Shown here: in pieces, positions 1-64,000 of the stretch
How the letters are laid out: each line of letters starts with the position of its first letter
How positions within the stretch are numbered: position 1 is the first letter of the stretch
From: Streptomyces formicae
GTDB lineage: Bacteria; Actinomycetota; Actinomycetes; Streptomycetales; Streptomycetaceae
DNA length: 64,000 nucleotides
Direction: 5' to 3'
NCBI RefSeq assembly: GCF_002556545.1
Contig: NZ_CP022685.1
Coordinates: forward strand, 8,224,001-8,288,000
Notes under the pieces: model-generated
Seen by the model: only the letters and a program-made list of their open reading frames with translations
Told to the model about the DNA's origin: nothing
Databases searched by the model: none
Position numbers and translations under genes: made by a program

Positions 1-1
1 T

Positions 2-190
2 CGCCTGCGTGGCGGCGGCACCGGTACCCAAGGAGCGCGCCATGTCCGGCAACGCCGAAACGTACATGTCCGTCGCCAGCGGGCCGACGGCTCCGAGGGC
101 TGCGATGACGGTGAGGAATGCCGTACGGGAGCCGGGCTTCGGCGCCGTGCCGACAGCGCCTCGGGCCCGGCCGGTGCGCCCGGCCGTCAT
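2..190 (-). CDS. MFS drug transporter, Bcr/CflA-like (N-terminal fragment)
   Basis: The first 63 codons of a gene that runs off the left edge of the window. The ATG at 190 overlaps the stop of the upstream MarR gene (ATGA), so the two are translationally coupled. After a basic 22-residue start comes a hydrophobic helix and then the sequence GPLATDMYVSALPDMA, which matches the first helix and loop of Bcr/CflA-type 12- or 14-helix multidrug exporters of the major facilitator superfamily. The known family role is proton-driven export of small toxic compounds across the cytoplasmic membrane. The pairing with a MarR regulator fits a drug-inducible efflux unit. The substrate cannot be told from this fragment. 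Confidence 0.8.
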   Translation of the reverse strand, partial: MTAGRTGRARGAVGTAPKPGSRTAFLTVIAALGAVGPLATDMYVSALPDMARSLGTGAAATQA

Positions 191-696
191 CGCGTGCGTC
201 CTGCCTCGTCGGGCGGCCGTTCGCCGCCGGGCGCTGCCGGGTGGGGCAACTCCAGGTCCACCGACGCGAGTTGCTGCATGAGTTCTCCGGCCAGCCGCAG
301 CAGGCCGCGCTCCGCAGGAGTCAGGGTCCGCGCCAACGCCGACGCCAGCCAGGCGTTTCCGTCTTTCACGTGGTCCCGCAGGGCGCGCAGGCCCGCCTCG
401 GTGAGTGCGATGTCCTGGCGCCGCTTGTCGGTGCTGCTGCGGCGGCGGGTGACCCGGCCCTGGTGCTCCAGGTCCTGCACGACCCGGGTCAGCGACTGGG
501 CCTGCACTCCTTCGATCGCCGCCAGTTCGCTGATCGCGAGTGGACCGCGGTGCTTGAGGTTGGCCAGGATCGAGGACGAGAGGCGGGTCAGCGGCTCGGG
601 GCTTCCCTGGTGCTCGGCCCGCATCCGCGAGCCGAGGCGAGAGACGCCCCACCGGAGCTGTTCGGCGGTGTACAGATCTTCTTCGTCAGCATCCAC
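187..696 (-). CDS. MarR family transcriptional regulator
   Basis: A 169-residue protein, normal for MarR. The winged helix-turn-helix lies at about residues 40-100: ISELAAIEGVQAQSLTRVVQDLE is the helix-turn-helix, and VTRRRSSTDKRRQDIALTEAG is the wing with the typical D-R-R signature. Flanking helices would form the dimer interface. The start is GTG; the nearby ATG at 692 is out of frame. It probably represses its own operon with the downstream MFS exporter, with which it overlaps by 3 nt, and releases DNA when a phenolic or drug ligand binds. An 11-bp palindrome just upstream is the likely operator. Confidence 0.88.
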   Translation of the reverse strand: MDADEEDLYTAEQLRWGVSRLGSRMRAEHQGSPEPLTRLSSSILANLKHRGPLAISELAAIEGVQAQSLTRVVQDLEHQGRVTRRRSSTDKRRQDIALTEAGLRALRDHVKDGNAWLASALARTLTPAERGLLRLAGELMQQLASVDLELPHPAAPGGERPPDEAGRTR

Positions 697-702
697 GAAA
701 CC

Positions 703-719
703 AAGCTAAGGCTTAGTTG
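703..719. promoter_or_regulatory. Probable MarR operator
   Basis: The 11-bp inverted repeat ctaaggcttag (706-716) lies 10 bp upstream of the marR start, in a stretch richer in A+T than its surroundings. Its position and symmetry fit autorepression by the adjacent MarR protein. This is inferred from symmetry only. Confidence 0.45.
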
Positions 720-930
720 TTTCCCGAGGAAGACCGCGTTGTGAATCCAAATTGCCAAGTGAACTCTTTGTAGTTCGTGTGCCTGCTACGTGCGCCTCGG
801 CGTCGCCGGTCCCGAGTGCCGCCGGGGCGCGGGCGGAACCACAGTGCCCTGTGGCATCGTCCCTTCACGGGAGTAGCCGTTGAAGCTCCAGGGGCGATGG
901 GTCCCTCGGGTCTCGGCAGGGAGGGGCGCG

Positions 931-2088
931 ATGCGGACGTACACGCGGGATGACGACGTGCGTCGCCTCCTTGTGGCCTCCGAGGGCGGCGACGTTCGCG
1001 CGATGGTGCTGCTGGCTGGGTGGTTGGTCGAGAGCGGGCGGCCCCGTGAGGCCGAGCCGTGGGCGCGCGCGGCTGCTGAGGCGGGTGACTCCGAGGGAAT
1101 GGATCGCTTGGCCCAGATCTGCGTCACCATGGCCCTCGGCGGGACGTTCGCCGTTGATCTGGAGAAGCTGGCGGAGCTTCGCAAGGATCCGGAGTTCGTC
1201 GGGCGGGCCAAGAGATGGTCGGACGAAGGTCGCCGCTGGCGAGTGAACGCGGCAGAGGTCGGTCACGAAGGCGCCATTTCGCTCTTGGCCATCTCGGCGA
1301 CGAGCGACGACGAGCGCGAGCGGTGGCTCCGACACGGCGCCTCCATGGGGCATCGTCGCCTCAGAGCCCGGCTTCTCGAACTCCTGCGGGAACAGCGGCG
1401 TTTCGATGAGGCTGAACCGTGGCAGCGAGCGGAGGCCGAGGACGGGAACGGCCGCGAGCAGCTGAAGCTCGCCCAACACCTCAGTGAGCAGGGGTGCTTC
1501 GATGAGGCGGAGCACTGGTATCGGACTGCTGCCGACGGTGACCGGGATGGGACATCGCTTCATGCAGTGCGGGAGTTCGTACGCTTCCTCACGGGCCGAG
1601 GACGCGACGACGAGGCAGAGCATTGGCGTCGGCGAGCGACGGAGATCGAGCACCATCTGGCGCAGAAGTACGGGGATTTCGAAGGTCTCCCCGCCTTCCG
1701 CGTGGCCGGTGAGGAGGTCGTCCTCACGGCCCTGGTCACCACGGCCGTGCTCCCCTTCATCCAGACGCTGGTCTCCAAGACCGCCGAGGACGCATACGCT
1801 CAGGCGCGCCAGCTGATCCGTCGCCTGCCCCTCATGCGCGGGTCCGACCGCGGCGCCGGTGAACCAGCCGGCTCTTCCGCGGGGACGGGGGCCCTGTTCG
1901 TCGTCGTCGACGACCCGGATGCGGGCGTCACGCTGTACCTGTCGTCAGCCGTGTCGGACGAGGCGTTGCAAGCCCTGTCCTCCTTCGACCTGGCCGAGTT
2001 GACGGCACGCAGGCCCGACGAGGGACGGATTCGTCTCGTCTGGCACCAGGAGAGCGGGACGTGGCGCATTCGTGGTGACACCTCATGA
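931..2088 (+). CDS. Sel1/TPR-repeat protein with hydrophobic C-terminal segment
   Basis: A 385-residue protein from the ATG at 931, chosen over the TTG at 880 because gggaggggcg sits just before it. Residues about 20-230 contain several Sel1/TPR-like helical repeats of the pattern (E/D)AExWxRxAAExG: REAEPWARAAAEAG, DEAEPWQRAEAEDG, DEAEHWYRTAADG and DEAEHWRRRATEI. Such repeats usually mediate protein-protein contacts. A hydrophobic stretch, VVLTALVTTAVLPFIQTLV, follows and could anchor it to a membrane or bury in a domain. The last 80 residues form a separate alpha/beta-looking domain ending in a W-R-I strand. The function is not recognised. Its tail overlaps that of the convergent IclR gene by 6 nt. 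Confidence 0.7.
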   Translation: MRTYTRDDDVRRLLVASEGGDVRAMVLLAGWLVESGRPREAEPWARAAAEAGDSEGMDRLAQICVTMALGGTFAVDLEKLAELRKDPEFVGRAKRWSDEGRRWRVNAAEVGHEGAISLLAISATSDDERERWLRHGASMGHRRLRARLLELLREQRRFDEAEPWQRAEAEDGNGREQLKLAQHLSEQGCFDEAEHWYRTAADGDRDGTSLHAVREFVRFLTGRGRDDEAEHWRRRATEIEHHLAQKYGDFEGLPAFRVAGEEVVLTALVTTAVLPFIQTLVSKTAEDAYAQARQLIRRLPLMRGSDRGAGEPAGSSAGTGALFVVVDDPDAGVTLYLSSAVSDEALQALSSFDLAELTARRPDEGRIRLVWHQESGTWRIRGDTS

Positions 2089-2877
2089 CTCGCTCCGGTC
2101 GCCCGGTGGCAGCAGCAGGACCTCCAGGGCGCGGGCGCAGCCTCGTGCCCTGGAGAGGAACCAGTCGGTTCTGTCGTCCGTGATCAGTTCCGGGGTCGCG
2201 CGCAGGGCGAGGGCGAAGCGGGCGTGGCCGGTGCGGTCGAGCACCGGTACGGCCAGGGTGCGGACGCCGTGGGCCGACTCGCCGTCGTTGCGGGCGTAAC
2301 CGTCGGTGCGGACTCGGGCCAACTCGGCCTCCAACGCGGCCGGTTCGACGATCGTCCGCTCAGTGAACGGGAACAGGGGCGGGAGCGAGGAAGGGCCGCC
2401 CTCGCCCGGGCGCGCCCAGGCGAGCAGGACCTTGCCGAGTGCCGTCGAGTGCAGCGGGCGGCGCAGGCCGACCTTCGGGGTGACCGAGCCGCCCGCCACG
2501 ATCACCGCGTGCGGTCCGCTGCGCAGTGCCAAGTCGGCGGTGACGCCCGTGCGTTCAGCAAGGTCGGTGAGTTCGGGCGCGGCCAGGTGGAGGCCGCGCT
2601 GGTGGTACGAGAGGCGCCCCAGCTCGGTCACGGCCGGACCGAGGCGGTAGCGCGCCGTGCGGAAGTCCTGCTCCAGGAAACCGGCGTCGAGCAGGGTGCG
2701 GGCCAGACGGTGTGCCGTCGAGACCGGGAGCGTCAGGCGGCGGGCCAGGTCGGACGCGCTGAGGTCGGGGCCGTTGTCGTGGAAGCAGTGCAGGAGGTCG
2801 AGGGCGCGGCGTACTGACTGGGCGCCGGTGGGGCGGCGTGGGGTGGGGGCCTCGTTCGCGGGGCTCGCTGGGATCAC
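2083..2877 (-). CDS. IclR family transcriptional regulator
   Basis: A 264-residue protein with an N-terminal winged helix-turn-helix (about residues 19-80; LSASDLARRLTLPVSTAHRLARTLLDAGFL) and a C-terminal IclR ligand-binding domain (about 85-255). The latter includes the conserved HSTALGKVLLAW segment and a GVRTLAVPVLDRTGHARFAL core. The start is GTG, with gggagagga 8 nt upstream. It is divergent from the sulfur operon that begins near 3112. It may control that operon or an unlinked catabolic function; the sequence alone does not settle which. The effector is unknown. Confidence 0.87.
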   Translation of the reverse strand: MIPASPANEAPTPRRPTGAQSVRRALDLLHCFHDNGPDLSASDLARRLTLPVSTAHRLARTLLDAGFLEQDFRTARYRLGPAVTELGRLSYHQRGLHLAAPELTDLAERTGVTADLALRSGPHAVIVAGGSVTPKVGLRRPLHSTALGKVLLAWARPGEGGPSSLPPLFPFTERTIVEPAALEAELARVRTDGYARNDGESAHGVRTLAVPVLDRTGHARFALALRATPELITDDRTDWFLSRARGCARALEVLLLPPGDRSES

Positions 2878-2945
2878 GTGGGGTGTTCCTCTCCCGTTCC
2901 GGTGGGGGCGTCTTCACTCTTCTCCGGCCCGATTCTCCTCGTCGC

Positions 2946-3025
2946 TTCCCACATCGCGGCAGCGGAATCGGCCATGAACCGCCTGGTGAAACACCCTGTT
3001 CACGCTCGTTCCCACATCATGGGAA
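2946..3025. promoter_or_regulatory. Repeated element and palindrome upstream of the sulfur operon
   Basis: The 10-mer ttcccacatc occurs twice, at 2946-2955 and 3009-3018. The second copy is part of a near-palindrome, ttccca-catca-tgggaa (3009-3025). Both lie between the divergent IclR gene and the leader peptide, where the operon promoter must be. They look like a regulator binding site plus an extra half-site. Candidates are the IclR protein or a global sulfur regulator. This is inferred from symmetry. Confidence 0.4.
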
Positions 3026-3111
3026 GCGGCTTGATGAGGGGGCGCCACCCGTGCCAGTCTGCGCTCGTCACCACGGGAAGCGCCCGTAGAACGGGAGAGG
3101 GGAGCAGCGCC

Positions 3112-3240
3112 ATGCACGGTCGTCCTCGTACCGCAGCGCTCGCCACCCACCCGGTTCCTGCTCTCCGCCCGGTTCGCGCCACCTTCACGCTGCGCCGCCA
3201 CATAGACCTGGCCCGCGTCGCCAGCGCCGCCTGTCGCTGA
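3112..3240 (+). CDS. Leader peptide of sulfur operon (cysteine-type attenuator)
   Basis: A 42-residue ORF with a strong ribosome binding site (gggagagggga) before the ATG. Its C-terminal end RRHIDLARVASAACR matches the R-x-H-I/V-D-L-x-R-V-x-S-A-x-C-R tail of short actinobacterial leader peptides found ahead of sulfur assimilation and sulfonate uptake genes. The penultimate codon is cysteine, so ribosome stalling there when cysteine is short could control the genes that start 97 nt downstream. The rest of the peptide is basic and not conserved in any pattern I recognise. This is a regulatory ORF, not a functional protein. Confidence 0.72.
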   Translation: MHGRPRTAALATHPVPALRPVRATFTLRRHIDLARVASAACR

Positions 3241-3271
3241 CCTTTCACCCCGTCAGCCCGTAGTTCCGGTC

Positions 3272-3286
3272 GCCGCGCTCCGCGGC
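3272..3286 (+). terminator. Possible attenuator hairpin after the leader peptide
   Basis: gccgcgctccgcggc can form a 6-bp G/C stem with a 3-nt loop, 31 nt after the leader stop codon and 50 nt before the next start. It could be the attenuator or an anti-anti-terminator. It has no T-run, as is usual in Streptomyces. Support is weak. Confidence 0.3.
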
Positions 3287-3336
3287 TCTCGGCAGCGCCA
3301 CCGCGCGCACCCACCACACCCCTCAGGGAAGAGCCC

Positions 3337-4449
3337 ATGACGCACGCCCTCGTGCCCCCTGTGCCGGAGACACTCTGGTTCACCCGCTGCCCAGTGCCCA
3401 CCGCCACCGGCATAGCGGCCGATCAACGGTGGCTGAGCGCCGAGTTCGCGCGGGACGGCATCGCCGTACGGTCCCTTCAGGATCTCGATCCGGACGCCGC
3501 CGACCCCGCCGTGGACCGCCAGGCCCACTACACGCACGCGCTGCCCGGCCTCTTCCGCGAGGGCGGCAACGTGCCCGCGTTGTGGGCCCGTTCGCGCGGC
3601 GAGCGGACCCGGCTCGTCGGCCTCACCTGGATCGAGGAGCGCCAGGCCGTGCTCGTCGCGCCGGGATCGGGGATCCGCGGTGCCGCCGCGCTGCGCGGCC
3701 TGCGCCTCGCGGTGCCCCGGCACGACGTGGCCATCGACTTCTGGCGGGCCATGGCGCTGCGCGGCTTCGACGGGGCCCTCGCGTCGGCCGGGCTCGATCT
3801 CGGTGACGCGACTCCGGTCGACGTCTCGGCACGGGGGTACGAGGGGCAGTGGGCCGCGGAGCTGGCGGCGCTGCGGCGCGGGGACGTCGACGCCGTGTAC
3901 GTCAAGGGTGCGCTCGCGGTCGAGGCGGCCCGGCGGGCGGGGGCCGAGGTCGCCGTCGAGCTGGACGAACTCCCCGACCGGGCGCACCGCGTGAACAACG
4001 GGACGCCCCGCCCCATCACCGTCCACCAGGACCTGCTCGACGACCATCCGGACCTCGTGGCGCGCTTCCTCTCCGTGCTCCTCCGCGCCGCCGACTGGGC
4101 GGCGGACCATCCCGCCGACGTCGCCCGCATTCTCGGCGCGGAGACGGGCGCGGGCGCGGCGGGCGTCGCGGGCGCCTACCGGCCCGGCACGCATCGCACG
4201 CTCCACCCCGATCTGTCCGAGGATCGCCTGAGCCTCCTTGCCCGGCAGGAGGAAGGGCTGCGCGAGCACGGATTCCTGCCCGAACCCGTCGACGTACGCG
4301 CGTGGACGGACCGCGAGCCGCTGCGGCGGGCCGCCGAACTGGTGCGTGCGGAGCCGGAGTTCACGTCCGCGCCCGCATCACCCCGAACGACCGCCACCGC
4401 CACTGCTACCGCGCCGCCGCACCCGTCGTCCCGTACGGCCTCACACTAA
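3337..4449 (+). CDS. DszB-like sulfinate desulfinase candidate
   Basis: A 370-residue, signal-less protein of the periplasmic-binding-protein fold, easily misread as a sulfonate/nitrate binding protein. Its N-terminus reads FTRCPVPTAT. This matches the catalytic region of DszB (2'-hydroxybiphenyl-2-sulfinate desulfinase, YSNCPVPNAL), and Cys18 aligns with the DszB nucleophile Cys27. His64 and Arg74, in HYTHALPGLFREGGNVPAL, keep the exact 10-residue spacing of DszB His60 and Arg70 and the R-x-G-G-x-(I/V)-P-x-L context. DszB is 365 residues, close to this length. The inferred role is cytoplasmic release of sulfite from an organic sulfinate. The last 25 residues are a Ser/Thr/Ala/Pro tail. It is the first structural gene of the sulfur operon. 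The substrate is unknown. Confidence 0.72.
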   Translation: MTHALVPPVPETLWFTRCPVPTATGIAADQRWLSAEFARDGIAVRSLQDLDPDAADPAVDRQAHYTHALPGLFREGGNVPALWARSRGERTRLVGLTWIEERQAVLVAPGSGIRGAAALRGLRLAVPRHDVAIDFWRAMALRGFDGALASAGLDLGDATPVDVSARGYEGQWAAELAALRRGDVDAVYVKGALAVEAARRAGAEVAVELDELPDRAHRVNNGTPRPITVHQDLLDDHPDLVARFLSVLLRAADWAADHPADVARILGAETGAGAAGVAGAYRPGTHRTLHPDLSEDRLSLLARQEEGLREHGFLPEPVDVRAWTDREPLRRAAELVRAEPEFTSAPASPRTTATATATAPPHPSSRTASH

Positions 4450-4460
4450 GGACCTCCGTC

Positions 4461-5447
4461 ATGCGCATTCCGAAACTCCTGGTGGCCCTCGCGGCCCTCG
4501 CAGCGCTCGCGGGCTGCGGCACCTCGGAGGCCGACTCCGCAGGGGAGGGCGGCGGACAGGTCACCGTCCGCATCCCCGACCCGGGGAACGCCGGTGTCCT
4601 CGCCCTCGGCAAGAAGGACGGCAGCCTCGCCGCGGCCCTGGCGAAGGCCGACGCGAAGGTCGAGTGGACGGGCAGCGCCGGTCCCTTCGCACCGGCCGCG
4701 CAGGCCATGAACGCCGACCAGCTCGACATCGCGACGGGGTCGATCACCTCCGGCATCACCTCTCTCGCGCAGACCCCCGGCTTCAAGTTCTTCACCGCCA
4801 CCGCACCCGACCCGGTCGGCGAGGGCATCCTCGCGAAGAAGGGCTCCGGCATCGACGGGGTGGAGGACCTGGTCGGCAAGAAGGTCGCCGTCAACCAGGG
4901 CGGCACGGGCGAGTACCTGCTCCTGAAGGCGCTCGCCGAGCACGACATCCCGGCGAGCGAGGTGGAGCGGGTGTACCTGCGGCCCGACCAGACCGCCGCG
5001 GTGTTCAACACCGGCAAGGTCGACGCCTGGGCGGTCTGGGCGGCGTACGCCGTGTCCGAACTCGGCACCGGGAAGGCGGAGTTCATCGTCGACGGCAAGG
5101 AGATCGGCTCCGACAACTACAGCCTCACCGCCGTCCGCACGGCCTTCGCCGAGCAGCACCCGAAGGTGGTGAAGGCGCTCTACGACTACCTCCACGAGAA
5201 CAGCGCCAGGGAGAAGAAGGACCCGGCCCGCTACCTCAACGTCACCACGGACGCGGGCCCGCAGGCGCTCAACGGCGAGGCCGAGCGCATCCAGACCGAC
5301 TTCACCGCGCGGGGCGGCACGGTCGAGCCGATCACCTCCGCGGACATCAAGCGCTTCGAGGCGGTGGCCAGGTTCTACGCCGAACAGAAGGTCACGAAGA
5401 AGCCGGTCGACATCGCGTCGCACGTACTTGATGTGGAGCGGCTGTGA
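4461..5447 (+). CDS. Sulfonate-type ABC transporter substrate-binding lipoprotein
   Basis: A 328-residue protein that starts at the ATG at 4461. It has a clear lipoprotein signal with lipobox L-A-G-C (Cys19), so it should be tethered outside the membrane. The mature part has the SsuA/NrtA-type pattern: MNADQLDIATGSITSG, GKKVAVNQGGTGEYLL and DQTAAVFNTGKVDAWAVW. These line the ligand cleft in aliphatic sulfonate, taurine and nitrate binding proteins. Its stop overlaps the GTG of the permease gene. Its job is to capture the organosulfur substrate for the SsuBC-type importer. Which sulfonate it binds cannot be told. Confidence 0.85.
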   Translation: MRIPKLLVALAALAALAGCGTSEADSAGEGGGQVTVRIPDPGNAGVLALGKKDGSLAAALAKADAKVEWTGSAGPFAPAAQAMNADQLDIATGSITSGITSLAQTPGFKFFTATAPDPVGEGILAKKGSGIDGVEDLVGKKVAVNQGGTGEYLLLKALAEHDIPASEVERVYLRPDQTAAVFNTGKVDAWAVWAAYAVSELGTGKAEFIVDGKEIGSDNYSLTAVRTAFAEQHPKVVKALYDYLHENSAREKKDPARYLNVTTDAGPQALNGEAERIQTDFTARGGTVEPITSADIKRFEAVARFYAEQKVTKKPVDIASHVLDVERL

Positions 5448-7054
5448 GGACGGGGCGAGGGGGTGGGGCACCCGTGCCCGCGCCTGCGCGGAGGGACTCG
5501 GCGCCTGCCGCTGCGCCCGGCCCGTCTGCTGAGTCCGCTGCCTCTGCCGTGTCCGGCGAGCCGGGGGCGCCTGAGGCGGTGCGCCTCAAGGATGAGGCAC
5601 CCGCCGGGCCGGTGCCCGTGGTCAGGGATCCGGCGCCGGGGGATGCCGCAGGCGCCGTGCCGCGCGGCTTGTCCGGAGGGCCTGCCCCCTCTGCTGTGTC
5701 GGGCGGGCCGGATGTGGTCGGTGGGTCTGAGGCGGAGGGTCTCAACGGTGGGGCACCCGCCGGGCCCGTGCCCGGCCTGCCCGTAGAGCCTGCCCCCTCC
5801 GCTGTACCCGGCGCGCCGGGCGTGCTCGGTGGGTCTGAGGCCGAGGGCCTCAACGGTGGGTCACCCACCGGGCCCGTGCCCGGCCTGCCCGCAGGGCCTG
5901 CCCCCTCCGATCTGTCCGGCGCGTCTGCGGCGGCCGTGCCCACACCCGAGGTGAAGGATCCGGCGCTTGCGGTGCCTCCTGCGGGTGCCGCAGGCGCCAT
6001 GCCGCCCGGCCTGCCCGCAGGGCCGTCCCCCTCCGCTGCGTCTGGCGCGCCGGACGCGCTCGGTGCGCCTGATGCGGAGCCCCCCACCGAAGCGGCGCCC
6101 GCCGAGCCCGCCGAGCCCGCCGAGCCCGCCGCACCCGTAGCGAAGAGCTCCCCCCACCCAGCACCCGCCCCCGCAGCCCCCACCCCTGCGGCCCCCGCCA
6201 AACCCACTGACGGACACCGAGCCCACCCGACCCCGCCACCCCGCCTCGTCACCCCCCGCCCACCCACATCCCGTCCCCGCCCCCGCGCCTACTCCCTGAC
6301 CGTCCGCGCCCTCGGTCCCTTTCTCCTCGTCGCCCTCTGGTGGGCCGCGTCCGCCACCGGGCTGCTGACGCCGGACGTGCTCGCGTCGCCCGCCGAAGTG
6401 CTGCGTGCCGTGGGGGAGTTGTGGGGGAACGGGCAGTTGTCCGACGCGCTTGCCACCTCGCTCACCCGGTCCGGGCTCGGGCTGCTCATCGGGCTGGCCG
6501 TCGGGCTGACCCTCGGCATCGTCACCGGGTTCACCCGGCTCGGTGACGAGCTGCTCGACTCGTCCATGCAGACGCTGCGCACCATCCCCTTCCTGTCCCT
6601 CGTGCCGCTCTTCATGGTGTGGTTCGGCATCAACGAGACAGCGAAGGTGCTGCTCATCGCGGTCGCCACCACCTTTCCGATGTACGTGTCGACCTCCAGC
6701 GGAGTCCGCGCCACCGACCGCAAACTGGTCGAGGCGATGCGCAGCTTCGGCATGGGCAGGATCGGCATCGTCAGGGAGGTCGTCCTGCCCGGGGCGCTGC
6801 CCTCGCTGCTCGCGGGGCTGCGGCTGTCCATGACGCTCAGCGTGATCGCGCTGATCGCCGCCGAGGAGATCAACGCCACCGCGGGCATCGGCTACTTGAT
6901 GTCGCAGGCGCAGAGTTTCGCGCGGACCGACATCCTCGCCGTCTGCATCCTCGTGTACGGCGTGCTCGGGCTGCTGGCCGACGGCGTCGTACGCCTCCTT
7001 GAGCGGGTGCTGATGCCATGGCGCCGCGCCGGGCAGGGGGTGGTGGCGCGATGA
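5444..7054 (+). CDS. ssuC: Sulfonate ABC transporter permease with long repetitive N-terminus
   Basis: A 536-residue ORF. From about residue 286 it is an ordinary SsuC-type permease of roughly 250 residues with about six membrane helices and the ATPase-contact loop EAMRSFGMGRIGIVREVVLPGA. Residues 1 to about 285 are Pro/Ala/Gly-rich, with 36-residue repeats and no membrane segment. Usual SsuC proteins have only a short start. The GTG start (GTGA overlap with the lipoprotein stop) argues that the extension is translated. However, many codons there end in T or A, unlike neighbouring genes. An in-frame ATG at 5999 would shorten the protein to 351 residues but still leave about 100 low-complexity residues. 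The permease call is firm; the true start is uncertain. Confidence 0.82.
   Translation: MRTGRGGGAPVPAPARRDSAPAAAPGPSAESAASAVSGEPGAPEAVRLKDEAPAGPVPVVRDPAPGDAAGAVPRGLSGGPAPSAVSGGPDVVGGSEAEGLNGGAPAGPVPGLPVEPAPSAVPGAPGVLGGSEAEGLNGGSPTGPVPGLPAGPAPSDLSGASAAAVPTPEVKDPALAVPPAGAAGAMPPGLPAGPSPSAASGAPDALGAPDAEPPTEAAPAEPAEPAEPAAPVAKSSPHPAPAPAAPTPAAPAKPTDGHRAHPTPPPRLVTPRPPTSRPRPRAYSLTVRALGPFLLVALWWAASATGLLTPDVLASPAEVLRAVGELWGNGQLSDALATSLTRSGLGLLIGLAVGLTLGIVTGFTRLGDELLDSSMQTLRTIPFLSLVPLFMVWFGINETAKVLLIAVATTFPMYVSTSSGVRATDRKLVEAMRSFGMGRIGIVREVVLPGALPSLLAGLRLSMTLSVIALIAAEEINATAGIGYLMSQAQSFARTDILAVCILVYGVLGLLADGVVRLLERVLMPWRRAGQGVVAR
5666..6064 (+). repeat. 108-bp tandem repeats inside the permease gene
   Basis: Two full 108-nt units (5666-5773 and 5774-5881) are followed by a partial third (5882-5926) and a diverged partial copy from 6008. 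The encoded 36-residue unit runs GL-x-x-GPAPSAV-x-G-x-P, then GGSEAEG, LNGG and GPVP. The units keep the reading frame, so length changes would not disrupt the permease. Confidence 0.85.
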
Positions 7055-7764
7055 GCACCGCCGTTCACGTCGCCGGGCTGCGCCGCGTCTTCGGGGAGCG
7101 CGCCGTGCTCGACGGGCTCGATCTCACCATCGCGCAGGGTGAGTTCGTGGCCCTGCTGGGGGCGAGCGGCAGCGGCAAGACCACGCTGCTCCGCATCCTC
7201 GGCGCCCTCGACCGCGCCGACGGCGGTGACGTCCTCGTACCCGAGTCGCGCACCGTCGTCTTCCAGGAGCCGCGCCTCGTACCGTCCAAGCGGGTCCTCG
7301 CGAACGTGACCGTCGCCCTGCCCCGCGGCCGCACCGAACAGGGCCGTACCGCGCTCGCCGAGGTCGGTCTCGAACGGCACGCCGACGCCTGGCCCGCCAC
7401 CCTCTCCGGCGGCGAGGCGCAGCGCGTCGCCCTCGCGAGGGCCCTGGTGCGCGAGCCCGAACTGCTGCTCCTGGACGAGCCGTTCGCCGCGCTCGACGCG
7501 CTCACCCGGCTGCGGATGCAGGACCTGGTCGGCGAGCTGTGCCGGGTCCACCGGCCCGCCGTGCTGCTCGTCACCCACGACGTGGAGGAGGCCGTACGCC
7601 TCGCCGACCGCGTCTGCGTGCTCCGCGAAGGACGGCTGATCACCGACGAGCCCGTCGCCGCCGAGCGTCCGCGCGACCCCGGTGACCCCGCCTTCGCGGC
7701 CCTGCGCCGACGACTCCTGAACGACCTCGGAGTCCACACCCCCGACCCCACTGGAGTGAGCTGA
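7051..7764 (+). CDS. ssuB: Sulfonate ABC transporter ATP-binding protein
   Basis: A 237-residue ATPase. The ATG at 7051 overlaps the permease stop (ATGA) and was preferred to the upstream ATG at 7018. All nucleotide-binding motifs are present: Walker A GASGSGKTT, Q-loop VFQEPRLVP, signature LSGGEAQRVALARAL, Walker B LLLLDEPFAALD and H-loop VTHDVEEA. It has the short single-domain form typical of SsuB/TauB. It powers import through the SsuC-type permease on the inner face of the membrane. The next gene begins directly after its stop. Confidence 0.92.
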   Translation: MSTAVHVAGLRRVFGERAVLDGLDLTIAQGEFVALLGASGSGKTTLLRILGALDRADGGDVLVPESRTVVFQEPRLVPSKRVLANVTVALPRGRTEQGRTALAEVGLERHADAWPATLSGGEAQRVALARALVREPELLLLDEPFAALDALTRLRMQDLVGELCRVHRPAVLLVTHDVEEAVRLADRVCVLREGRLITDEPVAAERPRDPGDPAFAALRRRLLNDLGVHTPDPTGVS

Positions 7765-8631
7765 ATGACCATCACCATCGGTGTCCACAACAGCAATCCG
7801 ACCCTCTACTACCTCTCCCGGCTCGACTACGCCCAGGAGGAACTGGCCGCCGTCGGCGAGACCGTCGCCTTCCATACGTACGTCAACGGCGTACGCACCG
7901 GACAGCTCCTCACCGAAGGCGTCATCGACTTCGGCGGCACGGGGTCCACGCCCCCGGTGACCGCCCAGGCCGCGGGACACGACATCGTGTACACCGCCGT
8001 CTCCGCGCCCCGCCCCGACCACGGCGCGCTCCTGGTCACCGAGGACAGCCCGGTCCGCACCGTCGCGGACCTGAAGGGCGGCACCGTCCACCTGGCCATC
8101 GGCTCCTGGCAGACCCATCTGATCGCCAAGGCCCTGGACGACGCCGGCCTCTCGTACGCCACCGACATCACCCCCGTACGCGGTGGCGAGGACAGCGAGA
8201 GCCTGCTGCGCGCGGGCGGGATCACCGCCTGGGTCGCCCAGGGGGCCCAGCTCGTCGCGGCCCTGCGCGCCGGGGGAGTGCGCGTGGTGATCCGCACCGG
8301 GGACGTCATCACCGACCGGTCCGTCTTCTTCACCCGTCGCGAACTGGCCGAGGAGCGGCCCGAGATCGTGGCCGCGCTCACCCGGGCGCTCCAGCGCGCC
8401 GACGACTGGGCGGCCACCCACCCGCGCGAGGCCGCCGAGATCGCCGCCGCCCACCAGGGCGGTACCGTCGACGACTGGGAGAGCGCGCTGCGCGCCCTGC
8501 CCTGGCGCATCGAGGAGGTCGGCGACGCCTTCGTCGCCGAACAGCAGCGGGCCGCCGACATCTTCGTGCGCACCGGATTCATCGACCGCCCGGTGACCGT
8601 CGCCCACGCCCTGCCCCGGAAGGCGGCATAG
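7765..8631 (+). CDS. SsuA-like binding-protein-fold protein without signal peptide
   Basis: A 288-residue protein that begins directly at the mature fold (MTITIGVHNSNPTLYYLSRL), with neither lipobox nor signal peptide, and starts immediately after the ATPase stop. The core GVIDFGGTGSTPPVTAQAAGHDIVYTA, then VADLKGGTVHLAIGSWQTHLIAKAL, is that of SsuA-type sulfonate binding proteins. I find no cysteine, so it lacks the DszB-type nucleophile of the operon's first gene. It is therefore probably cytoplasmic: a substrate-handling, sensing or non-Cys catalytic relative. Export by another route is possible. Its exact role is unknown. Confidence 0.75.
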   Translation: MTITIGVHNSNPTLYYLSRLDYAQEELAAVGETVAFHTYVNGVRTGQLLTEGVIDFGGTGSTPPVTAQAAGHDIVYTAVSAPRPDHGALLVTEDSPVRTVADLKGGTVHLAIGSWQTHLIAKALDDAGLSYATDITPVRGGEDSESLLRAGGITAWVAQGAQLVAALRAGGVRVVIRTGDVITDRSVFFTRRELAEERPEIVAALTRALQRADDWAATHPREAAEIAAAHQGGTVDDWESALRALPWRIEEVGDAFVAEQQRAADIFVRTGFIDRPVTVAHALPRKAA

Positions 8632-8634
8632 CGC

Positions 8635-9702
8635 ATGGCGTCATCGGAAGTGCTCTGGTACATCATCCCGCGCGAAGGCGCCTACCCCTGGGAGCCCGAG
8701 GGGCGCAGGCCCGTCGACCTCGGCTACCTCCGGCGGCTCGCGGGCACCGTGGAGAGCCTCGGCTTCTCCGGTGCCCTGCTCGCCACCGACCTGTACGACG
8801 TGTGGCCGCTCGGCAGCGCCCTCGCCGCCTCGACGTCGACCGCGTTCAAGCCGCTCCTGGCCGTCCACCCGGGCCTGATCTCGCCGACCCTGCTCGCCAA
8901 GATGGCGCTCAGCTTCGACACCCTCTTCGGCGGGCGGCTCCGCTTCAACGTCGTCAACGGCTCCACCAAGTCCCTTCAGGAGTACGGACTTCACGTGGAG
9001 CACGACGAACGCTACGAGCTGAGCGCCGAGTACTGGTCGATCGTCAAGCGTCTGACGGCCGGTGAGATCTTCGACCACCAGGGCCGTTTCTACGATCTGA
9101 AGGACGCGGGCGCCTCCTTCCGCGAGCTGCGCCCCGTCCAGGAGCCGCACGTGCCCCTCTGGTTCGGCGGGTCGTCGGCCCCGGGCATCGAGATGGCGGC
9201 GGAGCACGTCGACGTCTATCTGACCTGGGGCGAGCCCCCGCACCTGCTCAAGGAGAAGCTGGACCGGGTCCGCGAGCGGGCCGCCGCGCACGGGCGGACG
9301 CTGCGGATCGGGCTGCGCCTGCACCTGATCGTGCGGGACACGGAGGAGGCGGCGTGGGCCGCCGCCGACCGGCTCCTCGACGTCACAAGACAGGCGACGT
9401 ACGCCCGTCAGCTCGGCGAGCGCGCGGGCGAGGACGGGGTGGGCTGGCAGCGGCAGTTCCGCGAGCACGGCGGGAAGGCCCCCGCGCGCGCCAGGGAGTT
9501 GGAGACCCACCCCAACCTGTGGCCCGGCATGAGCCTGTTCCGGCCGGGTCCCGGCACGGCCGTCGTCGGATCCGCCGCCCAGGTCGTGGAGCGCCTGAAG
9601 GAGTACGAGGCGCTGGGGGTCGACACGTTCATCCTCTCCGGCAACCCGCTCCTGGAGGAGGCGTACCGGGTCGCCGAGACCGTGCTTCCCGCGCTGCGCT
9701 AG
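8635..9702 (+). CDS. SsuD-like FMNH2-dependent sulfonate monooxygenase (LLM class)
   Basis: A 355-residue luciferase-like monooxygenase close to SsuD over its whole length: RPVDLGYLRRLA, GGRLRFNVVNGS, HDERYELSAEYW, FGGSSAPG and VYLTWGEPPHLLKEKL. Also shared are GLRLHLI, which holds the Arg/His substrate residues, and PNLWPGMSLFRPGPGTAVVG. SsuD uses reduced FMN and O2 to split a C-SO3 bond, giving an aldehyde and sulfite. The residues corresponding to E. coli His11 and Cys54 look different here (IIPREGAYPW; ATDLYDVW), so the substrate range may differ. No flavin reductase is adjacent. Its TAG stop lies at the left tip of the palindromic element. Confidence 0.83.
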   Translation: MASSEVLWYIIPREGAYPWEPEGRRPVDLGYLRRLAGTVESLGFSGALLATDLYDVWPLGSALAASTSTAFKPLLAVHPGLISPTLLAKMALSFDTLFGGRLRFNVVNGSTKSLQEYGLHVEHDERYELSAEYWSIVKRLTAGEIFDHQGRFYDLKDAGASFRELRPVQEPHVPLWFGGSSAPGIEMAAEHVDVYLTWGEPPHLLKEKLDRVRERAAAHGRTLRIGLRLHLIVRDTEEAAWAAADRLLDVTRQATYARQLGERAGEDGVGWQRQFREHGGKAPARARELETHPNLWPGMSLFRPGPGTAVVGSAAQVVERLKEYEALGVDTFILSGNPLLEEAYRVAETVLPALR

Positions 9703-9876
9703 GGCCTGTCGTCACACTCCCGTCGTCGCCCGAAGGGCGGCCCCGCGGTGTCTGGTGCGTGCGATCGCAAGGCGCCGGGATGTCCTCGTAGTGGGCCTAC
9801 TCGGGCATTCCGGCAACGCCGCGAGCGTGCGTGCCAGACGTCGCGGGGCAGACGGGAGTTTGACGACAGGGCCTAG
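9699..9876. mobile_element. 178-bp palindromic MITE-like element
   Basis: Terminal inverted repeats of 26 nt at 9699-9724 and 9851-9876 match at 24 positions; each outer tip begins ctag. Inner segments also pair (cccgcg..gtctgg..cg with its complement) and the centre is near gtgggcctac (9791-9800), so the whole element can fold into one long hairpin. It carries no ORF of note. It looks like a non-autonomous Streptomyces repeat and may also act as terminator for the sulfur operon. The rest of the 307-bp gap to the LacI gene holds only the likely lacI promoter region. Confidence 0.65.
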
Positions 9877-10009
9877 GGCGTTGGGGGCAGACCTCGGGGC
9901 CGTGGTGGCGCCCTCGCGGGGCAGGCCCCGGGGTCGATGCGGGAAGATGATGCCCGACGGCGGCCGCCGAGGGCGTCGTCCCGCGTCCGCCCGGAAGGAG
10001 AGACCACAG

Positions 10010-11050
10010 GTGACCGACGAGTCGAGCGCCGCGCCGCGTCCCACGCTGGAGGCCGTGGCCGCACGGGCGGGGGTCTCCAGGGCCACCGTCTCGCGTGTCG
10101 TCAACGGCGACGCGGGGGTGCGCGAGACGCTTGCCGCGAAGGTCAGACAGGCAGTCGACGAGCTCGGCTACGTGCCCAACCGGGCCGCCCGCAGCCTGGT
10201 CACCCGGCGGCACGACGCGGTCGCCGTGGTGATCGCCGAGCCGGAGACGCGCGTGTTCGCCGACCCGTTCTTCGCGCTGCAACTGCGCGGCATCAGCAAG
10301 GAGTTGACCGCTCACGACGTACAGCTGGTGCTGCTGCTGACCGAGGGGCGGGACGATCACGAGCGGGTCGGCCGGTATCTCGCGGGCGGACACGTCGACG
10401 GCGCGCTCGTCTTCTCGCTGCACCTGGACGACCCGCTGCCCGGCATCATCCGCCGCGCCGGGGTGCCCACCGTGTTCGGCGGGCGCCCCGGCTGGTCGGA
10501 CCCCGTGTCCGGAGGGCCCGGCGCCCCGTACGTCGACTGCGACAACCGGGGCGGCGCGCGCGAGGCCGTGCGGCACCTGGTCGGCCTCGGGCGCGGCCGT
10601 GTCGCGCACATCACCGGGCCCCTCGACCAGACGTCGGCGGTCGACCGGCTCGACGGCTTCCGCGACGTCCTGGCCGACGCCGACCCGAGGCTGATCGTCG
10701 AGGGCGACTTCACCCCCGCGGGCGGCGAGCGCGCGATGCGTCAACTCCTGGACGCCTGCCCGGACGTGGACGCGGTCTTCGCGGCCAACGACCTGTCGGC
10801 GTCCGGCGCCCTGCGGGTGCTGCGCGAGCGCGGCAGGAGGGTGCCGGACGACGTGGCCGTCATCGGCTTCGACGACATGCTGCCGGTGGCCGAGCAGGTG
10901 GATCCGCCGCTGACGACGGTGCGTCAGGACATCGAGGAGATGGGGCGGTTGATGGCGCGGATCCTGCTTCAGGGGCGCGGCGAGAGCCCTGCCGCCACAC
11001 CGGCCGGTGTGGTGCTGCCGACGTCGCTGGTGCGCAGGGCCTCGGCGTAG
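10010..11050 (+). CDS. LacI family transcriptional repressor
   Basis: A 346-residue protein from the GTG at 10010, with ccggaaggag upstream; the longer reading from 9755 would start inside the palindromic element. The N-terminal LacI helix-turn-helix and hinge are clear (PTLEAVAARAGVSRATVSRVVNG, then YVPNRAARSL). A periplasmic-binding-like sugar domain follows (VAVIGFDDMLPVAEQVDPPLTTVRQDIEEMG). It is encoded next to a secreted beta-1,3-glucanase whose promoter region carries a perfect LacI-type palindrome. It most likely represses glucan use until an oligosaccharide inducer is present. Confidence 0.9.
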   Translation: MTDESSAAPRPTLEAVAARAGVSRATVSRVVNGDAGVRETLAAKVRQAVDELGYVPNRAARSLVTRRHDAVAVVIAEPETRVFADPFFALQLRGISKELTAHDVQLVLLLTEGRDDHERVGRYLAGGHVDGALVFSLHLDDPLPGIIRRAGVPTVFGGRPGWSDPVSGGPGAPYVDCDNRGGAREAVRHLVGLGRGRVAHITGPLDQTSAVDRLDGFRDVLADADPRLIVEGDFTPAGGERAMRQLLDACPDVDAVFAANDLSASGALRVLRERGRRVPDDVAVIGFDDMLPVAEQVDPPLTTVRQDIEEMGRLMARILLQGRGESPAATPAGVVLPTSLVRRASA

Positions 11051-11077
11051 GCGGCCGCCGCGGTCGGGGGCGGGTGG

Positions 11078-12316
11078 TCAGGAGCCCACGCTCACCGTGA
11101 ACCGCCGAGGGTTCCCGTCGTGCGCCGCGCCCGACACGTCCGGCTGGCCGTCGGGCCGAACGTCGTCGTACGGAAACGCGTACCCGATGGGGGAGTTGGC
11201 GTGCACCACCCGTGACCAGTGGTTGGTCACCGCGTCCCGGTAGTAGTCGCCGGACGTCGCGCCGCCTGGCTGTTCGGGGTGGGTGAGCATGATGCTCCGG
11301 TTGAACCCGGCGGCGAGCCTGGCGAGCAGGCCCTTCTTGTCGTCGGGGTCGCCCGGGTTGTTGGCGAAGGGGCCGTGGTTGCAGGTGAAGACGTCCTTCG
11401 ACGTGGGTTTGGCGAAGGAGTGGCCGCCGTTGAACGTCAGCACGTCGCCGCTGACCCGCCCGGTGAACACGCCCCTGCCGCCCTGGAGGTCGATCTTCAG
11501 GTCGGTGGACCGGTACTTCTCCCACACCTGGTCGATGTAGTCGTTCCACACGTCGCGGAACGGCATCTGGTCGGGCCGGTCGAAGTAGGGGGCCATCAGG
11601 TTCTGCGGCGAGATGACGCGCAGGACGCCGCCGTCGTCACCGCGGATGACCAGCTTGTCCCACGGCTGTCCGTCCTTGCCGGTCTGCGCCGCCAGATCCG
11701 CGGCGATCTTGTCGACGGCGCCGTCGGGGAGCGGGGCGACGGTGTGCGTGCCGTCGCCCTCCAGGGTCAGCCCGATGGGCAGGGCGGTCACCAGGTCGAC
11801 GTAGCTGATGTTGGCGTAGAGCTGCTGCGGGTTGAAGGTGAACTCGCAGAACGACCACGTGCGCCCGTAGTTGGGGTCCTCGCGGGTGGCGAAGGCGGGC
11901 TCGACCAGGGAGGGGCCGGGGTTGAGGAAGAAGTCGAGCTTGTCGTCGCGTACGAAGTAGACGCGGGCGCCGTACATCTGAGGCAGCGTCAGGACCTTGG
12001 GCGCCGAACCGGCGGCGCCGAGCGGGATGGCGCAGTCGACGGGCAGTGGGGTCTGCGGCGCCGAGGGCGAGTCGGGCCGGTAGACGCCGCCGTCGGGCTT
12101 GAGCAGCACCCAGCGGTCCGTGCCCTGCTCGTGCCCCGTGACGTAGGCGCGCACCTGTCCAGGCAGCGACGTGTTCCGCAGGGCGAGCTCGCAGGTGGCG
12201 GGCGCGGCCCTGCCTCCTGCCCGGGCGCCGGGGCTGAGGGCGCTGCCCCAGACGGGATAGGTGAGGGCACCCGCGGCGCCCGCGGTGGCGGTCAGGAACG
12301 TTCGACGCGATATCAC
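11078..12316 (-). CDS. Secreted GH64 beta-1,3-glucanase
   Basis: A 412-residue protein from the GTG at 12316 (ribosome binding site aggagacc). It starts with a twin-arginine-type signal (SRRTFLTATAGAAGAL). The mature part matches glycoside hydrolase family 64, the laminaripentaose-producing beta-1,3-glucanases with a thaumatin-like fold. Glu158 (SFCEFTF) and Asp174 (SYVDLV) are 16 residues apart, the same spacing as the catalytic Glu154/Asp170 pair of the Streptomyces matensis enzyme. It lacks an obvious carbohydrate-binding module. It would attack fungal or algal beta-1,3-glucan outside the cell. It is convergent with the LacI gene and likely controlled by it. Confidence 0.87.
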   Translation of the reverse strand: MISRRTFLTATAGAAGALTYPVWGSALSPGARAGGRAAPATCELALRNTSLPGQVRAYVTGHEQGTDRWVLLKPDGGVYRPDSPSAPQTPLPVDCAIPLGAAGSAPKVLTLPQMYGARVYFVRDDKLDFFLNPGPSLVEPAFATREDPNYGRTWSFCEFTFNPQQLYANISYVDLVTALPIGLTLEGDGTHTVAPLPDGAVDKIAADLAAQTGKDGQPWDKLVIRGDDGGVLRVISPQNLMAPYFDRPDQMPFRDVWNDYIDQVWEKYRSTDLKIDLQGGRGVFTGRVSGDVLTFNGGHSFAKPTSKDVFTCNHGPFANNPGDPDDKKGLLARLAAGFNRSIMLTHPEQPGGATSGDYYRDAVTNHWSRVVHANSPIGYAFPYDDVRPDGQPDVSGAAHDGNPRRFTVSVGS

Positions 12317-12394
12317 GGAAGGTCTCCTGCGGTGGGGGGTGTGGGGGTGGTGCACCACTGTCGCGGCGGGGGGATGGGGCGTCAAGAGATGTGA

Positions 12395-12410
12395 CTGAGA
12401 GCGCTCTCAG
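12395..12410. promoter_or_regulatory. LacI-family operator upstream of the glucanase gene
   Basis: ctgagagcgctctcag is a perfect 16-bp palindrome 79-94 bp upstream of the GH64 start. The gagagcgctctc core is the form bound by actinobacterial LacI repressors of saccharide utilisation. The LacI gene at 10010 is the obvious candidate regulator. Confidence 0.75.
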
Positions 12411-12553
12411 AAATCTTGTGTCTTCAGGAAATGACGACGTGGGAGGGGTCGGGCTAGGTGCGGCGCCGCCGGTCTGCCGGACGGCGGGCGGATTGTCAGT
12501 GGGGGGTGCCAGACTCAAGAGGACGGCAGAGAGATGCGACAAAGGAGTCGATC

Positions 12554-13351
12554 ATGCTCAATAACCGTTTCGTCACCGGAGCGCCGGTCTGGGTGGACAT
12601 GTGCGCCCCGGATCTCGGCACCGTCAGCTCCTTCTACCGGGAGCTGTTCGGCTGGGAGCTCCAGCAGGGCGGCCCCGAAGTCGGCGGGTACGGCCAGTTC
12701 CGGATCGGGGGCAGGACCGCGGCGGGCGCGATGGCCGTCTCGGCGGACGAGGCCCCACCTTCATGGACGCTCTACTTCCGCACGCCGGAGGCCGACGCCA
12801 CCGTGAAATCGGTCGAGCAGGCGGGCGGCCGGACGCTCTTCGAGGCTGTGGACATCACGGATCTCGGCCGCATGGCGGGCCTCGCCGACTCCGCGGGCGT
12901 GCCGTTCTCCGTGTGGCAGCAGGGACAGCTCAAGGGCCTCGATGTCCTGAACGAACCGGGCGGCCTGATCTGGGTCGAGCTGTACACCCCGGACGTCGCT
13001 GCGGCCACCGCGTTCTACGGCTCCGTGTTCGGCTGGGGGACCACCGAGATGCCCTTCCCCGGGGGTTCGTACACGATGGTCCACCCGGCCGACGGCACCC
13101 CCGACGACATGTTCGGCGGCCTGGTGCCGCTGGACACCGACCCCGCCGAGTCGACTCCGTACTGGCTGCCGTACTTCCAGGTGGACGACTGCGACGGAGC
13201 GGTCGTCACGGCGCGAGGGGCCGGGGGAGAGGTGCGGATGGAGCCGGTCTCCATGGAGGGCGTGGGCCGTTTCGCCAAGCTGGCCGACCCCGCGGGGGCC
13301 CGGTTCGCCGTGCTGCAGCCCTCGCCTCCCGGCGAGCAGACGGGGGCGTAG
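12554..13351 (+). CDS. VOC superfamily protein with two glyoxalase-like domains
   Basis: A 265-residue protein starting at the ATG at 12554 after aaaggag. It consists of two tandem VOC (glyoxalase/bleomycin-resistance) domains. The first, about residues 8-125, contains WVDMCAPDLGTVSSFYRELFGWEL; the second, about 138-255, contains WVELYTPDVAAATAFYGSVFGWG. Members are often annotated as hydroxylases or small-molecule binding proteins in Streptomyces and can detoxify or bind metabolites. A metal site is not complete enough to predict catalysis. The gene appears monocistronic, and no function is assigned. Confidence 0.82.
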   Translation: MLNNRFVTGAPVWVDMCAPDLGTVSSFYRELFGWELQQGGPEVGGYGQFRIGGRTAAGAMAVSADEAPPSWTLYFRTPEADATVKSVEQAGGRTLFEAVDITDLGRMAGLADSAGVPFSVWQQGQLKGLDVLNEPGGLIWVELYTPDVAAATAFYGSVFGWGTTEMPFPGGSYTMVHPADGTPDDMFGGLVPLDTDPAESTPYWLPYFQVDDCDGAVVTARGAGGEVRMEPVSMEGVGRFAKLADPAGARFAVLQPSPPGEQTGA

Positions 13352-13446
13352 TCTTCGGTCCCCGCGGTTTCGGAGATCCCTCCGGAGGGCAACCCTCATC
13401 GGGAACCTCGCGCCGGTGCCCGGCGGCGAAACACCGTCGGACCGGG

Positions 13447-13470
13447 CGTTGATCGTTCGTTGATCGAACG
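13447..13470. promoter_or_regulatory. Repeat structure upstream of the Wbl gene
   Basis: gttgatcg occurs twice, 11 nt apart, and an inverted repeat cgttcg-ttgat-cgaacg spans 13454-13470. It lies 29 bp before the chosen Wbl start, so it probably overlaps the promoter and may be an operator. This is inferred from symmetry. Confidence 0.4.
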
Positions 13471-13498
13471 TTTCGCGCGGTGCGGCAGCATCGGCGGC

Positions 13499-13747
13499 AT
13501 GTTGATCGAGATGACGGCCGAGCCCGAGCTGGCCTGGCAGGAGCAGGCGCTGTGCGCCCAGACCGGAGCGGACTTCTTCTTCCCCGAGCCCGGTAGCTCG
13601 GTGCGCGAAGCGAAGTACATCTGCCGGATGTGCGAGATGCGCCCCGCCTGCCTCGAGTACGCCCTCGCCAATGACGAGCGGTTCGGTGTCTGGGGCGGCC
13701 TCTCCGAGAAGGAGCGGTACGCCCTCAGACACCAGTCGGGCCGGTAG
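13499..13747 (+). CDS. WhiB-like (Wbl) iron-sulfur transcription factor
   Basis: An 82-residue protein with the four cluster-binding cysteines in the Wbl arrangement (QALC, ICRMC, PAC). The GVWGG turn and a short basic C-terminus follow. The core from ELAWQEQALCAQT to CLEYALANDERFGVWGGLSE is very close to WhiB itself, closer than to WhiD or WblC types. Wbl proteins carry an oxygen- and NO-sensitive 4Fe-4S cluster and act with the principal sigma factor in development or stress. The basic tail is only RHQSGR, shorter than in WhiB. An in-frame ATG at 13511 is an alternative start. Confidence 0.9.
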   Translation: MLIEMTAEPELAWQEQALCAQTGADFFFPEPGSSVREAKYICRMCEMRPACLEYALANDERFGVWGGLSEKERYALRHQSGR

Positions 13748-13763
13748 TGCCCGCGCTGCGCAC

Positions 13764-13792
13764 AGGGCCCTTCGCCATCGGCGAAGGGCCCT
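13764..13792. terminator. Bidirectional terminator between Wbl and glycosidase genes
   Basis: A perfect 13-bp stem, agggcccttcgcc and its complement, with loop atc, lies in the 54-bp gap between two convergent genes. Confidence 0.85.
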
Positions 13793-13801
13793 TCAGGCGC
13801 T

Positions 13802-16273
13802 TCAGGCGTACGTCACCGTGAAGTGCCGCGTCCCTGCGGGGACGTGGACGTCGTCGCCGGAGACCGTCAGCGGTCGGCCGTCCGCCGAAGCGGCCCGCAC
13901 GTGTCCGAACCGGCACGGATACACGTACCGCACCCGCTCCGGCGCCTGGGTGAGCTCCACCGCCACCGTCCGGTCGCCCGCGTCATGGGTGAGCCGGTAG
14001 CCGAAGGGCTCACCGAACAGCGTCGGCGCGGACTCCACCGCCACCGTGTCGCCGTCCGGCACCCAGTGCGGGCGCACCCCCGGCGCGATGTACAGATGCG
14101 GATCGCGGTCCTCGTCCGCCTCGAAGAGCAGCACGTCCCGGATCAGCAGCAGGTACTCGGCCGCCGCCCAGCCGTGCGGGATGTCTCCCATGTACCAGTG
14201 GCGGGAGGGCACCTCGTGGAAGTCCGAGGCGATCGTGAAGGCGTGCTGCTCGTTCCACGCGCCGAGCGCCACCGCCCGCTCCTGGGTGCGCGGGAAGGCC
14301 GCACCGACGATCCAGCCGAGCAGCGCGTCCGTGCGCACCGGGTCGCCCGCCAGCAAGTAGGCGTGTGCCAACTGCGTGGTCAGATAGGGCCCGTAGGCGT
14401 TCCACGCGGCCTCGTGCCGGTAGCCGCCCGCCACGAAGTGCGTGTACATGGTGTCGAGGGTGAAGCGCGCCGCCCGGTCGATGTCGGGCCCGAGCTTGCT
14501 GCCCATGTGCAGCCGCAGCGGATGGAAGAACGCGGCCGTGCCGATCATCGTCGAGTCGAGCCGCCCGACGTCCCCGGGCCCGGTGGGGATGTACGTCTCC
14601 CAGGCCCCGCGCCGACGCTGCTCGTCCAGGACCCAGCGCACGGAGGCGGCCGTCGCGCCCTTCAGGTCGTCGAAGGCCGCCCAGAGTTCGGGCACGTCGG
14701 GCGAGCCGATGCGCTCGGCGAGCCGGGCCGCCTCGTAGAGACCCGCGAGGGCCCACAGGTCGTCCCAGTAGTGCGGCTTGTCGCGCTCGCCCAGGTGCTC
14801 CGCGCTCCAGCCGCTGTGCAGCAGGCCGTACTGGTCGCGGTTGTCCCGCAGCCAGCGCGCGCCGTCGACGACGTAGGGCGTGTACAGCTTGGTGCCGAAC
14901 GCGGCGCCCCTGCCCAGCGTGCGGTCGAGGCGGCCGATCGCCCAGAGCGCCTGGCCGTTGCTGTCCCACTCGCGGTCGTCGCGCTCGTGCGGACCGCCGT
15001 AGAAGCCGTACTCGGCGCACGGTCCGATCCGGCCCGTGCCCCGGTTGAACTTCAGCGGATAGTGCGTGCCCAACTGGCGTTCGGCGAGCGCCGCGTCACC
15101 CACGAGCGAGCAGGCGGTGGCCTCCACCGACGAGTCGCGGATCCAGAACGAGTCGTAGACGGTCGGGCCCGGATGGATCTCGCCCTGGTCGGAGAGGATG
15201 AGCAACTGCGAGCGCGCCTCGCGGAACAGGTCGGCCAAGTGGGTGACGGGGCGGGGCAGATGGGGCTGGACGCCCTGGCCGAGCAGCTTGGCCGTCCAGA
15301 ACGCGCGGTTGCCCTCCTCCAGTTCGGCGGCCGGTGTGGCCCTGATCTCCGCGAGGTCGGCCGCCCCGCTGTACAGATCGACGGGCAGCCGTACGTCCAG
15401 TTCGAACATCTCGTCGTCGACGACCCGGAAGGGCCAGGCGAACGCCGCGCTGCAGAGACCGGCCACCTGGTCCTGCGCCTGCCGCGCGCCGTTCAGCTTG
15501 CCGCCCATGACCAGGTCGTGGAAGGGGCTGTGGGCGAGGTAGGAGTCGGGGTCGAAGGAGAACTCCGGGTTGCCGTAGACGCCGTACTGCTCCGGAGCCG
15601 TGTCGAACACCGGGCCCCAGCCGCTGTTCGTCTCCACCCGGTTCTCCTCGGGCAGATGGCGCAGGAACGTCAGCCTCCGGTCGGTGATCTGCCGTCCGTT
15701 GCGGTCGTGCCGCTGGAAGCCGCTCGGGCCCGCGGGCATGACCGCCGCGCAGAGCCAGCCCTCGCGCGGCTGCCCTGTCGCGGTGCCCACGGTGAGCCGG
15801 GTGACCACGAGGTCGCGCTGCCGGGCGCCGATCGCCGTGGCGAACGTCCGCTGCACGAACTCGACGCCGTCCGGCGTGCGGAACTCGGTGAGGACCACCG
15901 GCAGGTGCGGCGCCTCCATGCGCTGGCCGACCGTGCCGCCGTCGGTGAGCTGCGGCAGGTGCAGGGCGCCGGTCGCCGGGTCGTAGAGGAAGAAGGACAG
16001 GCAGTACTTGTCGTAGACCGGCTCGATCTCACCCGCCTGTCCGATCAGGGACTCCTGGCGGTGGTCCTTCACGCCCACCATGTGCCAGTAGCGGTACAGC
16101 GCGTTGGAGGCGAGTGCCGCCTCCTTGGATTCGTACGTCCCGGAGTCGAAGTCGTCGCTCCAGTGCCGGAAGGCCTGCTGCGTCCACCAGGGGACGGGAT
16201 AGGGCACCTGCGCCCTGCCCGCCCAGCTGCGCCACATGACCTCGTAGAACATCCACTCGTGGGTCTGCGCCAT
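13802..16273 (-). CDS. Six-hairpin (alpha/alpha) glycosidase-fold protein
   Basis: An 823-residue cytoplasmic protein with a good ribosome binding site (gaggggg) before the ATG at 16273. The N-terminal half is mostly beta-rich (about 1-330). From about 360 on, the sequence has helical-toroid features of GH15/GH63/amylo-glucosidase-type enzymes: DSFWIRDSSVEATACSLVGD, CAEYGFYGGPHERDDREWDSNGQALWA and HYWDDLWALAGLYEAARLAE. WIRDSS and EWDSNGQ lie where catalytic acids are found in such folds. A short beta-sandwich closes the protein. The substrate and exact glycoside hydrolase family are not recognised. It stands alone, convergent with the Wbl gene. Confidence 0.7.
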   Translation of the reverse strand: MAQTHEWMFYEVMWRSWAGRAQVPYPVPWWTQQAFRHWSDDFDSGTYESKEAALASNALYRYWHMVGVKDHRQESLIGQAGEIEPVYDKYCLSFFLYDPATGALHLPQLTDGGTVGQRMEAPHLPVVLTEFRTPDGVEFVQRTFATAIGARQRDLVVTRLTVGTATGQPREGWLCAAVMPAGPSGFQRHDRNGRQITDRRLTFLRHLPEENRVETNSGWGPVFDTAPEQYGVYGNPEFSFDPDSYLAHSPFHDLVMGGKLNGARQAQDQVAGLCSAAFAWPFRVVDDEMFELDVRLPVDLYSGAADLAEIRATPAAELEEGNRAFWTAKLLGQGVQPHLPRPVTHLADLFREARSQLLILSDQGEIHPGPTVYDSFWIRDSSVEATACSLVGDAALAERQLGTHYPLKFNRGTGRIGPCAEYGFYGGPHERDDREWDSNGQALWAIGRLDRTLGRGAAFGTKLYTPYVVDGARWLRDNRDQYGLLHSGWSAEHLGERDKPHYWDDLWALAGLYEAARLAERIGSPDVPELWAAFDDLKGATAASVRWVLDEQRRRGAWETYIPTGPGDVGRLDSTMIGTAAFFHPLRLHMGSKLGPDIDRAARFTLDTMYTHFVAGGYRHEAAWNAYGPYLTTQLAHAYLLAGDPVRTDALLGWIVGAAFPRTQERAVALGAWNEQHAFTIASDFHEVPSRHWYMGDIPHGWAAAEYLLLIRDVLLFEADEDRDPHLYIAPGVRPHWVPDGDTVAVESAPTLFGEPFGYRLTHDAGDRTVAVELTQAPERVRYVYPCRFGHVRAASADGRPLTVSGDDVHVPAGTRHFTVTYA

Positions 16274-16329
16274 GGGTTCACCCCCTCGCCCACCGTTGCA
16301 CCGCGAGGGGCGTTCGTAAATCGGTGCGG

Positions 16330-16788
16330 TCAGGGTCCCGGCTTCACCGTCTTCATGGTCAGGTGGGAGTCGACGCGCAGGACACAGGGCAGGCCCGTGA
16401 GCTTGCCGGTGAGGAACGCCTCGTAGGCGGCGTGGTCGGCGACCGCGACGCGGATGAAGTAGTCGGGGCGGCCGAACATGCGCCGGACCTCTATGACCTC
16501 CTCGTAGGAGGCCACGACCTCCTCGAACTCCAGGTAGGTCTTGCGGTCGTTGGCGCTGACCTCGACGTCGATGAGGACTTCGAGGCCGCGGCCGAGGGCT
16601 TCGGTGTTGATGACGGCGTGATAGCCGGCGATGACGCCCGTCTCCTCCAGGCGCTTGACCCGGCGCAGGCAGGGGGGCGCGGTCAGGCCGACGCGTTTGG
16701 CCAGCTCGACGTTGGTCAGGCGGCCGTCCTGCCGCAGGTGAAACAAAATTTCGTTGTCCAGCGCATCGAGGCGGATTTCATTGCTCAC
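16330..16788 (-). CDS. Lrp/AsnC family regulator of AzlCD
   Basis: A 152-residue protein with the usual Lrp layout. The helix-turn-helix is at about 8-60 (LDALDNEILFHLRQDGRLTNVELAKRVGL and PPCLRRVKRLEETGVI). A RAM ligand-binding domain follows to residue 148, with the hallmark GRPDYFIRVAVADHAAYE. It is divergent from azlCD with 62 bp between starts. Lrp proteins sense amino acids, and this gene pair is the common arrangement for control of branched-chain amino acid export. Confidence 0.92.
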   Translation of the reverse strand: MSNEIRLDALDNEILFHLRQDGRLTNVELAKRVGLTAPPCLRRVKRLEETGVIAGYHAVINTEALGRGLEVLIDVEVSANDRKTYLEFEEVVASYEEVIEVRRMFGRPDYFIRVAVADHAAYEAFLTGKLTGLPCVLRVDSHLTMKTVKPGP

Positions 16789-16850
16789 GGAGCCATCATA
16801 GAGCCACTATCCGCAACCATATTAGGCGTGGATCTTCATAAAATGTCGGC
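16789..16850. promoter_or_regulatory. Divergent promoter region between lrp-like gene and azlC
   Basis: 62 bp, clearly richer in A+T than the genes on either side (ccatcatagagccactatcc, then accatattagg and ttcataaaatgt). The A/T tracts spaced about one helical turn apart are what Lrp proteins bind. No perfect palindrome is seen. Confidence 0.5.
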
Positions 16851-17636
16851 ATGCGAACAGCTCCACCCGTCGTCGGTGACACCCCTGCGCCGACCCCAGC
16901 GCCGCCCTCCGAGCCCACCTCCTCGCCCACCCCCGTCCCCCCTTCCGGGCCCCTCTCATGGGTGCGCGTCGCCCTCAAGGACACCGCCTCCGTGGGGCTG
17001 GCCTTCGTGCCCATCGGCCTCGCCTTTGGAGCGCTCGTCACCCAGTCGGGCATCGACTGGTGGTGGGCGCCCCTGTCCGCCGCGCTCATCTACGCGGGCT
17101 CGTTCGAGTTCCTGCTCATCGGCATGGTCGCCGCCGCCGTCCCGCTGGCCTCGATCGCCGTGACCGCCTTCATGGTCAACGTCCGGCACGTCTTCTACGC
17201 GCTGTCCTACCCGCTGCACCGCGTCCAAGGGCGGCTCGGTAAGGCGTACGGAACCTTCGCGCTCAGCGACGAGGCGTACGCCCTGACCTCGGGGGAGAAG
17301 GCCCGCTCCTGGCCCGGCCCGCGCATCATCGGGCTGCAACTCCTGCTGCACCTGTACTGGGTGGGCGGCGCGACCGCGGGAGCCCTGCTCGGCTCGCTGA
17401 TCCCCGAGGGCGTCACGGGCCTGGACTTCGCGCTGACCGCCCTGTTCACCGTCCTCGCCGTCGAGGCGGTCCTCGACCTGCGCGGCGATCTGCCCACGCC
17501 GCTGCTCGCCCTGCTCAGCGCCCTGATCGCCCGGCTGCTCTTCCCCGGCGAGCTGCTCCTCGCCGCCTTCGCCCTGTTCACCCTCGGGCTCCTGGCCCGC
17601 CACCTCGTCACCCACAGGAGGCCCGGCCGTGTCTGA
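16851..17636 (+). CDS. azlC: AzlC branched-chain amino acid exporter, large subunit
   Basis: A 261-residue membrane protein of the AzlC/YgaZ (LIV-E) family. After a Pro/Ser/Thr-rich 35-residue start come the family motifs GLAFVPIGLAFGALVTQSG, AGSFEFLLIGM, FMVNVRHVFYALSYPLH and FALSDEAYAL. About seven hydrophobic segments follow in order. The AzlC-AzlD pair exports branched-chain amino acids or analogues across the cytoplasmic membrane. It overlaps azlD by 8 nt. Confidence 0.92.
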   Translation: MRTAPPVVGDTPAPTPAPPSEPTSSPTPVPPSGPLSWVRVALKDTASVGLAFVPIGLAFGALVTQSGIDWWWAPLSAALIYAGSFEFLLIGMVAAAVPLASIAVTAFMVNVRHVFYALSYPLHRVQGRLGKAYGTFALSDEAYALTSGEKARSWPGPRIIGLQLLLHLYWVGGATAGALLGSLIPEGVTGLDFALTALFTVLAVEAVLDLRGDLPTPLLALLSALIARLLFPGELLLAAFALFTLGLLARHLVTHRRPGRV

Positions 17637-17958
17637 CCCCGGCTACGCGATCGCCGCGGTCGTCGTCACCGCCGCCGTCACCTGGGCCCTGCGCGCCCTG
17701 CCCTTCGCGGCCCTCGCCCCGCTGCGCGCGAGCGGCACCGTCCAATACCTCAGCACCCGCATGCCCGCGGGCGTGATGCTGATCCTCGTCGTCTACTGCC
17801 TGCGCGACCTGCCGCTCACGGAGCCGCGTGCCCTCGCCCCCGTGATCGCCCTCGCTGTCACCGTCGGCCTCCATCTGTGGCGCCGCAACGCGCTGTTGAG
17901 CATTCTCGGCGGCACGACCGTCCATGTGATCCTGGCCAGCACGGTCTTCGCCACGTGA
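17629..17958 (+). CDS. azlD: AzlD branched-chain amino acid exporter, small subunit
   Basis: A 109-residue protein with four hydrophobic segments. TWALRALPFAALAPLR and STRMPAGVMLILVVYCLRDL are AzlD-family sequences. The GTG start lies inside the end of azlC, with aggaggc before it, so expression is coupled. It forms the exporter with AzlC and has no known separate activity. Confidence 0.9.
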   Translation: MSDPGYAIAAVVVTAAVTWALRALPFAALAPLRASGTVQYLSTRMPAGVMLILVVYCLRDLPLTEPRALAPVIALAVTVGLHLWRRNALLSILGGTTVHVILASTVFAT

Positions 17959-17992
17959 GGCCCCCGGGCCGCATCCGGAAAGGTACGCACCG

Positions 17993-18796
17993 TTGAACAC
18001 CGGCAGTTACTACGAGCCCATCGACGAGCACCGCTACAAGCCCACGGCGCACGCGAGCGGTGCGTGGGACACGGCGGAACTGCACTTCAGTCCGCTCGGC
18101 GGCCTCATCGTCCACGCGATCGAGCGCCATCTGGCCGGGCGGCCCGACAGCGGCCTCGTGCTCTCCAGGATCAGCTTCGACATCCTCGGGCGGCTCGCGC
18201 TCGACGAGTGCGAGATCCGGGTGGAGACCCTGCGCCCGGACCGCACCATCGAGCTGCTCGAAGCGGTCGCCCTCATCGCCGGGCGGCCCGTGGTGCGGGC
18301 CAGGGCCTGGCTGCTCGGCGCCGGGGACACGGCCGCCGTGGCAGGGGGCGGCGCCGACGCGCTCCCGCACCCCGAAACGCTCGAACCCTGGCCGCTCGCC
18401 GACCTGTGGCCCGGCGGGTACATCGCGTCGCTCGACGCCCGCGCCGTCGCGCCCCCACGTCCCGGCCGTACGACGGCGTGGGTCTCCACCGGCCTCGACC
18501 TCGTCGCGGGCCAGGACGTCGGCCCCCTCGCCGCCTACGTCGCGCTGGTCGACACCGCCAACGGCATCGCCGTACGCCGGTCGCCCACGGCCTGGATGTT
18601 CCCCAACGTCGACCTGACGGTCCACCTCCACCGGCAGCCCGAAGGACGCTGGGTCGGACTCGACACCAGCGTCACCTTCGGTCCCACGGGGCAGGGCACC
18701 ACGAGCACCGTGCTGCACGACGTCGCGGGCCCGGTCGGCCAGGCCCAGCAGATGCTCACGGTCCGGCCCCTGCCGGGCGGCGGCACGGGGCCCTGA
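17993..18796 (+). CDS. Thioesterase family protein (double hotdog, TesB-like)
   Basis: A 267-residue protein with a TTG start preceded by ggaaagg. The length and pattern fit a double-hotdog acyl-CoA thioesterase: an N-terminal hotdog with SPLGGLIVHAIERHL and LSRISFDILGRL, and a C-terminal one with TAWVSTGLDLVAGQ, VALVDTANGIAV, FPNVDLTVHLHRQPEG and WVGLDTSVTFGPTGQGTTSTVLHD. VDTANG takes the place of the usual active-site D-x-x-x helix. It would hydrolyse acyl-CoA in the cytoplasm, though the substrate is not known. It may be read with azlCD (34-nt gap), but a functional link is not obvious. Confidence 0.78.
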   Translation: MNTGSYYEPIDEHRYKPTAHASGAWDTAELHFSPLGGLIVHAIERHLAGRPDSGLVLSRISFDILGRLALDECEIRVETLRPDRTIELLEAVALIAGRPVVRARAWLLGAGDTAAVAGGGADALPHPETLEPWPLADLWPGGYIASLDARAVAPPRPGRTTAWVSTGLDLVAGQDVGPLAAYVALVDTANGIAVRRSPTAWMFPNVDLTVHLHRQPEGRWVGLDTSVTFGPTGQGTTSTVLHDVAGPVGQAQQMLTVRPLPGGGTGP

Positions 18797-18814
18797 CGGT
18801 GGCGGGCGGCCGGG

Positions 18815-19789
18815 TCAGGCGCCCCGCGCCGCCATCCGCGCCTTGCGCGCGGCCAGCCTCTCGTCGAACTTCGACGCCTCCGCGTCGAGCCCGCCCATGA
18901 AGAGGCCCAGCTCCTCCTGCGCCTTGAGGCCCTCGGGGCCGAGCCCGTCGATCTCCAGGACCTTCAGGAAGCGCAGGACGGGCTGGAGCACGTCGTCGTG
19001 GTGGATGCGCATGTTGTAGACCTCGCCGATGGCCATCTGCGCGGCGGCCCGCTCGAAGCCCGGCATGCCGTGGCCCGGCATGCGGAAGTTGACGACGACG
19101 TCGCGCACGGCCTGCATCGTGAGGTCGGGGGCGAGCTCGAAGGCGGCCTTGAGCAGGTTCCGGTAGAAGACCATGTGGAGGTTCTCGTCGGTCGCGATGC
19201 GCGCCAGCATGCGGTCGCAGACCGGGTCGCCCGACTGGTGGCCCGTGTTGCGGTGCGAGATGCGGGTGGCCAGCTCCTGGAAGGCGACGTACGCCACCGA
19301 GTGCAGCATCGAGTGGCGGTTGTCCGACTCGAAGCCCTCGCTCATGTGCGTCATCCGGAACTGCTCCAGCTGGTCCGGGTCGACGGCGCGCGAGGCGAGG
19401 AGGTAGTCGCGCATCACGATGCCGTGGCGGCCCTCCTCGGCGGTCCAGCGGTGCACCCAGGTGCCCCAGGCGCCGTCGCGGCCGAAGAGCGAGGCGATCT
19501 CGTGGTGGTAACTGGGGAGGTTGTCCTCGGTGAGCAGGTTGACCACCAGGGCGATGCGTCCGATGTCGGTGACCGGGGACTGGCCCTTCTCCCACGCCTC
19601 GCCGTCCTCGAAGATCCCGGGGAAGTTCCGGGCGTCGGAGAACGGGACGTACTCGTGGGGCATCCAGTCCTTGGCCACCTTCAGGTGGCGATTGAGTTCC
19701 TGCTCGACCACTTCCTCCAGCGCGTAGAGCAGCCGGGCGTCGGTCCAGCTGTCCGCGCTGCTACCGAGGTGGGGAGAGGTGATCGTCAC
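18815..19789 (-). CDS. Acyl-ACP delta-9 desaturase (soluble di-iron)
   Basis: A 324-residue member of the fatty acid desaturase type 2 family. The two di-iron half-sites are present: TEDNLPSYHHE with EEGRHG (about 87-122), and DENLHMVFYR (about 195-204). MPHEYVPFSDARNF and WTAEEGRHG are typical of stearoyl-ACP desaturases. It inserts a cis double bond into acyl-ACP using ferredoxin electrons. No ferredoxin reductase is adjacent. It is convergent with the thioesterase gene, and a clear operator-like repeat lies upstream, suggesting control by a TetR-type fatty-acid regulator encoded elsewhere. Confidence 0.9.
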   Translation of the reverse strand: MTITSPHLGSSADSWTDARLLYALEEVVEQELNRHLKVAKDWMPHEYVPFSDARNFPGIFEDGEAWEKGQSPVTDIGRIALVVNLLTEDNLPSYHHEIASLFGRDGAWGTWVHRWTAEEGRHGIVMRDYLLASRAVDPDQLEQFRMTHMSEGFESDNRHSMLHSVAYVAFQELATRISHRNTGHQSGDPVCDRMLARIATDENLHMVFYRNLLKAAFELAPDLTMQAVRDVVVNFRMPGHGMPGFERAAAQMAIGEVYNMRIHHDDVLQPVLRFLKVLEIDGLGPEGLKAQEELGLFMGGLDAEASKFDERLAARKARMAARGA

Positions 19790-19855
19790 GAGGGCTCCAG
19801 AGGGGGACGGGAGTTCTTACGAATTGTTGCGCGCGGGAAGTGCGAGCGGTGCACT

Positions 19856-19889
19856 ACCTACGGTGTCGTAGGTTACGTTGCCGTAGGTT
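19856..19889. promoter_or_regulatory. Operator-like repeats upstream of the desaturase gene
   Basis: acctacg-gtgt-cgtaggt (19856-19873) is an inverted repeat with perfect 7-bp arms, followed by a third half-site cgtaggt at 19882-19888. It lies 67-100 bp upstream of the desaturase start. This is the size and symmetry expected for a TetR-family dimer pair. Confidence 0.6.
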
Positions 19890-19959
19890 AAACCCGCCGT
19901 AAAGGGTCTCCGAGCCACGGCCCCACCCGTCCCTGCCGCAACTACCGCCTCATTACTGG

Positions 19960-20733
19960 TCAGGCGTACAGGTCACGGAGTCGGACTGAGAGGCACGTCA
20001 CACAGCCTTCGAGCTTCTCGAACTCGCTGATGTCCACCAGAACGGGGTCGAATCCGACATCGGCGAGGAGCTCCGCGCTCCTCGGCGCGCTCGCCGACAT
20101 CAGCAGCTTTCCGCCGCCGAGGAGCACCACGTGCGCGCCCGCCTCCTCCGGCACGGGCAGGAAGTGCGGGAAGAGCGAGGGATGGTCGACGAGCGGCTCG
20201 TATCCGATGACCGTCCCGTCGGGCAGCGCCGTCACCGCCGACTTCAGATGTAGGACCCGGGTCACGGGCACGGCGACGACGCGCGCCCCGAGTGGTTCGA
20301 AGGCGGACCGCAACTGCCGCACCCCGTCCGCGTTGGTCCTGCCGCCGCGGCCCACGTAGACCGTGTCGCCGACCTTCAGGACGTCACCGCCGTCCAGCGT
20401 GCCCGGCTCCCACACCCAGGCCACCGAGGCGCCGAGCCTGGCCACCGCCTCCTCCACGCCCGGTGTCTCGTCGAGGCGGCTCGGGGCGCCGGGCCGCGCT
20501 ATCAGCGCCACGTTGCGGAAGACGGTCACCGTGTCCTCGACGAACACCGCGTCCGGGCAGTGGTCGGCGGGCTCCACCTCCAGGGTCTGCCAGCCGTGGG
20601 CCGCGAGCGTCTCCACGTACGCGGCCCACTGCCGCAGCGCGAGGCCCGGATCGACCGGCGGGCGCACCCCGGTGACCAGGCCCTCCGCTATGCGCGGTCC
20701 CGGGCGGCGGATCAGGGCCTTCTTGCTGGGCAC
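19960..20733 (-). CDS. ddaH: Dimethylarginine dimethylaminohydrolase-type amidinotransferase
   Basis: A 257-residue protein of the guanidino-group-modifying superfamily. The catalytic features are GTLDGGDVL (111-119), His162 in VLHLKSAV, and Cys247 in the C-terminal EGCVTCLSV. CPDAVFVEDTVTVF and the GCVTC-SVRLR ending are typical of DDAH, which converts N-omega-methylarginines to citrulline and methylamines in the cytoplasm. Arginine deiminase activity is less likely because the protein is short. The gene stands alone, 171 bp upstream of the desaturase gene on the same strand. Confidence 0.88.
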   Translation of the reverse strand: MPSKKALIRRPGPRIAEGLVTGVRPPVDPGLALRQWAAYVETLAAHGWQTLEVEPADHCPDAVFVEDTVTVFRNVALIARPGAPSRLDETPGVEEAVARLGASVAWVWEPGTLDGGDVLKVGDTVYVGRGGRTNADGVRQLRSAFEPLGARVVAVPVTRVLHLKSAVTALPDGTVIGYEPLVDHPSLFPHFLPVPEEAGAHVVLLGGGKLLMSASAPRSAELLADVGFDPVLVDISEFEKLEGCVTCLSVRLRDLYA

Positions 20734-20771
20734 AGTGGCGACTCCCTACGGCGTCGGGGCAGTGCCGCACA

Positions 20772-23084
20772 TCATGCAGCGTGTGCCCGCTCCCGGCCCA
20801 GAGCGCCGCGAAGATGATCCGCCGTGAACGACCCGGTGGCGTCGAGGAGTTGCGCGGGCGTGCCCTCGAAGACGATCCGCCCGCCGTGCTTGCCGCCGTC
20901 GGGTCCCAGGTCGATCACCCAGTCCGCGTGCTTGACCACGTCGAGGTTGTGCTCGACGACGACCACGGTGTTGCCCGCGTCGACCAGCCGGTCGAGCAGC
21001 GCGAGCAGCCCGTCGACATCGGCCATGTGCAGCCCGGTGGTCGGCTCGTCCAGGACGTACGTCGTGCCCGTGCGGTGCAACTGGGTGGCCAGCTTGATGC
21101 GTTGGCGCTCGCCGCCGGAGAGCGTGCTCAGCGGCTGGCCGAGCGTGAGGTAGGTCAGGCCCACGTCCCGCAGGGTGCTCAGACGGCGGCGTACGCCCTT
21201 GTCGTCGAAGCCGTCGCCGAGCCGGTCGAAGAAGTCCAGGGCCCGCTCGGCGGTCATCTCCAGGACGTCGACGATCGAGTGGCCCGCGACGGTGAGCCGC
21301 AGCACCTCTTCCTTGAAGCGGCGCCCCTCGCACGCCTCGCAGGTCGTGGTCACCGGATCCATGAACGCGAGGTCGCTGTAGATGATCCCGCGCCCCTGGC
21401 AACGCTCGCACGCGCCCTGCGAGTTGAAGCTGAACAGGCTCGCCCGCTCACCGCTCTCGCGCGCGAAGAGCTTGCGCAGGGTGTCCATGATCCCGAGGTA
21501 CGTCGCCGGGGTCGAGCGGCCCGAGATGCCGATCGAGGACTGGTCGACGACCACGGCGTCGGGGTGCGAGGCGACGTAGGCCCCCGACACCAGCGTGCTC
21601 TTGCCCGAGCCCGCGACGCCCGTCACCGCCGTGAGCACCCCGGTCGGCACCCGCACGCTCACGTTCTTGAGGTTGTGCAGATCGGCGTCCTCGATCCAGT
21701 GCCCGCCGGTCGCCTCGCGCGGGTGCTCCTTGACGCCCGTGGTGCGGCGCAACTGGCGCCCGGTCAGGGTGTCCGCGCCGCGCAGCTCGTCCGGGGTGCC
21801 CTCGAAGACGACGAGACCGCCGCCGGTGCCGGCTCGCGGGCCCATGTCGACGACGTGGTCGGCGACCGCGATCACGTCCGGGTCGTGCTCGACCACGAGC
21901 ACCGTGTTGCCCTTGTCGCGCAGCCGGAGCAGCAGGTCGTTCAGGCGTCCCACGTCGCGCGGGTGCAGACCGACGCTCGGCTCGTCGAAGATGTAGGTCA
22001 TGCCGGTCAGGCTGGAGCCGAGGTGGCGCACCATCTTCAGGCGCTGGCCCTCGCCGCCCGACAGGGTGGACGTCTCGCGGTCCAGGCTGAGGTAGCCGAG
22101 GCCGATCGCCTCGATCCGCTCCAGGGCCGCCACCGCCGCCCCGGCGATCGGGCCCGCCACCGGGTCGTGGATCCGGCCGAGCGCGACGATGAGGTCGGTG
22201 ACCTCCATGCGGGTGCAGTCGGTGATGCCGAGGCCGCCGACGCGGGTGGCGAGCGCCGCCGCGTTGAGGCGGGCGCCGTGACAGGTCGGGCAGCGGCCCT
22301 CCTGGAGGAACCCCTGCACCATGTCGCGGGTCTTCTGGGCGAGCGTCGACAGGTCGCGGTTGAGGTAGAGCCGCTCGAAGCGGTCGGCGAGGCCCTCGTA
22401 GTCGATGTCCCGCGCGCCGCCGGTGTTGTCGACCGTGACCTTCTTCCTGCCGCCGCCGCGCAGCAGGAACTGCCGCTCGGCGGCGGTGAACTCACCGACC
22501 GGCTTGTGCGTGTCCAGGTCGGTGGTGTTGGTGTACGTCTGGCCCTGCCAGGTCCCGGCGGCGAACGGCGGGAAGAGGACCGCGCCGTCCGCCAGGGACT
22601 TGGCGGGGTCGAGGATGCGGTCGTAGTCGGGCCGCACGGTGCGCCCGAGGCCGTCGCACTCGGGGCACATGCCCGCCGGGTCGTTGAACGAGTACGCGGT
22701 CGCCCCTCCCGCGCTGGGCGTGCCGTACCGGGAGAACAGCACCCGGATCACCGAGTAGATGTCGGTCATCGTGCCCACCGTCGAGCGGGAGTGCCCGCCG
22801 ATCGGCTTCTGGTCGACGACGATCGCGGGCGAGAGGTCCTCGATGGTGTCCGCGTGCGGCCGCTCGTACTTGGGCAGCCGGTTGCGGACGAACCAGGTGA
22901 AGGTCTCGTTCAGCTGACGCTGCGACTCGACCGCGATCGTGTCGAAGACGACCGACGACTTTCCGGACCCGGAGACCCCGGTGAAGACCGTCAGACGGCC
23001 CTTCGGGATGCGCAGGCTCACCTCCTTGAGGTTGTTCTCACGGGCCCCTGCGATGGTGATGAACTGGTGGCTGAGCTGGTCCAT
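20772..23084 (-). CDS. UvrA-like ABC ATPase (UvrA2 type, resistance-associated)
   Basis: A 770-residue protein with two UvrA-type ATPase halves. The N-half has GVSGSGKSS (36-44), [13 protein letters not shown] and [12 protein letters not shown]. The C-half has [26 protein letters not shown] and [14 protein letters not shown] zinc-finger C-x2-C ... C-x2-C is visible in the C-half (CERC, CEAC). At about 170 residues below a typical 940-residue UvrA, it lacks most of the UvrB-binding region. Short paralogues of this kind (DrrC type) occur with drug resistance in Streptomyces. It is 10 bp downstream of an ABC-F gene, probably one operon. The role is DNA protection or resistance rather than canonical excision repair. 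Confidence 0.85.
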
Positions 23085-23094
23085 GCCACCGAAG

Positions 23095-24738
23095 CTAGTC
23101 CGAATACCCGACAGCTTCTGTCTTCTTTTCCTGGGTGATTTCGGTCAGCTCGCCATCGAGCCGCAGCCACCGCGTGATGCCGATGGACTCCAGGAACGGC
23201 AGGTCGTGGCTGGCCACGATCAGCGCGCCCCGGTAGGACTCCAGAGCCGTCGAGAGCTGTCTCACGCTCGCCATGTCGAGGTTGTTCGTCGGCTCGTCGA
23301 GCATCAGGAGCTGCGGCGCGGGCTCGGCGAGCAGCAGCGCCGCGAGCGCGGCGCGGAACCGCTCGCCGCCCGACAGGGTCGCCGCCCGCTGATCGGCCTT
23401 GGCCCCCTTGAAGAGGAACCGGGCAAGGCGCGCCCTGACGCGGTTGTTGGTCGCGTCGGGAGCATACGCCCGTACGTTCTCCACGACGGTCAGCTCGTCG
23501 TCGAGCACGTCGAGGCGCTGCGGCAGGAACCGCATCGGCACGTGCGGGAGAGCCTCGCCGGAGACCGCGGGGAGCTCCCCGGCGATCGTACGGAGCAGCG
23601 TGGTCTTGCCCGCGCCGTTCCGCCCGATCAGCGCGATCCGCTCGGGGCCGCGCAGCTCGAACTCGCCCTTCACCCGGGCGCCGTAGCAGAGTTCGAGGCC
23701 GCTCAGGGTGAGCACGGTGCGCCCCGGATGGACCAGGGTGTGGGGCAGGTCGACGCGGATCTCGTCGTCGTCCCGCACCGCCTCGACGGCGTCGTCCAGA
23801 CGTTCCTTGGCCTCGGCGAGCTTCTCCTGGTGCATGATGCGGTGCTTGCCCGCCGACTCCTGCGCGGCCCGCTTGCGCGCGCCCGCGAGGATCTTCGGCA
23901 GGCTCCCGCTGTCCTGGATCTTCTGGCCGTACCGCTTGCGGCGAGCCAACTTGACCTGGGCGTCGGCCAGATCGCGCTTCTGCTTGCGCAGGTCGGACTC
24001 GGCGACGCGCACCATGCGCTCCGCCGCCTCCTGTTCGACGGCGAGGGCCTCCTCGTAGGCGGAGAAGTTGCCGCCGTACCAGGTGACCTCGCCGTCGCGC
24101 AGATCGGCGATCTGGTCCACGAGGTCGAGGAGTTCGCGGTCGTGGCTGACCACGACCAGGACCCCGGACCACGCGTCGACGGCCGCGTAAAGGCGCCGAC
24201 GGGCGTACAGATCAAGGTTGTTGGTGGGTTCGTCGAGCAGCAGTACGTCGGGCCTGCGCAGCAGCAGCGCGGCCAGGCGCAGCAGCACCGACTCGCCGCC
24301 GGACACCTCGCCCGACGTGCGGTCGAGGCCGATGTGGCCGAGCCCGAGCTGGTCGAGGGTGGCGCGGGCGCGCTCCTCGACGTCCCAGTCGTCGCCGACC
24401 GCGGTGAAGTGTTCTTCGGCGGCGTCGCCCGCCTCGATGGCGTGCAGGGCGGCGCGGCGCTCGGCGATGCCGAGCACCTCGTCGACGCGCAGCCCGGTGT
24501 CCAGGGTGACGTTCTGCGGCAGGTAGCCGACCTCACCGGTGACCTTGACGGTCCCTTCGGTGGGCTTCAGCTCACCGGCGAGCAGCTTCAACAGGGTGGA
24601 CTTTCCCGACCCGTTGGTGCCGATGAGGCCGGTCCTGCCGGGTCCGAAGGCGATCTGGAGTCCGTCGAAGACACCGGTGCCGTCCGGCCAGCCGAAGGTG
24701 AGCGAGGTGCAGGTGAGGGAGAGGGGGGAGGTTGACAT
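23095..24738 (-). CDS. ABC-F ATPase, ribosome-protection type
   Basis: A 547-residue protein with two ABC domains and no membrane segments. The first has GTNGSGKST (from residue 40), SGEVSGGESVLLRLA and LLLDEPTNNLDL. The second has GRNGAGKTT, TLSGGERFRAALA and LMLDEPTNNLDM. The interdomain linker is long, charged and helical (about 225-325, with QEAAERMVRVAESDLRKQK and RRKRYGQK). ABC-F proteins of this build bind the ribosomal E-site and can displace antibiotics or relieve stalling. The second Walker A lacks nothing, so it should hydrolyse ATP. Resistance or housekeeping roles cannot be separated by sequence alone. Confidence 0.85.
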   Translation of the reverse strand: MSTSPLSLTCTSLTFGWPDGTGVFDGLQIAFGPGRTGLIGTNGSGKSTLLKLLAGELKPTEGTVKVTGEVGYLPQNVTLDTGLRVDEVLGIAERRAALHAIEAGDAAEEHFTAVGDDWDVEERARATLDQLGLGHIGLDRTSGEVSGGESVLLRLAALLLRRPDVLLLDEPTNNLDLYARRRLYAAVDAWSGVLVVVSHDRELLDLVDQIADLRDGEVTWYGGNFSAYEEALAVEQEAAERMVRVAESDLRKQKRDLADAQVKLARRKRYGQKIQDSGSLPKILAGARKRAAQESAGKHRIMHQEKLAEAKERLDDAVEAVRDDDEIRVDLPHTLVHPGRTVLTLSGLELCYGARVKGEFELRGPERIALIGRNGAGKTTLLRTIAGELPAVSGEALPHVPMRFLPQRLDVLDDELTVVENVRAYAPDATNNRVRARLARFLFKGAKADQRAATLSGGERFRAALAALLLAEPAPQLLMLDEPTNNLDMASVRQLSTALESYRGALIVASHDLPFLESIGITRWLRLDGELTEITQEKKTEAVGYSD

Positions 24739-24878
24739 ACGGGCCTCGCGGTTGCGTGGTGTGGAGCGCGGTCAGGGGCAACGCGTTCGAGACACCGCGG
24801 CGGGGTGAGGCCGGAGAGGAGAGAGGGCCTGTGCCGGGGGGACGGGACGGCTCGGATGCCGAGGTCGCACAACGACGT

Positions 24879-24899
24879 ACACAGCGGTGACAGCTGTGT
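24879..24899. promoter_or_regulatory. Inverted repeat upstream of the ABC-F gene
   Basis: acacagc-ggtgac-agctgtgt contains perfect 7-nt arms (24879-24885 and 24893-24899), 140-160 bp upstream of the ABC-F start. It could be an operator or part of an attenuating leader, a control mode common for ABC-F genes. I see no convincing short leader peptide. The rest of the 279-bp gap (24739-25017) shows only promoter-like A/T at cgttttattgtgg before the GPP34 gene. Confidence 0.35.
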
Positions 24900-25017
24900 G
24901 ACGCGGTGTCTCATGACCTCAGACGAGCAACGTCCTTCTCCTATCGACGGCAACAGAACCGCTGTACACCGTAGGAAGGGCCCGCGGGCATGTCAACGTT
25001 TTATTGTGGGAGGCGCC

Positions 25018-25698
25018 GTGCACCACGGAACGCTGTCACTGCCCGCCAGGCTCTTCCTGCTGGCCTGGAACACGCACCGGGGCAAGATCACCGGCGCACC
25101 CGATCTGCACCTGGCGGTCAGGGCGGGCGCGCTCGCCGAGCTGGCCCAGCGCGGCGTGCTCTTCGAGGAGGACCGCGTCGTCACCCCGGTCATCGGCGCC
25201 CGCACCGGCGACACGGCGCTCGACGCACTGGCCGAACTGATCGAGCAGTCCCGGCCGCGCACCTGGCGAGGCTGGCTGACGCACCGCTCGCGCGGCACCC
25301 TGAGCGCGGTCCGCGACCAGCTGGTCGCGCACGGCTATCTGCGGACGGAGCGCGGCCGGGTCCTCGGTCTCTTCCCCGCAAGGCGCTACGCACTGGAGCG
25401 GGTGGGACACGTGGAAGTGCTGCACGCGGAGGCACTCGCGGTGCTGCACGGCAAGCAGCCGGTCGCCGAGGTGCCCGAGGAAGACGCGGCCCTGGTCATG
25501 TGCGCGGCCACCGGCAAACTGCGCACGATCGTCACGGGCAAGGACCGCAGGCGCTACCGGGACAGGATCGACGAGCTGACCGAGCGGGCCGGTGGCGCGT
25601 CGCCCGAGCTGCGGGCGGTGATGGAGAACCTCCGCAAGGCGCTCGCGTCGGCCATCTCGTCGGCCGAGGCGGCCCGCGCTTCGGGTGGGGGCGGGTGA
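25018..25698 (+). CDS. GPP34 family protein (GOLPH3-like)
   Basis: A 226-residue protein from the GTG at 25018, with gtgggaggc before it. It matches the GPP34/GOLPH3 fold: SLPARLFLLAWNTHRGKI, LAVRAGALAELAQRGVL, then RTWRGWLTHR, VRDQLVAHGYLRTERGRVLGLFPARRYAL and an all-helical C-terminus. Eukaryotic GOLPH3 binds phosphatidylinositol-4-phosphate; the role of the many Streptomyces paralogues is not known. They are probably peripheral membrane proteins. The gene is divergent from the ABC-F gene and ends in a Gly/Ala tail. Confidence 0.85.
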   Translation: MHHGTLSLPARLFLLAWNTHRGKITGAPDLHLAVRAGALAELAQRGVLFEEDRVVTPVIGARTGDTALDALAELIEQSRPRTWRGWLTHRSRGTLSAVRDQLVAHGYLRTERGRVLGLFPARRYALERVGHVEVLHAEALAVLHGKQPVAEVPEEDAALVMCAATGKLRTIVTGKDRRRYRDRIDELTERAGGASPELRAVMENLRKALASAISSAEAARASGGGG

Positions 25699-25759
25699 GA
25701 CCGGGAGGCGGAGGGCGGACGGCGGAGGCCGGAGCGTGGGTCGCTGCGTCAGGCGGCGC

Positions 25760-26176
25760 TCAGCAGGCGTCGCGCATCAGCTCGGCGAGGTCCTGGTCCA
25801 GATCGACGTGCCGGTGCTCCTGGCCGACGGGGACCAGGGCCATGGTGCGGTGCAGGAAGTGGCGGAGCTCGCCGGTGCGCACGTGGACGATCGCGGTGCC
25901 CTCGGGCGCGTGGAACTCCACGACCGTGCGGTCGAAGCCGTAGGGGCGCACGCGCACGTCGCCGTCGCCGACCGCCCGCTCCACCCCGTGGTTCAGCAGT
26001 TCACGGGCGAAGGTCCAGTAGACCTCCACGCCCTCCAGCGTCGCGGGAGCCGGGAAACTCATGCGGACGGCGAAGGGGTCCCGCTGGTCGTAGTGGAGTG
26101 TCGCGGGAATGGTCGGCATCCGCGGCGCGGCGGCGACGAGGCGGGCCTCTACGGCTTGCTCGATGACGGTGGACAA
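25760..26176 (-). CDS. SsgA-like sporulation and cell division protein (SALP)
   Basis: About 138 residues from a TTG at 26176, chosen because agggag lies 6 nt before it. A GTG at 26191 would add five residues but has no ribosome binding site. The family core is clear: PATLHYDQRDPFAVRMSF, VYWTFARELLNHGVERAVGDGDVRVRPYG, EFHAPEGTAIVHVRTGELRHFLHRTMALVPVGQE and a final DLDQDLAELM. SsgA-like proteins occur in morphologically complex actinomycetes and steer septum or spore-wall placement. Which of the SsgA-G groups this belongs to cannot be decided here. Confidence 0.88.
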   Translation of the reverse strand: MSTVIEQAVEARLVAAAPRMPTIPATLHYDQRDPFAVRMSFPAPATLEGVEVYWTFARELLNHGVERAVGDGDVRVRPYGFDRTVVEFHAPEGTAIVHVRTGELRHFLHRTMALVPVGQEHRHVDLDQDLAELMRDAC

Positions 26177-26390
26177 CGCCTGCTCCCTCACTGACTGCTT
26201 GACGACTGGGGTCGGGCACTTGAATAGACGACGGAATGACGAGATCCGTGCACACGGAGGGCGGGTCAGACCGAGTGACCTCTGTCACCGCGACACCGTC
26301 CGGGCGCCCACGGTTCCCTGCGATCACCGACGGGGGGACCCCTTCCGGCCATCTGGACGAGGCCCGGCGAGTCGGCTAGCTTCGCCCGCC

Positions 26391-27509
26391 ATGAGGGGCA
26401 TGGGGAAGTCGAAGTCGTTGAGGCGCACGGTACTCGTGGGACTGTGCGGTGCCGCACTGGCGGGAGCCGCGCTCGTGCCGCCCGCCGCCGCTCTCGCGGA
26501 CGCGGGTGACGCCGGGGGACCGGCCGCCGAACGGTCGCTGAGCTGGCAGCTCAAGAAGAGCGGGACCGACGCGCGGTTCCGCGGCCTGGCCGCCGTCGGT
26601 CCCGACGCGGCCTGGGTGGCCGGTACCAAGGGGACCGTGCTGCGGACCTCCGACGGCGGCCAGACCTGGCGCGATGTCTCCCCGCCGGGCGCCTCCGCGC
26701 TCGAATTCCGTGACGTGGAGGCCTTCGACGGCCGCCGCGCCGTGGTGCTCGCCATCGGCGAGGGCGAGGCGTCGCGGGTGCTGCGCACCGAGGACGGCGG
26801 AGCGACCTGGACGGAGTCCTTCCGCAACACCGACGCCAAGGCGTTCTACGACTGCGTGACCTTCTTCGACCGCCGCCACGGCCTCGCCATGAGCGACCCG
26901 GTCGACGGCAGGTTCCGCATCCTGTCCACCGCCGACGGCGGCCGCTCCTGGAAGGTGCTGCCGAACACCGGCATGCCCCCGGCCCAGGAGGGCGAGTCCG
27001 GCTTCGCGGCCAGCGGCCAGTGCCTGGTGAGTTCGGGCCCGCGCGACGTGTGGCTGGCCACCGGCGGGGCGTCGCGCGCGCGGGTCCTGCACTCCGAGGA
27101 CCGGGGCCTGACCTGGCGGGCGACCGACGCGCCGATCCCGGCGGGCGACCCGGCCCGCGGCGTGTTCGGGCTCGCGTTCCGCGACCGTACGCACGGGATC
27201 GCGGTCGGCGGCGACTACCGGGCCGACCAGCCGTCCCCGAAGGCGGCGGCGGTGACCGGGAACGGCGGCCGCGACTGGGACCCGTCCCACCGGCCGCCGC
27301 CCGCCTACCGCTCGGGCGTCGCCTGGTTCCCGCACAGCCGCTCCACGGCGCTCGCGGTCGGCCCGACAGGCACCGACGTCACGAGGGACGGCGGGCGCAC
27401 CTGGCGGACGGTCGACACCGGGTCGTACGACACGGTCGACTGTGCCGGGGCGCGGGGCTGCTGGGCCGCGGGCGAGAAGGGGCGGATCGCACGCCTGGAG
27501 AGGCGCTGA
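26391..27509 (+). CDS. Secreted BNR/Ycf48-like beta-propeller protein
   Basis: A 372-residue protein with a cleavable signal peptide (basic start, then LVGLCGAALAGAALVPPAAALA). The mature part has repeated Asp-box (BNR) motifs of the S-x-D-G-G-x-T-W type: TSDGGQTWRDV, TEDGGATWTES, STADGGRSWKVL, SEDRGLTWRA, GNGGRDWDP and TRDGGRTWRTV. These make about six or seven blades like Ycf48/HCF136 or sialidase propellers. No sialidase catalytic set is seen. The protein is probably extracellular and binds something; its function is unknown. Confidence 0.82.
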   Translation: MRGMGKSKSLRRTVLVGLCGAALAGAALVPPAAALADAGDAGGPAAERSLSWQLKKSGTDARFRGLAAVGPDAAWVAGTKGTVLRTSDGGQTWRDVSPPGASALEFRDVEAFDGRRAVVLAIGEGEASRVLRTEDGGATWTESFRNTDAKAFYDCVTFFDRRHGLAMSDPVDGRFRILSTADGGRSWKVLPNTGMPPAQEGESGFAASGQCLVSSGPRDVWLATGGASRARVLHSEDRGLTWRATDAPIPAGDPARGVFGLAFRDRTHGIAVGGDYRADQPSPKAAAVTGNGGRDWDPSHRPPPAYRSGVAWFPHSRSTALAVGPTGTDVTRDGGRTWRTVDTGSYDTVDCAGARGCWAAGEKGRIARLERR

Positions 27510-27514
27510 GCGCT

Positions 27515-27590
27515 CCGTGAGGGGCGCGGGGCCGTATCATCCGCGGCTCCGCCGCGGGGCGCGACCAGCCCCCACCGGCCCGCAGGCCGA
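27515..27590. repeat. Streptomyces intergenic palindromic repeat, terminator-like
   Basis: Contains the hairpin ccgcgg-ctccg-ccgcgg (27541-27557) followed by gcgcgaccagcccccaccgg. The latter recurs almost unchanged after the repeat at 40526-40639 (gcgcgatcagcccccaccgg). It lies between convergent genes, so it can serve as a two-way terminator. Confidence 0.6.
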
Positions 27591-27609
27591 AGGCCGCACC
27601 TCCAGCGGA

Positions 27610-27909
27610 CTACGCGGGCAACTGCTCACGGTACGCGTCGAGTCCAGGCGCCGTCTTCGTCGCGATGAACTCGATGATGCGGTACTCGCAGACCCCGGCG
27701 ATCGTGAACGGGTCCCTCGCGGTGATCTCCTCGATCCGCGCGCGGTCGTCCGCGACGGCGATGATCACGCCGCCGTCGCGCGGGTTCTTGCGCCCGGACG
27801 CGATGAAGACACCGGCCTCGTACAGCTCGTCGAGCCACGCCACGTGGGCCTCCAGGTGCTCGTCGACGGCGGAGACGGGCGCGGTGTAGGTCAATTCGAG
27901 AATGAACAT
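27610..27909 (-). CDS. YciI family protein
   Basis: A 99-residue protein of the YciI/YCII fold (dimeric ferredoxin-like). It has MFILELTYTAPVSAVDEHLEAHVAWLDELYEAGVF, which holds the conserved H and D, then ASGRKNPRDGGVIIA and DPFTIAGVCEYRIIEF. It is sometimes a dehydrochlorinase-like or small-molecule-binding enzyme, with the catalytic role unproved for most members. The ATG at 27909 is the only start that gives the full fold. It is followed on the same strand, after the repeat, by nothing else. Confidence 0.88.
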   Translation of the reverse strand: MFILELTYTAPVSAVDEHLEAHVAWLDELYEAGVFIASGRKNPRDGGVIIAVADDRARIEEITARDPFTIAGVCEYRIIEFIATKTAPGLDAYREQLPA

Positions 27910-27919
27910 GATCGTGAGG

Positions 27920-28402
27920 CTACCCGGCGGCTCCCGGCACCCCGCCGGGGCGCCGGACGGTCCGGGCTCCCGGCACCCGGACCATGAAGACGTCGACCGG
28001 GTCCTCGCTCTCCACCGTGAAGCCGTGCCGCTCGTAGAGCCTGCGGGCGTCGCTGCCCTGGAGGACGTTGAGGCGTACGGTCGCACCCTCGGCGTCGGTG
28101 CGCCCCAGGAGCGTGCCGAGGACGGCCGAGCCGATGCCCCGCCCCTGGACCCGTGGGTCCAGGAAGAAGTGTTCGAGCCAGTACGCGGAATCGGCGGGGC
28201 GCAGGGCGACACAGCCGACGAAGGCGCCGTCCGACTCGATCACCGAGGTCTGCTCGGGCCGGAAGGCGTCCCGGAAGCGCTGGCGCACGCGGTGCGGATC
28301 GAACCTGCCGAGCCGCTCCAGGTCGGGCCGCATCACCACGGCCCGAAGCTCGACGATCGTCTCCCTGTCCGCGGCCCCGGCGGAGCGCAGTGCCCATCCC
28401 AT
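27920..28402 (-). CDS. GNAT family N-acetyltransferase
   Basis: A 160-residue GNAT protein. Acetyl-CoA-binding motif A is visible as YWLEHFFLDPRVQGRGIGSAVLGTLL (Q/R-x-x-G-x-G/A form RVQGRGIGS), followed by LNVLQGSDARRLYERHGFTV. The last 15 residues are Pro/Gly/Arg-rich. The acceptor substrate is unknown. It lies 10 bp upstream of the YciI gene on the same strand and probably shares its transcript. Confidence 0.87.
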   Translation of the reverse strand: MGWALRSAGAADRETIVELRAVVMRPDLERLGRFDPHRVRQRFRDAFRPEQTSVIESDGAFVGCVALRPADSAYWLEHFFLDPRVQGRGIGSAVLGTLLGRTDAEGATVRLNVLQGSDARRLYERHGFTVESEDPVDVFMVRVPGARTVRRPGGVPGAAG

Positions 28403-28459
28403 GATCCAAGTATCCCGAGGGGCGCGGGAGACGGTACGGCGGGTGTGGGGGAGGACCGG

Positions 28460-29011
28460 TCAGGCGCGTCCTGCCCGGTACTCGGGGGCCAGGACCGCCC
28501 ACATCTGCTTGTCGTGGCGCGCGCCGTCGTAGGGCCACGCGCCCCGGCGCACGCCCTCCAGGGTCATGCCCAGCCGCTTGGCCACCGCGGCGCTGCGGTC
28601 GTTGTCCGCCCGGCAGTGCCACTCGGCGCGGAACAGACCCCGGGTGGTGAACGCCCAGTCGAGCAGCGTGCGGCAGGCCCCGGTGATCAGGCCGTGGCCC
28701 TCGCCCGACGGCTCCAGCCAGCAGCCGATCTCACAGGTGCCCGACGCGGCGTCGAGGGCCACGAACATCACTCCGCCGATCAGTGTGCCCTCGCGCCAGA
28801 TGCCGAAGAGGCGGGCGCCGTCGGCGGCCTGGCGCTCCGCGTAGCGGCGCAGGGTGGCCCGCGCGCCCTCGACGTCGTCCGTGACGAAGGCGGGGCCGAC
28901 CCACGGCCGGATGTGCTCGCGAGCGCGGTCGAGGTGGGCGGCGAACTCCTCGGCGTGCCACGGCTCCAGCGGTCGGAGCTGGGCGTCGTCCCGCAGCGGC
29001 AGGGAGAACAT
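28460..29011 (-). CDS. GNAT acetyltransferase, RimJ/RimL type
   Basis: A 183-residue protein. It begins MFSLPLRDDAQLRPLEPWHAEEFAAHLDR and has CEIGCWLEPSGEGHGLITGACRTLLDWAF and HCRADNDRSAAVAKRLGMTLEGV, the hallmarks of RimJ/RimL-like N-acetyltransferases acting on protein N-termini or small amines. It starts at the ATG at 29011 after gaggtcaccc. It is divergent from a TetR gene 51 bp away, which suggests that TetR controls it. Confidence 0.87.
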   Translation of the reverse strand: MFSLPLRDDAQLRPLEPWHAEEFAAHLDRAREHIRPWVGPAFVTDDVEGARATLRRYAERQAADGARLFGIWREGTLIGGVMFVALDAASGTCEIGCWLEPSGEGHGLITGACRTLLDWAFTTRGLFRAEWHCRADNDRSAAVAKRLGMTLEGVRRGAWPYDGARHDKQMWAVLAPEYRAGRA

Positions 29012-29062
29012 GGGTGACCTCGCATTCACAAAACAAACGTTATGATTATGTACGGTAGCAGC
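29012..29062. promoter_or_regulatory. Divergent promoter between RimL-like and TetR genes
   Basis: 51 bp with an A/T-rich core (cacaaaacaaacgttatgattatgtac) unlike the surrounding G+C. It must hold both promoters and the TetR site; the centre aacgtt (29036-29041) is symmetric. Confidence 0.5.
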
Positions 29063-29653
29063 ATGCCACGCCCCAAGGGAGATCACGAGGCCCGCCGCCG
29101 CGATGTGTCGGAAGCGGTCTGGCGCGTCCTTGCCGCGCACGGGTTCGGGGGTCTGACGATGCGCGCCGTCGCCGCCGAACTCGGCGCGACCACCGGCCTG
29201 CTCACGCACTACTTCCCGGCCAAGCGCGACCTGGTCGCCTACGCCCTCGACCTGCTCGCCGCCCGCAGCGCCGCGCGGCCCCGGCGGGCCGCGGGCGCGG
29301 GGATCGCCGCCGTCCGCGCCGCCCTGCTCGACATCCTGCCGCTCACCGACGAGGCCACCGCGAGCAACCGCGTCTGGGTCTCCTCCTGGGACGTGGCGCT
29401 CGCCGATCCCGAGCTGAGCGCCGCGCACGGCCGCAGGTACGAGCAGAGCAGGGACAAGCTGCGCGACCTGATGGCGGCGGCGCAGGAGCGGGGCGAGCTG
29501 CCCGCGGGGGACCCGGCGGACCTCGCCGCCGGGGCCCAGTCCTTCGTGCTCGGCCTGGTGGTGCAAGCCCTGTTCAGCCCCGCCCGGTTCCCGCCGGGGC
29601 GCCAGACGGAGCTGCTGGACGGCTACTTGGCCGCGCTGGGCTCGCAGCCCTGA
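29063..29653 (+). CDS. TetR family transcriptional regulator
   Basis: A 196-residue protein. The ATG at 29063 gives the usual short basic start (MPRPKGDHEARRRDV); an ATG at 29042 would add seven unlikely residues. The helix-turn-helix is LTMRAVAAELGATTGLLTHYFPAKRDLVAYAL. The C-terminal TetR ligand domain includes WVSSWDVALADPELSAAH and ends VVQALFSPARFPPGRQTELLDGYLAAL. It likely represses the divergent acetyltransferase and itself. Its 3' end overlaps the convergent secreted-protein gene by 31 bp. Confidence 0.9.
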   Translation: MPRPKGDHEARRRDVSEAVWRVLAAHGFGGLTMRAVAAELGATTGLLTHYFPAKRDLVAYALDLLAARSAARPRRAAGAGIAAVRAALLDILPLTDEATASNRVWVSSWDVALADPELSAAHGRRYEQSRDKLRDLMAAAQERGELPAGDPADLAAGAQSFVLGLVVQALFSPARFPPGRQTELLDGYLAALGSQP

Positions 29654-30078
29654 ACCGGACAGTCGCGCACGGTGACGTACACGACGGGCGAGACGGCGCC
29701 GCCGCCCGTCATGCGCAGCGCGTTGCGCCCCCGGTAGTCGAGCACGACCCGCAGCGAGTACGTCCCGCGCGCTGTGGTGCGCACCGTCGCGGGCAGGCCC
29801 ACCCACCGCTCGCCCTGCTTCTGTTGGAGGGCGACGGGGGTGCCGGGCGGCAGGTGCGCTGCCGTGCCGAGGACGCGGAACTCCTCCGAGGGCCGCACGG
29901 TGCTCCGCGTGGCCTGAGCGGTGAGCGTGGGACGGGGTGCCGTAGTTGTGGCCGCCGCCGGTTGCGGGGGCGGGTCGGCGACCGGGCGCGGCGTCGCGGT
30001 CGCCGGTGCCGCCAGGGCGCCGAGGAGCACGGCCGTGGCCGCGATGGCGGAGAAGGAGGCGTACTTCGTGCGGTTCAT
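29623..30078 (-). CDS. Small secreted protein of unknown function
   Basis: About 151 residues from the ATG at 30078. An N-terminal signal (AAVLLGALAAPATA region) is followed by a Pro/Ala/Thr linker and an approximately 95-residue beta-rich domain (RSTVRPSEEFRVLGTAAHLPPGTPVALQQ, then RGTYSLRVVLDYRGRNALRM). This resembles the Ig-like or Big-type domains of secreted Streptomyces proteins. Two cysteines near the end (RDCPVQGC) could form a disulfide. No enzymatic motif is seen. It is convergent and overlapping with the TetR gene. Confidence 0.72.
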   Translation of the reverse strand: MNRTKYASFSAIAATAVLLGALAAPATATPRPVADPPPQPAAATTTAPRPTLTAQATRSTVRPSEEFRVLGTAAHLPPGTPVALQQKQGERWVGLPATVRTTARGTYSLRVVLDYRGRNALRMTGGGAVSPVVYVTVRDCPVQGCEPSAAK

Positions 30079-30274
30079 GGTCAACGTGCCGTCCCGGCCT
30101 AGATGCGGATCGTCTGCCGCCTCAACATAGGCAGGACGTACCGAAACGTGAGGAATCGACTCGCTCCGATCCTCCGGAACTCCGCTTGCGTGAACTGGTG
30201 TGCGCCACGCGACGGTTGACGCGTAGGTTGTGCGATGAACGATTCAGGCCACGGTGGAGAGACGGACGGGAACC

Positions 30275-31093
30275 ATGACCGACCACGCGACGACGCCCGG
30301 ACCCGCGGCGGCACACCAGAGCATCGACACCTCGGTGCCGCACTCCGCCCGGATCTGGAACTACTGGCTGGGCGGGAAGGACAACTACCCCGTCGACGAG
30401 GCGGCGGGCGACGCCTACAGCGCCGTCTTCCCCGGCATCGTCACCGTCGCAAGGAGCAGCCGCGCCTTCCTGCGGCGCGCCATCACGCACCTGGTCACCG
30501 ACGCGGGCATCCGGCAGTTCCTGGACATCGGCACCGGCCTGCCGACCGTCGACAACACCCACGAGGTGGCCCAGCGGCTCGCGCCCGATGCGCGGATCGT
30601 CTACGTCGACCACGACCCGATGGTCCTGGCGCACGCCCGCGCCCTGCTGACGTCCACCCCCGAGGGTGCGACCGCCTACGTCGACGCCACCCTGTCGGAT
30701 CCGGACCGCATCCTGGCGTCCGCCGCCGAGACGCTGGACCTCACCCGCCCCACCGCCCTGATCCTCAGCAACATCCTCGGCCACATGCCCGACTACGACC
30801 AGGCGCGGGAGATCGTCGGACGCCTGGTGGACGCGCTGCCGTCCGGCAGCTACCTGGTCATCAACGACGGTTCGCGGGGCATCGACGCCGCCTACGAAGC
30901 GGCCCAGGACGGCTACAACGCGTCCGGCGCCGTGCCCTACTTCCTGCGTCCCGTCGACCAGATCGCCGCCTTCTTCGACGGTCTCGAACTCCTCGAACCC
31001 GGCGTCGTCTCCGTGCCCTGCTGGCGGCCCGACGCCGACGCCGAGGCCGCCGAGCCCATCGGGGAGCACGGCGGCCTGGCCTTCAAGCGCTGA
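30275..31093 (+). CDS. SAM-dependent methyltransferase, DUF574 type
   Basis: A 272-residue protein from the ATG at 30275 (gacggacggg upstream). The family signature SIDTSVPHSARIWNYWLGGKDNYPVDEAAGD opens it. It continues with SAM-binding FLDIGTGLPTVDNTHEVAQ, the acidic VYVDHDPMVLAHARALL and ALILSNILGHM. This family is much expanded in Streptomyces, and the methyl acceptors are unknown for nearly all members. Soluble. It is convergent with the flotillin gene. Confidence 0.9.
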   Translation: MTDHATTPGPAAAHQSIDTSVPHSARIWNYWLGGKDNYPVDEAAGDAYSAVFPGIVTVARSSRAFLRRAITHLVTDAGIRQFLDIGTGLPTVDNTHEVAQRLAPDARIVYVDHDPMVLAHARALLTSTPEGATAYVDATLSDPDRILASAAETLDLTRPTALILSNILGHMPDYDQAREIVGRLVDALPSGSYLVINDGSRGIDAAYEAAQDGYNASGAVPYFLRPVDQIAAFFDGLELLEPGVVSVPCWRPDADAEAAEPIGEHGGLAFKR

Positions 31094-31111
31094 CGGGGCG
31101 CGGCGCGGCGG

Positions 31112-32563
31112 CTAGTGGGTGATCTCGATCCTGCCGTTCGCCGCGTCGGGAGCGGTGTCGGCGGCGGGCTTCGCCGGCTCCGCCGACGCGCCGCGCGTTC
31201 CTCCGGTGATCCCCTTGAGGAGCTGCGCGAGGTCGACTCCCGTGGTGGAGTTGAGGAGTTCGACGCCCTGGGCGACGTTGTCGGCGACCGTACGGGAGAG
31301 CTGGCTCGCGCCGTCCGTGGAGATCACCGTCATCTTGTCGACCGCGCTGAGCGGCTCGGACGCCTTGGCCACCACGTCCGGCAGGACCCCGACGAGCATC
31401 TGCAGGACCGCGGCGTCGCCGTACTGCGTGAACGCGTCCGCCTTCTTGAGCATCGCCTCGGCCTCCGCGGCACCCTTCGCGCCGATCGCGGCGGCCTCTG
31501 CCTCGCCCTCCAGGCGTACGGCGTCGGCGAGCGCGGCACGCTGCGCCTTCTCGCCCTCACCGGTGAGCCTGGCCCGCTCGGCGTCGGCCTCGGCCTGCTT
31601 GACCAGGCCGATCCTGCGGGCCTCCGCCTCCTGCTCGGCCTGGTAGCGCGCCGCGTCGGCGGGCTTGCGGACCTGGGTGTCCAACTCGCTGTCGGTCAGC
31701 GCCGCCTGGCGCTTGGCGACCTTCTCCTGCTCGGTGAGGACCTCCTGCTGGCGCGCCGCCTCGGCCAGCGGCCCCGCGGCCCCGGCCCGCGCCGACGCCT
31801 CGTCCGTCTCGGCCTTGATCTCGGCCTGCTTGAGCGCGAACGTCCGCTGGGCGATCGCGATCTCCTCCTCGGCCTTGAGGCGCGCCTGCTCCGCGGCCCT
31901 GCGCGCCACGGCCTCCGCGATGTCGGCCTCCTGCTTGGCACGGGCCGCCTCGGGGCGCCCGAGGTCCTCCAGGTAGGAGCCCTCCGTGGTGATGTCCTGG
32001 ATCTGGAAGGCGTCGAGGACCAGGCCCTGCCCGGAGAGGCTGGCCTCCGCCTCCTCGGCGACCTGCCCGGCGAACGCGGCACGGTCACGGATGATGTCCT
32101 CCACCGACATCCGCCCCACGATGGAGCGCAGCGCGCCGGAGAGCACCTCCTGGGTGAAGCCGACGATGCCGTCCTGCTGCACGAGGAAGCGCTGGGCCGC
32201 GGCCCTGATCGAGTCCTCGGTGCCGCCGACCTTGACGATGGCGACGCCTTCGAGGTTGGACTTGACGCCGCGCAGCGTCACCGCGCCGCGCACCGCGATC
32301 GGGATGTGCCGCGAGGAGAGGTCGAGCGTGAACTTCTGCTGCACGAACGGCACGACGAAGACACCGCCGCCGACCACGACCTTCTGGCCGCTGTTGTCGG
32401 TCATCACGCGGCCGGTGTCGGGATCGGTGGACCTCTTGCCGCGCCGCCCGGTCACGATGAAGGCCTCGCTGGGCCCCGCGACCTTGTAGCGGGTGATGAC
32501 GACGAGCGCCAACAGGACGAGGAGTACGACGACTCCGACGACTGCGGTCAGGACTGGACTCAT
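31112..32563 (-). CDS. Flotillin-like SPFH/band 7 protein
   Basis: A 483-residue protein starting at MSPVLTAV (32563, preceded by ggcagggggg). One N-terminal membrane helix (about 5-27) is followed by the SPFH domain (about 30-200: YKVAGPSEAFIVTGRRGK, ALRSIVGRMSVEDIIRDRAAFAGQV). A long Ala/Glu-rich coiled coil follows (about 220-400), with repeated E-A pairs, and then a flexible end. Flotillins organise membrane microdomains and form large oligomers. The NfeD-like gene lies just upstream on the same strand, the standard partner arrangement. Confidence 0.92.
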   Translation of the reverse strand: MSPVLTAVVGVVVLLVLLALVVITRYKVAGPSEAFIVTGRRGKRSTDPDTGRVMTDNSGQKVVVGGGVFVVPFVQQKFTLDLSSRHIPIAVRGAVTLRGVKSNLEGVAIVKVGGTEDSIRAAAQRFLVQQDGIVGFTQEVLSGALRSIVGRMSVEDIIRDRAAFAGQVAEEAEASLSGQGLVLDAFQIQDITTEGSYLEDLGRPEAARAKQEADIAEAVARRAAEQARLKAEEEIAIAQRTFALKQAEIKAETDEASARAGAAGPLAEAARQQEVLTEQEKVAKRQAALTDSELDTQVRKPADAARYQAEQEAEARRIGLVKQAEADAERARLTGEGEKAQRAALADAVRLEGEAEAAAIGAKGAAEAEAMLKKADAFTQYGDAAVLQMLVGVLPDVVAKASEPLSAVDKMTVISTDGASQLSRTVADNVAQGVELLNSTTGVDLAQLLKGITGGTRGASAEPAKPAADTAPDAANGRIEITH

Positions 32564-32647
32564 GCGAATTCCCCCCTGCCACCCGGGGGACGGCAGATCG
32601 GTTGCGTACATCTACATCTTGTGGTGGCGGCGCCGCGGTCGCGGTGG

Positions 32648-33163
32648 TCAGCGCTCCACGGGCCGTACGGCCACCGAGGTCGGTGACAGCGTGGCGTCGA
32701 CCCAGATCTCGGTGCCCCGCGCCACGGCGATCGGGCTGCGGGCCGCGAGCTTCACCGGCTGGCCCGCGAGATGCAGGAGCACCTCGCCGTAGCCGTCGGC
32801 CGGAATGGCGGTGACCACGGCGCCCGAACTGCCCACGAGGTCGTCGCCGTTGGGCGTGCGCGCGGTCTGGTCGCGCATCAGGGCGCGGGTGACCTTCCAG
32901 GTCAGCCAGGCCGCCCCGGTCCCCGCGCCGACTCCCACGGCGGTGGCGGGGCCCGCTCCGATGCCGGTGGTGCCGAGCGCGATCGCGCCGCCGAAGCCGA
33001 GCATCGAGACGAACCCGGCGATGACCGGAAGGGAGAGCAGCCCGTCGAAGAGCCCGTCGAGAACTCCCGCGCCGCCGAAGAGTCCTTCGAGGACTCCGTC
33101 GAGGACGAGCGAGAGCACCAGCAGGACGATTCCCGCGATGCCGAGACCTAGAAACACCGTCAT
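32648..33163 (-). CDS. NfeD-like membrane protein, flotillin partner
   Basis: A 171-residue protein from the ATG at 33163 with gggggaag before it. Three hydrophobic segments cover about residues 1-90 (LGLGIAGIVLLVLSLVL; LPVIAGFVSMLGFGGAIAL; a Gly/Ala-rich one). The C-terminal 70 residues form an OB-fold-like domain (DLVGSSGAVVTAIPADGYGEVLLHLAGQPVKLAAR and GTEIWVDATL). This is the truncated NfeD1b/YuaF layout without the protease domain. It is 84 bp upstream of the flotillin gene and probably co-transcribed. Confidence 0.85.
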   Translation of the reverse strand: MTVFLGLGIAGIVLLVLSLVLDGVLEGLFGGAGVLDGLFDGLLSLPVIAGFVSMLGFGGAIALGTTGIGAGPATAVGVGAGTGAAWLTWKVTRALMRDQTARTPNGDDLVGSSGAVVTAIPADGYGEVLLHLAGQPVKLAARSPIAVARGTEIWVDATLSPTSVAVRPVER

Positions 33164-33322
33164 CGGATCACTTCCCCCGTCATGCCGTCCACCTCGGTCC
33201 CAGCGATCCTGACAGCACGGAAGGGGCTTGGTCATTGCCGGATCCCGGCAATCTTTACGCGTCTTTGATGCCGGTCGTCCCTGCGGGTGGTGATCGCGGC
33301 GCCCACTAGGCTGTTCCGCACC

Positions 33323-34015
33323 ATGACCAGCTACGCGCCGCCCTCCGACTGGCCCGCCGACGAGCGGACGGCCCGTGCCGTCCAGGACGAACTGCGCGCC
33401 CGAGTCGTCCTCGACGAGCCGGGCCCCGCGCCCGGGCAGGGCCACGTCACCGGCGTGGACGTCGCCTACGACGACGAGCGGGACGTCGTCGCGGCCGCCG
33501 TCGTCGTCCTGGACGCCGCCACGCTCGACGTCGTGGAGGAGGCCACCGCCGTCGGCACGGTGGCCTTCCCCTACGTGCCCGGCCTGCTCGCCTTCCGCGA
33601 GATCCCGACGGTCCTCGCGGCCCTCTCCGAACTGACGGCCGACCCGGGGCTCGTCGTCTGCGACGGCTACGGCATCGCGCACCCGCGCCGCTTCGGCCTC
33701 GCGAGCCACCTCGGCGTGCTGACAGGACTTCCCACCCTGGGCGTCGCCAAGAACCCCTTCACCTTCTCGTACGAGCCTCCGGCGGCGGCGAGGGGAAGCG
33801 CGTCGCCGCTGCTCGAAGGGGTGGAGGAGGTCGGCAAGGCGCTGCGCACCCGCGAGGACGTCAAGCCGGTGTTCGTCTCGGTGGGCCACCGCGTGAGCCT
33901 GGCCACCGCGTGCGCCCAGACACTGGCCCTGACCCCGCGCTACCGGCTGCCGGAGTCGACGCGGCGCGCGGACGCCCTGTGCAGGTCGGCGCTGCGCCGG
34001 GCCGTCGGGGCCTGA
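33323..34015 (+). CDS. nfi: Endonuclease V
   Basis: A 230-residue protein with the endonuclease V active-site carboxylates Asp46 (TGVDVAY), Glu93 (FREIPT) and Asp114 (VCDGYG). It also has the strand-separating wedge PYVPG (84-88) and GIAHPRRFGLASHLG. It cuts DNA or RNA one nucleotide 3' of deoxyinosine (or inosine) and starts repair of deaminated adenine. Conserved GVAKNPF and SVGHRVSL are also present. It is a single gene, with converging transcription from the enoyl-reductase-like gene. Confidence 0.93.
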   Translation: MTSYAPPSDWPADERTARAVQDELRARVVLDEPGPAPGQGHVTGVDVAYDDERDVVAAAVVVLDAATLDVVEEATAVGTVAFPYVPGLLAFREIPTVLAALSELTADPGLVVCDGYGIAHPRRFGLASHLGVLTGLPTLGVAKNPFTFSYEPPAAARGSASPLLEGVEEVGKALRTREDVKPVFVSVGHRVSLATACAQTLALTPRYRLPESTRRADALCRSALRRAVGA

Positions 34016-34033
34016 CACGGCCGCCGCATACGC

Positions 34034-35239
34034 CTAGGAGGTCTGGCGCACCGCCGCGACCCGGAAGCCGATCCCCGCGGCCGTCAGGCGGGTCAGCAGC
34101 GCTTCGCCCATGGCCACCGCGGTGGTGACCTGCCCGGACGTCTCGGGCAGGTCGTCGAGCGCCAGGGCGAGCGCCGACTCGGCGAGGATCTTCGCCGTCT
34201 CGTCGTACCCCGGGTCGCCGCCCGAGACCTCGGTGTAGACCCGGGTGCCGCCGCCCTCGCCGACGAACCGCACCGAGAACCACGACGTGGCGCGGCGCTC
34301 CTCGCTCGGCCCCGCTCCGGGCTTGAGACGGTCGGACAACCAGCGCCGCGCGGGCGGCAGTTGGGCCGCGGCGAGCACGCCGGCGAGCGCCGCGGTGCCG
34401 CCGATCGCGACCGGCAGCGTCTTCACGGCCGCGTAGTGCCGGTAGCGGAAGTCGGGCCCGTACCGTTCGAGTGCCCGGGCCGAACGCTGCACCACCTGGG
34501 GGTCGATGGTGGGCAGCGGCAGGGCCCACGCGCCGACCTCGGCCGCATAGCGGGGCGCGCCCGGCGGGGCGTACGCCGTGCGCCCCACCAGGCGCGGCTC
34601 GTGGCGCCGCCGGTCCTTCGCGGCGGCCAGCATCTGCGGGCCCCGCCCGAACTGGTTCAGGGCGGAGGCGAAGGTGCCGCCGGAGAACTGCGCGCCCGCC
34701 CGTACGAAACCGTCGACGCGCAGCGGCACCCCCTCGGGCAACTGCTTGACCGTGAAGTACGCGCCCAGGTCGTGCGGGACCGAGTCGAAGCCACAGGCGT
34801 GCACCAGGCGCGCGCCGGTCTCCCGCGCGCGGGTGTCGTGCCGCACGTACATGAGGTCGACGAACTCGGGCTCACCCGTCAGGTCGACGTAGTCGGTGCC
34901 CGCCTCCGCGCACGCGGCGACCAGCTCCTTGCCGTACGTCAGATAGGGGCCGACGGTCGTGGCGACCACGCGCGCGTCACCGGCCAGCGCCCGCAGGCTC
35001 GCGGGGTCGGCGACATCGGCCTCGACCAGCGGGAGTTCGGCGCACCGAGGGTGCTGCTCGGCGAGCCGTTCCCTGAGCCGCTCCAGCTTCTTCGGATCGC
35101 GTCCCGCGACGGCCCAGCGGAGCCCTTCGGGCGCGTGCGCGGCCAGGTACCGCGCGGTCAGCACCCCCACGAAACCGGTCGCTCCGAAGAGCACGATGTC
35201 GTACGGGCGATCACTGTTCTTGCTGTGCTGGCTGGTCAT
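34034..35239 (-). CDS. Saccharopine dehydrogenase-like / trans-acting enoyl reductase
   Basis: A 401-residue protein beginning with a Rossmann fold (YDIVLFGATGFVGVLTARYLA). It continues with the family pattern WAVAGRDPKKLERL, VVATTVGPYLTYGKELVAACAEAGTDYVDLTGEPEFV and GARLVHACGFDSVPHDLGAYF. Actinobacterial relatives include the trans-acting enoyl reductase of mycobacterial lipid synthesis. A hydrophobic segment near residue 270 (AIGGTAALAGVLAAAQLP) suggests membrane association. It is an NAD(P)-dependent reductase by family, with unknown substrate here. It is monocistronic. Confidence 0.85.
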   Translation of the reverse strand: MTSQHSKNSDRPYDIVLFGATGFVGVLTARYLAAHAPEGLRWAVAGRDPKKLERLRERLAEQHPRCAELPLVEADVADPASLRALAGDARVVATTVGPYLTYGKELVAACAEAGTDYVDLTGEPEFVDLMYVRHDTRARETGARLVHACGFDSVPHDLGAYFTVKQLPEGVPLRVDGFVRAGAQFSGGTFASALNQFGRGPQMLAAAKDRRRHEPRLVGRTAYAPPGAPRYAAEVGAWALPLPTIDPQVVQRSARALERYGPDFRYRHYAAVKTLPVAIGGTAALAGVLAAAQLPPARRWLSDRLKPGAGPSEERRATSWFSVRFVGEGGGTRVYTEVSGGDPGYDETAKILAESALALALDDLPETSGQVTTAVAMGEALLTRLTAAGIGFRVAAVRQTS

Positions 35240-35304
35240 GGCACCTCTCCGCCGTGGGGCCCGAGCAGTTGTCGGTGGCAGAGGCTAGCCGATGGCAACG
35301 GGGC

Positions 35305-35754
35305 CTACGCCCCCGGCGCCGGACGCACCCTGATCCCGTTCCGCTCGAACAGCGCCGCCGTGACGCCGTCGCCCGCCACCAGCTCCCCGCCGAACGACCC
35401 GTCGTGGACCGCGCCGCGCCCGCACGAGGGACTGCGCGGCATCAGGAGCGCCTCCGTGCACCCGCTCGCCCGCGCCGCGGCGAGCGCGCGGTGGGCGCCC
35501 GCCACGAATGCGGCCGTCACGTCGCGCCCGGTGTCCTCGACGACCCGCGCGCCGCCGTCCAGGACGTCGTGCCCGTCACCGCCGACGAGTTCGGCGGGAC
35601 GGCGCGGCGTCGGCAGGCCGCCCGCGGCCTCCGGGCAGAACGACACGACGTCACGGCCCGCCACCGCGGCGTCGACCTCGGCCGAGGCTTTGGCGCGGCC
35701 GTCGAAGCGGCAGGGCACCCCGCGCAGACACGCGCTGACCAGTACGGAATCCAT
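35305..35754 (-). CDS. DUF523 / TudS-like iron-sulfur protein
   Basis: A 149-residue DUF523 protein. The signature SACLRGVPCRFDG (Cys9, Cys15), Cys40 in SFCPEAAGGLPTPR and Cys111 in PRSPSCGRGAVHDG are in place. Characterised relatives (TudS) hold a 4Fe-4S cluster and remove sulfur from 2-thiouracil. Here the role is likely thio-compound desulfuration or detoxification. It is cytosolic and stands alone, with 65 bp to the next gene. Confidence 0.85.
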   Translation of the reverse strand: MDSVLVSACLRGVPCRFDGRAKASAEVDAAVAGRDVVSFCPEAAGGLPTPRRPAELVGGDGHDVLDGGARVVEDTGRDVTAAFVAGAHRALAAARASGCTEALLMPRSPSCGRGAVHDGSFGGELVAGDGVTAALFERNGIRVRPAPGA

Positions 35755-35783
35755 GCCTGAAGGCTAGACGCCGCCGAAATTGG

Positions 35784-35797
35784 CTAAGCGCTTGCTC
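35784..35797. promoter_or_regulatory. TetR-type operator candidate ahead of the acyl-CoA operon
   Basis: ctaagcgcttgctc contains the palindrome aagcgctt (35786-35793), about 90 bp before the CaiB start. The form resembles TetR operators of acyl-CoA metabolism genes. The 123-bp gap also carries the A/T-rich ggtgttacatcagttgtgtcataac, probably the promoter. Confidence 0.45.
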
Positions 35798-35876
35798 TTC
35801 AGGGGCTTGTGCACAGTGGAACACGTTCTTAGCATCACTGGTGTTACATCAGTTGTGTCATAACGCTGGGGGCTCA

Positions 35877-37016
35877 ATGGCAGTGCCGGGCAAGGGCGTT
35901 CAGGGACCGCTCGCCGGGGTGCGTGTGGTGGAGCTCGCGGGCATCGGTCCTGGACCGTTCGCGGCCATGCTCCTCGCCGACCTCGGCGCCGACGTCGTCC
36001 GCGTGGACCGCCCCGGTGGCGGCGGCCTCGCGATCGATCCCGAGTACGACGTCACCAACCGCAACAAACGCTCCGTGATCGTCGACCTCAAGGCCGCCGA
36101 CGGCGCGGACCGCGTCCTGGACCTCGTCGCGCGTGCCGACGTCCTCATCGAGGGCTACCGCCCGGGCGTCGCCGAGCGCCTCGGCGTCGGACCCGCCGCC
36201 TGCCACGCCCGCAATCCGCGGCTCGTCTACGGCCGGATGACCGGCTGGGGCCAGGAGGGGCCGCTCGCGCAGCGCGCGGGGCACGACATCGCGTACATCG
36301 CGATCACCGGCACCCTCGGCATGATCGGCAACCCGGACGAGCCGCCCGCGATCCCCGCGAACCTCGTGGGCGACTACGCGGGCGGCTCGCTCTACCTCGT
36401 CGTGGGCATCCTCGCCGCGCTGCACCACGCGCGCGTGCACGGCGAGGGGCAGGTCGTGGACGCCGCGATCGTCGACGGCGCCGCGCACCTGTCCTCGATG
36501 ATCCACGGCATGCTCGCGGCCGGCGGCTGGCAGGACCGGCGAGGCGCCAACCTCCTGGACGGCGGCTGCCCCTTCTACGGCACCTACGAGACCGCCGACG
36601 GCGGCTACATGGCCGTGGGCTCCCTGGAGCAGCAGTTCTACGACGAGTTCATCGCGCTGCTCGGCCTCACGGAGACCGCCCCCGCCCGCAAGGACCTGGC
36701 CCGCTGGGACGAGCTGCGCACGGCCGTCGCCGCGCGCTTCAAGGAACGTACGCGCGAGGAGTGGACGGCCGTCTTCGAGGGCTCCGACGCGTGCGTGGCG
36801 CCCGTGCTGTCGCTGCGCGAGGCGCCCGAACATCCGCACCTCGCCGCGCGCGGCACCTTCACCGACCACGGCGGCATCACCCAGCCCGCCCCGGCGCCGC
36901 GCTTCTCCGCGACGCCCGGCCGGGTGCGCAGCGGCCCGGCCCGGCCCGGCGCGCACACCGCGGAGGTGGCCCGCGACTGGGACGTACCGGCGCTGAACGA
37001 GGAAGAGGACCACTGA
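35877..37016 (+). CDS. CaiB/BaiF family CoA-transferase or acyl-CoA racemase
   Basis: A 379-residue family III CoA-transferase. It has GPLAGVRVVELAGIGPGPFAAMLLADLGADVVRVDRP, RNKRSVIVDLKAADG, EGYRPGVAERLGVGP and YGRMTGWGQEGPLAQRAGHDIAYIAITG, with the catalytic Asp in GHDIAY, as in 2-methylacyl-CoA racemases. ANLVGDYAGGSLYLVVGILAAL is also racemase-like. It would invert the 2-methyl centre of branched acyl-CoA or move CoA between acids. The start is the ATG at 35877 (gctgggggctca). It overlaps the LLM gene (TGATG), beginning the acyl-CoA operon. Confidence 0.88.
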   Translation: MAVPGKGVQGPLAGVRVVELAGIGPGPFAAMLLADLGADVVRVDRPGGGGLAIDPEYDVTNRNKRSVIVDLKAADGADRVLDLVARADVLIEGYRPGVAERLGVGPAACHARNPRLVYGRMTGWGQEGPLAQRAGHDIAYIAITGTLGMIGNPDEPPAIPANLVGDYAGGSLYLVVGILAALHHARVHGEGQVVDAAIVDGAAHLSSMIHGMLAAGGWQDRRGANLLDGGCPFYGTYETADGGYMAVGSLEQQFYDEFIALLGLTETAPARKDLARWDELRTAVAARFKERTREEWTAVFEGSDACVAPVLSLREAPEHPHLAARGTFTDHGGITQPAPAPRFSATPGRVRSGPARPGAHTAEVARDWDVPALNEEEDH

Positions 37017-38041
37017 TGGAGATCTCGGCACCGCTCGCCTACGCGGGCGACCCGCGCGAGGCCGCCGACGGCGTCGCGGCCCTGGAGGCCGCGGGCCTCG
37101 ACGCCGTGTGGGTCGCGGAGGCGTACGGCTTCGACTCGCCCACGATCATGGGCTACTTGGCGGCCCGCACCGAGCGCATGAGGATCGGCGCCGCCATCCT
37201 CAACGTGTACTCGCGCACCCCGGCCCTGATCGCCCAGACCGCGGCGGGCCTCGACGCGATCTCCGGGGGCCGCGCGATCATCGGCCTCGGCGCTTCAGGA
37301 CCGCAGGTCGTCGAGGGCTGGCACGGCAGGGCGTACGACAAGCCGATCGGCCGTACCCGCGAGACCATCGAGCTGACCCGCCGCATCCTGCGCCGCGAGG
37401 TGATCGACCACCACGGCATCACGGACATGCCGCTGCCTGCGGAGAAGGGCGGCAGGCTCGGCAAGCCCCTGAAGATCCTCACCAGGCCGGTGCGCCCCGA
37501 AGTCCCGCTGTACGTGGCATCCCTCGGCCCCGCGAACGTCCGCATGACCGCCGAGGTCGCCGACGGCTGGCTGCCCACCCTCTTCATCCCGGAAAAGGCC
37601 CACCAGGTGTGGGGCGCCGCGCTCGCCGAGGGCAAGGAGAAGCGCGATCCGGCCCTCGGGCCGCTGCACACGGTCGCCGGGGGACTGCTCGCCATCGGCG
37701 AGGACGCGGCGGCCGCGCGCGACCTGGCGCGCCCCACGATCGCCCTCTACGTAGGCGGCATGGGCGCCAAGGGGAAGAACTTCTACAACGACGTCGCGGT
37801 CGCGTACGGCTACGAGAAGGAGGCCGCGCGCATCCAGGAGCTCTACCTCTCCGGGAAGAAGAAGGAGGCCGAGGCCGCCGTCCCGGACGAGTTCTGCGAG
37901 CTCATGTCGCTGTGCGGGCCCGAGAGTTACGTGCGCGAGCGCGTCGAGGCGTTCCGCGAGGCGGGCGTCACCATGCTCAACGTCGTCCCGGTCGGCCCCG
38001 ACCCCGCCACGTCGATCGAAACCGTCAAGGGCTGGCTCTAG
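37016..38041 (+). CDS. LLM class F420-dependent oxidoreductase
   Basis: A 341-residue luciferase-like TIM-barrel protein. AGDPREAADGVAALEAAGLDAVWVAEAYGFDSPTIMGYLAA and GLDAISGGRAIIGLGASGPQVVEGWHG match F420-dependent dehydrogenases and hydride-transfer proteins of Actinobacteria. Also typical are LYVASLGPANVRMTAEVADGWLPTLF and FCGPESYVRERVEAF-like SLCGPESYVRERVEAF. No sulfonate or alkanal signature is seen, and the substrate is unknown. Position inside an acyl-CoA operon suggests action on a lipid-derived intermediate. It starts inside the CaiB stop. Confidence 0.85.
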   Translation: MEISAPLAYAGDPREAADGVAALEAAGLDAVWVAEAYGFDSPTIMGYLAARTERMRIGAAILNVYSRTPALIAQTAAGLDAISGGRAIIGLGASGPQVVEGWHGRAYDKPIGRTRETIELTRRILRREVIDHHGITDMPLPAEKGGRLGKPLKILTRPVRPEVPLYVASLGPANVRMTAEVADGWLPTLFIPEKAHQVWGAALAEGKEKRDPALGPLHTVAGGLLAIGEDAAAARDLARPTIALYVGGMGAKGKNFYNDVAVAYGYEKEAARIQELYLSGKKKEAEAAVPDEFCELMSLCGPESYVRERVEAFREAGVTMLNVVPVGPDPATSIETVKGWL

Positions 38042-38062
38042 GCCCCAGGAGGCCACGAACAG

Positions 38063-39205
38063 ATGAAACGGCAGATCTTCTCCGCCGAGCACGACGCGTT
38101 CCGCGAGACGGTGCGCACCTTCCTCGCCAAGGAGGTGCTCCCGCACTACGAGCAGTGGGAGAAGGACGGCATCGTCTCCCGCGAGGCCTGGCTCGCGGCC
38201 GGGAAGCAGGGGCTGCTCGGACTCGCCGTCCCCGAGGAGTACGGAGGCGGCGGCAACGACGACTTCCGCTACTCCGCCGTCCTCGCCGAGGAGTTCACGC
38301 GCGCGGGCGCCGCGGGGCTCGCCGTCGGCCTGCACAACGACATCATCGGCCCCTATCTGACCTCGCTGGCCACCGACGAGCAGAAGCGGCGCTGGCTGCC
38401 CGGCTTCTGCTCCGGCGAGACCATCACGGCCATCGCGATGACCGAGCCCGGGGCGGGCTCCGACCTCCAGGGCATCCGCACCAGCGCCGAGGACAGAGGC
38501 GACCACTGGCTCCTGAACGGCTCCAAGACGTTCATCTCGAACGGCATCCTCGCCGACCTCGTCATCGTCGTCGCCAAGACGTCCCCCGAGGGCGGCGCGC
38601 ACGGCCTGTCGCTGCTGGTCGTCGAGCGCGGCGCGGAAGGCTTCGAGCGCGGCCGCAACCTCGACAAGATCGGCCAGAAGTCCCAGGACACCGCCGAGCT
38701 GTTCTTCAACGACGTACGCGTCCCCAAGGAGAACCTGCTCGGCGAGCTCAACGGCGCCTTCGTCCATCTGATGACGAACCTCGCGCAGGAGCGCATGGGC
38801 ATCGCCGTCGCCGGGATCGCCGCCGCCGAACACCTCCTGGAGATCACCACGACGTACGTCAAGGAGCGCGAGGCGTTCGGGCGGCCGCTCGCCAAGCTGC
38901 AGCACGTCCGCTTCGAGATCGCGGAGATGGCCACCGAATGCGCCGTCACCCGTACGTTCCTCGACCGGTGCATCGTCGATCACTCGAACGGGGAACTCGA
39001 CGCGACGCACGCCTCGATGGCGAAGTGGTGGGCCACCGAGCTGCAGAAGCGGGTCGCGGACCGGTGCCTGCAACTGCACGGCGGCTACGGCTACATGAGT
39101 GAGTACCGCGTCGCCAGGGCCTTCACCGACGGGCGCATCCAGACCATCTACGGCGGTACGACCGAGATCATGAAGGAGATCATCGGCCGTTCCCTCCTCG
39201 GCTGA
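38063..39205 (+). CDS. Acyl-CoA dehydrogenase (LCAD-like active site)
   Basis: A 380-residue FAD enzyme with all ACAD regions: [43 protein letters not shown], and the C-terminal [22 protein letters not shown] and [19 protein letters not shown]. The usual catalytic YEGT is YGGT here. That is the pattern of long-chain and isovaleryl-type ACADs, which take their base from helix G; Glu260 in [17 protein letters not shown] is the likely base. It oxidises acyl-CoA to trans-2-enoyl-CoA, passing electrons to ETF. It lies 21 bp after the LLM gene in the operon. Confidence 0.92.
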
Positions 39206-39254
39206 GCCCCAGCGGCCGACCCCTCACCCCCAAGAACCCCTGAAAGGCACTCGC

Positions 39255-40469
39255 GTGACCACCGAAGCGTACGTATACGACGCGATCCGCACCCCGCGCG
39301 GACGCGGCAAGGCCAACGGCGCCCTGCACGGCACCAAGCCGATCGATCTCGTCGTCGGCCTGATCCACGAGATCCAGGCCCGCTTCCCGGGCCTCGACCC
39401 GGCCGCCATCGACGACATCGTGCTCGGTGTGGTCGGTCCCGTCGGCGACCAGGGATCCGACATCGCGCGCATCGCGGCGATCGCCGCGGGACTGCCCGAC
39501 ACGGTCGCGGGCGTCCAGGAGAACCGCTTCTGTGCCTCGGGCCTCGAAGCCGTCAACCTGGCCGCGATGAAGGTCCGTTCGGGCTGGGAGGACCTGGTCC
39601 TCGCGGGCGGCGTCGAGTCCATGTCGCGGGTGCCGATGGCCTCCGACGGCGGCGCCTGGTTCAACGACCCGATGACCAACTGGGACACCGACTTCGCGCC
39701 GCAGGGCATCGGCGCCGACCTGATCGCCACCGTCGAGGGCTTCTCGCGGCGCGACGTCGACGAGTACGCGGCGCTCTCCCAGGAGCGCGCGGCGACCGCC
39801 TGGAAGGACGGCCGCTTCGGCCGGTCCGTCGTACCGGTCAAGGACCGCAACGGCCTGGTCGTCCTCGACCACGACGAGCACATGCGCCCCGGCACCACCG
39901 CGGACTCCCTCGCGGGGCTCAAGCCGTCCTTCAAGGACATCGGCGACCTGGGCGGCTTCGACGCGGTGGCGCTGCAGAAGTACCACTGGATCGAGCAGAT
40001 CGACCACGTCCACCACGCGGGCAACTCCTCCGGCATCGTCGACGGCGCGTCCCTCGTCGCCGTCGGCACGAAGGAGGTCGGCGAGCGGTACGGGCTGACG
40101 CCGCGCGCCCGGATCGTCTCCGCGGCGGTCTCCGGATCCGATCCGCTGATCATGCTGACCGGGCCCGCGCCCGCCACGCGCAAGGCGCTCGCCAAGGCGG
40201 GGCTCACCATCGACGACATCGACCTCGTCGAGATCAACGAGGCGTTCGCCGCGGTGGTGCTGCGCTTCGTGAAGGACATGGGTCTGTCCCTGGACAAGGT
40301 CAACGTCAACGGTGGCGCGATCGCGCTCGGGCATCCGCTGGGGGCGACCGGGGCGATGATCCTGGGCACGCTCGTGGACGAGCTGGAGCGGAGGGACCTT
40401 CGGTACGGGCTTGCCACGTTGTGCGTGGGTGGGGGCATGGGGATCGCGACGATCGTCGAGCGGCTGTAG
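39255..40469 (+). CDS. fadA: Acetyl-CoA acyltransferase (thiolase)
   Basis: A 404-residue thiolase with GTG start. The catalytic residues are Cys93 ([12 protein letters not shown]), His360 ([12 protein letters not shown]) and Cys390 ([10 protein letters not shown]). The motif [11 protein letters not shown] is also present. It cleaves 3-ketoacyl-CoA to acetyl-CoA and a shortened acyl-CoA as the last step of beta-oxidation. It works with the FadB-type protein encoded 257 bp downstream. That gap holds a large palindromic repeat, which may uncouple their expression. Confidence 0.92.
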
Positions 40470-40525
40470 GGCTTCGCGCCGTAGGGGCCGGGGTGCGTCG
40501 CCGACCGCGGGTGCGCCGTGGTTGC

Positions 40526-40639
40526 TCGCGCAGTTCCCCGCGCCCCTGAAGGCATGCGGCTCCGCCGCGGCCTTCCCCGATCCGCGCCCCTGAGATGGCG
40601 CACGGAGTGCGCATCTCAGGGGCGCGGGGAACTGCGCGA
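40526..40639. repeat. Perfect 24-nt inverted repeat with nested hairpin (REP-like)
   Basis: Arms at 40526-40549 and 40616-40639 are perfect 24-nt complements. A second, nested stem pairs 40582-40602 with 40608-40627 with a single bulged G. The two folds share the right-hand arm, so they exclude each other. The motif (gcgcagttccccgcgcccctga) is a common Streptomyces intergenic repeat; a relative lies at 27515-27590. The remainder of the 257-bp gap shows nothing else but a likely start region for fadB. Confidence 0.8.
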
Positions 40640-40726
40640 TCAGCCCCCACCGGCGGTCGAACCGGCCACGAGACCCCGCCGCCCTCCCCAGATTCCGCCT
40701 GCCACAGACTTCACGGAGACACAGAC

Positions 40727-42898
40727 ATGACCACAAGCACCACGATCCGCTGGGAACAGGACGACACCGGCGTCGTCACCCTCGTCCTTGACGACCCCAA
40801 CCAGTCCGCGAACACCATGAACCAGGCGTTCAAGGACTCCATCGCGGCGATCGCCGACCGCGCGGAGGCCGAGCGCGACTCGATCCGCGGCATCATCTAC
40901 ACCTCCGCCAAGAAGACCTTCTTCGCGGGCGGCGACCTCAAGGACATGATCAAGATCGGTCCGGAGAACGCACAGCTGGCGTTCGACACGGGCACCGAGA
41001 TCAAGAACTCGCTGCGCCGCATCGAGACCCTCGGCAAGCCCGTCGTCGCCGCCATCAACGGCGCCGCGCTCGGCGGCGGTTACGAGATCGCCCTCGCGTC
41101 CCACCACCGCGTCGCCCTCGACGCCCCCGGCTCCAAGATCGGCCTGCCCGAGGTCACGCTGGGCCTGCTGCCCGCGGGCGGCGGTGTCACCCGCACCGTA
41201 CGCCTCATGGGCATCACTGACGCGCTCCTCAAGGTGCTCCTCCAGGGCACCCAGTACAACCCGAAGCGCGCCCTGGAGAACGGGCTCGTCCACGAACTGG
41301 CCGCCACGCCCGAGGAGATGATCGAGAAGGCCCGCGCCTTCATCGACGCCAACCCCGAGTCTCAGCAGCCCTGGGACAAGCCCGGCTACCGCATCCCCGG
41401 CGGCACCCCCGCCCACCCGAAGTTCGCGGCGAACCTGCCCGCCTTCCCCGCCAACCTCAAGAAGCAGACGGCGGGCGCCCCCTACCCGGCCCCGCGCAAC
41501 ATCATGGCGGCGGCCGTCGAGGGCTCCCAGGTCGACTTCGAGACCGCGCTGACCATCGAGGCCCGGTACTTCACCGAGCTGGTCACCGGGCAGATCGCCA
41601 AGAACATGATCCAGGCGTTCTTCTTCGACCTCCAGGCCGTCAACTCCGGCGCCAACCGCCCCCAGGGCATCGAGCCCAGGACCGTACGCAAGGTGGCCGT
41701 GCTCGGCGCGGGCATGATGGGCGCGGGCATCGCCTACTCGTGTGCGCGCGCGGGCATCGACGTGGTCCTCAAGGACGTCTCCGCCGAGGCCGCCGCCAAG
41801 GGCAAGGGCTACTCCGAGAAGCTCTGTGCCAAGGCGGTCGCCAAGGGGCGTACGAGCCAGGAGAAGGCGGACGCGCTGCTCGCCCGCATCACGCCGACCG
41901 CCGACCCCCAGGCGCTCGCGGGCTGCGACGCGGTGATCGAGGCGGTCTTCGAGGACACCTCGCTCAAGCACAAGGTGTTCCAGGAGATCCAGCACGTCGT
42001 CGATCCCGACGCGCTCCTGTGCTCCAACACCTCGACGCTGCCGATCACCCAGCTCGCCGAAGGCGTCGAGCGGCCTGTGGACTTCATCGGCCTGCACTTC
42101 TTCTCGCCCGTCGACAAGATGCCGCTCGTCGAGATCATCAAGGGCGAGCGGACCGGGGACGAGGCGCTCGCCCGTGCCTTCGACCTGGTGCGCCAGATCA
42201 ACAAGACGCCGATCGTCGTCAACGACTCGCGCGGCTTCTTCACCTCGCGCGTCATCGGGCACTTCATCAACGAGGGCGTCGCGATGGTCGGCGAGGGCAT
42301 CGAGCCCGCCTCCGTCGAGCAGGCGGCGGCCCAGGCGGGCTACCCGGCGAAGGTGCTCTCGCTGATGGACGAGCTGACGCTCACGCTGCCCCGCAAGATC
42401 CGCAACGAGACCAAGCGCGCCGTCGAGGAAGCGGGCGGCAGCTGGGCGGGCCACCCGTCGGACACCGTCATCGACCGCATGGTCGACGAGTTCGAGCGGC
42501 CCGGCAGGAGCGGGGGAGCGGGCTTCTACGACTACGAGGACGGCAGGCGCGGCAAGCTCTGGCCGGGTCTGCGCGAGCACTTCACCAAGCCCGGGTACGA
42601 GATCCCGTTCCAGGACATGCAGGAGCGGATGCTCTTCTCCGAGGCGCTCGACACCGTGCGGCTCCTCGAGGAGGGCGTGCTGACCTCGGTGGCCGACGCC
42701 AACATCGGCTCGATCTTCGGCATCGGCTTCCCCGGCTGGACCGGGGGCGTGCTGCAGTACATCAACGGCTACGAGGGCGGCCTGCCCGGATTCGTGGCAC
42801 GCGCGCGTGAGCTCGCCGAGACCTACGGGGAGCGGTTCGCGCCGCCCGCCCTGCTGGTCGAAAAGGCGGACAAGGGCGAGAAGTTCAGCGACGCCTGA
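40727..42898 (+). CDS. fadB: Fatty acid oxidation multifunctional enzyme (enoyl-CoA hydratase / 3-hydroxyacyl-CoA dehydrogenase)
   Basis: A 723-residue bifunctional protein. The enoyl-CoA hydratase domain at about 1-200 has TSAKKTFFAGGDLKDM and NGAALGGGYEIALASHHRVA, with oxyanion-hole glycines and the acidic residues around GLPEVTLGLLP. The 3-hydroxyacyl-CoA dehydrogenase part at about 320-620 has NAD-binding VAVLGAGMMGAGIAYSCARAGIDVVL, SNTSTLPITQLA, and LHFFSPVDKMPLVEIIKG with the catalytic His. A second C-terminal HCDH half ends with GFPGWTGGVLQYI. It turns enoyl-CoA into 3-ketoacyl-CoA in two steps. An 18-bp terminator hairpin follows. Confidence 0.95.
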   Translation: MTTSTTIRWEQDDTGVVTLVLDDPNQSANTMNQAFKDSIAAIADRAEAERDSIRGIIYTSAKKTFFAGGDLKDMIKIGPENAQLAFDTGTEIKNSLRRIETLGKPVVAAINGAALGGGYEIALASHHRVALDAPGSKIGLPEVTLGLLPAGGGVTRTVRLMGITDALLKVLLQGTQYNPKRALENGLVHELAATPEEMIEKARAFIDANPESQQPWDKPGYRIPGGTPAHPKFAANLPAFPANLKKQTAGAPYPAPRNIMAAAVEGSQVDFETALTIEARYFTELVTGQIAKNMIQAFFFDLQAVNSGANRPQGIEPRTVRKVAVLGAGMMGAGIAYSCARAGIDVVLKDVSAEAAAKGKGYSEKLCAKAVAKGRTSQEKADALLARITPTADPQALAGCDAVIEAVFEDTSLKHKVFQEIQHVVDPDALLCSNTSTLPITQLAEGVERPVDFIGLHFFSPVDKMPLVEIIKGERTGDEALARAFDLVRQINKTPIVVNDSRGFFTSRVIGHFINEGVAMVGEGIEPASVEQAAAQAGYPAKVLSLMDELTLTLPRKIRNETKRAVEEAGGSWAGHPSDTVIDRMVDEFERPGRSGGAGFYDYEDGRRGKLWPGLREHFTKPGYEIPFQDMQERMLFSEALDTVRLLEEGVLTSVADANIGSIFGIGFPGWTGGVLQYINGYEGGLPGFVARARELAETYGERFAPPALLVEKADKGEKFSDA

Positions 42899-42905
42899 CC
42901 CCGCC

Positions 42906-42949
42906 GGTGGTTCCGGTTCCGCCTGGTCAGGGGCGGAACCGGAACCACC
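42906..42949 (+). terminator. Terminator of the fadB transcript
   Basis: Perfect 18-bp stem ggtggttccggttccgcc (42906-42923) with its complement 42932-42949 and an 8-nt loop, beginning 8 bp after the fadB stop. Confidence 0.88.
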
Positions 42950-43005
42950 GCTCCCGCGTCGTATCCTGCCGTAGGCATGATCACGACAAGTGGAAGGTGA
43001 CCGCT

Positions 43006-43734
43006 GTGCGGTTCACGACTGGGGGAACGACGCGAGCAGTCGGCGTCGGAGTGCTGGTCCTCTCGCTGGCCCTGACGGGCTGCGGGGGCAAGAAGAACAA
43101 GAAGAAGCACAAGTCGGGCTCGGGCTCTTCGCACAGCCGCACCATCGGCGGCGCGACGGGCGGCTCCGGCAGCGGCAGGACGAGCGGCGGTTCGCTGAGC
43201 GGAGCCCAGGACGCCAAGGCCATCCTGCCGCCCCTCGACGCGATGCCCACCGCCTTGCGCACCGTCTCCACCAAGCCGTACAGCCGTGCCAAGGCGCCGT
43301 CCGTGTGCAAGGACCCGGGCGTCAGGTGCAAGGGCGCCGTCGCCAACGGCCGGGCCGGCTACCGCAGCGACGACAAGGGCGAGAGCGCCGGTTACGACCT
43401 CATCGTGTACCGGAACGAGCGGGCCGCCGAACGCGCCTTCACGGCCTGGAAGAGCTACGTGGAGAACAACCGCCACGAGCTCGAGGTCCTCGGCGGGCCT
43501 TCGCGGGGCGACGCGAGCATCACCTACGGATACGCGGCGCCCGCGAGGAAGACCTCGCAGTCGATCGTGATCCGCGAGGGCGCCTACATCGCCACGCTGG
43601 ACCTCAGGGACAACTCGGGCCAGGCGTACGCGCGCAAGGACCTGCGGGCCCTCTCCGAGGTCTACGCCGAGCGGATGCGGCAGGCCGCGCGGGACGAGAC
43701 GCCGACCGCCAGCGCGGCCGACGTCAGGGTGTAG
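43006..43734 (+). CDS. Putative lipoprotein of unknown function
   Basis: A 242-residue protein from the GTG at 43006 (ggaagg 8 nt upstream). It carries a lipoprotein signal with lipobox L-T-G-C (Cys26). A Lys/Ser/Gly-rich spacer follows (GGKKNKKKHKSGSG), then an alpha/beta domain with a Cys pair (SVCKDPGVRCKGA) and no known catalytic motif. It would sit on the outer face of the membrane. Its tail meets that of the convergent MerR gene (19 bp apart), so it is probably its own transcript downstream of the fadB terminator. Confidence 0.78.
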   Translation: MRFTTGGTTRAVGVGVLVLSLALTGCGGKKNKKKHKSGSGSSHSRTIGGATGGSGSGRTSGGSLSGAQDAKAILPPLDAMPTALRTVSTKPYSRAKAPSVCKDPGVRCKGAVANGRAGYRSDDKGESAGYDLIVYRNERAAERAFTAWKSYVENNRHELEVLGGPSRGDASITYGYAAPARKTSQSIVIREGAYIATLDLRDNSGQAYARKDLRALSEVYAERMRQAARDETPTASAADVRV

Positions 43735-43753
43735 CGCGCGGGCCGGGGGCGGC

Positions 43754-44503
43754 TCAGCCTTCCTTGAGCCACCCCCGCAGCTCCTCCTTGAGGGAGCGCT
43801 GGAACGCCGTCACCAGCGCCTGCACCACCATCGGCTGCATGTGCGCCGAGAGCGACCGCATCGCCGCGACGTGCTCGGGGTCGGACTCGCGCTCGCGGTA
43901 GGGGCTCCACACCTCGTCGCGGAAGAGCCGCGACAGCTCGTGCGCCGCCGAGCGGGTGTGCTCCATCAGGACCGTGCGCGCCGCCAGGATCGTCTCGTGC
44001 GCGATGGGCACGTCGAGCAGTTGTACGCCCAGGCGCAGCAGCCCCGGGTCCACGCGGTAGGTCTCCGGGGTCTGGGTCCGCGCGGTCACCCCCATCGCGG
44101 TCAGGCGGTCCAGGTCGGCCTCGGCGAGGGTCCTGCCCGCCCTGCGCTCCAGCTCGGCGCGTGACACGTCCTCGGCCGCGTCCGGTGCCCAACTCGCCAC
44201 CAGCGCACGGTGGATGGCCAGGTCGTGCGCGCTCAGGTCCGCGGGCAACTGCTCCAGATAGCGTTCGATCGCGGCCAGCGTCATGCCCTGGTGCTGGAGC
44301 TCCTCGATGAGCGCGAGGCGGGACAGGTGCTCGGGGCCGTAGTGGCCCACCCTGCGCGGGCCGATCACCGGGGGCGGCAGCAGCCCTTTGGTGCTGTAGA
44401 AGCGGATCGTGCGGACCGTGACGCCCGCGCGGGCGGCCAGTTCGTCGACCGTGAACGTCGGCTCGTCGCCGTTCGTCGGCACGCTCCCGGTGTCCGTCGT
44501 CAT
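43754..44503 (-). CDS. MerR family transcriptional regulator
   Basis: A 249-residue MerR protein. The N-terminal winged helix-turn-helix FTVDELAARAGVTVRTIRFYSTKGLLPPP, then HYGPEHLSRLALIEELQHQGMTLAAIERYLEQ, is clear. The long helical C-terminus (about 150 residues) has no metal-binding Cys cluster, so it is not a metal sensor. FadD is divergent 158 bp away, and a symmetric site lies between. It most likely adjusts fatty-acid activation in response to a lipid or acyl-CoA ligand. It is larger than ordinary MerR (about 140), as in TipA-like members. Confidence 0.88.
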   Translation of the reverse strand: MTTDTGSVPTNGDEPTFTVDELAARAGVTVRTIRFYSTKGLLPPPVIGPRRVGHYGPEHLSRLALIEELQHQGMTLAAIERYLEQLPADLSAHDLAIHRALVASWAPDAAEDVSRAELERRAGRTLAEADLDRLTAMGVTARTQTPETYRVDPGLLRLGVQLLDVPIAHETILAARTVLMEHTRSAAHELSRLFRDEVWSPYRERESDPEHVAAMRSLSAHMQPMVVQALVTAFQRSLKEELRGWLKEG

Positions 44504-44530
44504 GGCAGCGCCCTCTCTCCCCGTCGGCCT

Positions 44531-44567
44531 GCACCAATCCGGTGCAACAGTATTGCTGGCACACCAG
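44531..44567. promoter_or_regulatory. MerR-type operator between merR-like and fadD
   Basis: Two inverted repeats, gcacc-aatcc-ggtgc (44531-44545) and ctgg-caca-ccag (44556-44567), with the A/T-containing acagtatt in between. MerR proteins bind such dyads across a long promoter spacer. It lies 28-64 bp from the merR start and about 95-131 bp from the fadD start. Confidence 0.5.
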
Positions 44568-44661
44568 TGTTGTGAAACCCTCCGGGCCAGTCACTTGCTC
44601 CTCACGCAGGCATCCGCGCACGCATCCGCTCACGCTCAGCCGATGGCGCCAGGAGGCGGTC

Positions 44662-46467
44662 ATGACCACGATCCCGCGACTCCCCGGGGACCTCGCCGAC
44701 ATCACGCTCCCCGCTCTGCTGCTCCGCAACGCCGAGGACCACGGAGATCTTCCCGCCCTCTCCTGGCGGTCGGGGGAGGGGTGGGCGACGCTCACCTGGC
44801 GCGAGGTGCGGCGCAAGGTCGCGGTGCTCGCCGCCGGTTACCAGGCCCTCGGCGTCGGGCGCGGCGAGCACGTCCTGATGATGATGGGCAACCGCCCCGA
44901 GCACTGGCTGAGCGACCTCGCCCTGACCCACCTGGGCGCCGTCCCCGTGACCGTGTACGGCACCGCCGCTCCCGAACAGGTCGCGCACATCGTCCGGCAC
45001 AGCCGCGCCCGCTTCGCGATCGTCGAGGGAGCCCGCGAACTGCCGCGCTGGGGGCCCCTGTTGGCCGACGCCACGGCCCCGCTCGAAAGGATCGTCGTGG
45101 TGGAGGCCGCCGAGGCGGGCACCCACCGTACGTACGGCTCCCTGCACGCCACCGGCGGCCGCCTCTTCAATCCCGACGCCTTCGAGAAGGCGTGGCGCGA
45201 GGGCCGGTCCACCGACGCGCTGACCGTCGTCTACACGTCGGGCACCACGGGTGAGCCCAAGGGGGTCCGGCTCACCCACCGCAACGTCGTCCTCAACGGG
45301 GTCGCCCTGGACGCCGCCGTCGAGTTCCCCGAACACGTCGGGCACATCTGCTACCTGCCCTTCGCGCACATCGCGGAGCGCATGCTCGGCATCTACCTGC
45401 CGGTCCTGCGCGCCGCGCACGTCCATCTGTGCGCGGACCCGGCCCACGTGGCCGCCACCGCGCGCGAGTTGCACCCCTTCCAGTTCTTCGGGGTGCCGAG
45501 GGTGTGGGAGAAGCTCACCGCGTCCGTGAAGTCCGCGCTCGCGGGGCTGCCCGAGGAGCAGCGGCGGGCCCTCGAAGCGGCGAACGAGACCGCACGCGCG
45601 CACGTCGACTGCCGGGAGCGCGGCGAGGAACCGTCCGCCGCTCTCGCGGCGGCGTACCAGGAGGCCAAGGAGCGCGTGCTCGACCCGTTGCTCGCGCTCG
45701 CCGGTTTCGACCGCCTGGTGTGGACCGCGAGCGCGGCGGCGCCCATGCCGCTCGACGTGGCCCGCTTCTGGGCGGGCTTCGGCCTGGTGATCATGGACGC
45801 GTGGGGCCTCACCGAGACCACCGGTGTCGTCACGTCGAACGGCCCCGACGCGTTCCGGCTCGGCTCGGTGGGCAAGCCGCTGGACGGTCTGGAGGTGCGC
45901 GTCGCGGACGACGGCGAGATCCTCGTGCGCGGTGCCACCGTCTTCGACGGCTATCTGCGGCCCGACGGCGGCGTCGACAGCGCCTGCGACGCGGAGGGCT
46001 GGTTCGCCACCGGTGACATCGGGCGCATCGACGAGGACGGCTTCCTCTGGGTGACCGACCGCAAGAAGGAGATGATCGTGACCTCGACGGGCAAGAACGT
46101 CTCGCCCGCCCTCGTCGAGAACACGCTCAAGGAGCACCCCCTGATCGGTCAGGCCCTGGTGCACGGCGACGGCCGCTCCTATCTGGTGGCGCTGCTCGTC
46201 CTCGACCCGGAGCTCGCACCCGCCTGGGCCGCCGCGCGGGGGATCACCGGCGACCTGATGGAGAGCGCGGCCGTGCGGGAAGAGGTGGCCCGCGCCGTGG
46301 CGGCGGCCAACGCGCGGCTCAACCGCACCGAGCAGATCAAGCGCTACCGCGTCGTCCGCGAGGAGTGGGGCCCGGAGACCGGCGAGCTGACCCCGTCCCT
46401 GAAGCTGCGCCGACGGGTCATCCGCGCCAAGTACGAGCAGGTCATCGACGCCCTGTACACCCCTTGA
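44662..46467 (+). CDS. fadD: Long-chain fatty acid-CoA ligase
   Basis: A 601-residue AMP-dependent synthetase. The P-loop VVYTSGTTGEPKGVRLTH, motif FFGVPRVWEKL, adenylate motif IMDAWGLTETTG and WFATGDIGRIDEDGFLWVTDRKKEMIVTSTGKNVSP are all complete. The C-terminal catalytic Lys is in LNRTEQIKRYRV. This layout is that of FACS/FadD15-like bacterial ligases (about 600). It makes acyl-CoA from free fatty acids at the cytoplasmic face. A very good ribosome binding site (aggagg) precedes the ATG at 44662. It is divergent from its probable MerR regulator. Confidence 0.93.
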   Translation: MTTIPRLPGDLADITLPALLLRNAEDHGDLPALSWRSGEGWATLTWREVRRKVAVLAAGYQALGVGRGEHVLMMMGNRPEHWLSDLALTHLGAVPVTVYGTAAPEQVAHIVRHSRARFAIVEGARELPRWGPLLADATAPLERIVVVEAAEAGTHRTYGSLHATGGRLFNPDAFEKAWREGRSTDALTVVYTSGTTGEPKGVRLTHRNVVLNGVALDAAVEFPEHVGHICYLPFAHIAERMLGIYLPVLRAAHVHLCADPAHVAATARELHPFQFFGVPRVWEKLTASVKSALAGLPEEQRRALEAANETARAHVDCRERGEEPSAALAAAYQEAKERVLDPLLALAGFDRLVWTASAAAPMPLDVARFWAGFGLVIMDAWGLTETTGVVTSNGPDAFRLGSVGKPLDGLEVRVADDGEILVRGATVFDGYLRPDGGVDSACDAEGWFATGDIGRIDEDGFLWVTDRKKEMIVTSTGKNVSPALVENTLKEHPLIGQALVHGDGRSYLVALLVLDPELAPAWAAARGITGDLMESAAVREEVARAVAAANARLNRTEQIKRYRVVREEWGPETGELTPSLKLRRRVIRAKYEQVIDALYTP

Positions 46468-46626
46468 CCACCATGTGAGAAGTTCCGCTATGTGACGTGC
46501 GCCACCGCGTACGAGGTGATCTCTGGGGGAAGGTGTCCCGTCGGTCCGCGCGCGTCAGGGGTGTCGCGGACCGGAGCACATCCGGACCCCGGTTCTCTTC
46601 CGGGCACCAGAGAGTAGATCCACCAC

Positions 46627-48099
46627 GTGAGCAAGGAAGCCGTAGATTCGGCCGCCCTGGACGCATCCCGCACCGATGCGAACCAGGCCCCCGCGGACGC
46701 GGGAGACGCCGGATACAGCAAGGACCTCAAGGCCCGCCACGTCAACATGATCGCGATCGGTGGCGCGATCGGCACAGGACTCTTCCTCGGGGCGGGCGGC
46801 CGCCTCCACTCGGCGGGCCCCGCACTCGCCGTCGCGTACCTCGTGTGCGGCATCTTCGCGTTCTTCGTCGTCAGAGCCCTCGGTGAGATGGTCCTCTACC
46901 GTCCTTCGTCGGGTTCCTTCGTCTCGTACGCGCGTGAGTTCCTCGGTGAGAAGGGCGCGTTCTTCGCCGGTTGGATGTACTTCCTCAACTGGTCGACCAC
47001 GTGCATCGCCGACATCACGGCGATCGCCCTCTACACCCACTACTGGAGCTTCTTCACCGACATACCCCAGTGGGTGCTCGCGCTGATCGCCCTCGCGGTG
47101 GTGCTCTCCGTGAACCTCATCTCGGTGAAGTACTTCGGCGAGATGGAGTTCTGGTTCGCGATCATCAAGGTGGCCGCGCTGACCGCCTTCATGGTCATCG
47201 GCATCTTCCTGCTGGCCAGCCAGCACGAGGTGGGCGGCGAGACGCCGGGCCTGAACATGATCACCGACCACGGCGGCTTCCTGCCGAACGGCATCATGCC
47301 GGTCGTGATCGTCATGCAGGGCGTCGTCTTCGCGTACGCGTCCCTGGAGCTGGTCGGTGTCGCGGCGGGCGAGACCAAGGACCCGCAGAAGGTCGTCCCG
47401 CGCGCGGTGAACTCGATCATGTGGCGCGTGGGCCTGTTCTACGTCGGCTCCGTCGTGCTGCTCGCCCTGCTGCTTCCCGGTTCGGTGTACTCGGCCGACC
47501 AGAGCCCGTTCGTGACGGTCCTGTCCAAGATCGGCGTCCCGGCGGCCGGTGACGTGATGAACTTCGTGGTGCTCACCGCGGCCATGTCCTCGCTCAACTC
47601 CGGCCTGTACTCCACCGGCCGCATCCTGCGCTCCATGGCGATGTCGGGCTCCGCCCCGAAGTTCACGGCGCGGATGAACCGCAGCCAGGTGCCCTACGGC
47701 GGCATCCTGCTCACCGCCTCGATCGGCGTGCTCGGCGTCGGCCTGAACAGCATCGTCCCCGACCAGGCCTTCGAGATCGTCCTGAACGTGGCCTCGCTCG
47801 GCATCATCGGGACCTGGATCATGATCATGGTCTGCCACCTGGCCTTCGTGCGCAGTGCGAAGCGGGGCGAGATCACCCGGCCGAAGTTCCGCCTCCCCGG
47901 CAGCGGGATCACGGAGTACGTGACGATCGCGTTCCTGCTCGCCGTCCTCTGCCTGATGTGGAAGGACGCCGAGGTCGGCCGCAAGACGCTGTTCCTCATC
48001 CCGATCGTGGGCGTCGCTCTCGTCGTCGGCTGGTTCGGCGTCCGCCGCCGGGTGGACCAGGAGGCGCAGAGCCTCACGGATCCGAAGGAACCGCGCTAG
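46627..48099 (+). CDS. ansP: Amino acid permease, L-asparagine type (APC superfamily)
   Basis: A 490-residue transporter with 12 hydrophobic segments. [65 protein letters not shown] and [33 protein letters not shown] match AnsP of actinobacteria. A 30-residue Ala/Asp-rich N-terminus precedes the first helix. The start is GTG. It imports asparagine (possibly other amides or GABA) with protons. It has its own transcript, with 160 bp upstream holding no clear operator. Confidence 0.88.
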
Positions 48100-48314
48100 C
48101 GGCAACAGCGGCAGGCCCGGCGCTGCGGCCGGGTGCCCGCACGGTGGCGTCATGTCGGAGATCACGGATGTCCGAGGTGGCGCCACCGCGTCGTTCGGCG
48201 TCCGTGGCGGGCACCGCGCCGCGAGGGCGCGCCGCTGGGACCCGAGCGCCTAGTGGCGCGCGGATGTGAGCGACGACTCCCAACTGCCGTGCAGGTGTGC
48301 GTTGTTGCGCACGG

Positions 48315-48884
48315 ATGAGCGGGTATGGCTTCGGCATGCTGCTCATTCCCATGGAACTCGGACCGCTCAACCCCCAGGTCGAGCACCTGGCCCTGGCGGC
48401 GGCCCTTTTCGTCGTCGTCCACCTCGCCGTCGGACGCTTCCTGCCCCGCGTCAACCGGGTGCTGGAGGAACGCGCGACGATCCTCGAAGGCGTCACCGGA
48501 GGACCGACCGCCGAGCTCTGGCACGCGGCCGAACGCGTCCGTGGCGAGCGGGACGTGCTGCTCTCCGAAGCTCGCAGAGAGGCCGCGCGCGTGCGCCAGG
48601 CCGCCCGCGAGGAGGGCGCCGCGCTGATCGCCGAGTCCCGTGAGGAGGGTCTGCGCGAGCGCGCCGAGCTCCTCGCCACCGGGCAGGCCAGGGTGGAGGC
48701 CGAGCGCGCCGAGGCCGAGGCCGAACTGCGGGGATGCGTCTCGGAGGTGGCGTCGGAGCTGGCGAGCAGGATCGTGGGCGAGCCGATACCCGTACCCGCC
48801 GTGAACGCCGGACGGTTCGAGGGGCCCGACGGCGGTACGGGGAGCGCCCCTCCGGACGGCGGGTCGACGGGTTCCGGTCGCTAG
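48315..48884 (+). CDS. Orphan ATP synthase subunit b-like coiled-coil protein
   Basis: About 189 residues. One N-terminal membrane segment (LALAAALFVVVHLAVGRFL) is followed by an R-V-N-R-V-L-E-E-R start of a long amphipathic helix rich in Arg/Glu/Ala (about 45-150), then a Gly/Pro tail. This is the AtpF (F0 subunit b) layout, including the L-x-x-R-x-x-x-I/L-E-G motif after the helix. There are no other ATP synthase genes here, so it is a detached paralogue. It may decorate the main F0F1 or act on its own. The start is the ATG at 48315; the ATG at 48336 is also possible. The 215 bp before it show nothing clear. Confidence 0.72.
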   Translation: MSGYGFGMLLIPMELGPLNPQVEHLALAAALFVVVHLAVGRFLPRVNRVLEERATILEGVTGGPTAELWHAAERVRGERDVLLSEARREAARVRQAAREEGAALIAESREEGLRERAELLATGQARVEAERAEAEAELRGCVSEVASELASRIVGEPIPVPAVNAGRFEGPDGGTGSAPPDGGSTGSGR

Positions 48885-48954
48885 CGGTACGCATTCGCGC
48901 CCTCGTGGGACGGCTCCTCTGGCGCCCCGGCCCGCGCCCCCGGAGACTCGGGGC

Positions 48955-49749
48955 ATGGACGTCATGGTGTCGGTGAAGGACGGCGAGGTCTGGGCGCACG
49001 ACTCGGGCGCCCCGGGCGGCACGGGCGACGACGCCCTGCCCCTGGTCCTGCTGCACCCGGGCGTGGCCGACTCCCGCGTCTGGGACCGCGTCCTGCCGCG
49101 CCTCACTGAGCGGCACCGCGTGATCCGCTACGACGCGCGGGCGTACGGCAGGTCACCGGCGCCGACCGCGCCCTTCTCGCTGGTCGAGGACCTGATCGCG
49201 GTCCTCGACCACTTCGGGGTGGCCCGCGCGGTGCTCGCCGGATCGAGCATGGGCGGCGCGACGGCCGTCAGCCTCGCGCTGCGCGACCCGGCGCGGGTGG
49301 CGAGCCTCGCCCTGGTGGTCCCCACCGTCACGGGCGCCGAGGACCCCCTCACGCCGGAGTTCATGGCCGAGGTCGGCGGCCTCGCCCGGGCGGGGGACGT
49401 GGAGGGGATCGTGGTCATGATCCGGCGCGTGTCCGCCGTGCTCGGCACCGGGGACGACCCCGAAGTGGCGGAGTACCTGCGAGCGGTGGTTCCCGCGTGG
49501 CTCGCGGTCCATCCCCACCAGGTCCCCGACCCGCCCGTCTACGACCGGCTCGGCGAGCTCGACGTGCCGTGCGTCCTGGCCCTGGCCGAGCACGACCAGC
49601 CCGGCGTGATCCGGGTGAACGAGACGATGGCGGAGCGCATCCCCGGCTGCCGCCTCGTGCGCCTCGCGCACAGCGACCACTTCCCGACGGTGCGCGAACC
49701 GGACGCCGTGGCGGAGATCATCCTGGACGCGTACGCCGCCGCGCGCTGA
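48955..49749 (+). CDS. Alpha/beta hydrolase
   Basis: A 264-residue alpha/beta hydrolase. HPGVADSRVWDRVL holds the oxyanion-hole HG-like HPG, and the nucleophile elbow is AGSSMGG with Ser98. The acid is probably in the LALAEHDQPG strand, and the catalytic His is His242 in AHSDHFPTV. It is of 3-oxoadipate enol-lactonase/esterase size, with unknown substrate. It lies downstream of the AtpF-like gene with a 70-bp gap; a link is not obvious. Confidence 0.85.
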   Translation: MDVMVSVKDGEVWAHDSGAPGGTGDDALPLVLLHPGVADSRVWDRVLPRLTERHRVIRYDARAYGRSPAPTAPFSLVEDLIAVLDHFGVARAVLAGSSMGGATAVSLALRDPARVASLALVVPTVTGAEDPLTPEFMAEVGGLARAGDVEGIVVMIRRVSAVLGTGDDPEVAEYLRAVVPAWLAVHPHQVPDPPVYDRLGELDVPCVLALAEHDQPGVIRVNETMAERIPGCRLVRLAHSDHFPTVREPDAVAEIILDAYAAAR

Positions 49750-49820
49750 CGGAGGACCACCGCGCTGACAGGCCGTCCGCCGCACAATGGGCGAGCGCCT
49801 ACCACCCGTACGCTGCCACG

Positions 49821-50282
49821 ATGCACCCCATGGATGTCGAGAACCCCAGCGGGCTTCGAGTGGACCGCGTGGACCCGTCGGACTGGACCGAGGTGGCCAC
49901 GATCGATTCCGTCGCGGCGGCGGGCGACCGCGCACGACGGGACAGCATCCGGCGCTGGTGCGAGAGCGGTGCGGTCCTCGTGGCCCGGGACTCGTCCGGA
50001 CCTGTGGGGTACAGCGTGCTGGAGTACAACTTCTTCGAGCAGGGCTTCCTCACCATGCTGATGGTCGCCCCCGGCGCCCGACACCGAGGTGTGGGCGCAC
50101 GTCTCCTCGCGGCCGTCGAGGCCGGATGCACCACGGCGAAGTTGTTCACCTCGACCAACGTCTCCAACCACCCCATGCAGCAGCTGCTGCGACGCGCCGA
50201 CTGGCGCCCGGTCGGATTGCTCCACGGCCTCGACGAGGGAGATCCCGAACTCTTCTACCTCTGCCCGCGCGCCTCGCGGTAA
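49821..50282 (+). CDS. GNAT family acetyltransferase
   Basis: About 153 residues. YFFEQGFLTMLMVAPGARHRGVGARLLAAVEAGC carries the GNAT acetyl-CoA motif (R-H-R-G-V-G), and KLFTSTNVSNHPMQQLLRRADW is typical of small amine/peptide acetyltransferases. It starts at the ATG at 49821 or 49830; neither has a clear ribosome binding site. It is followed by a 13-bp inverted repeat at 50300. The acceptor is unknown. Confidence 0.85.
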   Translation: MHPMDVENPSGLRVDRVDPSDWTEVATIDSVAAAGDRARRDSIRRWCESGAVLVARDSSGPVGYSVLEYNFFEQGFLTMLMVAPGARHRGVGARLLAAVEAGCTTAKLFTSTNVSNHPMQQLLRRADWRPVGLLHGLDEGDPELFYLCPRASR

Positions 50283-50299
50283 TCCTCGCCGTCGCATAC

Positions 50300-50345
50300 T
50301 GAAATGCACACATAACGGGCACAGGCCCACAGTGTGTGCATTTCA
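50300..50345. promoter_or_regulatory. Perfect 13-nt A/T-rich inverted repeat
   Basis: tgaaatgcacaca (50300-50312) and its exact complement (50333-50345) flank a 20-nt centre. It is A/T-rich for this genome. It lies 18 bp past the GNAT stop and 59 bp before the MpaB-like start, so it could be a terminator of the former, an operator of the latter, or both. Confidence 0.6.
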
Positions 50346-50403
50346 TGGGTGCTCCGGGCCCTGCTCCGGGCCCACCCCCGCGTACGGCGAAGGAGCACGC
50401 CGC

Positions 50404-51267
50404 ATGAGGACCGACGACGCGACCGATGCCCCCGAACCGCCCCCGCCCGGCGGCATCCTCTGGAGCATCGCGGGCGACATCCGCGTCTTCCTCTCCCTGC
50501 CGCCCGCCCTCGCCCTCCAGGTCGCGCACCCGGCCGTCGGCGCGGGCGTCGACGACCACTCGGTGTTCCGCACCGACCCGTGGGGGCGCGGCGAGCGCTC
50601 GCTGCGGTCGCTGCTCCTGTGGGTGTACGGGGGAGCGGCGGCGGCCGAAGAGGGCCGCAGGCTCCGCGTGCTGCACAGGAGGATCCGGGGCACGGACGCG
50701 CACGGCAGGCGCTACCACGCGCTGACGCCCGCCCACTACGCCTGGGTGCACGCCACCGGCTTCCCCGTGTACCGACAGGCCCAGCGGTATCTGGCCAGGC
50801 CCTTCACCGAGGAGCAGGAGCGGCGGCTGTACGCGGAGTGGCTCCAGGTCGGCCGGGTCCTCGGCCTCCACGACCGGGACATGCCGGGAAGCGTCGAGGA
50901 GTTCTGGCCGTACTACCGAACGGTCCTCGCCGAGGACCTGGAGCTGACGGCCGTCGCCCGGGAGCTGACCGCCGTGGACCTCTCGCTGCCCCCGCCCGAC
51001 CGGGGCCCGCTCGCCGTACGCCTGGTGGCCCGCGCCCTGTGGCCCGTGCTCCTGCCCCCGCTGGCCCGCTTCCGCAGCTTCGTCACGATCGGCCTGCTGC
51101 CTCCGGACGCCCGCGAGGCGATCGGCCTTCCCTGGACCCCCGTGCAGGAACGCAGGCTGCGCCGCTTCGGCGCGGTCGTACGCACGGTGGTGCCGCTGCT
51201 GCCGGAGCGGCTGCGCTATCTGCCCGCGGCGCGCAGGGCGAGGGCGGCACACCGCGCGAGGGCGTGA
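50404..51267 (+). CDS. MpaB/latex-clearing-type oxygenase (DUF2236)
   Basis: A 287-residue all-helical protein of the MpaB/Lcp oxygenase superfamily. GILWSIAGDIRVFLSLPPALALQVAHPAVGAGVDDHSVFRTDPWGRGERSLRSLLLWVYGG and YHALTPAHYAWVHATGFPVYRQAQRYL contain the conserved His residues expected to bind heme or a di-iron centre. The family includes rubber-cleaving Lcp and mycophenolate pathway MpaB'. The substrate is unknown. The ATG at 50404 is preceded by gaaggag. A strong two-way terminator follows. Confidence 0.85.
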   Translation: MRTDDATDAPEPPPPGGILWSIAGDIRVFLSLPPALALQVAHPAVGAGVDDHSVFRTDPWGRGERSLRSLLLWVYGGAAAAEEGRRLRVLHRRIRGTDAHGRRYHALTPAHYAWVHATGFPVYRQAQRYLARPFTEEQERRLYAEWLQVGRVLGLHDRDMPGSVEEFWPYYRTVLAEDLELTAVARELTAVDLSLPPPDRGPLAVRLVARALWPVLLPPLARFRSFVTIGLLPPDAREAIGLPWTPVQERRLRRFGAVVRTVVPLLPERLRYLPAARRARAAHRARA

Positions 51268-51299
51268 CGCGGCCGGGCGCGGTCAAGCGCCCGGCCGCG
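51268..51299. terminator. Bidirectional terminator
   Basis: Perfect 13-bp stem cgcggccgggcgc with its complement and the loop ggtcaa, in the 42-bp gap between the MpaB-like and M1 peptidase genes. Confidence 0.88.
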
Positions 51300-51309
51300 C
51301 GTGCGCGGG

Positions 51310-52827
51310 TCAGTGCCCGTGCCGGTCCGCATCCCCGTGCCCGTGCACGCCGTTCGTCGCGGCGATCTCCTTCCAGGACTTGGGCGCGACCGGGGCCGAC
51401 GCCGCAGACCTGGCGACCCTGGCCTGCTTCGCCGCGGGCGCCCCGGGGCGCGAGGGCTGGTAGAGCCAGGTGTCGAAGAGCTCGGCGAGCGGCTTGCCCG
51501 AGACCTTCTCGGCGTACTTCACGAAGTCGGAGACCTTCGCGTTGCCGTAGGCGTGCTTCTGCGGCCAGCCCTTGAGGATCGCGAAGAACGTGTCGTCGCC
51601 GACCTCGTTGCGCAGCGCCTGGAGGGCGAGCGCGCCCCGGTCGTAGACCGCGCCGTGGAACTGGTTGTCCGGGCCCGGGTCGCCCGGCTTGACCGTCCAG
51701 AACGGGTCGTCGGCCGGGTGCTGCGCGTACACGTAGTCCGCGAGCTCCTGGGCCGTGCCCTCGCCCTCCTTCTCCGACCACAGCCACTGGCTGTAGCGGG
51801 CGAAGCCCTCGTTGACCCAGATGTCCTTCCAGCCGTCCACGGAGACGCTGTCGCCGTACCACTGGTGGGCGATCTCGTGGACGACGATCGACGCGTTGGA
51901 GCCGTTCGCGAAGGCGGCCGGGCTGTAGAAGGGCCGGGTCTGGGTCTCCAGGGCGTAGCTGCTCTTCACGTTCGGGACGTAGCCGCCGAGCGCGTTGAAC
52001 GGGTACTTCCCGAAGACCGTCTCCAGCCACTCGGCGACCTCGGTGGTCCGCTCGATGCTGGCCCGCGCCGAGCCCGCGTTGTCGCCGAGGTCCTTGCTGT
52101 AGGCGTTGAGGACCGGGAGGCCGGACTCCGTCTTGTCCGTGGTGATGTCGAACTTGCCGACCGCGAGCGTGGTGAGGTAGCTGGCCTGCGGCTTGTTGGA
52201 GCGCCAGTTGTAGCGGGTCCAGCCCAGCTTCGAACTCTGCGACTGGAGCACGCCGTTGGAGATCGCCTGGCTGCCGTCGGGCACCGAGACCGACACGTCG
52301 TAGGTGGCCTTGTCCAGCGGGTGGTCGTTGGAGGGGAACCACCACACGGCCGCCTCGGGCTCCTGCGCCGCGACGCCGCCGTCGGGCGTGCGGTGCCAGG
52401 CCGTGTAGCCGTTGATCTTCAGCTCGGAGGGCTTGCCCGCGTACCGCACGACGACGGTGATCGCCGTGCCCTTGGCGAGACCGGCCGGCGGGGTGATCTC
52501 CAGCTCCTGGTCGCCGGTCTTCGCGAACTTCGCCTTCTTGCCGTTGACCCGCACCTCGGAGACCTTGAGGCCGAAGTCGAGGTTGAACCGCGAAAGGTCC
52601 TGCGTGGTCCGGGCGTTGATGGTCGCCGTGCCTTCGAGGAGGTCGGTCTTGGGCTGGTACTTCAGCCGCAGGTCGTAGTGCGAGACGTCGTATCCGCCGT
52701 TGCCGCTCGCCGGGTAATAGGGGTCGCCGATGCCCGGGGCCCCGGGGGAGAAGTCGGCGGCCGACGCCGGGATCGCCAGCAGAAGGGAGGCCGCGAGCGC
52801 GCCCGGGGCGATGAGTCTGCGGTGCAC
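51310..52827 (-). CDS. Secreted M1 family zinc aminopeptidase
   Basis: A 505-residue protein from the GTG at 52827 (ggag 5 nt before). It has a signal peptide (PGALAASLLLAIPASAA). After a beta-sandwich comes the catalytic domain: the GAMEN-type substrate strand reads ALETQTRP, and the zinc site is HEIAHQWYGDS (His317, Glu318, His321) with Glu340 in WVNEGFARY. The usual second tyrosine helps the transition state. It trims peptides outside the cell. The ERAP-like C-terminal domain is missing, as in other short secreted M1 enzymes. The end is His/Asp-rich (GHGDADRHGH), which may bind metal. Confidence 0.92.
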   Translation of the reverse strand: MHRRLIAPGALAASLLLAIPASAADFSPGAPGIGDPYYPASGNGGYDVSHYDLRLKYQPKTDLLEGTATINARTTQDLSRFNLDFGLKVSEVRVNGKKAKFAKTGDQELEITPPAGLAKGTAITVVVRYAGKPSELKINGYTAWHRTPDGGVAAQEPEAAVWWFPSNDHPLDKATYDVSVSVPDGSQAISNGVLQSQSSKLGWTRYNWRSNKPQASYLTTLAVGKFDITTDKTESGLPVLNAYSKDLGDNAGSARASIERTTEVAEWLETVFGKYPFNALGGYVPNVKSSYALETQTRPFYSPAAFANGSNASIVVHEIAHQWYGDSVSVDGWKDIWVNEGFARYSQWLWSEKEGEGTAQELADYVYAQHPADDPFWTVKPGDPGPDNQFHGAVYDRGALALQALRNEVGDDTFFAILKGWPQKHAYGNAKVSDFVKYAEKVSGKPLAELFDTWLYQPSRPGAPAAKQARVARSAASAPVAPKSWKEIAATNGVHGHGDADRHGH

Positions 52828-53064
52828 GAAAGCTCCAAGTCGTAGGGGCACAAGAACGGTTGCCACAAGGGGTCCTGCAAGACCTGTCCGCACAGGATCC
52901 GTTGATCGTCGACCCTATTCAGCACTCCCCGCACGCGCCATGTCCATGGCCCCGGACGTCACACGATCGCCATTCGGCCGACATGTGCCTTTACGACCCA
53001 CGGACCTGTCGCGCATGCTCACGCCCTCTGTCGCGCGAGGGTTCCCCGGTGTACCTTCCGCGCC

Positions 53065-55068
53065 ATGCCGATACGTGCGCGACGCACCCGCCTCCTCTGG
53101 AGAGCGTTCATCGCGGCGGCCCTGACCGCCCTCCTTGCCACCCTCATGTCCCCGGGCGCGGCGCTGGGAGCCGCACAGGCCCCGGCCGCTCCGGGGGAGA
53201 CGCTCCGCCCGCCGGGCGAGAGCAGACCCGTGTACTCGTACGAGGACGCGATACGCGAATCCGTATGGGTCGACACCAGGATCGACGGCGACGCGGACGG
53301 GAGGACCGACCGCGTCGCCGTCGACATCGTCAGGCCCCGCGAACTGGACCGCGCGGGCCGCGAGATACCCGTGATCATGGACGCCAGCCCGTACTACTCC
53401 TGCTGCGGGCGCGGCAACGAGAGCCAGAAGAAGACGTACGACGCGAACGGGCAGCCGGTCCAACTTCCGCTCTACTACGACAACTACTTCGTGCCCCGCG
53501 GCTACGGCTACGTCGCCGTGGACCTCGCGGGCACCAACCGCTCGGACGGCTGCGTCGACATCGGCGGCCGCTCCGACACCCAGTCCGCCAAGGCCGTCGT
53601 CGACTGGCTGAACGGCCGCGCCCGCGGCTACACCAGCCGCACCGGCACGGAACCCGCGAGGGCTTCCTGGTCCAACGGGAAGACCGGCATGATCGGCAAG
53701 AGCTACGACGGCACCGTGGCGCAGGGCGTGGCCGCCACCGGAGTGCCGGGTCTCAAGACCATCGTGCCGATCGGCGCCATCTCCTCCTGGTACGACTACT
53801 ACTTCGCCAAGGGCGCCCCGCTCTACGACAGCGGACCCGACTCGCTCTCGGACTACGTGGAGAGCCCCGAGGCCCGCGCCCGCTGCGGCGCGGTGCAGCG
53901 CCGCCTGGTCGACGAGGCGCCGCGCACCGGCGACTGGACCCGGCTGTGGAGCGAGCGCGACTACGTCCCCGACGTGGACAAGGTGAAGGCCAGCGTCTTC
54001 GTCGTGCACGGGATGCAGGACCTGAACGTCCGCACCAAGCACTTCGGCCAGTGGTGGGACGCCCTCGCCGAGCACGGCGTCGACCGCAAGATCTGGCTCA
54101 GCCAGACCGGCCACGTCGACCCCTTCGACTTCCGCCGCGCGGACTGGGTGCGCACCCTGCACCGCTGGTTCGACCATGAGCTCATGGGCTACGACAACGG
54201 CGTCGACCGCGAGCCGATGGCCGACATCGAGCGCGCCCCCGACCGCTGGACCACCGACCGCGTCTGGCCCCCGCGCACCACCGACACCGTCAAGCTCCGC
54301 CCCGCCAAGGGCACTTCGCCCGGCGTCGGCACCCTGGGCCCGCGCCGCGGCTCCGGCACCGAGACCTTCACCGACGACCCGAAGCTGGGCGAGACGGACT
54401 GGGCGGCGCGCATCGGCACGTCGACCCCGGAGAAGGCCGGGTTCCTCAGCAAGCCGCTCGCACGTGACCTGCGCCTGTCCGGCTCGTCGAAGGTGACGGT
54501 CACCGCCACCCCGACGACCCGCACCGCCCACCTCTCCGCGGTCCTCGTCGACCTCGGACCCGACACCATCCGCAATTACGCCGCGTCCGGCGAGGGCATC
54601 AGCACGCTGCCCGAGCGCTCCTGCTGGGGCGCGAGCACCACGGGTGACAGTGCCTGCTTCAAGGAGACCCGCGCGAAGACCGCCGACGTCGACTACACGA
54701 TCTTCAGCCGGGGCTGGGCCGACCTCGGCAACTGGGCCGACGACGAGAAGGGCCGCCCGCTCACCCCGGGCAAGCCGTACACCATCACCCTCGATCTCGC
54801 CGCGAGCGATCACGTCGTACCGAAGGGCCACCGCCTCGCGCTGATCATCGGCGGCACCGACAAGAACCTCATCGACCCTCCTGCCGACACCCCCACACTC
54901 GGCATCGACCTGTCCCGTACGTACGCGAAGGTCCCGCTGGTCGGCGGCGCGAAGGCGTTCGCCACCTCCGCCACCGCCCCCGGATCCGTCACCCCCCGCG
55001 AAGCCCGTCTCGACGGCGTGGCCCCGCCGCGTCCGCTCAACCCCGTACCGGGAGGCCGTACTTCATGA
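53065..55068 (+). CDS. Secreted X-prolyl dipeptidyl aminopeptidase-like serine hydrolase (S15)
   Basis: A 667-residue protein with a long signal peptide (AAALTALLATLMSPGAALGA). The S15/CocE fold is clear: GYGYVAVDLAGTNRSDGC, the nucleophile in GKSYDGTVAQG (Ser213), the acid in VHGMQDLNVR and the histidine in QTGHVDPFDF. A C-terminal galactose-binding-like jelly roll runs from about 480. Enzymes of this family release X-Pro dipeptides; cocaine-esterase-type activity is an alternative. It overlaps the M14 gene by 4 nt (ATGA). Confidence 0.88.
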   Translation: MPIRARRTRLLWRAFIAAALTALLATLMSPGAALGAAQAPAAPGETLRPPGESRPVYSYEDAIRESVWVDTRIDGDADGRTDRVAVDIVRPRELDRAGREIPVIMDASPYYSCCGRGNESQKKTYDANGQPVQLPLYYDNYFVPRGYGYVAVDLAGTNRSDGCVDIGGRSDTQSAKAVVDWLNGRARGYTSRTGTEPARASWSNGKTGMIGKSYDGTVAQGVAATGVPGLKTIVPIGAISSWYDYYFAKGAPLYDSGPDSLSDYVESPEARARCGAVQRRLVDEAPRTGDWTRLWSERDYVPDVDKVKASVFVVHGMQDLNVRTKHFGQWWDALAEHGVDRKIWLSQTGHVDPFDFRRADWVRTLHRWFDHELMGYDNGVDREPMADIERAPDRWTTDRVWPPRTTDTVKLRPAKGTSPGVGTLGPRRGSGTETFTDDPKLGETDWAARIGTSTPEKAGFLSKPLARDLRLSGSSKVTVTATPTTRTAHLSAVLVDLGPDTIRNYAASGEGISTLPERSCWGASTTGDSACFKETRAKTADVDYTIFSRGWADLGNWADDEKGRPLTPGKPYTITLDLAASDHVVPKGHRLALIIGGTDKNLIDPPADTPTLGIDLSRTYAKVPLVGGAKAFATSATAPGSVTPREARLDGVAPPRPLNPVPGGRTS

Positions 55069-56345
55069 CACCCCGCTTCCGCACCCTGGCACTCGCCTGT
55101 GCCACCGCGGCGCTCGCCGCACCACTGGTGACCGTGCCCGCCCAGGCGACGGCCACACCGCCCCGTACCGGATTCGAGCAGTCCAACGGCGCCCGCTGGA
55201 CGACGCAGCCCGAGGAACAGCAGCTCCTTGCCACCGTCGACAAGGCGAGCGACCGGGTCTCCGTCTCCCGCATCGGCACCACCAAGCAGGACAGGCCCGT
55301 CCAGCTGGTCCGCATCGGTGAACGGCCGACGAAGAACACCGTGTTGCTGATCTGCAGCCAGCACGGCGACGAGCCGTCGGGCCGCGACGCCTGTCTCTCC
55401 ACGATCCGCGACCTGGCGTACGCCAAGGACAAGAAGACCGAGCGGTTCCTGAACCGCACCACGCTGCTCGTGGTCCCCACCGCCAACCCGGACGGCCGCG
55501 CCGCCGACACCCGGGGCAACTCCGACGGCGTCGACATCAACCGCGACCACATCTCGCTCGCGACCGCGGAGGCCCGCGCCATGGCCGCCGTGATCCGCGA
55601 CCGGCGGCCCGACGTCATCTACGACCTGCACGAGTACGGCGCCACGCCCAAGTACTACGACAAGGACCTCTTCGACCTCTGGCCGCGCAACCTCAACACC
55701 GACGAGGCCGTGCACGGCGAGGCGCAGACCCTGTCGAAGGACTACGTGCGACCGGCCGCCGAGCACGCGGGACACACCACCGGCACCTACGGCATCTGGA
55801 CCGACCCGGTCACCGGCGAGCCCATCAAGCAGACCGCGGGCGACGGCCAGGAGCGCATCCTGCGCAACGTCTCCGGGATCAAGCACGCGGCGGGCCTGCT
55901 CATCGAGAGCCGCGTCGACCCCCTGACCGACGCCGAGAAGAACGACGGGGCCCTCAACAACCGCCGCAGGGTGACGTCCCAGCGCGCGGCGCTCGGCGGC
56001 CTCCTCGACTACACCGACGAGCGGCGTGCGCGCCTGGAGCGGGCCACGGACGCGGCCCGCGCCGAGGGCTTCCGCGACCGGGGCCCGGTCTACCTCGGCG
56101 GCGCCGACAACGACCCCGCCGAGCCGTCCGAGATCATCCAGGACCCGCCGTGCGGCTACCGGCTCGACGCCGCCCAGTACGCCGACATCAAGGACGAACT
56201 GGCGCTGCACGGCGTCACGGTGAAGCGCCAGAAGAACGGCGCCTACGTCCCGCTGCGACAGTCCGCGAGGGCCCTGGTGCCGCTGCTCCTTGACGAGCGC
56301 GCTCCGTACCACCTCGCCAAAGGGCGGCCCGACATGAGCTGTTGA
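55065..56345 (+). CDS. Secreted M14 family zinc carboxypeptidase
   Basis: A 426-residue protein with a signal peptide (LALACATAALAAPLVTVPAQA). The M14 catalytic set is visible: zinc ligands His100 and Glu103 in SQHGDEPSG and His189 in YDLHEYG. INRDH and the general base Glu281 in GLLIESR complete it. It removes C-terminal or D-amino acids from peptides or muropeptides outside the cell. The ATGA overlap with the S15 gene makes a two-gene secreted peptidase operon. Confidence 0.9.
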   Translation: MTPRFRTLALACATAALAAPLVTVPAQATATPPRTGFEQSNGARWTTQPEEQQLLATVDKASDRVSVSRIGTTKQDRPVQLVRIGERPTKNTVLLICSQHGDEPSGRDACLSTIRDLAYAKDKKTERFLNRTTLLVVPTANPDGRAADTRGNSDGVDINRDHISLATAEARAMAAVIRDRRPDVIYDLHEYGATPKYYDKDLFDLWPRNLNTDEAVHGEAQTLSKDYVRPAAEHAGHTTGTYGIWTDPVTGEPIKQTAGDGQERILRNVSGIKHAAGLLIESRVDPLTDAEKNDGALNNRRRVTSQRAALGGLLDYTDERRARLERATDAARAEGFRDRGPVYLGGADNDPAEPSEIIQDPPCGYRLDAAQYADIKDELALHGVTVKRQKNGAYVPLRQSARALVPLLLDERAPYHLAKGRPDMSC

Positions 56346-56354
56346 TGAGGTGAG

Positions 56355-56367
56355 ATGTGCGTCACAT
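56355..56367. promoter_or_regulatory. Inverted repeat before the BCCT gene
   Basis: atgtg-cgt-cacat lies 62-74 bp before the BCCT start and 10 bp past the M14 stop. It is a small symmetric site that could bind a regulator of the transporter. Evidence is its symmetry only. Confidence 0.35.
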
Positions 56368-56428
56368 GTGGTAGGGGGTAACGGAGGACAAAGTCCCGAC
56401 GTAATCGACCCCTTGAAAGGTGTCACTT

Positions 56429-58153
56429 GTGACGCAGGATCATCAGAAATCGGACGACGGGGGAGGATCGCCGGACATCGCGGCGACCGCCCCCGCCGGC
56501 CGGGCACCACAGACGGACCGGGTCGTGTTCGGCGTCACCGCCGTGCTCACCCTGGCGTTCGTGGTCTGGGGCGGGGTGGCGACGGACTCGCTCCAGAACG
56601 TCTCCACGGACATGCTCAACGGCCTGATGCACAACGGCGGTTGGTTCTTCATGCTGACCGCCACGGGCTTCGTGGTCTTCGCGCTCTGGCTGGCCGTCAG
56701 CCGGTACGGGAAGATCACGCTCGGCCAGGAGGGCGAGGAGCCGGAGTTCAAGACCGTCTCCTGGGTCGCGATGATGTTCAGCGCCGGTATGGGCATCGGT
56801 CTGATGTTCTACGGCGTGAGCGAGCCGCTCTCCCACTTCACGACGCCACCGCCGGGCACCGACCCGGCGGACTCCGCGGCGAAGATGGAAACGGCCATGG
56901 CCACCACCCTCTTCCACTGGACGCTCCACCCGTGGGCGATCTACGCGGTCGTGGGCCTCGCCATCGCCTACAGCACGTTCCGGCGGCAGCGCAGGCAGAC
57001 CATCAGCGCCGTCTTCGAGCCGCTCATCGGCGAGAAGCACGCCCACGGCACCTGGGGCAGGATCATCGACATCCTCGCCATCTTCGCCACGCTCTTCGGC
57101 TCGGCCGCGTCCCTCGGCCTCGGCGCCCTGCAGATCGGCAGCGGCATCGAGGTGCTCGACTGGATGGACGACGCGAGCACAGGACTGCTCGTCGTCATCA
57201 TCGCCGTACTGACCCTCGCCTTCGTGGCGTCCGCCATCTCCGGCGTGGAGAAGGGCGTGCAGTGGCTCTCGAACATCAACATGGTGCTCGCCGGGCTGCT
57301 CGTGGTCTTCGTCTTCATCGCGGGCCCGACCGTCATCATGCTCGACATGCTGCCGACCTCGCTCGGCGCCTACCTCGACGACCTCCCGCAGCTGATCGGC
57401 CGCACCGAGGCGGCCAGCGGCAAGGGCGTCGCCGACTGGCTCAGCGCCTGGACGGTCTTCTACTGGGCCTGGTGGATCTCCTGGACGCCCTTCGTCGGCA
57501 TGTTCATCGCGCGCATCAGCCGCGGCCGTACGATCCGTCAGTTCGTCGGCGGCGTCATCCTGGTGCCCAGCACGGTCAGCCTGATCTGGTTCTGCGTCTT
57601 CGGCGGCAGCGCCATGACGGTCGCCGACCGGGGCGGGCTCAAGGGTGACACGACACCGGAGGCACAGCTCTTCGGCCTGCTGCACGAGTACCCCATCGCC
57701 ACGGCCACCAGCCTGCTCGTGATGATCCTCGTCGGCATCTTCTTCGTCTCCGGCGCGGACGCGGCGTCCATCGTGATGGGCACGCTCTCGCAGAAGGGCG
57801 CACTCGAACCCGGCCGGTTCGTCGTGGTCTTCTGGGGCATCGTGACCGGTGCCGTCGGCGCGATCATGCTGCTCATCGGCGACGGTTCCGACGACGCGCT
57901 GACCGGTCTGCGCAACCTCACCATCCTGGTCGCGGCGCCCTTCACCATCGTGATGATCGGGATGTGCGTGTCCCTCATGCGCGACCTGCGCCACGACCCG
58001 CTGATCGTGCGCGGTGAGCACGGCACCGAGGCCGTCGAGAAGGCCGTGATCGCGGGCCACCAGCAGTACGACGGCGACTTCGAGATCCGGATCGGCCCCG
58101 CCCAGGACGAGGAGGGCCCCGAGGCCGACAACGCCACCGTCGAGACCCGCTGA
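56429..58153 (+). CDS. BCCT family betaine/choline/carnitine transporter
   Basis: A 574-residue transporter from the GTG at 56429 (gaaagg before it). Twelve hydrophobic segments and BCCT signatures are seen: VSWVAMMFSAGMGIGLMFYGVSEPLSHF, the tryptophan-rich TVFYWAWWISWTPFVGMFIARISRGRTIRQFV, and a charged N-terminus and C-terminus of the kind that senses osmolarity. It takes up glycine betaine or related compatible solutes with Na+ or H+. The Gly-rich MGIGLM of the substrate-binding helix favours betaine over carnitine. It ends at a strong terminator. Confidence 0.93.
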   Translation: MTQDHQKSDDGGGSPDIAATAPAGRAPQTDRVVFGVTAVLTLAFVVWGGVATDSLQNVSTDMLNGLMHNGGWFFMLTATGFVVFALWLAVSRYGKITLGQEGEEPEFKTVSWVAMMFSAGMGIGLMFYGVSEPLSHFTTPPPGTDPADSAAKMETAMATTLFHWTLHPWAIYAVVGLAIAYSTFRRQRRQTISAVFEPLIGEKHAHGTWGRIIDILAIFATLFGSAASLGLGALQIGSGIEVLDWMDDASTGLLVVIIAVLTLAFVASAISGVEKGVQWLSNINMVLAGLLVVFVFIAGPTVIMLDMLPTSLGAYLDDLPQLIGRTEAASGKGVADWLSAWTVFYWAWWISWTPFVGMFIARISRGRTIRQFVGGVILVPSTVSLIWFCVFGGSAMTVADRGGLKGDTTPEAQLFGLLHEYPIATATSLLVMILVGIFFVSGADAASIVMGTLSQKGALEPGRFVVVFWGIVTGAVGAIMLLIGDGSDDALTGLRNLTILVAAPFTIVMIGMCVSLMRDLRHDPLIVRGEHGTEAVEKAVIAGHQQYDGDFEIRIGPAQDEEGPEADNATVETR

Positions 58154-58174
58154 CGCGGGGCGGCAGAGCGGCAT

Positions 58175-58209
58175 CAGGAGGCGGCGGTCGCCGGACGCGC
58201 CGCCTCCTG
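58175..58209 (+). terminator. Terminator after the BCCT gene
   Basis: Perfect 12-bp stem caggaggcggcg (58175-58186) with 58198-58209 and an 11-nt loop, 22 bp past the stop codon. Confidence 0.82.
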
Positions 58210-58307
58210 GGCGCATCCCCGGCCCCACCCTCATCACCCGTCGCGGGAACGCGGGGGAATGTGCGATGCCGTGCTCACATCACACATCAGGTGGGGATAC
58301 TCCAAGC

Positions 58308-59339
58308 ATGTCTGCCGAGTACGCGACCTTCGGTCTGGCACCGGCCATGCGCGCCGGTGGAGTTCTCGCCAACGGTGGCTACCAAGTGCACCGCGATTTC
58401 GTCGACTTCATCGTCAACGGTCGGCCCCTCCTCTTCCAGCTCTCCGACCTCGACGCGGTCTCCCCCCTGGCCTCCGACATCCCACCCGCGATCTTCACCG
58501 CGCACGTGCGCAGACTCCTCCTGGAGGCGGCGGCACCGCTGCGCGACGGCCGGTACGTCATCTACGGCTGCCCCGAGTGCGAGGGCCTGGACTGCGGGGC
58601 TGTCACCGCCGTCATCGAACGCGCCACCGACGGGTCCGACGACTTCGTCTGGCGCGACTTCGCCTGGCAGACGGCCGAACCGGCCGACCTGGAGCTCAAC
58701 GGCTACCACGGCATAGGGCCCTTCCGTTTCCGCGGCACCGAATACCGCAGGGAACTGGGGCAGTTGCTCGCCGCCGACGAACCCCCCGCCCGCCGCAGGG
58801 TCCTGCTGATCGGGGCCCGCGTGGCCGTACTCGCCAAGCTGGCCGCCGCCCTGCGCACCATCGGCATCGGCGCGGAGATCGCGGCGGACGCGGCGGGGGT
58901 CCCGCCGGACGAGCTGCGCACCTACGGGGCCGTCGCCTTCGGCCGCGCCGTCCCCTCCGCCGACCGTGCCGCCGTGCGCGCCGCGTTCGACTCGGCGGGC
59001 GTCGAGGTCGCCTACGTGGACGGGCTCGCGCCGATCATCCCGCTCCTGGTGGCCCAGATCGAGCACGCCCTGGACCGCAGCCCCGGGGAGCTGCGCCGCC
59101 TCACCCGGCTCGCGGCCACTCCCGGCACGGCATCGGTCGAGGTCACCTCGACGTGCCGGGTCCAGCTCATCGCGTACCGCCTCGACCGCCTCTACCGCAC
59201 CCACACCCAGGAACTCTTCGACGCGGTCCTCGAACCCGGCGAGCACCGGGTGCCGCTCGACGGGAAGGCCACCAAGGGCGAGTCGTACGTGGTGGCCCGC
59301 ACGACCGGCAGCGTCCTGGTCGCCCCCACATCGGGCTAG
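58308..59339 (+). CDS. Hypothetical protein with CPEC motif and Rossmann-like half
   Basis: A 343-residue protein starting at MSAEYATFGL (ATG 58308). The N-half (about 1-150) has a motif CPECEGLDC (C-x2-C-x4-C) in YVIYGCPECEGLDCGAVT, plus FVWRDFAWQTAEPADLEL. This looks like a small metal- or cluster-binding site in a beta-rich domain. The C-half begins RRVLLIGARVAVLAKLAAALRTIGI, which looks like a nucleotide-binding fold without the usual glycine set. No function is recognised. It seems to be a single gene 52 bp upstream of the second ABC-F gene. Confidence 0.7.
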   Translation: MSAEYATFGLAPAMRAGGVLANGGYQVHRDFVDFIVNGRPLLFQLSDLDAVSPLASDIPPAIFTAHVRRLLLEAAAPLRDGRYVIYGCPECEGLDCGAVTAVIERATDGSDDFVWRDFAWQTAEPADLELNGYHGIGPFRFRGTEYRRELGQLLAADEPPARRRVLLIGARVAVLAKLAAALRTIGIGAEIAADAAGVPPDELRTYGAVAFGRAVPSADRAAVRAAFDSAGVEVAYVDGLAPIIPLLVAQIEHALDRSPGELRRLTRLAATPGTASVEVTSTCRVQLIAYRLDRLYRTHTQELFDAVLEPGEHRVPLDGKATKGESYVVARTTGSVLVAPTSG

Positions 59340-59390
59340 CCCGGCCTGAGCCCCGCCCGGCGTCCTGGCTCGCCTAGAATCACGTCCCTG

Positions 59391-61046
59391 ATGACCGCAA
59401 CCCTCGTCGCCAAAGACCTCGCCGCCGGCCACGGCGACCGCACCCTGTTCTCCGGCCTTGAACTGGTCGTCGCCCCCGGCGACGTCATCGGCCTGGTGGG
59501 CGCCAACGGAGCCGGGAAGTCCACCCTCCTGCGGCTGCTCGCCGGCCTGGACACCCCGGAGGGCGGCGAGCTGAGGCTCTCGCCGCCGACCGCCGCGGTG
59601 GGCCACCTGCCGCAGGAGCCCGACCGCCGCCCCGGCGAGAGCGTCCGGGCGTTCCTGGCCCGCCGCACCGGCGTCGCCGAGGCACAGCGCGTCATGGACG
59701 AGGCCACCCAGGCACTGGTCGACGGCGCCCCCGGTGCCGACGACGCCTACGCCGACAGCCTGGAGCGCTGGCTCGCCCTCGGCGGCGCGGATCTGGACGA
59801 GCGGGCGGAGGAGGTCACCGGTTCGCTCGGCCTCGCCGTGGGCCTCGACCAGCCGATGACCTCGCTCTCCGGCGGCCAGGCCGCCCGCGCGGGACTCGCC
59901 TCGCTGCTCCTTTCCCGCTACGACGTGTTCCTCCTGGACGAGCCGACCAACGACCTGGACCTCGCCGGTCTTGAGCGCCTGGAGAGCTTCGTGCGCGGCC
60001 TGCGCGCGGGCACCGTCGTGGTCAGCCACGACCGCGAGTTCCTCACCCGCACCGTCACCAAGGTCCTCGAACTCGACCTGGCCCAGCAGCAGATCAACCT
60101 CTACGGAGGCGGTTACGACGCCTACCTGGAGGAGCGGGAGGTGGCCCGCCGTCACGCCCGCGACGACTACGAGGAGTACGAGGGCAAGATGTCCGCGCTC
60201 CAGGGCCGCGCCCAGATGCAGCGCTCCTGGGCGGACAAGGGCGTCAAGAACGCCCGCCGCAAGGCCAAGGCGGGCAACGGGGACAACGACAAGATCGGCA
60301 GGAACTTCCGCAGCGACGCGACCGAGAAGCAGGCCGCCAAGGCCCGCCAGACCCAGCGCATGATCGAGCGCCTGGAGGCGGTCGAGGAGCCCCGCAAGGA
60401 GTGGGAGCTGCGCATGGAGATCGCGGCGGCGCCGCGCTCGGGATCGGTCGTCGCTTCGCTGCGCGACGCGGAGGTGCGCCGCGGCGCCTTCACGCTCGGC
60501 CCCGTCACGCTCCAGATCGACTGGGCGGACCGCGTCGCGATCACCGGCGCCAACGGCTCGGGCAAGTCGACGCTGCTCGGCGCCCTGCTCGGCCGGGTCC
60601 CGCTGGACGCTGGCCACGCGGCGCTCGGCTCGGGCGTCCTGGTCGGCGAGGTCGACCAGGCCCGCGCGCTCTTCCACGGCGAGGAGTCGCTGCTCGACGC
60701 GTTCTGCGCGGCCGTGCCCGACACCGAGCCCGCCGAGGTCCGCACGCTGCTCGCCAAGTTCGGCCTGAAGGCGGAGCACGTCCTGCGCTCCGCCGCCACG
60801 CTCTCACCGGGCGAGCGCACCCGCGCGGCGCTCGCGCTCCTCCAGGGCAGGGGCGTCAACCTGCTCGTCCTTGACGAGCCGACGAACCACCTCGACCTGC
60901 CCGCCATCGAACAACTGGAGGCGGCCCTCGACTCCTACGAGGGCACGCTGCTCCTGGTCACGCACGACCGCAGGATGCTCGACGCGGTGCGGGTGACGCG
61001 GCGCGTCGAGGTGGCGGAGGGCAAGGTGACGGAGCTGTCACGGTGA
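59391..61046 (+). CDS. ABC-F family ATPase
   Basis: A 551-residue ABC-F protein. The first domain has GANGAGKST, TSLSGGQAARAGLA and LLDEPTNDLDLAG; the second has GANGSGKST, TLSPGERTRAALALL and LVLDEPTNHLDL. The linker is long and very charged (about 225-330: EEREVARRHARDDYEEYEGKMSALQGRAQ, then RKAKAGNGDNDKIGRNFRSD). It belongs to the ABC-F family that acts on the ribosomal E-site. Family assignment within ABC-F (resistance or regulatory) is not settled. It is the second ABC-F in this window. Confidence 0.85.
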   Translation: MTATLVAKDLAAGHGDRTLFSGLELVVAPGDVIGLVGANGAGKSTLLRLLAGLDTPEGGELRLSPPTAAVGHLPQEPDRRPGESVRAFLARRTGVAEAQRVMDEATQALVDGAPGADDAYADSLERWLALGGADLDERAEEVTGSLGLAVGLDQPMTSLSGGQAARAGLASLLLSRYDVFLLDEPTNDLDLAGLERLESFVRGLRAGTVVVSHDREFLTRTVTKVLELDLAQQQINLYGGGYDAYLEEREVARRHARDDYEEYEGKMSALQGRAQMQRSWADKGVKNARRKAKAGNGDNDKIGRNFRSDATEKQAAKARQTQRMIERLEAVEEPRKEWELRMEIAAAPRSGSVVASLRDAEVRRGAFTLGPVTLQIDWADRVAITGANGSGKSTLLGALLGRVPLDAGHAALGSGVLVGEVDQARALFHGEESLLDAFCAAVPDTEPAEVRTLLAKFGLKAEHVLRSAATLSPGERTRAALALLQGRGVNLLVLDEPTNHLDLPAIEQLEAALDSYEGTLLLVTHDRRMLDAVRVTRRVEVAEGKVTELSR

Positions 61047-61094
61047 CGTGACCGCGCCGCCCCCTCGCTCCTCCGCGTCCGGACTCCCGGCGCG

Positions 61095-63521
61095 TCAGCG
61101 GCGCCCCGGATCGACGAGACCGGCCTTGCGCAGTGCCTCGGCCATCGCGTCGTTCGCCGGCGGCGGGCCCTGGCGCTGCGGCTTCTGGCCGCCACGCTGG
61201 CCCCCGCCGCGCTGACCGCCACCACGCTGTCCGCCGCCGCGCTGCCCCTGGCCCTGCCCTTGCCCCTGGCCCTGCTGGCGCTGCTGCGGCGGACGCCCGC
61301 CCCGCTTGGGACGCGCGTCGCCCTCGGGTGCCGCCTCGTCGTCCAGGCGCAGCGTCAGCGAGATCCGCTTGCGCGGAATGTCGACGTCCATCACCTTCAC
61401 CTTGACGATGTCGCCGGGCTTCACGACATCGCGCGGGTCCTTGACGAACGTCTTGGACATCGCCGAGACGTGCACGAGCCCGTCCTGGTGCACGCCCACG
61501 TCCACGAAGGCACCGAAGGCGGCCACGTTCGTGACGACCCCTTCGAGCACCATTCCCGGGGCCAGGTCGGAGATCTTCTCGACGCCGTCCTTGAAGGTCG
61601 CCGTCTTGAAGGCGGGGCGCGGGTCGCGGCCCGGCTTCTCCAGCTCCTTGAGGATGTCCGTCACGGTCGGCAGGCCGAAGACGTCGTCCACGAAGTCGTC
61701 GGGCCGCAGCGAGCGCAGCGTCGCCGTGTCACCGATCAGCGAGGCGACCTCGCCGCCCGACGACTTCACCATCTTGCGCACCACGGGGTACGCCTCCGGG
61801 TGCACGCTGGAGGCGTCGAGCGGGTCGTCGCCGCCGCGGATGCGGAGGAAGCCCGCGCACTGCTCGTACGCCTTGGGGCCGAGCCGCGCCACGTCCTTGA
61901 GGCCCTTGCGGCTCCTGAACGGGCCGTTGGCGTCGCGGTGCGCCACGATGTTCTCCGAGAGGCCCGCGCCGATGCCCGAGACCCGGGCGAGCAGCGGGGC
62001 GGACGCCGTGTTCACGTCCACGCCGACGCCGTTCACACAGTCCTCCACGACCGCGTCGAGGGAGCGCGACAGCTTCACCTCGGAGAGGTCGTGCTGGTAC
62101 TGGCCGACGCCGATCGACTTCGGGTCGATCTTCACCAGCTCGGCCAGCGGGTCCTGGAGGCGGCGCGCGATGGAGACCGCGCCGCGCAGCGACACGTCCA
62201 TGTCCGGCAGCTCCTGCGAGGCGAAGGCGGACGCGGAGTACACCGAGGCGCCCGCCTCGGAGACCATCACCTTCGTGAGGTTCAACTCCGGGTGCTTGGT
62301 GATCAGTTCACCGGCGAGCTTGTCCGTCTCGCGCGATGCCGTGCCGTTGCCGATGGCGATGAGGTCGACCGCGTGCTCGGCGGCGAGCCGCGCGAGCTTG
62401 GCGATCGCCTCGTCCCACTTGTTCGCGGGCACGTGCGGGTGGATCACGTCCGTCGCGACGACCTTGCCGGTGGCGTCCACGACGGCGACCTTCACGCCGG
62501 TACGGAAACCGGGGTCGAGCCCCAGCGTCGCGCGCGTGCCGGCGGGCGCCGCGAGCAGCAGGTCGCGCAGGTTCGACGCGAAGACCCGCACCGCCTCGTC
62601 CTCGGCGGCCGTCCGCAGGCGCAGCCGCAGATCGATGCCGAGGTGCACGAGAATCCGGGTCCGCCACGACCAGCGCACCGTGTCCTGGAGCCACTTGTCG
62701 CCCGGGCGGCCGCGGTCGGCCACGCCGAAGCGGTGGGCCACGATCCCCTCGTACGAAGACGGGCCCTCCGTGGCCTCCTCGGGCTCCAGGACCAGGTCGA
62801 GCACCTCCTCCTTCTCGCCGCGCAGCATCGCCAGGACGCGGTGCGAGGGAAGCTCGGTGAACGGCTCGGCGAAGTCGAAGTAGTCGGCGAACTTGGCGCC
62901 CGCCTCCTCCTTGCCGTCGCGGACCTTCGCGGCGAGGCGGCCGCGCACCCACATGCGCTCGCGCAGCTCGCCGATGAGGTCGGCGTCCTCCGAGAACCGC
63001 TCGGCCAGGATCGCGCGGGCGCCGTCCAGCGCGGCCTGCGCGTCCGCGACGCCCTTGTCGGCGTCCACGAACGCGGCGGCCGCGGCCGCGGGCTCCACGC
63101 CCGGGTCCCCGAGCAGCCCGTCGGCCAGCGGTTCGAGTCCCGCCTCGCGGGCGATCTGCGCCTTGGTGCGCCGCTTGGGCTTGAAGGGCAGGTAGATGTC
63201 CTCCAGGCGCGCCTTGGTGTCCGCCTCGCGGATCCGCGCCTCCAGCTCGTCGGTGAGCTTGCCCTGCTCACGGACCGATTCGAGGATCGCGGCGCGCCGC
63301 TCCTCCAGCTCGCGCAGGTACCGCAGCCGCTCCTCGAGCGTGCGCAGTTGCGCGTCGTCGAGCATCTCGGTCGCTTCCTTGCGGTAGCGCGCGATGAAGG
63401 GCACCGTGGAGCCGCCGTCGAGCAGGTCGACGGCGGCCTTCACCTGCCGCTCCCGTACGCCGAGTTCTTCGGCGATCCTGCTTTCGATGGACGCTGGAGT
63501 GGACGTCGTCAAAGCTGCCAC
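61095..63521 (-). CDS. tex: Tex family RNA-binding transcription accessory protein
   Basis: An 808-residue Tex protein (GTG start at 63521). A helical N-domain is followed by the YqgF-like core: TLGLDPGFRTGVKVAVVDATGKVVATDVIHPH and AIGNGTASRETDKL. Next comes the helix-hairpin-helix part (ARVSGIGAGLSENIVAHRDANGPFRSRKGL), then an S1 RNA-binding domain (GMVLEGVVTNVAAFGAFVDVGVHQDGLVHVSAMS). The last 60 residues are a GQ/GGG-rich low-complexity tail. Tex acts in transcription and RNA handling. Confidence 0.95.
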   Translation of the reverse strand: MAALTTSTPASIESRIAEELGVRERQVKAAVDLLDGGSTVPFIARYRKEATEMLDDAQLRTLEERLRYLRELEERRAAILESVREQGKLTDELEARIREADTKARLEDIYLPFKPKRRTKAQIAREAGLEPLADGLLGDPGVEPAAAAAAFVDADKGVADAQAALDGARAILAERFSEDADLIGELRERMWVRGRLAAKVRDGKEEAGAKFADYFDFAEPFTELPSHRVLAMLRGEKEEVLDLVLEPEEATEGPSSYEGIVAHRFGVADRGRPGDKWLQDTVRWSWRTRILVHLGIDLRLRLRTAAEDEAVRVFASNLRDLLLAAPAGTRATLGLDPGFRTGVKVAVVDATGKVVATDVIHPHVPANKWDEAIAKLARLAAEHAVDLIAIGNGTASRETDKLAGELITKHPELNLTKVMVSEAGASVYSASAFASQELPDMDVSLRGAVSIARRLQDPLAELVKIDPKSIGVGQYQHDLSEVKLSRSLDAVVEDCVNGVGVDVNTASAPLLARVSGIGAGLSENIVAHRDANGPFRSRKGLKDVARLGPKAYEQCAGFLRIRGGDDPLDASSVHPEAYPVVRKMVKSSGGEVASLIGDTATLRSLRPDDFVDDVFGLPTVTDILKELEKPGRDPRPAFKTATFKDGVEKISDLAPGMVLEGVVTNVAAFGAFVDVGVHQDGLVHVSAMSKTFVKDPRDVVKPGDIVKVKVMDVDIPRKRISLTLRLDDEAAPEGDARPKRGGRPPQQRQQGQGQGQGQGQRGGGQRGGGQRGGGQRGGQKPQRQGPPPANDAMAEALRKAGLVDPGRR
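61187..61280 (-). repeat. Short tandem repeats coding the Tex GQ/RGGGQ tail
   Basis: In-frame repeats of 15 nt (QRGGG unit, several copies) and 6 nt (GQ unit) near the 3' end of tex. They can change copy number without breaking the frame. They make an Arg/Gly-rich tail of the sort that binds RNA. Confidence 0.75.
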
Positions 63522-63587
63522 GTTCCGGTACCGCCTTCTCACAGAGGTTGCCGGGCAATTGTGGCAGGTGGCGCCGACAACGCATGA

Positions 63588-63740
63588 TCAGACCCGGCGC
63601 GCCCGGCCTCCTCGGCCGCCGCGCCCCGCGGAACCGGAGGCTCCGCCGAACAGCCTGGCCAGTGCCCGGAAGGGCAGGGTGACGACCGTGGCGATGGCGC
63701 CCGCTATCTGGCGCAGAACGTCCGCGATGGCACGGAACAT
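63588..63740 (-). CDS. Small LPFR-motif protein, 50 aa
   Basis: A 50-residue protein from the ATG at 63740 with aaagggg 7-8 nt before it; an earlier ATG at 63746 lacks correct spacing. One hydrophobic helix (IAGAIATVVTLPFRALARLFGGAS) has the LPFRALARLFGGAS sequence found in small Streptomyces membrane-associated proteins, with an Arg/Gly-rich end. It is too small to be an enzyme; it may be a membrane peptide. It is transcribed just upstream of tex (67-bp gap). Confidence 0.65.
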   Translation of the reverse strand: MFRAIADVLRQIAGAIATVVTLPFRALARLFGGASGSAGRGGRGGRARRV

Positions 63741-63838
63741 ATGCATTCCCCTTTCGTCTCCCGGTCCGGCCGGAGTGGCGCGGCCGGGAGACGAGCGGGT
63801 ACCTCGGTGGGCGACGACCATGCCCCGCCGGGGCCGTT

Positions 63839-63856
63839 CGGCACCGTTCGGTGCCG
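63839..63856 (-). terminator. Hairpin after the right-edge gene
   Basis: cggcaccgttcggtgccg forms a stem of 7 pairs, 22 bp downstream of the minus-strand gene at the right edge. It is a plausible terminator. Confidence 0.5.
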
Positions 63857-63877
63857 TGAGGTGGCGCTTTTCGGCGC

Positions 63878-64000
63878 TCAGGCCTTGCCGAGCAGGTCCG
63901 CGGGGAACGCCCCGGCCCGCAACGCCGTCCCGATGAACACCGTGCCGAGCTCGGTGAGGCGCTCCACGCCCGCCTCGCCCAGGTGCTCGTACGGCGCCCG
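63878..64000 (-). CDS. C-terminal fragment of a gene at the right edge
   Basis: The last 40 codons (RAPYEHLGEAGVERLTELGT and onward to DLLGKA) of a gene read leftward, whose start lies outside the window. The composition fits a normal soluble Streptomyces protein. Too little is visible to name it. Confidence 0.6.
   Translation of the reverse strand, partial: RAPYEHLGEAGVERLTELGTVFIGTALRAGAFPADLLGKA

Follow-up and report, generated by a model that had tools for sequence, protein, structure and literature searches.

An open reading frame located at 3337-4449 of the window (the whole 64,000-nucleotide stretch of Streptomyces formicae DNA analyzed here) very probably encodes a cytoplasmic enzyme that is related to DszB, a sulfur-releasing enzyme of oil desulfurization, and resides within a sulfur-scavenging operon. 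Specifically, we estimate a probability of roughly 80% that the encoded protein is a cofactor-free sulfinate desulfinase of the DszB superfamily with a periplasmic-binding-protein fold. Its residues, relatedness, predicted fold, operon, and leader family are established directly, and it is from these that we infer the chemistry. The following features compose the region:

2083..2877, minus strand: IclR-family regulator, divergent (Pfam)
3112..3240, plus strand: 42-aa leader peptide, attenuator candidate, with C-terminal end RRHIDLARVASAACR (NCBIfam NF042934, cis_reg_atten)
3337..4449, plus strand: DszB-like sulfinate desulfinase candidate, 370 aa (relatedness, residues, predicted fold)
4461..5447, plus strand: SsuA-type binding lipoprotein (signal and lipobox-like Cys by eye)
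5444..7054, plus strand: SsuC-type permease (Pfam domain begins near 6503; hydrophobic part, judged by eye, begins near 6290)
7018..7764, plus strand: SsuB-type ATPase (Pfam/NCBIfam)
7765..8631, plus strand: second SsuA-like protein (no signal peptide seen, zero cysteines)
8635..9702, plus strand: SsuD-like FMNH2-dependent monooxygenase (closest PDB entry 1nqk, alkanesulfonate monooxygenase, E 2e-86)

The desulfinase-like gene and its operon

The desulfinase-like frame begins with an ATG start and spans 370 codons, and inspection by eye of the N-terminus of its product, MTHALVPPVPETLWF, revealed no signal peptide. These observations bear out the preliminary description of this DNA, which had claimed a signal-less protein with Cys18 in FTRCPVPTAT. 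His64 and Arg74 are located within HYTHALPGLFREGGNVPAL, residues 12-17 form the first predicted strand, and a low-complexity tail begins at about residue 341 (pLDDT block means of 70, 54, and 40).

The same description had placed the gene in one operon with a sulfonate-type importer and an SsuD-like monooxygenase, and Pfam and NCBIfam assignments agree. Eleven bases separate the desulfinase-like stop from the lipoprotein SsuA gene (4461-5447), the second SsuA-like gene begins at the base directly following the ATPase stop, and three bases lie between its own stop and the SsuD-like gene. The SsuD-like protein scores 343 bits, under the NCBI equivalog cut-off of 518, and, like the second SsuA-like protein, contains zero cysteines. 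A point against the desulfinase reading is that SsuD-type enzymes by themselves liberate sulfite from sulfonates, and the operon therefore needs no sulfinate.

Second SsuA-like frames were without a signal in 41 of 43 rows, the first SsuA being a lipoprotein; in this count the start nearest that of the query was taken, L003 and L040 represent broken frames, and some loci appear twice. The true start of the permease is uncertain because its frame opens with some 270 Pro/Ala/Gly-rich codons; these may form a long cytoplasmic extension, or the start may have been set wrongly. Tandem repeats are present within this frame at 5665-6196 (plus strand; 108-base unit, 2.4 copies, 85% matches), and in relatives the SsuA and permease matches mostly lie less than 300 bases apart.

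Relationship to DszB, candidate active site, and predicted substrate pocket

By sequence, profile, and fold, the protein is nearer to DszB than to SsuA. Firstly, a phmmer search of PDB chain sequences returned two DszB sequences (E 4e-16 and 8e-15), all next matches falling at E >= 0.2. Secondly, a 26-row family profile covers residues 17-363 of DszB at E 7e-37, with family identity to the DszB rows used of 24-31%; the match to the second SsuA-like protein (E 1e-11) sets a single sequence against a profile and is not equivalent to the DszB profile comparison. Thirdly, VIA-align comparison finds the predicted fold to be DszB-like, a fold that SsuA shares and that also serves enzymes with other reactions, namely Thi5, MqnD, and 4,5-dihydroxyphthalate decarboxylase. 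The inclusion of the latter two in the fold list is in keeping with the same proton-transfer chemistry acting on another leaving group, as in a decarboxylase, a reading that we consider very improbable.

In the tree, the family forms a separate clade (support 100/100) and is united with DszB on a 100/99 branch, with SsuA-like rows from the same operons (a sample of 19 of 88 SsuA-like frames) on the other side. The joining branches are long, the program issued warnings on P0206 and on letter make-up, and the tree accommodates the family either beside the DszB rows or inside them. Loci were dropped where frames were open, overlong, or stop-containing (L002, L003, L007, L011, L013, L031, L035, L040, and L034 5258). 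A chance motif was rejected on the concordance of profile, fold, and tree.

The candidate catalytic residues are C18, H64, and R74, along with T16, G76, and G77. Both parts of the DszB-superfamily signature are present: [ST]xCPxP after the first strand, with C18 as its cysteine, and a His followed ten residues on by RxGG (H64, R74, G76, and G77). The distance from His64 to Arg74 is, as originally proposed, that of DszB (10 residues in both), whereas that from Cys to His is 46 here and 33 in DszB. Among 26 chosen rows (alignment A1), T16, R17, C18, R74, G76, and G77 are found in every row and H64 in 25. In A3, composed of 50 chosen rows (40 family and 10 DszB), T16 (Ser in DszB), C18, H64, R74, G76, and G77 occur in 40 of the 40 family rows, a count that does not cover the odd relatives P0211, L049, and L073, and S/C/H/R/G/G occupy the matching positions in 10 of the 10 DszB rows. 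The conservation of C18, H64, R74, and RxGG in A1 and A3 thus upholds the earlier proposal of a DszB-like active site.

The Cys, His, and RxGG motif was observed in 120 of the 120 matches listed in a first protein listing, P0001 included, and in 120 of the 120 listed in a second, where 115 were found by the first pattern and five, bearing Leu after His, by a widened one. The active-site Cys is the sole cysteine in 117 and 118 of these matches, respectively; DszB likewise possesses a single cysteine, and is without methionine (excerpts of PMC8557817). Loss of the Cys in close homologues, a concern raised at the outset, was not seen in either the 120 matches listed or the loci matches (45 of 45 with Cys; one of the six underlying search patterns included this residue). 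Exceptions occur among distant relatives: Ser replaces Cys in Burkholderia L049 5227-6303, His and Arg are both missing from L073, Cys from P0211, and His from Sphingobium L047 8959-10011. Of these four, L047 alone entered an alignment, P0211 being omitted from A3 together with P0204. Three desulfinase-like stretches each, within about 7-11 kb, are present in Peristeroidobacter (L034 5258-16625), Sphingobium (L047 8959-15802), and Burkholderia (L049 5227-12115), and one of the Peristeroidobacter stretches contains stops in the frame read. In substrate-free DszB, His60 is situated 17 A from Cys27 (excerpts of PMC6100217), so the distance of Cys18 from His64 and Arg74 is a weak criterion.

A plain SsuA binding protein was considered and rejected: no signal peptide was seen, the score falls far under the SsuA cut-off, and the tree separates the two. 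SsuA is exported, whereas the desulfinase-like protein has no visible signal peptide or lipobox; it reaches 67.1 bits against NCBIfam SsuA_fam (cut-off 163.5), a cut-off under which the operon's two SsuA-like proteins also fall (135.9 and 148.6 bits). A cytoplasmic binding protein without enzymatic activity, acting as carrier or sensor of an organosulfur ligand on behalf of the importer or the SsuD-like monooxygenase, would be consistent with the shared SsuA fold and with the second signal-less SsuA-like protein alongside. We consider it quite improbable, as conservation of the sole Cys in 117 of the 120 matches listed, along with that of the His and RxGG, is better explained by catalysis than by binding alone.

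As a candidate desulfinase, then, the protein resembles DszB (PDB 2de2 and 2de3) in predicted fold, full-length alignment, Cys/His/Arg/Gly-Gly site, possession of one cysteine only, and a hydroxyl two residues ahead of that Cys (Thr16 here, Ser25 in DszB). The two differ in that the family keeps K190, R218, R225, H67, and R17 where DszB has W/F225, S253, and N26, and in genetic setting: neither dszA nor dszC was found in the window operon, which carries SsuABC- and SsuD-like genes instead. By the A3 alignment, DszB L152, W155, L202, and F203 have no counterpart in the family; L152, W155, and F203 are invariant in A2, the alignment of the DszB clade, fall in a gap in 40 of the 40 family rows of A3, and are without counterparts for P0001 in an hhalign alignment as well. 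In 39 of the 40 family rows of A3, W/F225 is replaced by Lys190 and, in as many, S253 by Arg225. Family-specific residues in A3 are Arg17, His67, and Asn220 (40 of 40 each) and Arg218 (39 of 40), and K190, R218, N220, and R225 are found in all 26 rows of A1. Some distant relatives (e.g., L048, L050, and L051) possess longer inserts near the site of the DszB lid.

Judged from sequence, the family pocket looks polar and cationic, and Lys190 and Arg225 suggest a smaller substrate bearing a second negative group. That W155, F203, and W225 line the DszB pocket is deduced from A2 conservation and from the mobile stretch of DszB, residues 187-204 (excerpts of PMC6100217); excerpts of PMC12168087, searched for DszB pocket residues, yielded none. 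HBPS itself was rejected as the substrate, the residues of the DszB clade not being kept.

Leader peptide and probable control of the operon

The 42-residue leader scores 31.7 bits against NF042934 and passes the cut-off of 27; it falls under the cut-off of NF042936, the Ms4527A Cys-rich leader (26 of 45 bits), and has one Cys, which is penultimate. A profile built from 13 leaders, the window's included, recovers from this genome, at E 0.12 or better, nine leaders besides that of the window, with three extra matches at E 0.9-3.8; the NF042934 model was applied to two of the strain's leaders. All nine further leaders (L076-L084) terminate no more than four residues past the conserved Cys. The first genes behind them, chosen by frame length and GC pattern, encode by Pfam a sulfatase, a nitrite/sulfite reductase, an ABC permease, a luciferase-like monooxygenase, a ThiS-like protein, and a flavin reductase, as well as a rhodanese, an amino-acid-type binding protein, and an SDF symporter, these last three lying behind the weakest leader matches (E 0.016-0.12). 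By eye, frames resembling cysH and cysD come after the reductase, and the permease precedes frames that look like the ATPase, binding protein, and monooxygenase of a sulfonate system. It is likely that L076-L084 and the leader at 3112-3240 outline a sulfur regulon in this strain. Leaders of this kind are already known, and the position of this one links the desulfinase with the supply of sulfur in Streptomyces.

In a search with one written motif, a leader was detected upstream in 16 of 40 loci, comprising 14 of the 15 at >=77% identity (the exception being L040, a partial match) plus L021 and L031; the same motif was absent at L012, L015, L016, and the remaining loci. Given that a leader was found at only 16 of the 40 loci, other relatives may be controlled otherwise. 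At 34 of 41 loci, a divergent IclR-like gene lies no more than 1.5 kb away. No Rfam match at gathering score was obtained for 2000-10000, no sigma-70 promoter or terminator was found by a scan of 2870-3400, and the RNA fold of 3190-3340 was no better than that of shuffles (z -0.11).

From these data we infer catalysis, the order of steps, regulation, pocket function, and substrate as follows. Sulfur starvation would switch the operon on, probably via the leader peptide and the divergent IclR regulator, and the SsuABC-type importer would take up an organosulfur anion. The sulfinate may be imported as such or produced by a flavin monooxygenase, which is SsuD-like here and has other oxygenases in its place in relatives. 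Arg74 and Gly77 would hold the sulfinate, over which His64 would close, and Cys18 would donate a proton to the sulfur-bearing carbon, as computed for DszB, where the Cys27 proton acts as the electrophile and roles are assigned to His60 and Arg70 (excerpts of PMC6100217). The desulfinase would thereby free SO2/sulfite for assimilation.

Relatives, known systems, and possible wider role

Relatives of the protein are numerous: at least 1,902 proteins match at E 1e-8 (8000 candidates scored), and relatives extend as far as Paenibacillus, Acetobacter, and Peristeroidobacter. Within the genus, a match at 1e-20 was found in at least 24 of 199 genomes, counting the present one, and within the class, a match at 1e-30 in at least 13 of 394; these surveys scored the best 10 or 5 candidates per genome and may undercount slightly. 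Plasmid records with relatives number 82, of which 65 are from Sinorhizobium or Rhizobium; on one Sinorhizobium meliloti plasmid (L051 3693-12649), two desulfinase-like genes adjoin an annotated acyl-CoA dehydrogenase, DmoA-type monooxygenase, and sulfite oxidase. In 30 of the 37 loci with more than 6 kb downstream, the desulfinase gene is followed by SsuA, permease, and ATPase genes in that order, and all 30 continue with a second SsuA-like gene and an SsuD-like gene, 19 in the order of the window and 11 reversed.

The preliminary description had further held that annotation hides the enzyme as a substrate-binding protein, and this is so for the usual name but not everywhere. Among the 120 matches of the first listing, those shown with a name are mostly called 'ABC transporter substrate-binding protein', as is the desulfinase-like gene of the same operon on a Streptomyces plasmid, and Pfam labels the protein NMT1; 16 of the 120 matches of the second listing, as well as P0103 of the first, are named HBPS desulfinase in some source.

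The idea that the operon represents a route of a new kind was not supported by comparison with two systems of similar make-up. In Gordonia terrae C-6, the desulfinase gene bdsA, with bdsB and bdsC, adjoins sulfonate-transport-type genes and an alkanesulfonate monooxygenase gene, and the cluster is up on a poor sulfur source; it differs in having an extra FMNH2-dependent monooxygenase (bdsB), this being a comparison of genes rather than sequence (excerpts of PMC3868597). In Rhodococcus IGTS8, chromosomal peg4799-4806 include SsuA, SsuB, 'Dibenzothiophene desulfurization enzyme B', SsuD, and a second SsuA, all of them up in dibenzothiophene culture (PMC8557817, Table 1). Their clustering is read from consecutive numbers, their order by numbering differs from that of the window, and the likeness is one of gene names, the substrate not being named in excerpts of PMC8557817. 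A literature search of titles and abstract openings turned up no description of an operon of this kind from Streptomyces, nor did we find a demonstrated activity for any member of the clade.

These systems bear on whether the enzyme acts exactly as DszB and BdsA do, on thiophene-derived aryl or alkenyl sulfinates (HBPS, hydroxyphenylethene sulfinate) arising from environmental benzothiophenes. E. coli extract with Gordonia terrae bdsABC converts benzothiophene to o-hydroxystyrene, and the neighbors of these genes are GTC6_01610 (ATP-binding), 01615, and the binding protein 01585 (excerpts of PMC3868597), a cluster that L066-L070 resemble in gene content and order. By gene order and annotation, Gordonia BdsA may belong to this clade; it was absent by name among the 120 matches of the second listing. 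We nevertheless regard such an activity as unlikely, for the DszB-invariant W155 and F203 are missing by alignment, W/F225 and S253 have become Lys and Arg, and no DszC-like oxygenase was found among the genes of the window operon.

Enzymes and operons of the kind that we favor here, a DszB-related desulfinase beside a sulfonate-type importer, are thus already known in related bacteria, and it is the apparently altered pocket that sets this branch apart. Tentatively, the clade may represent a large group of desulfinases, most of them misnamed, whose natural substrate is a sulfinate with a second negative group bound by Lys190 and Arg225. Combined with varying oxygenases and with an SsuA-like protein dedicated to them in the cytoplasm, these enzymes would provide soil bacteria with a general route to sulfur distinct from oil desulfurization, and the 4S enzyme DszB would be a specialized relative with a hydrophobic lid. 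If the matches are desulfinases, a layer of sulfur release from organic matter by soil bacteria has been misinterpreted in databases, DszB acquires numerous relatives useful for comparison and engineering, and the named pocket residues make it possible to test which natural substrate shaped the family.
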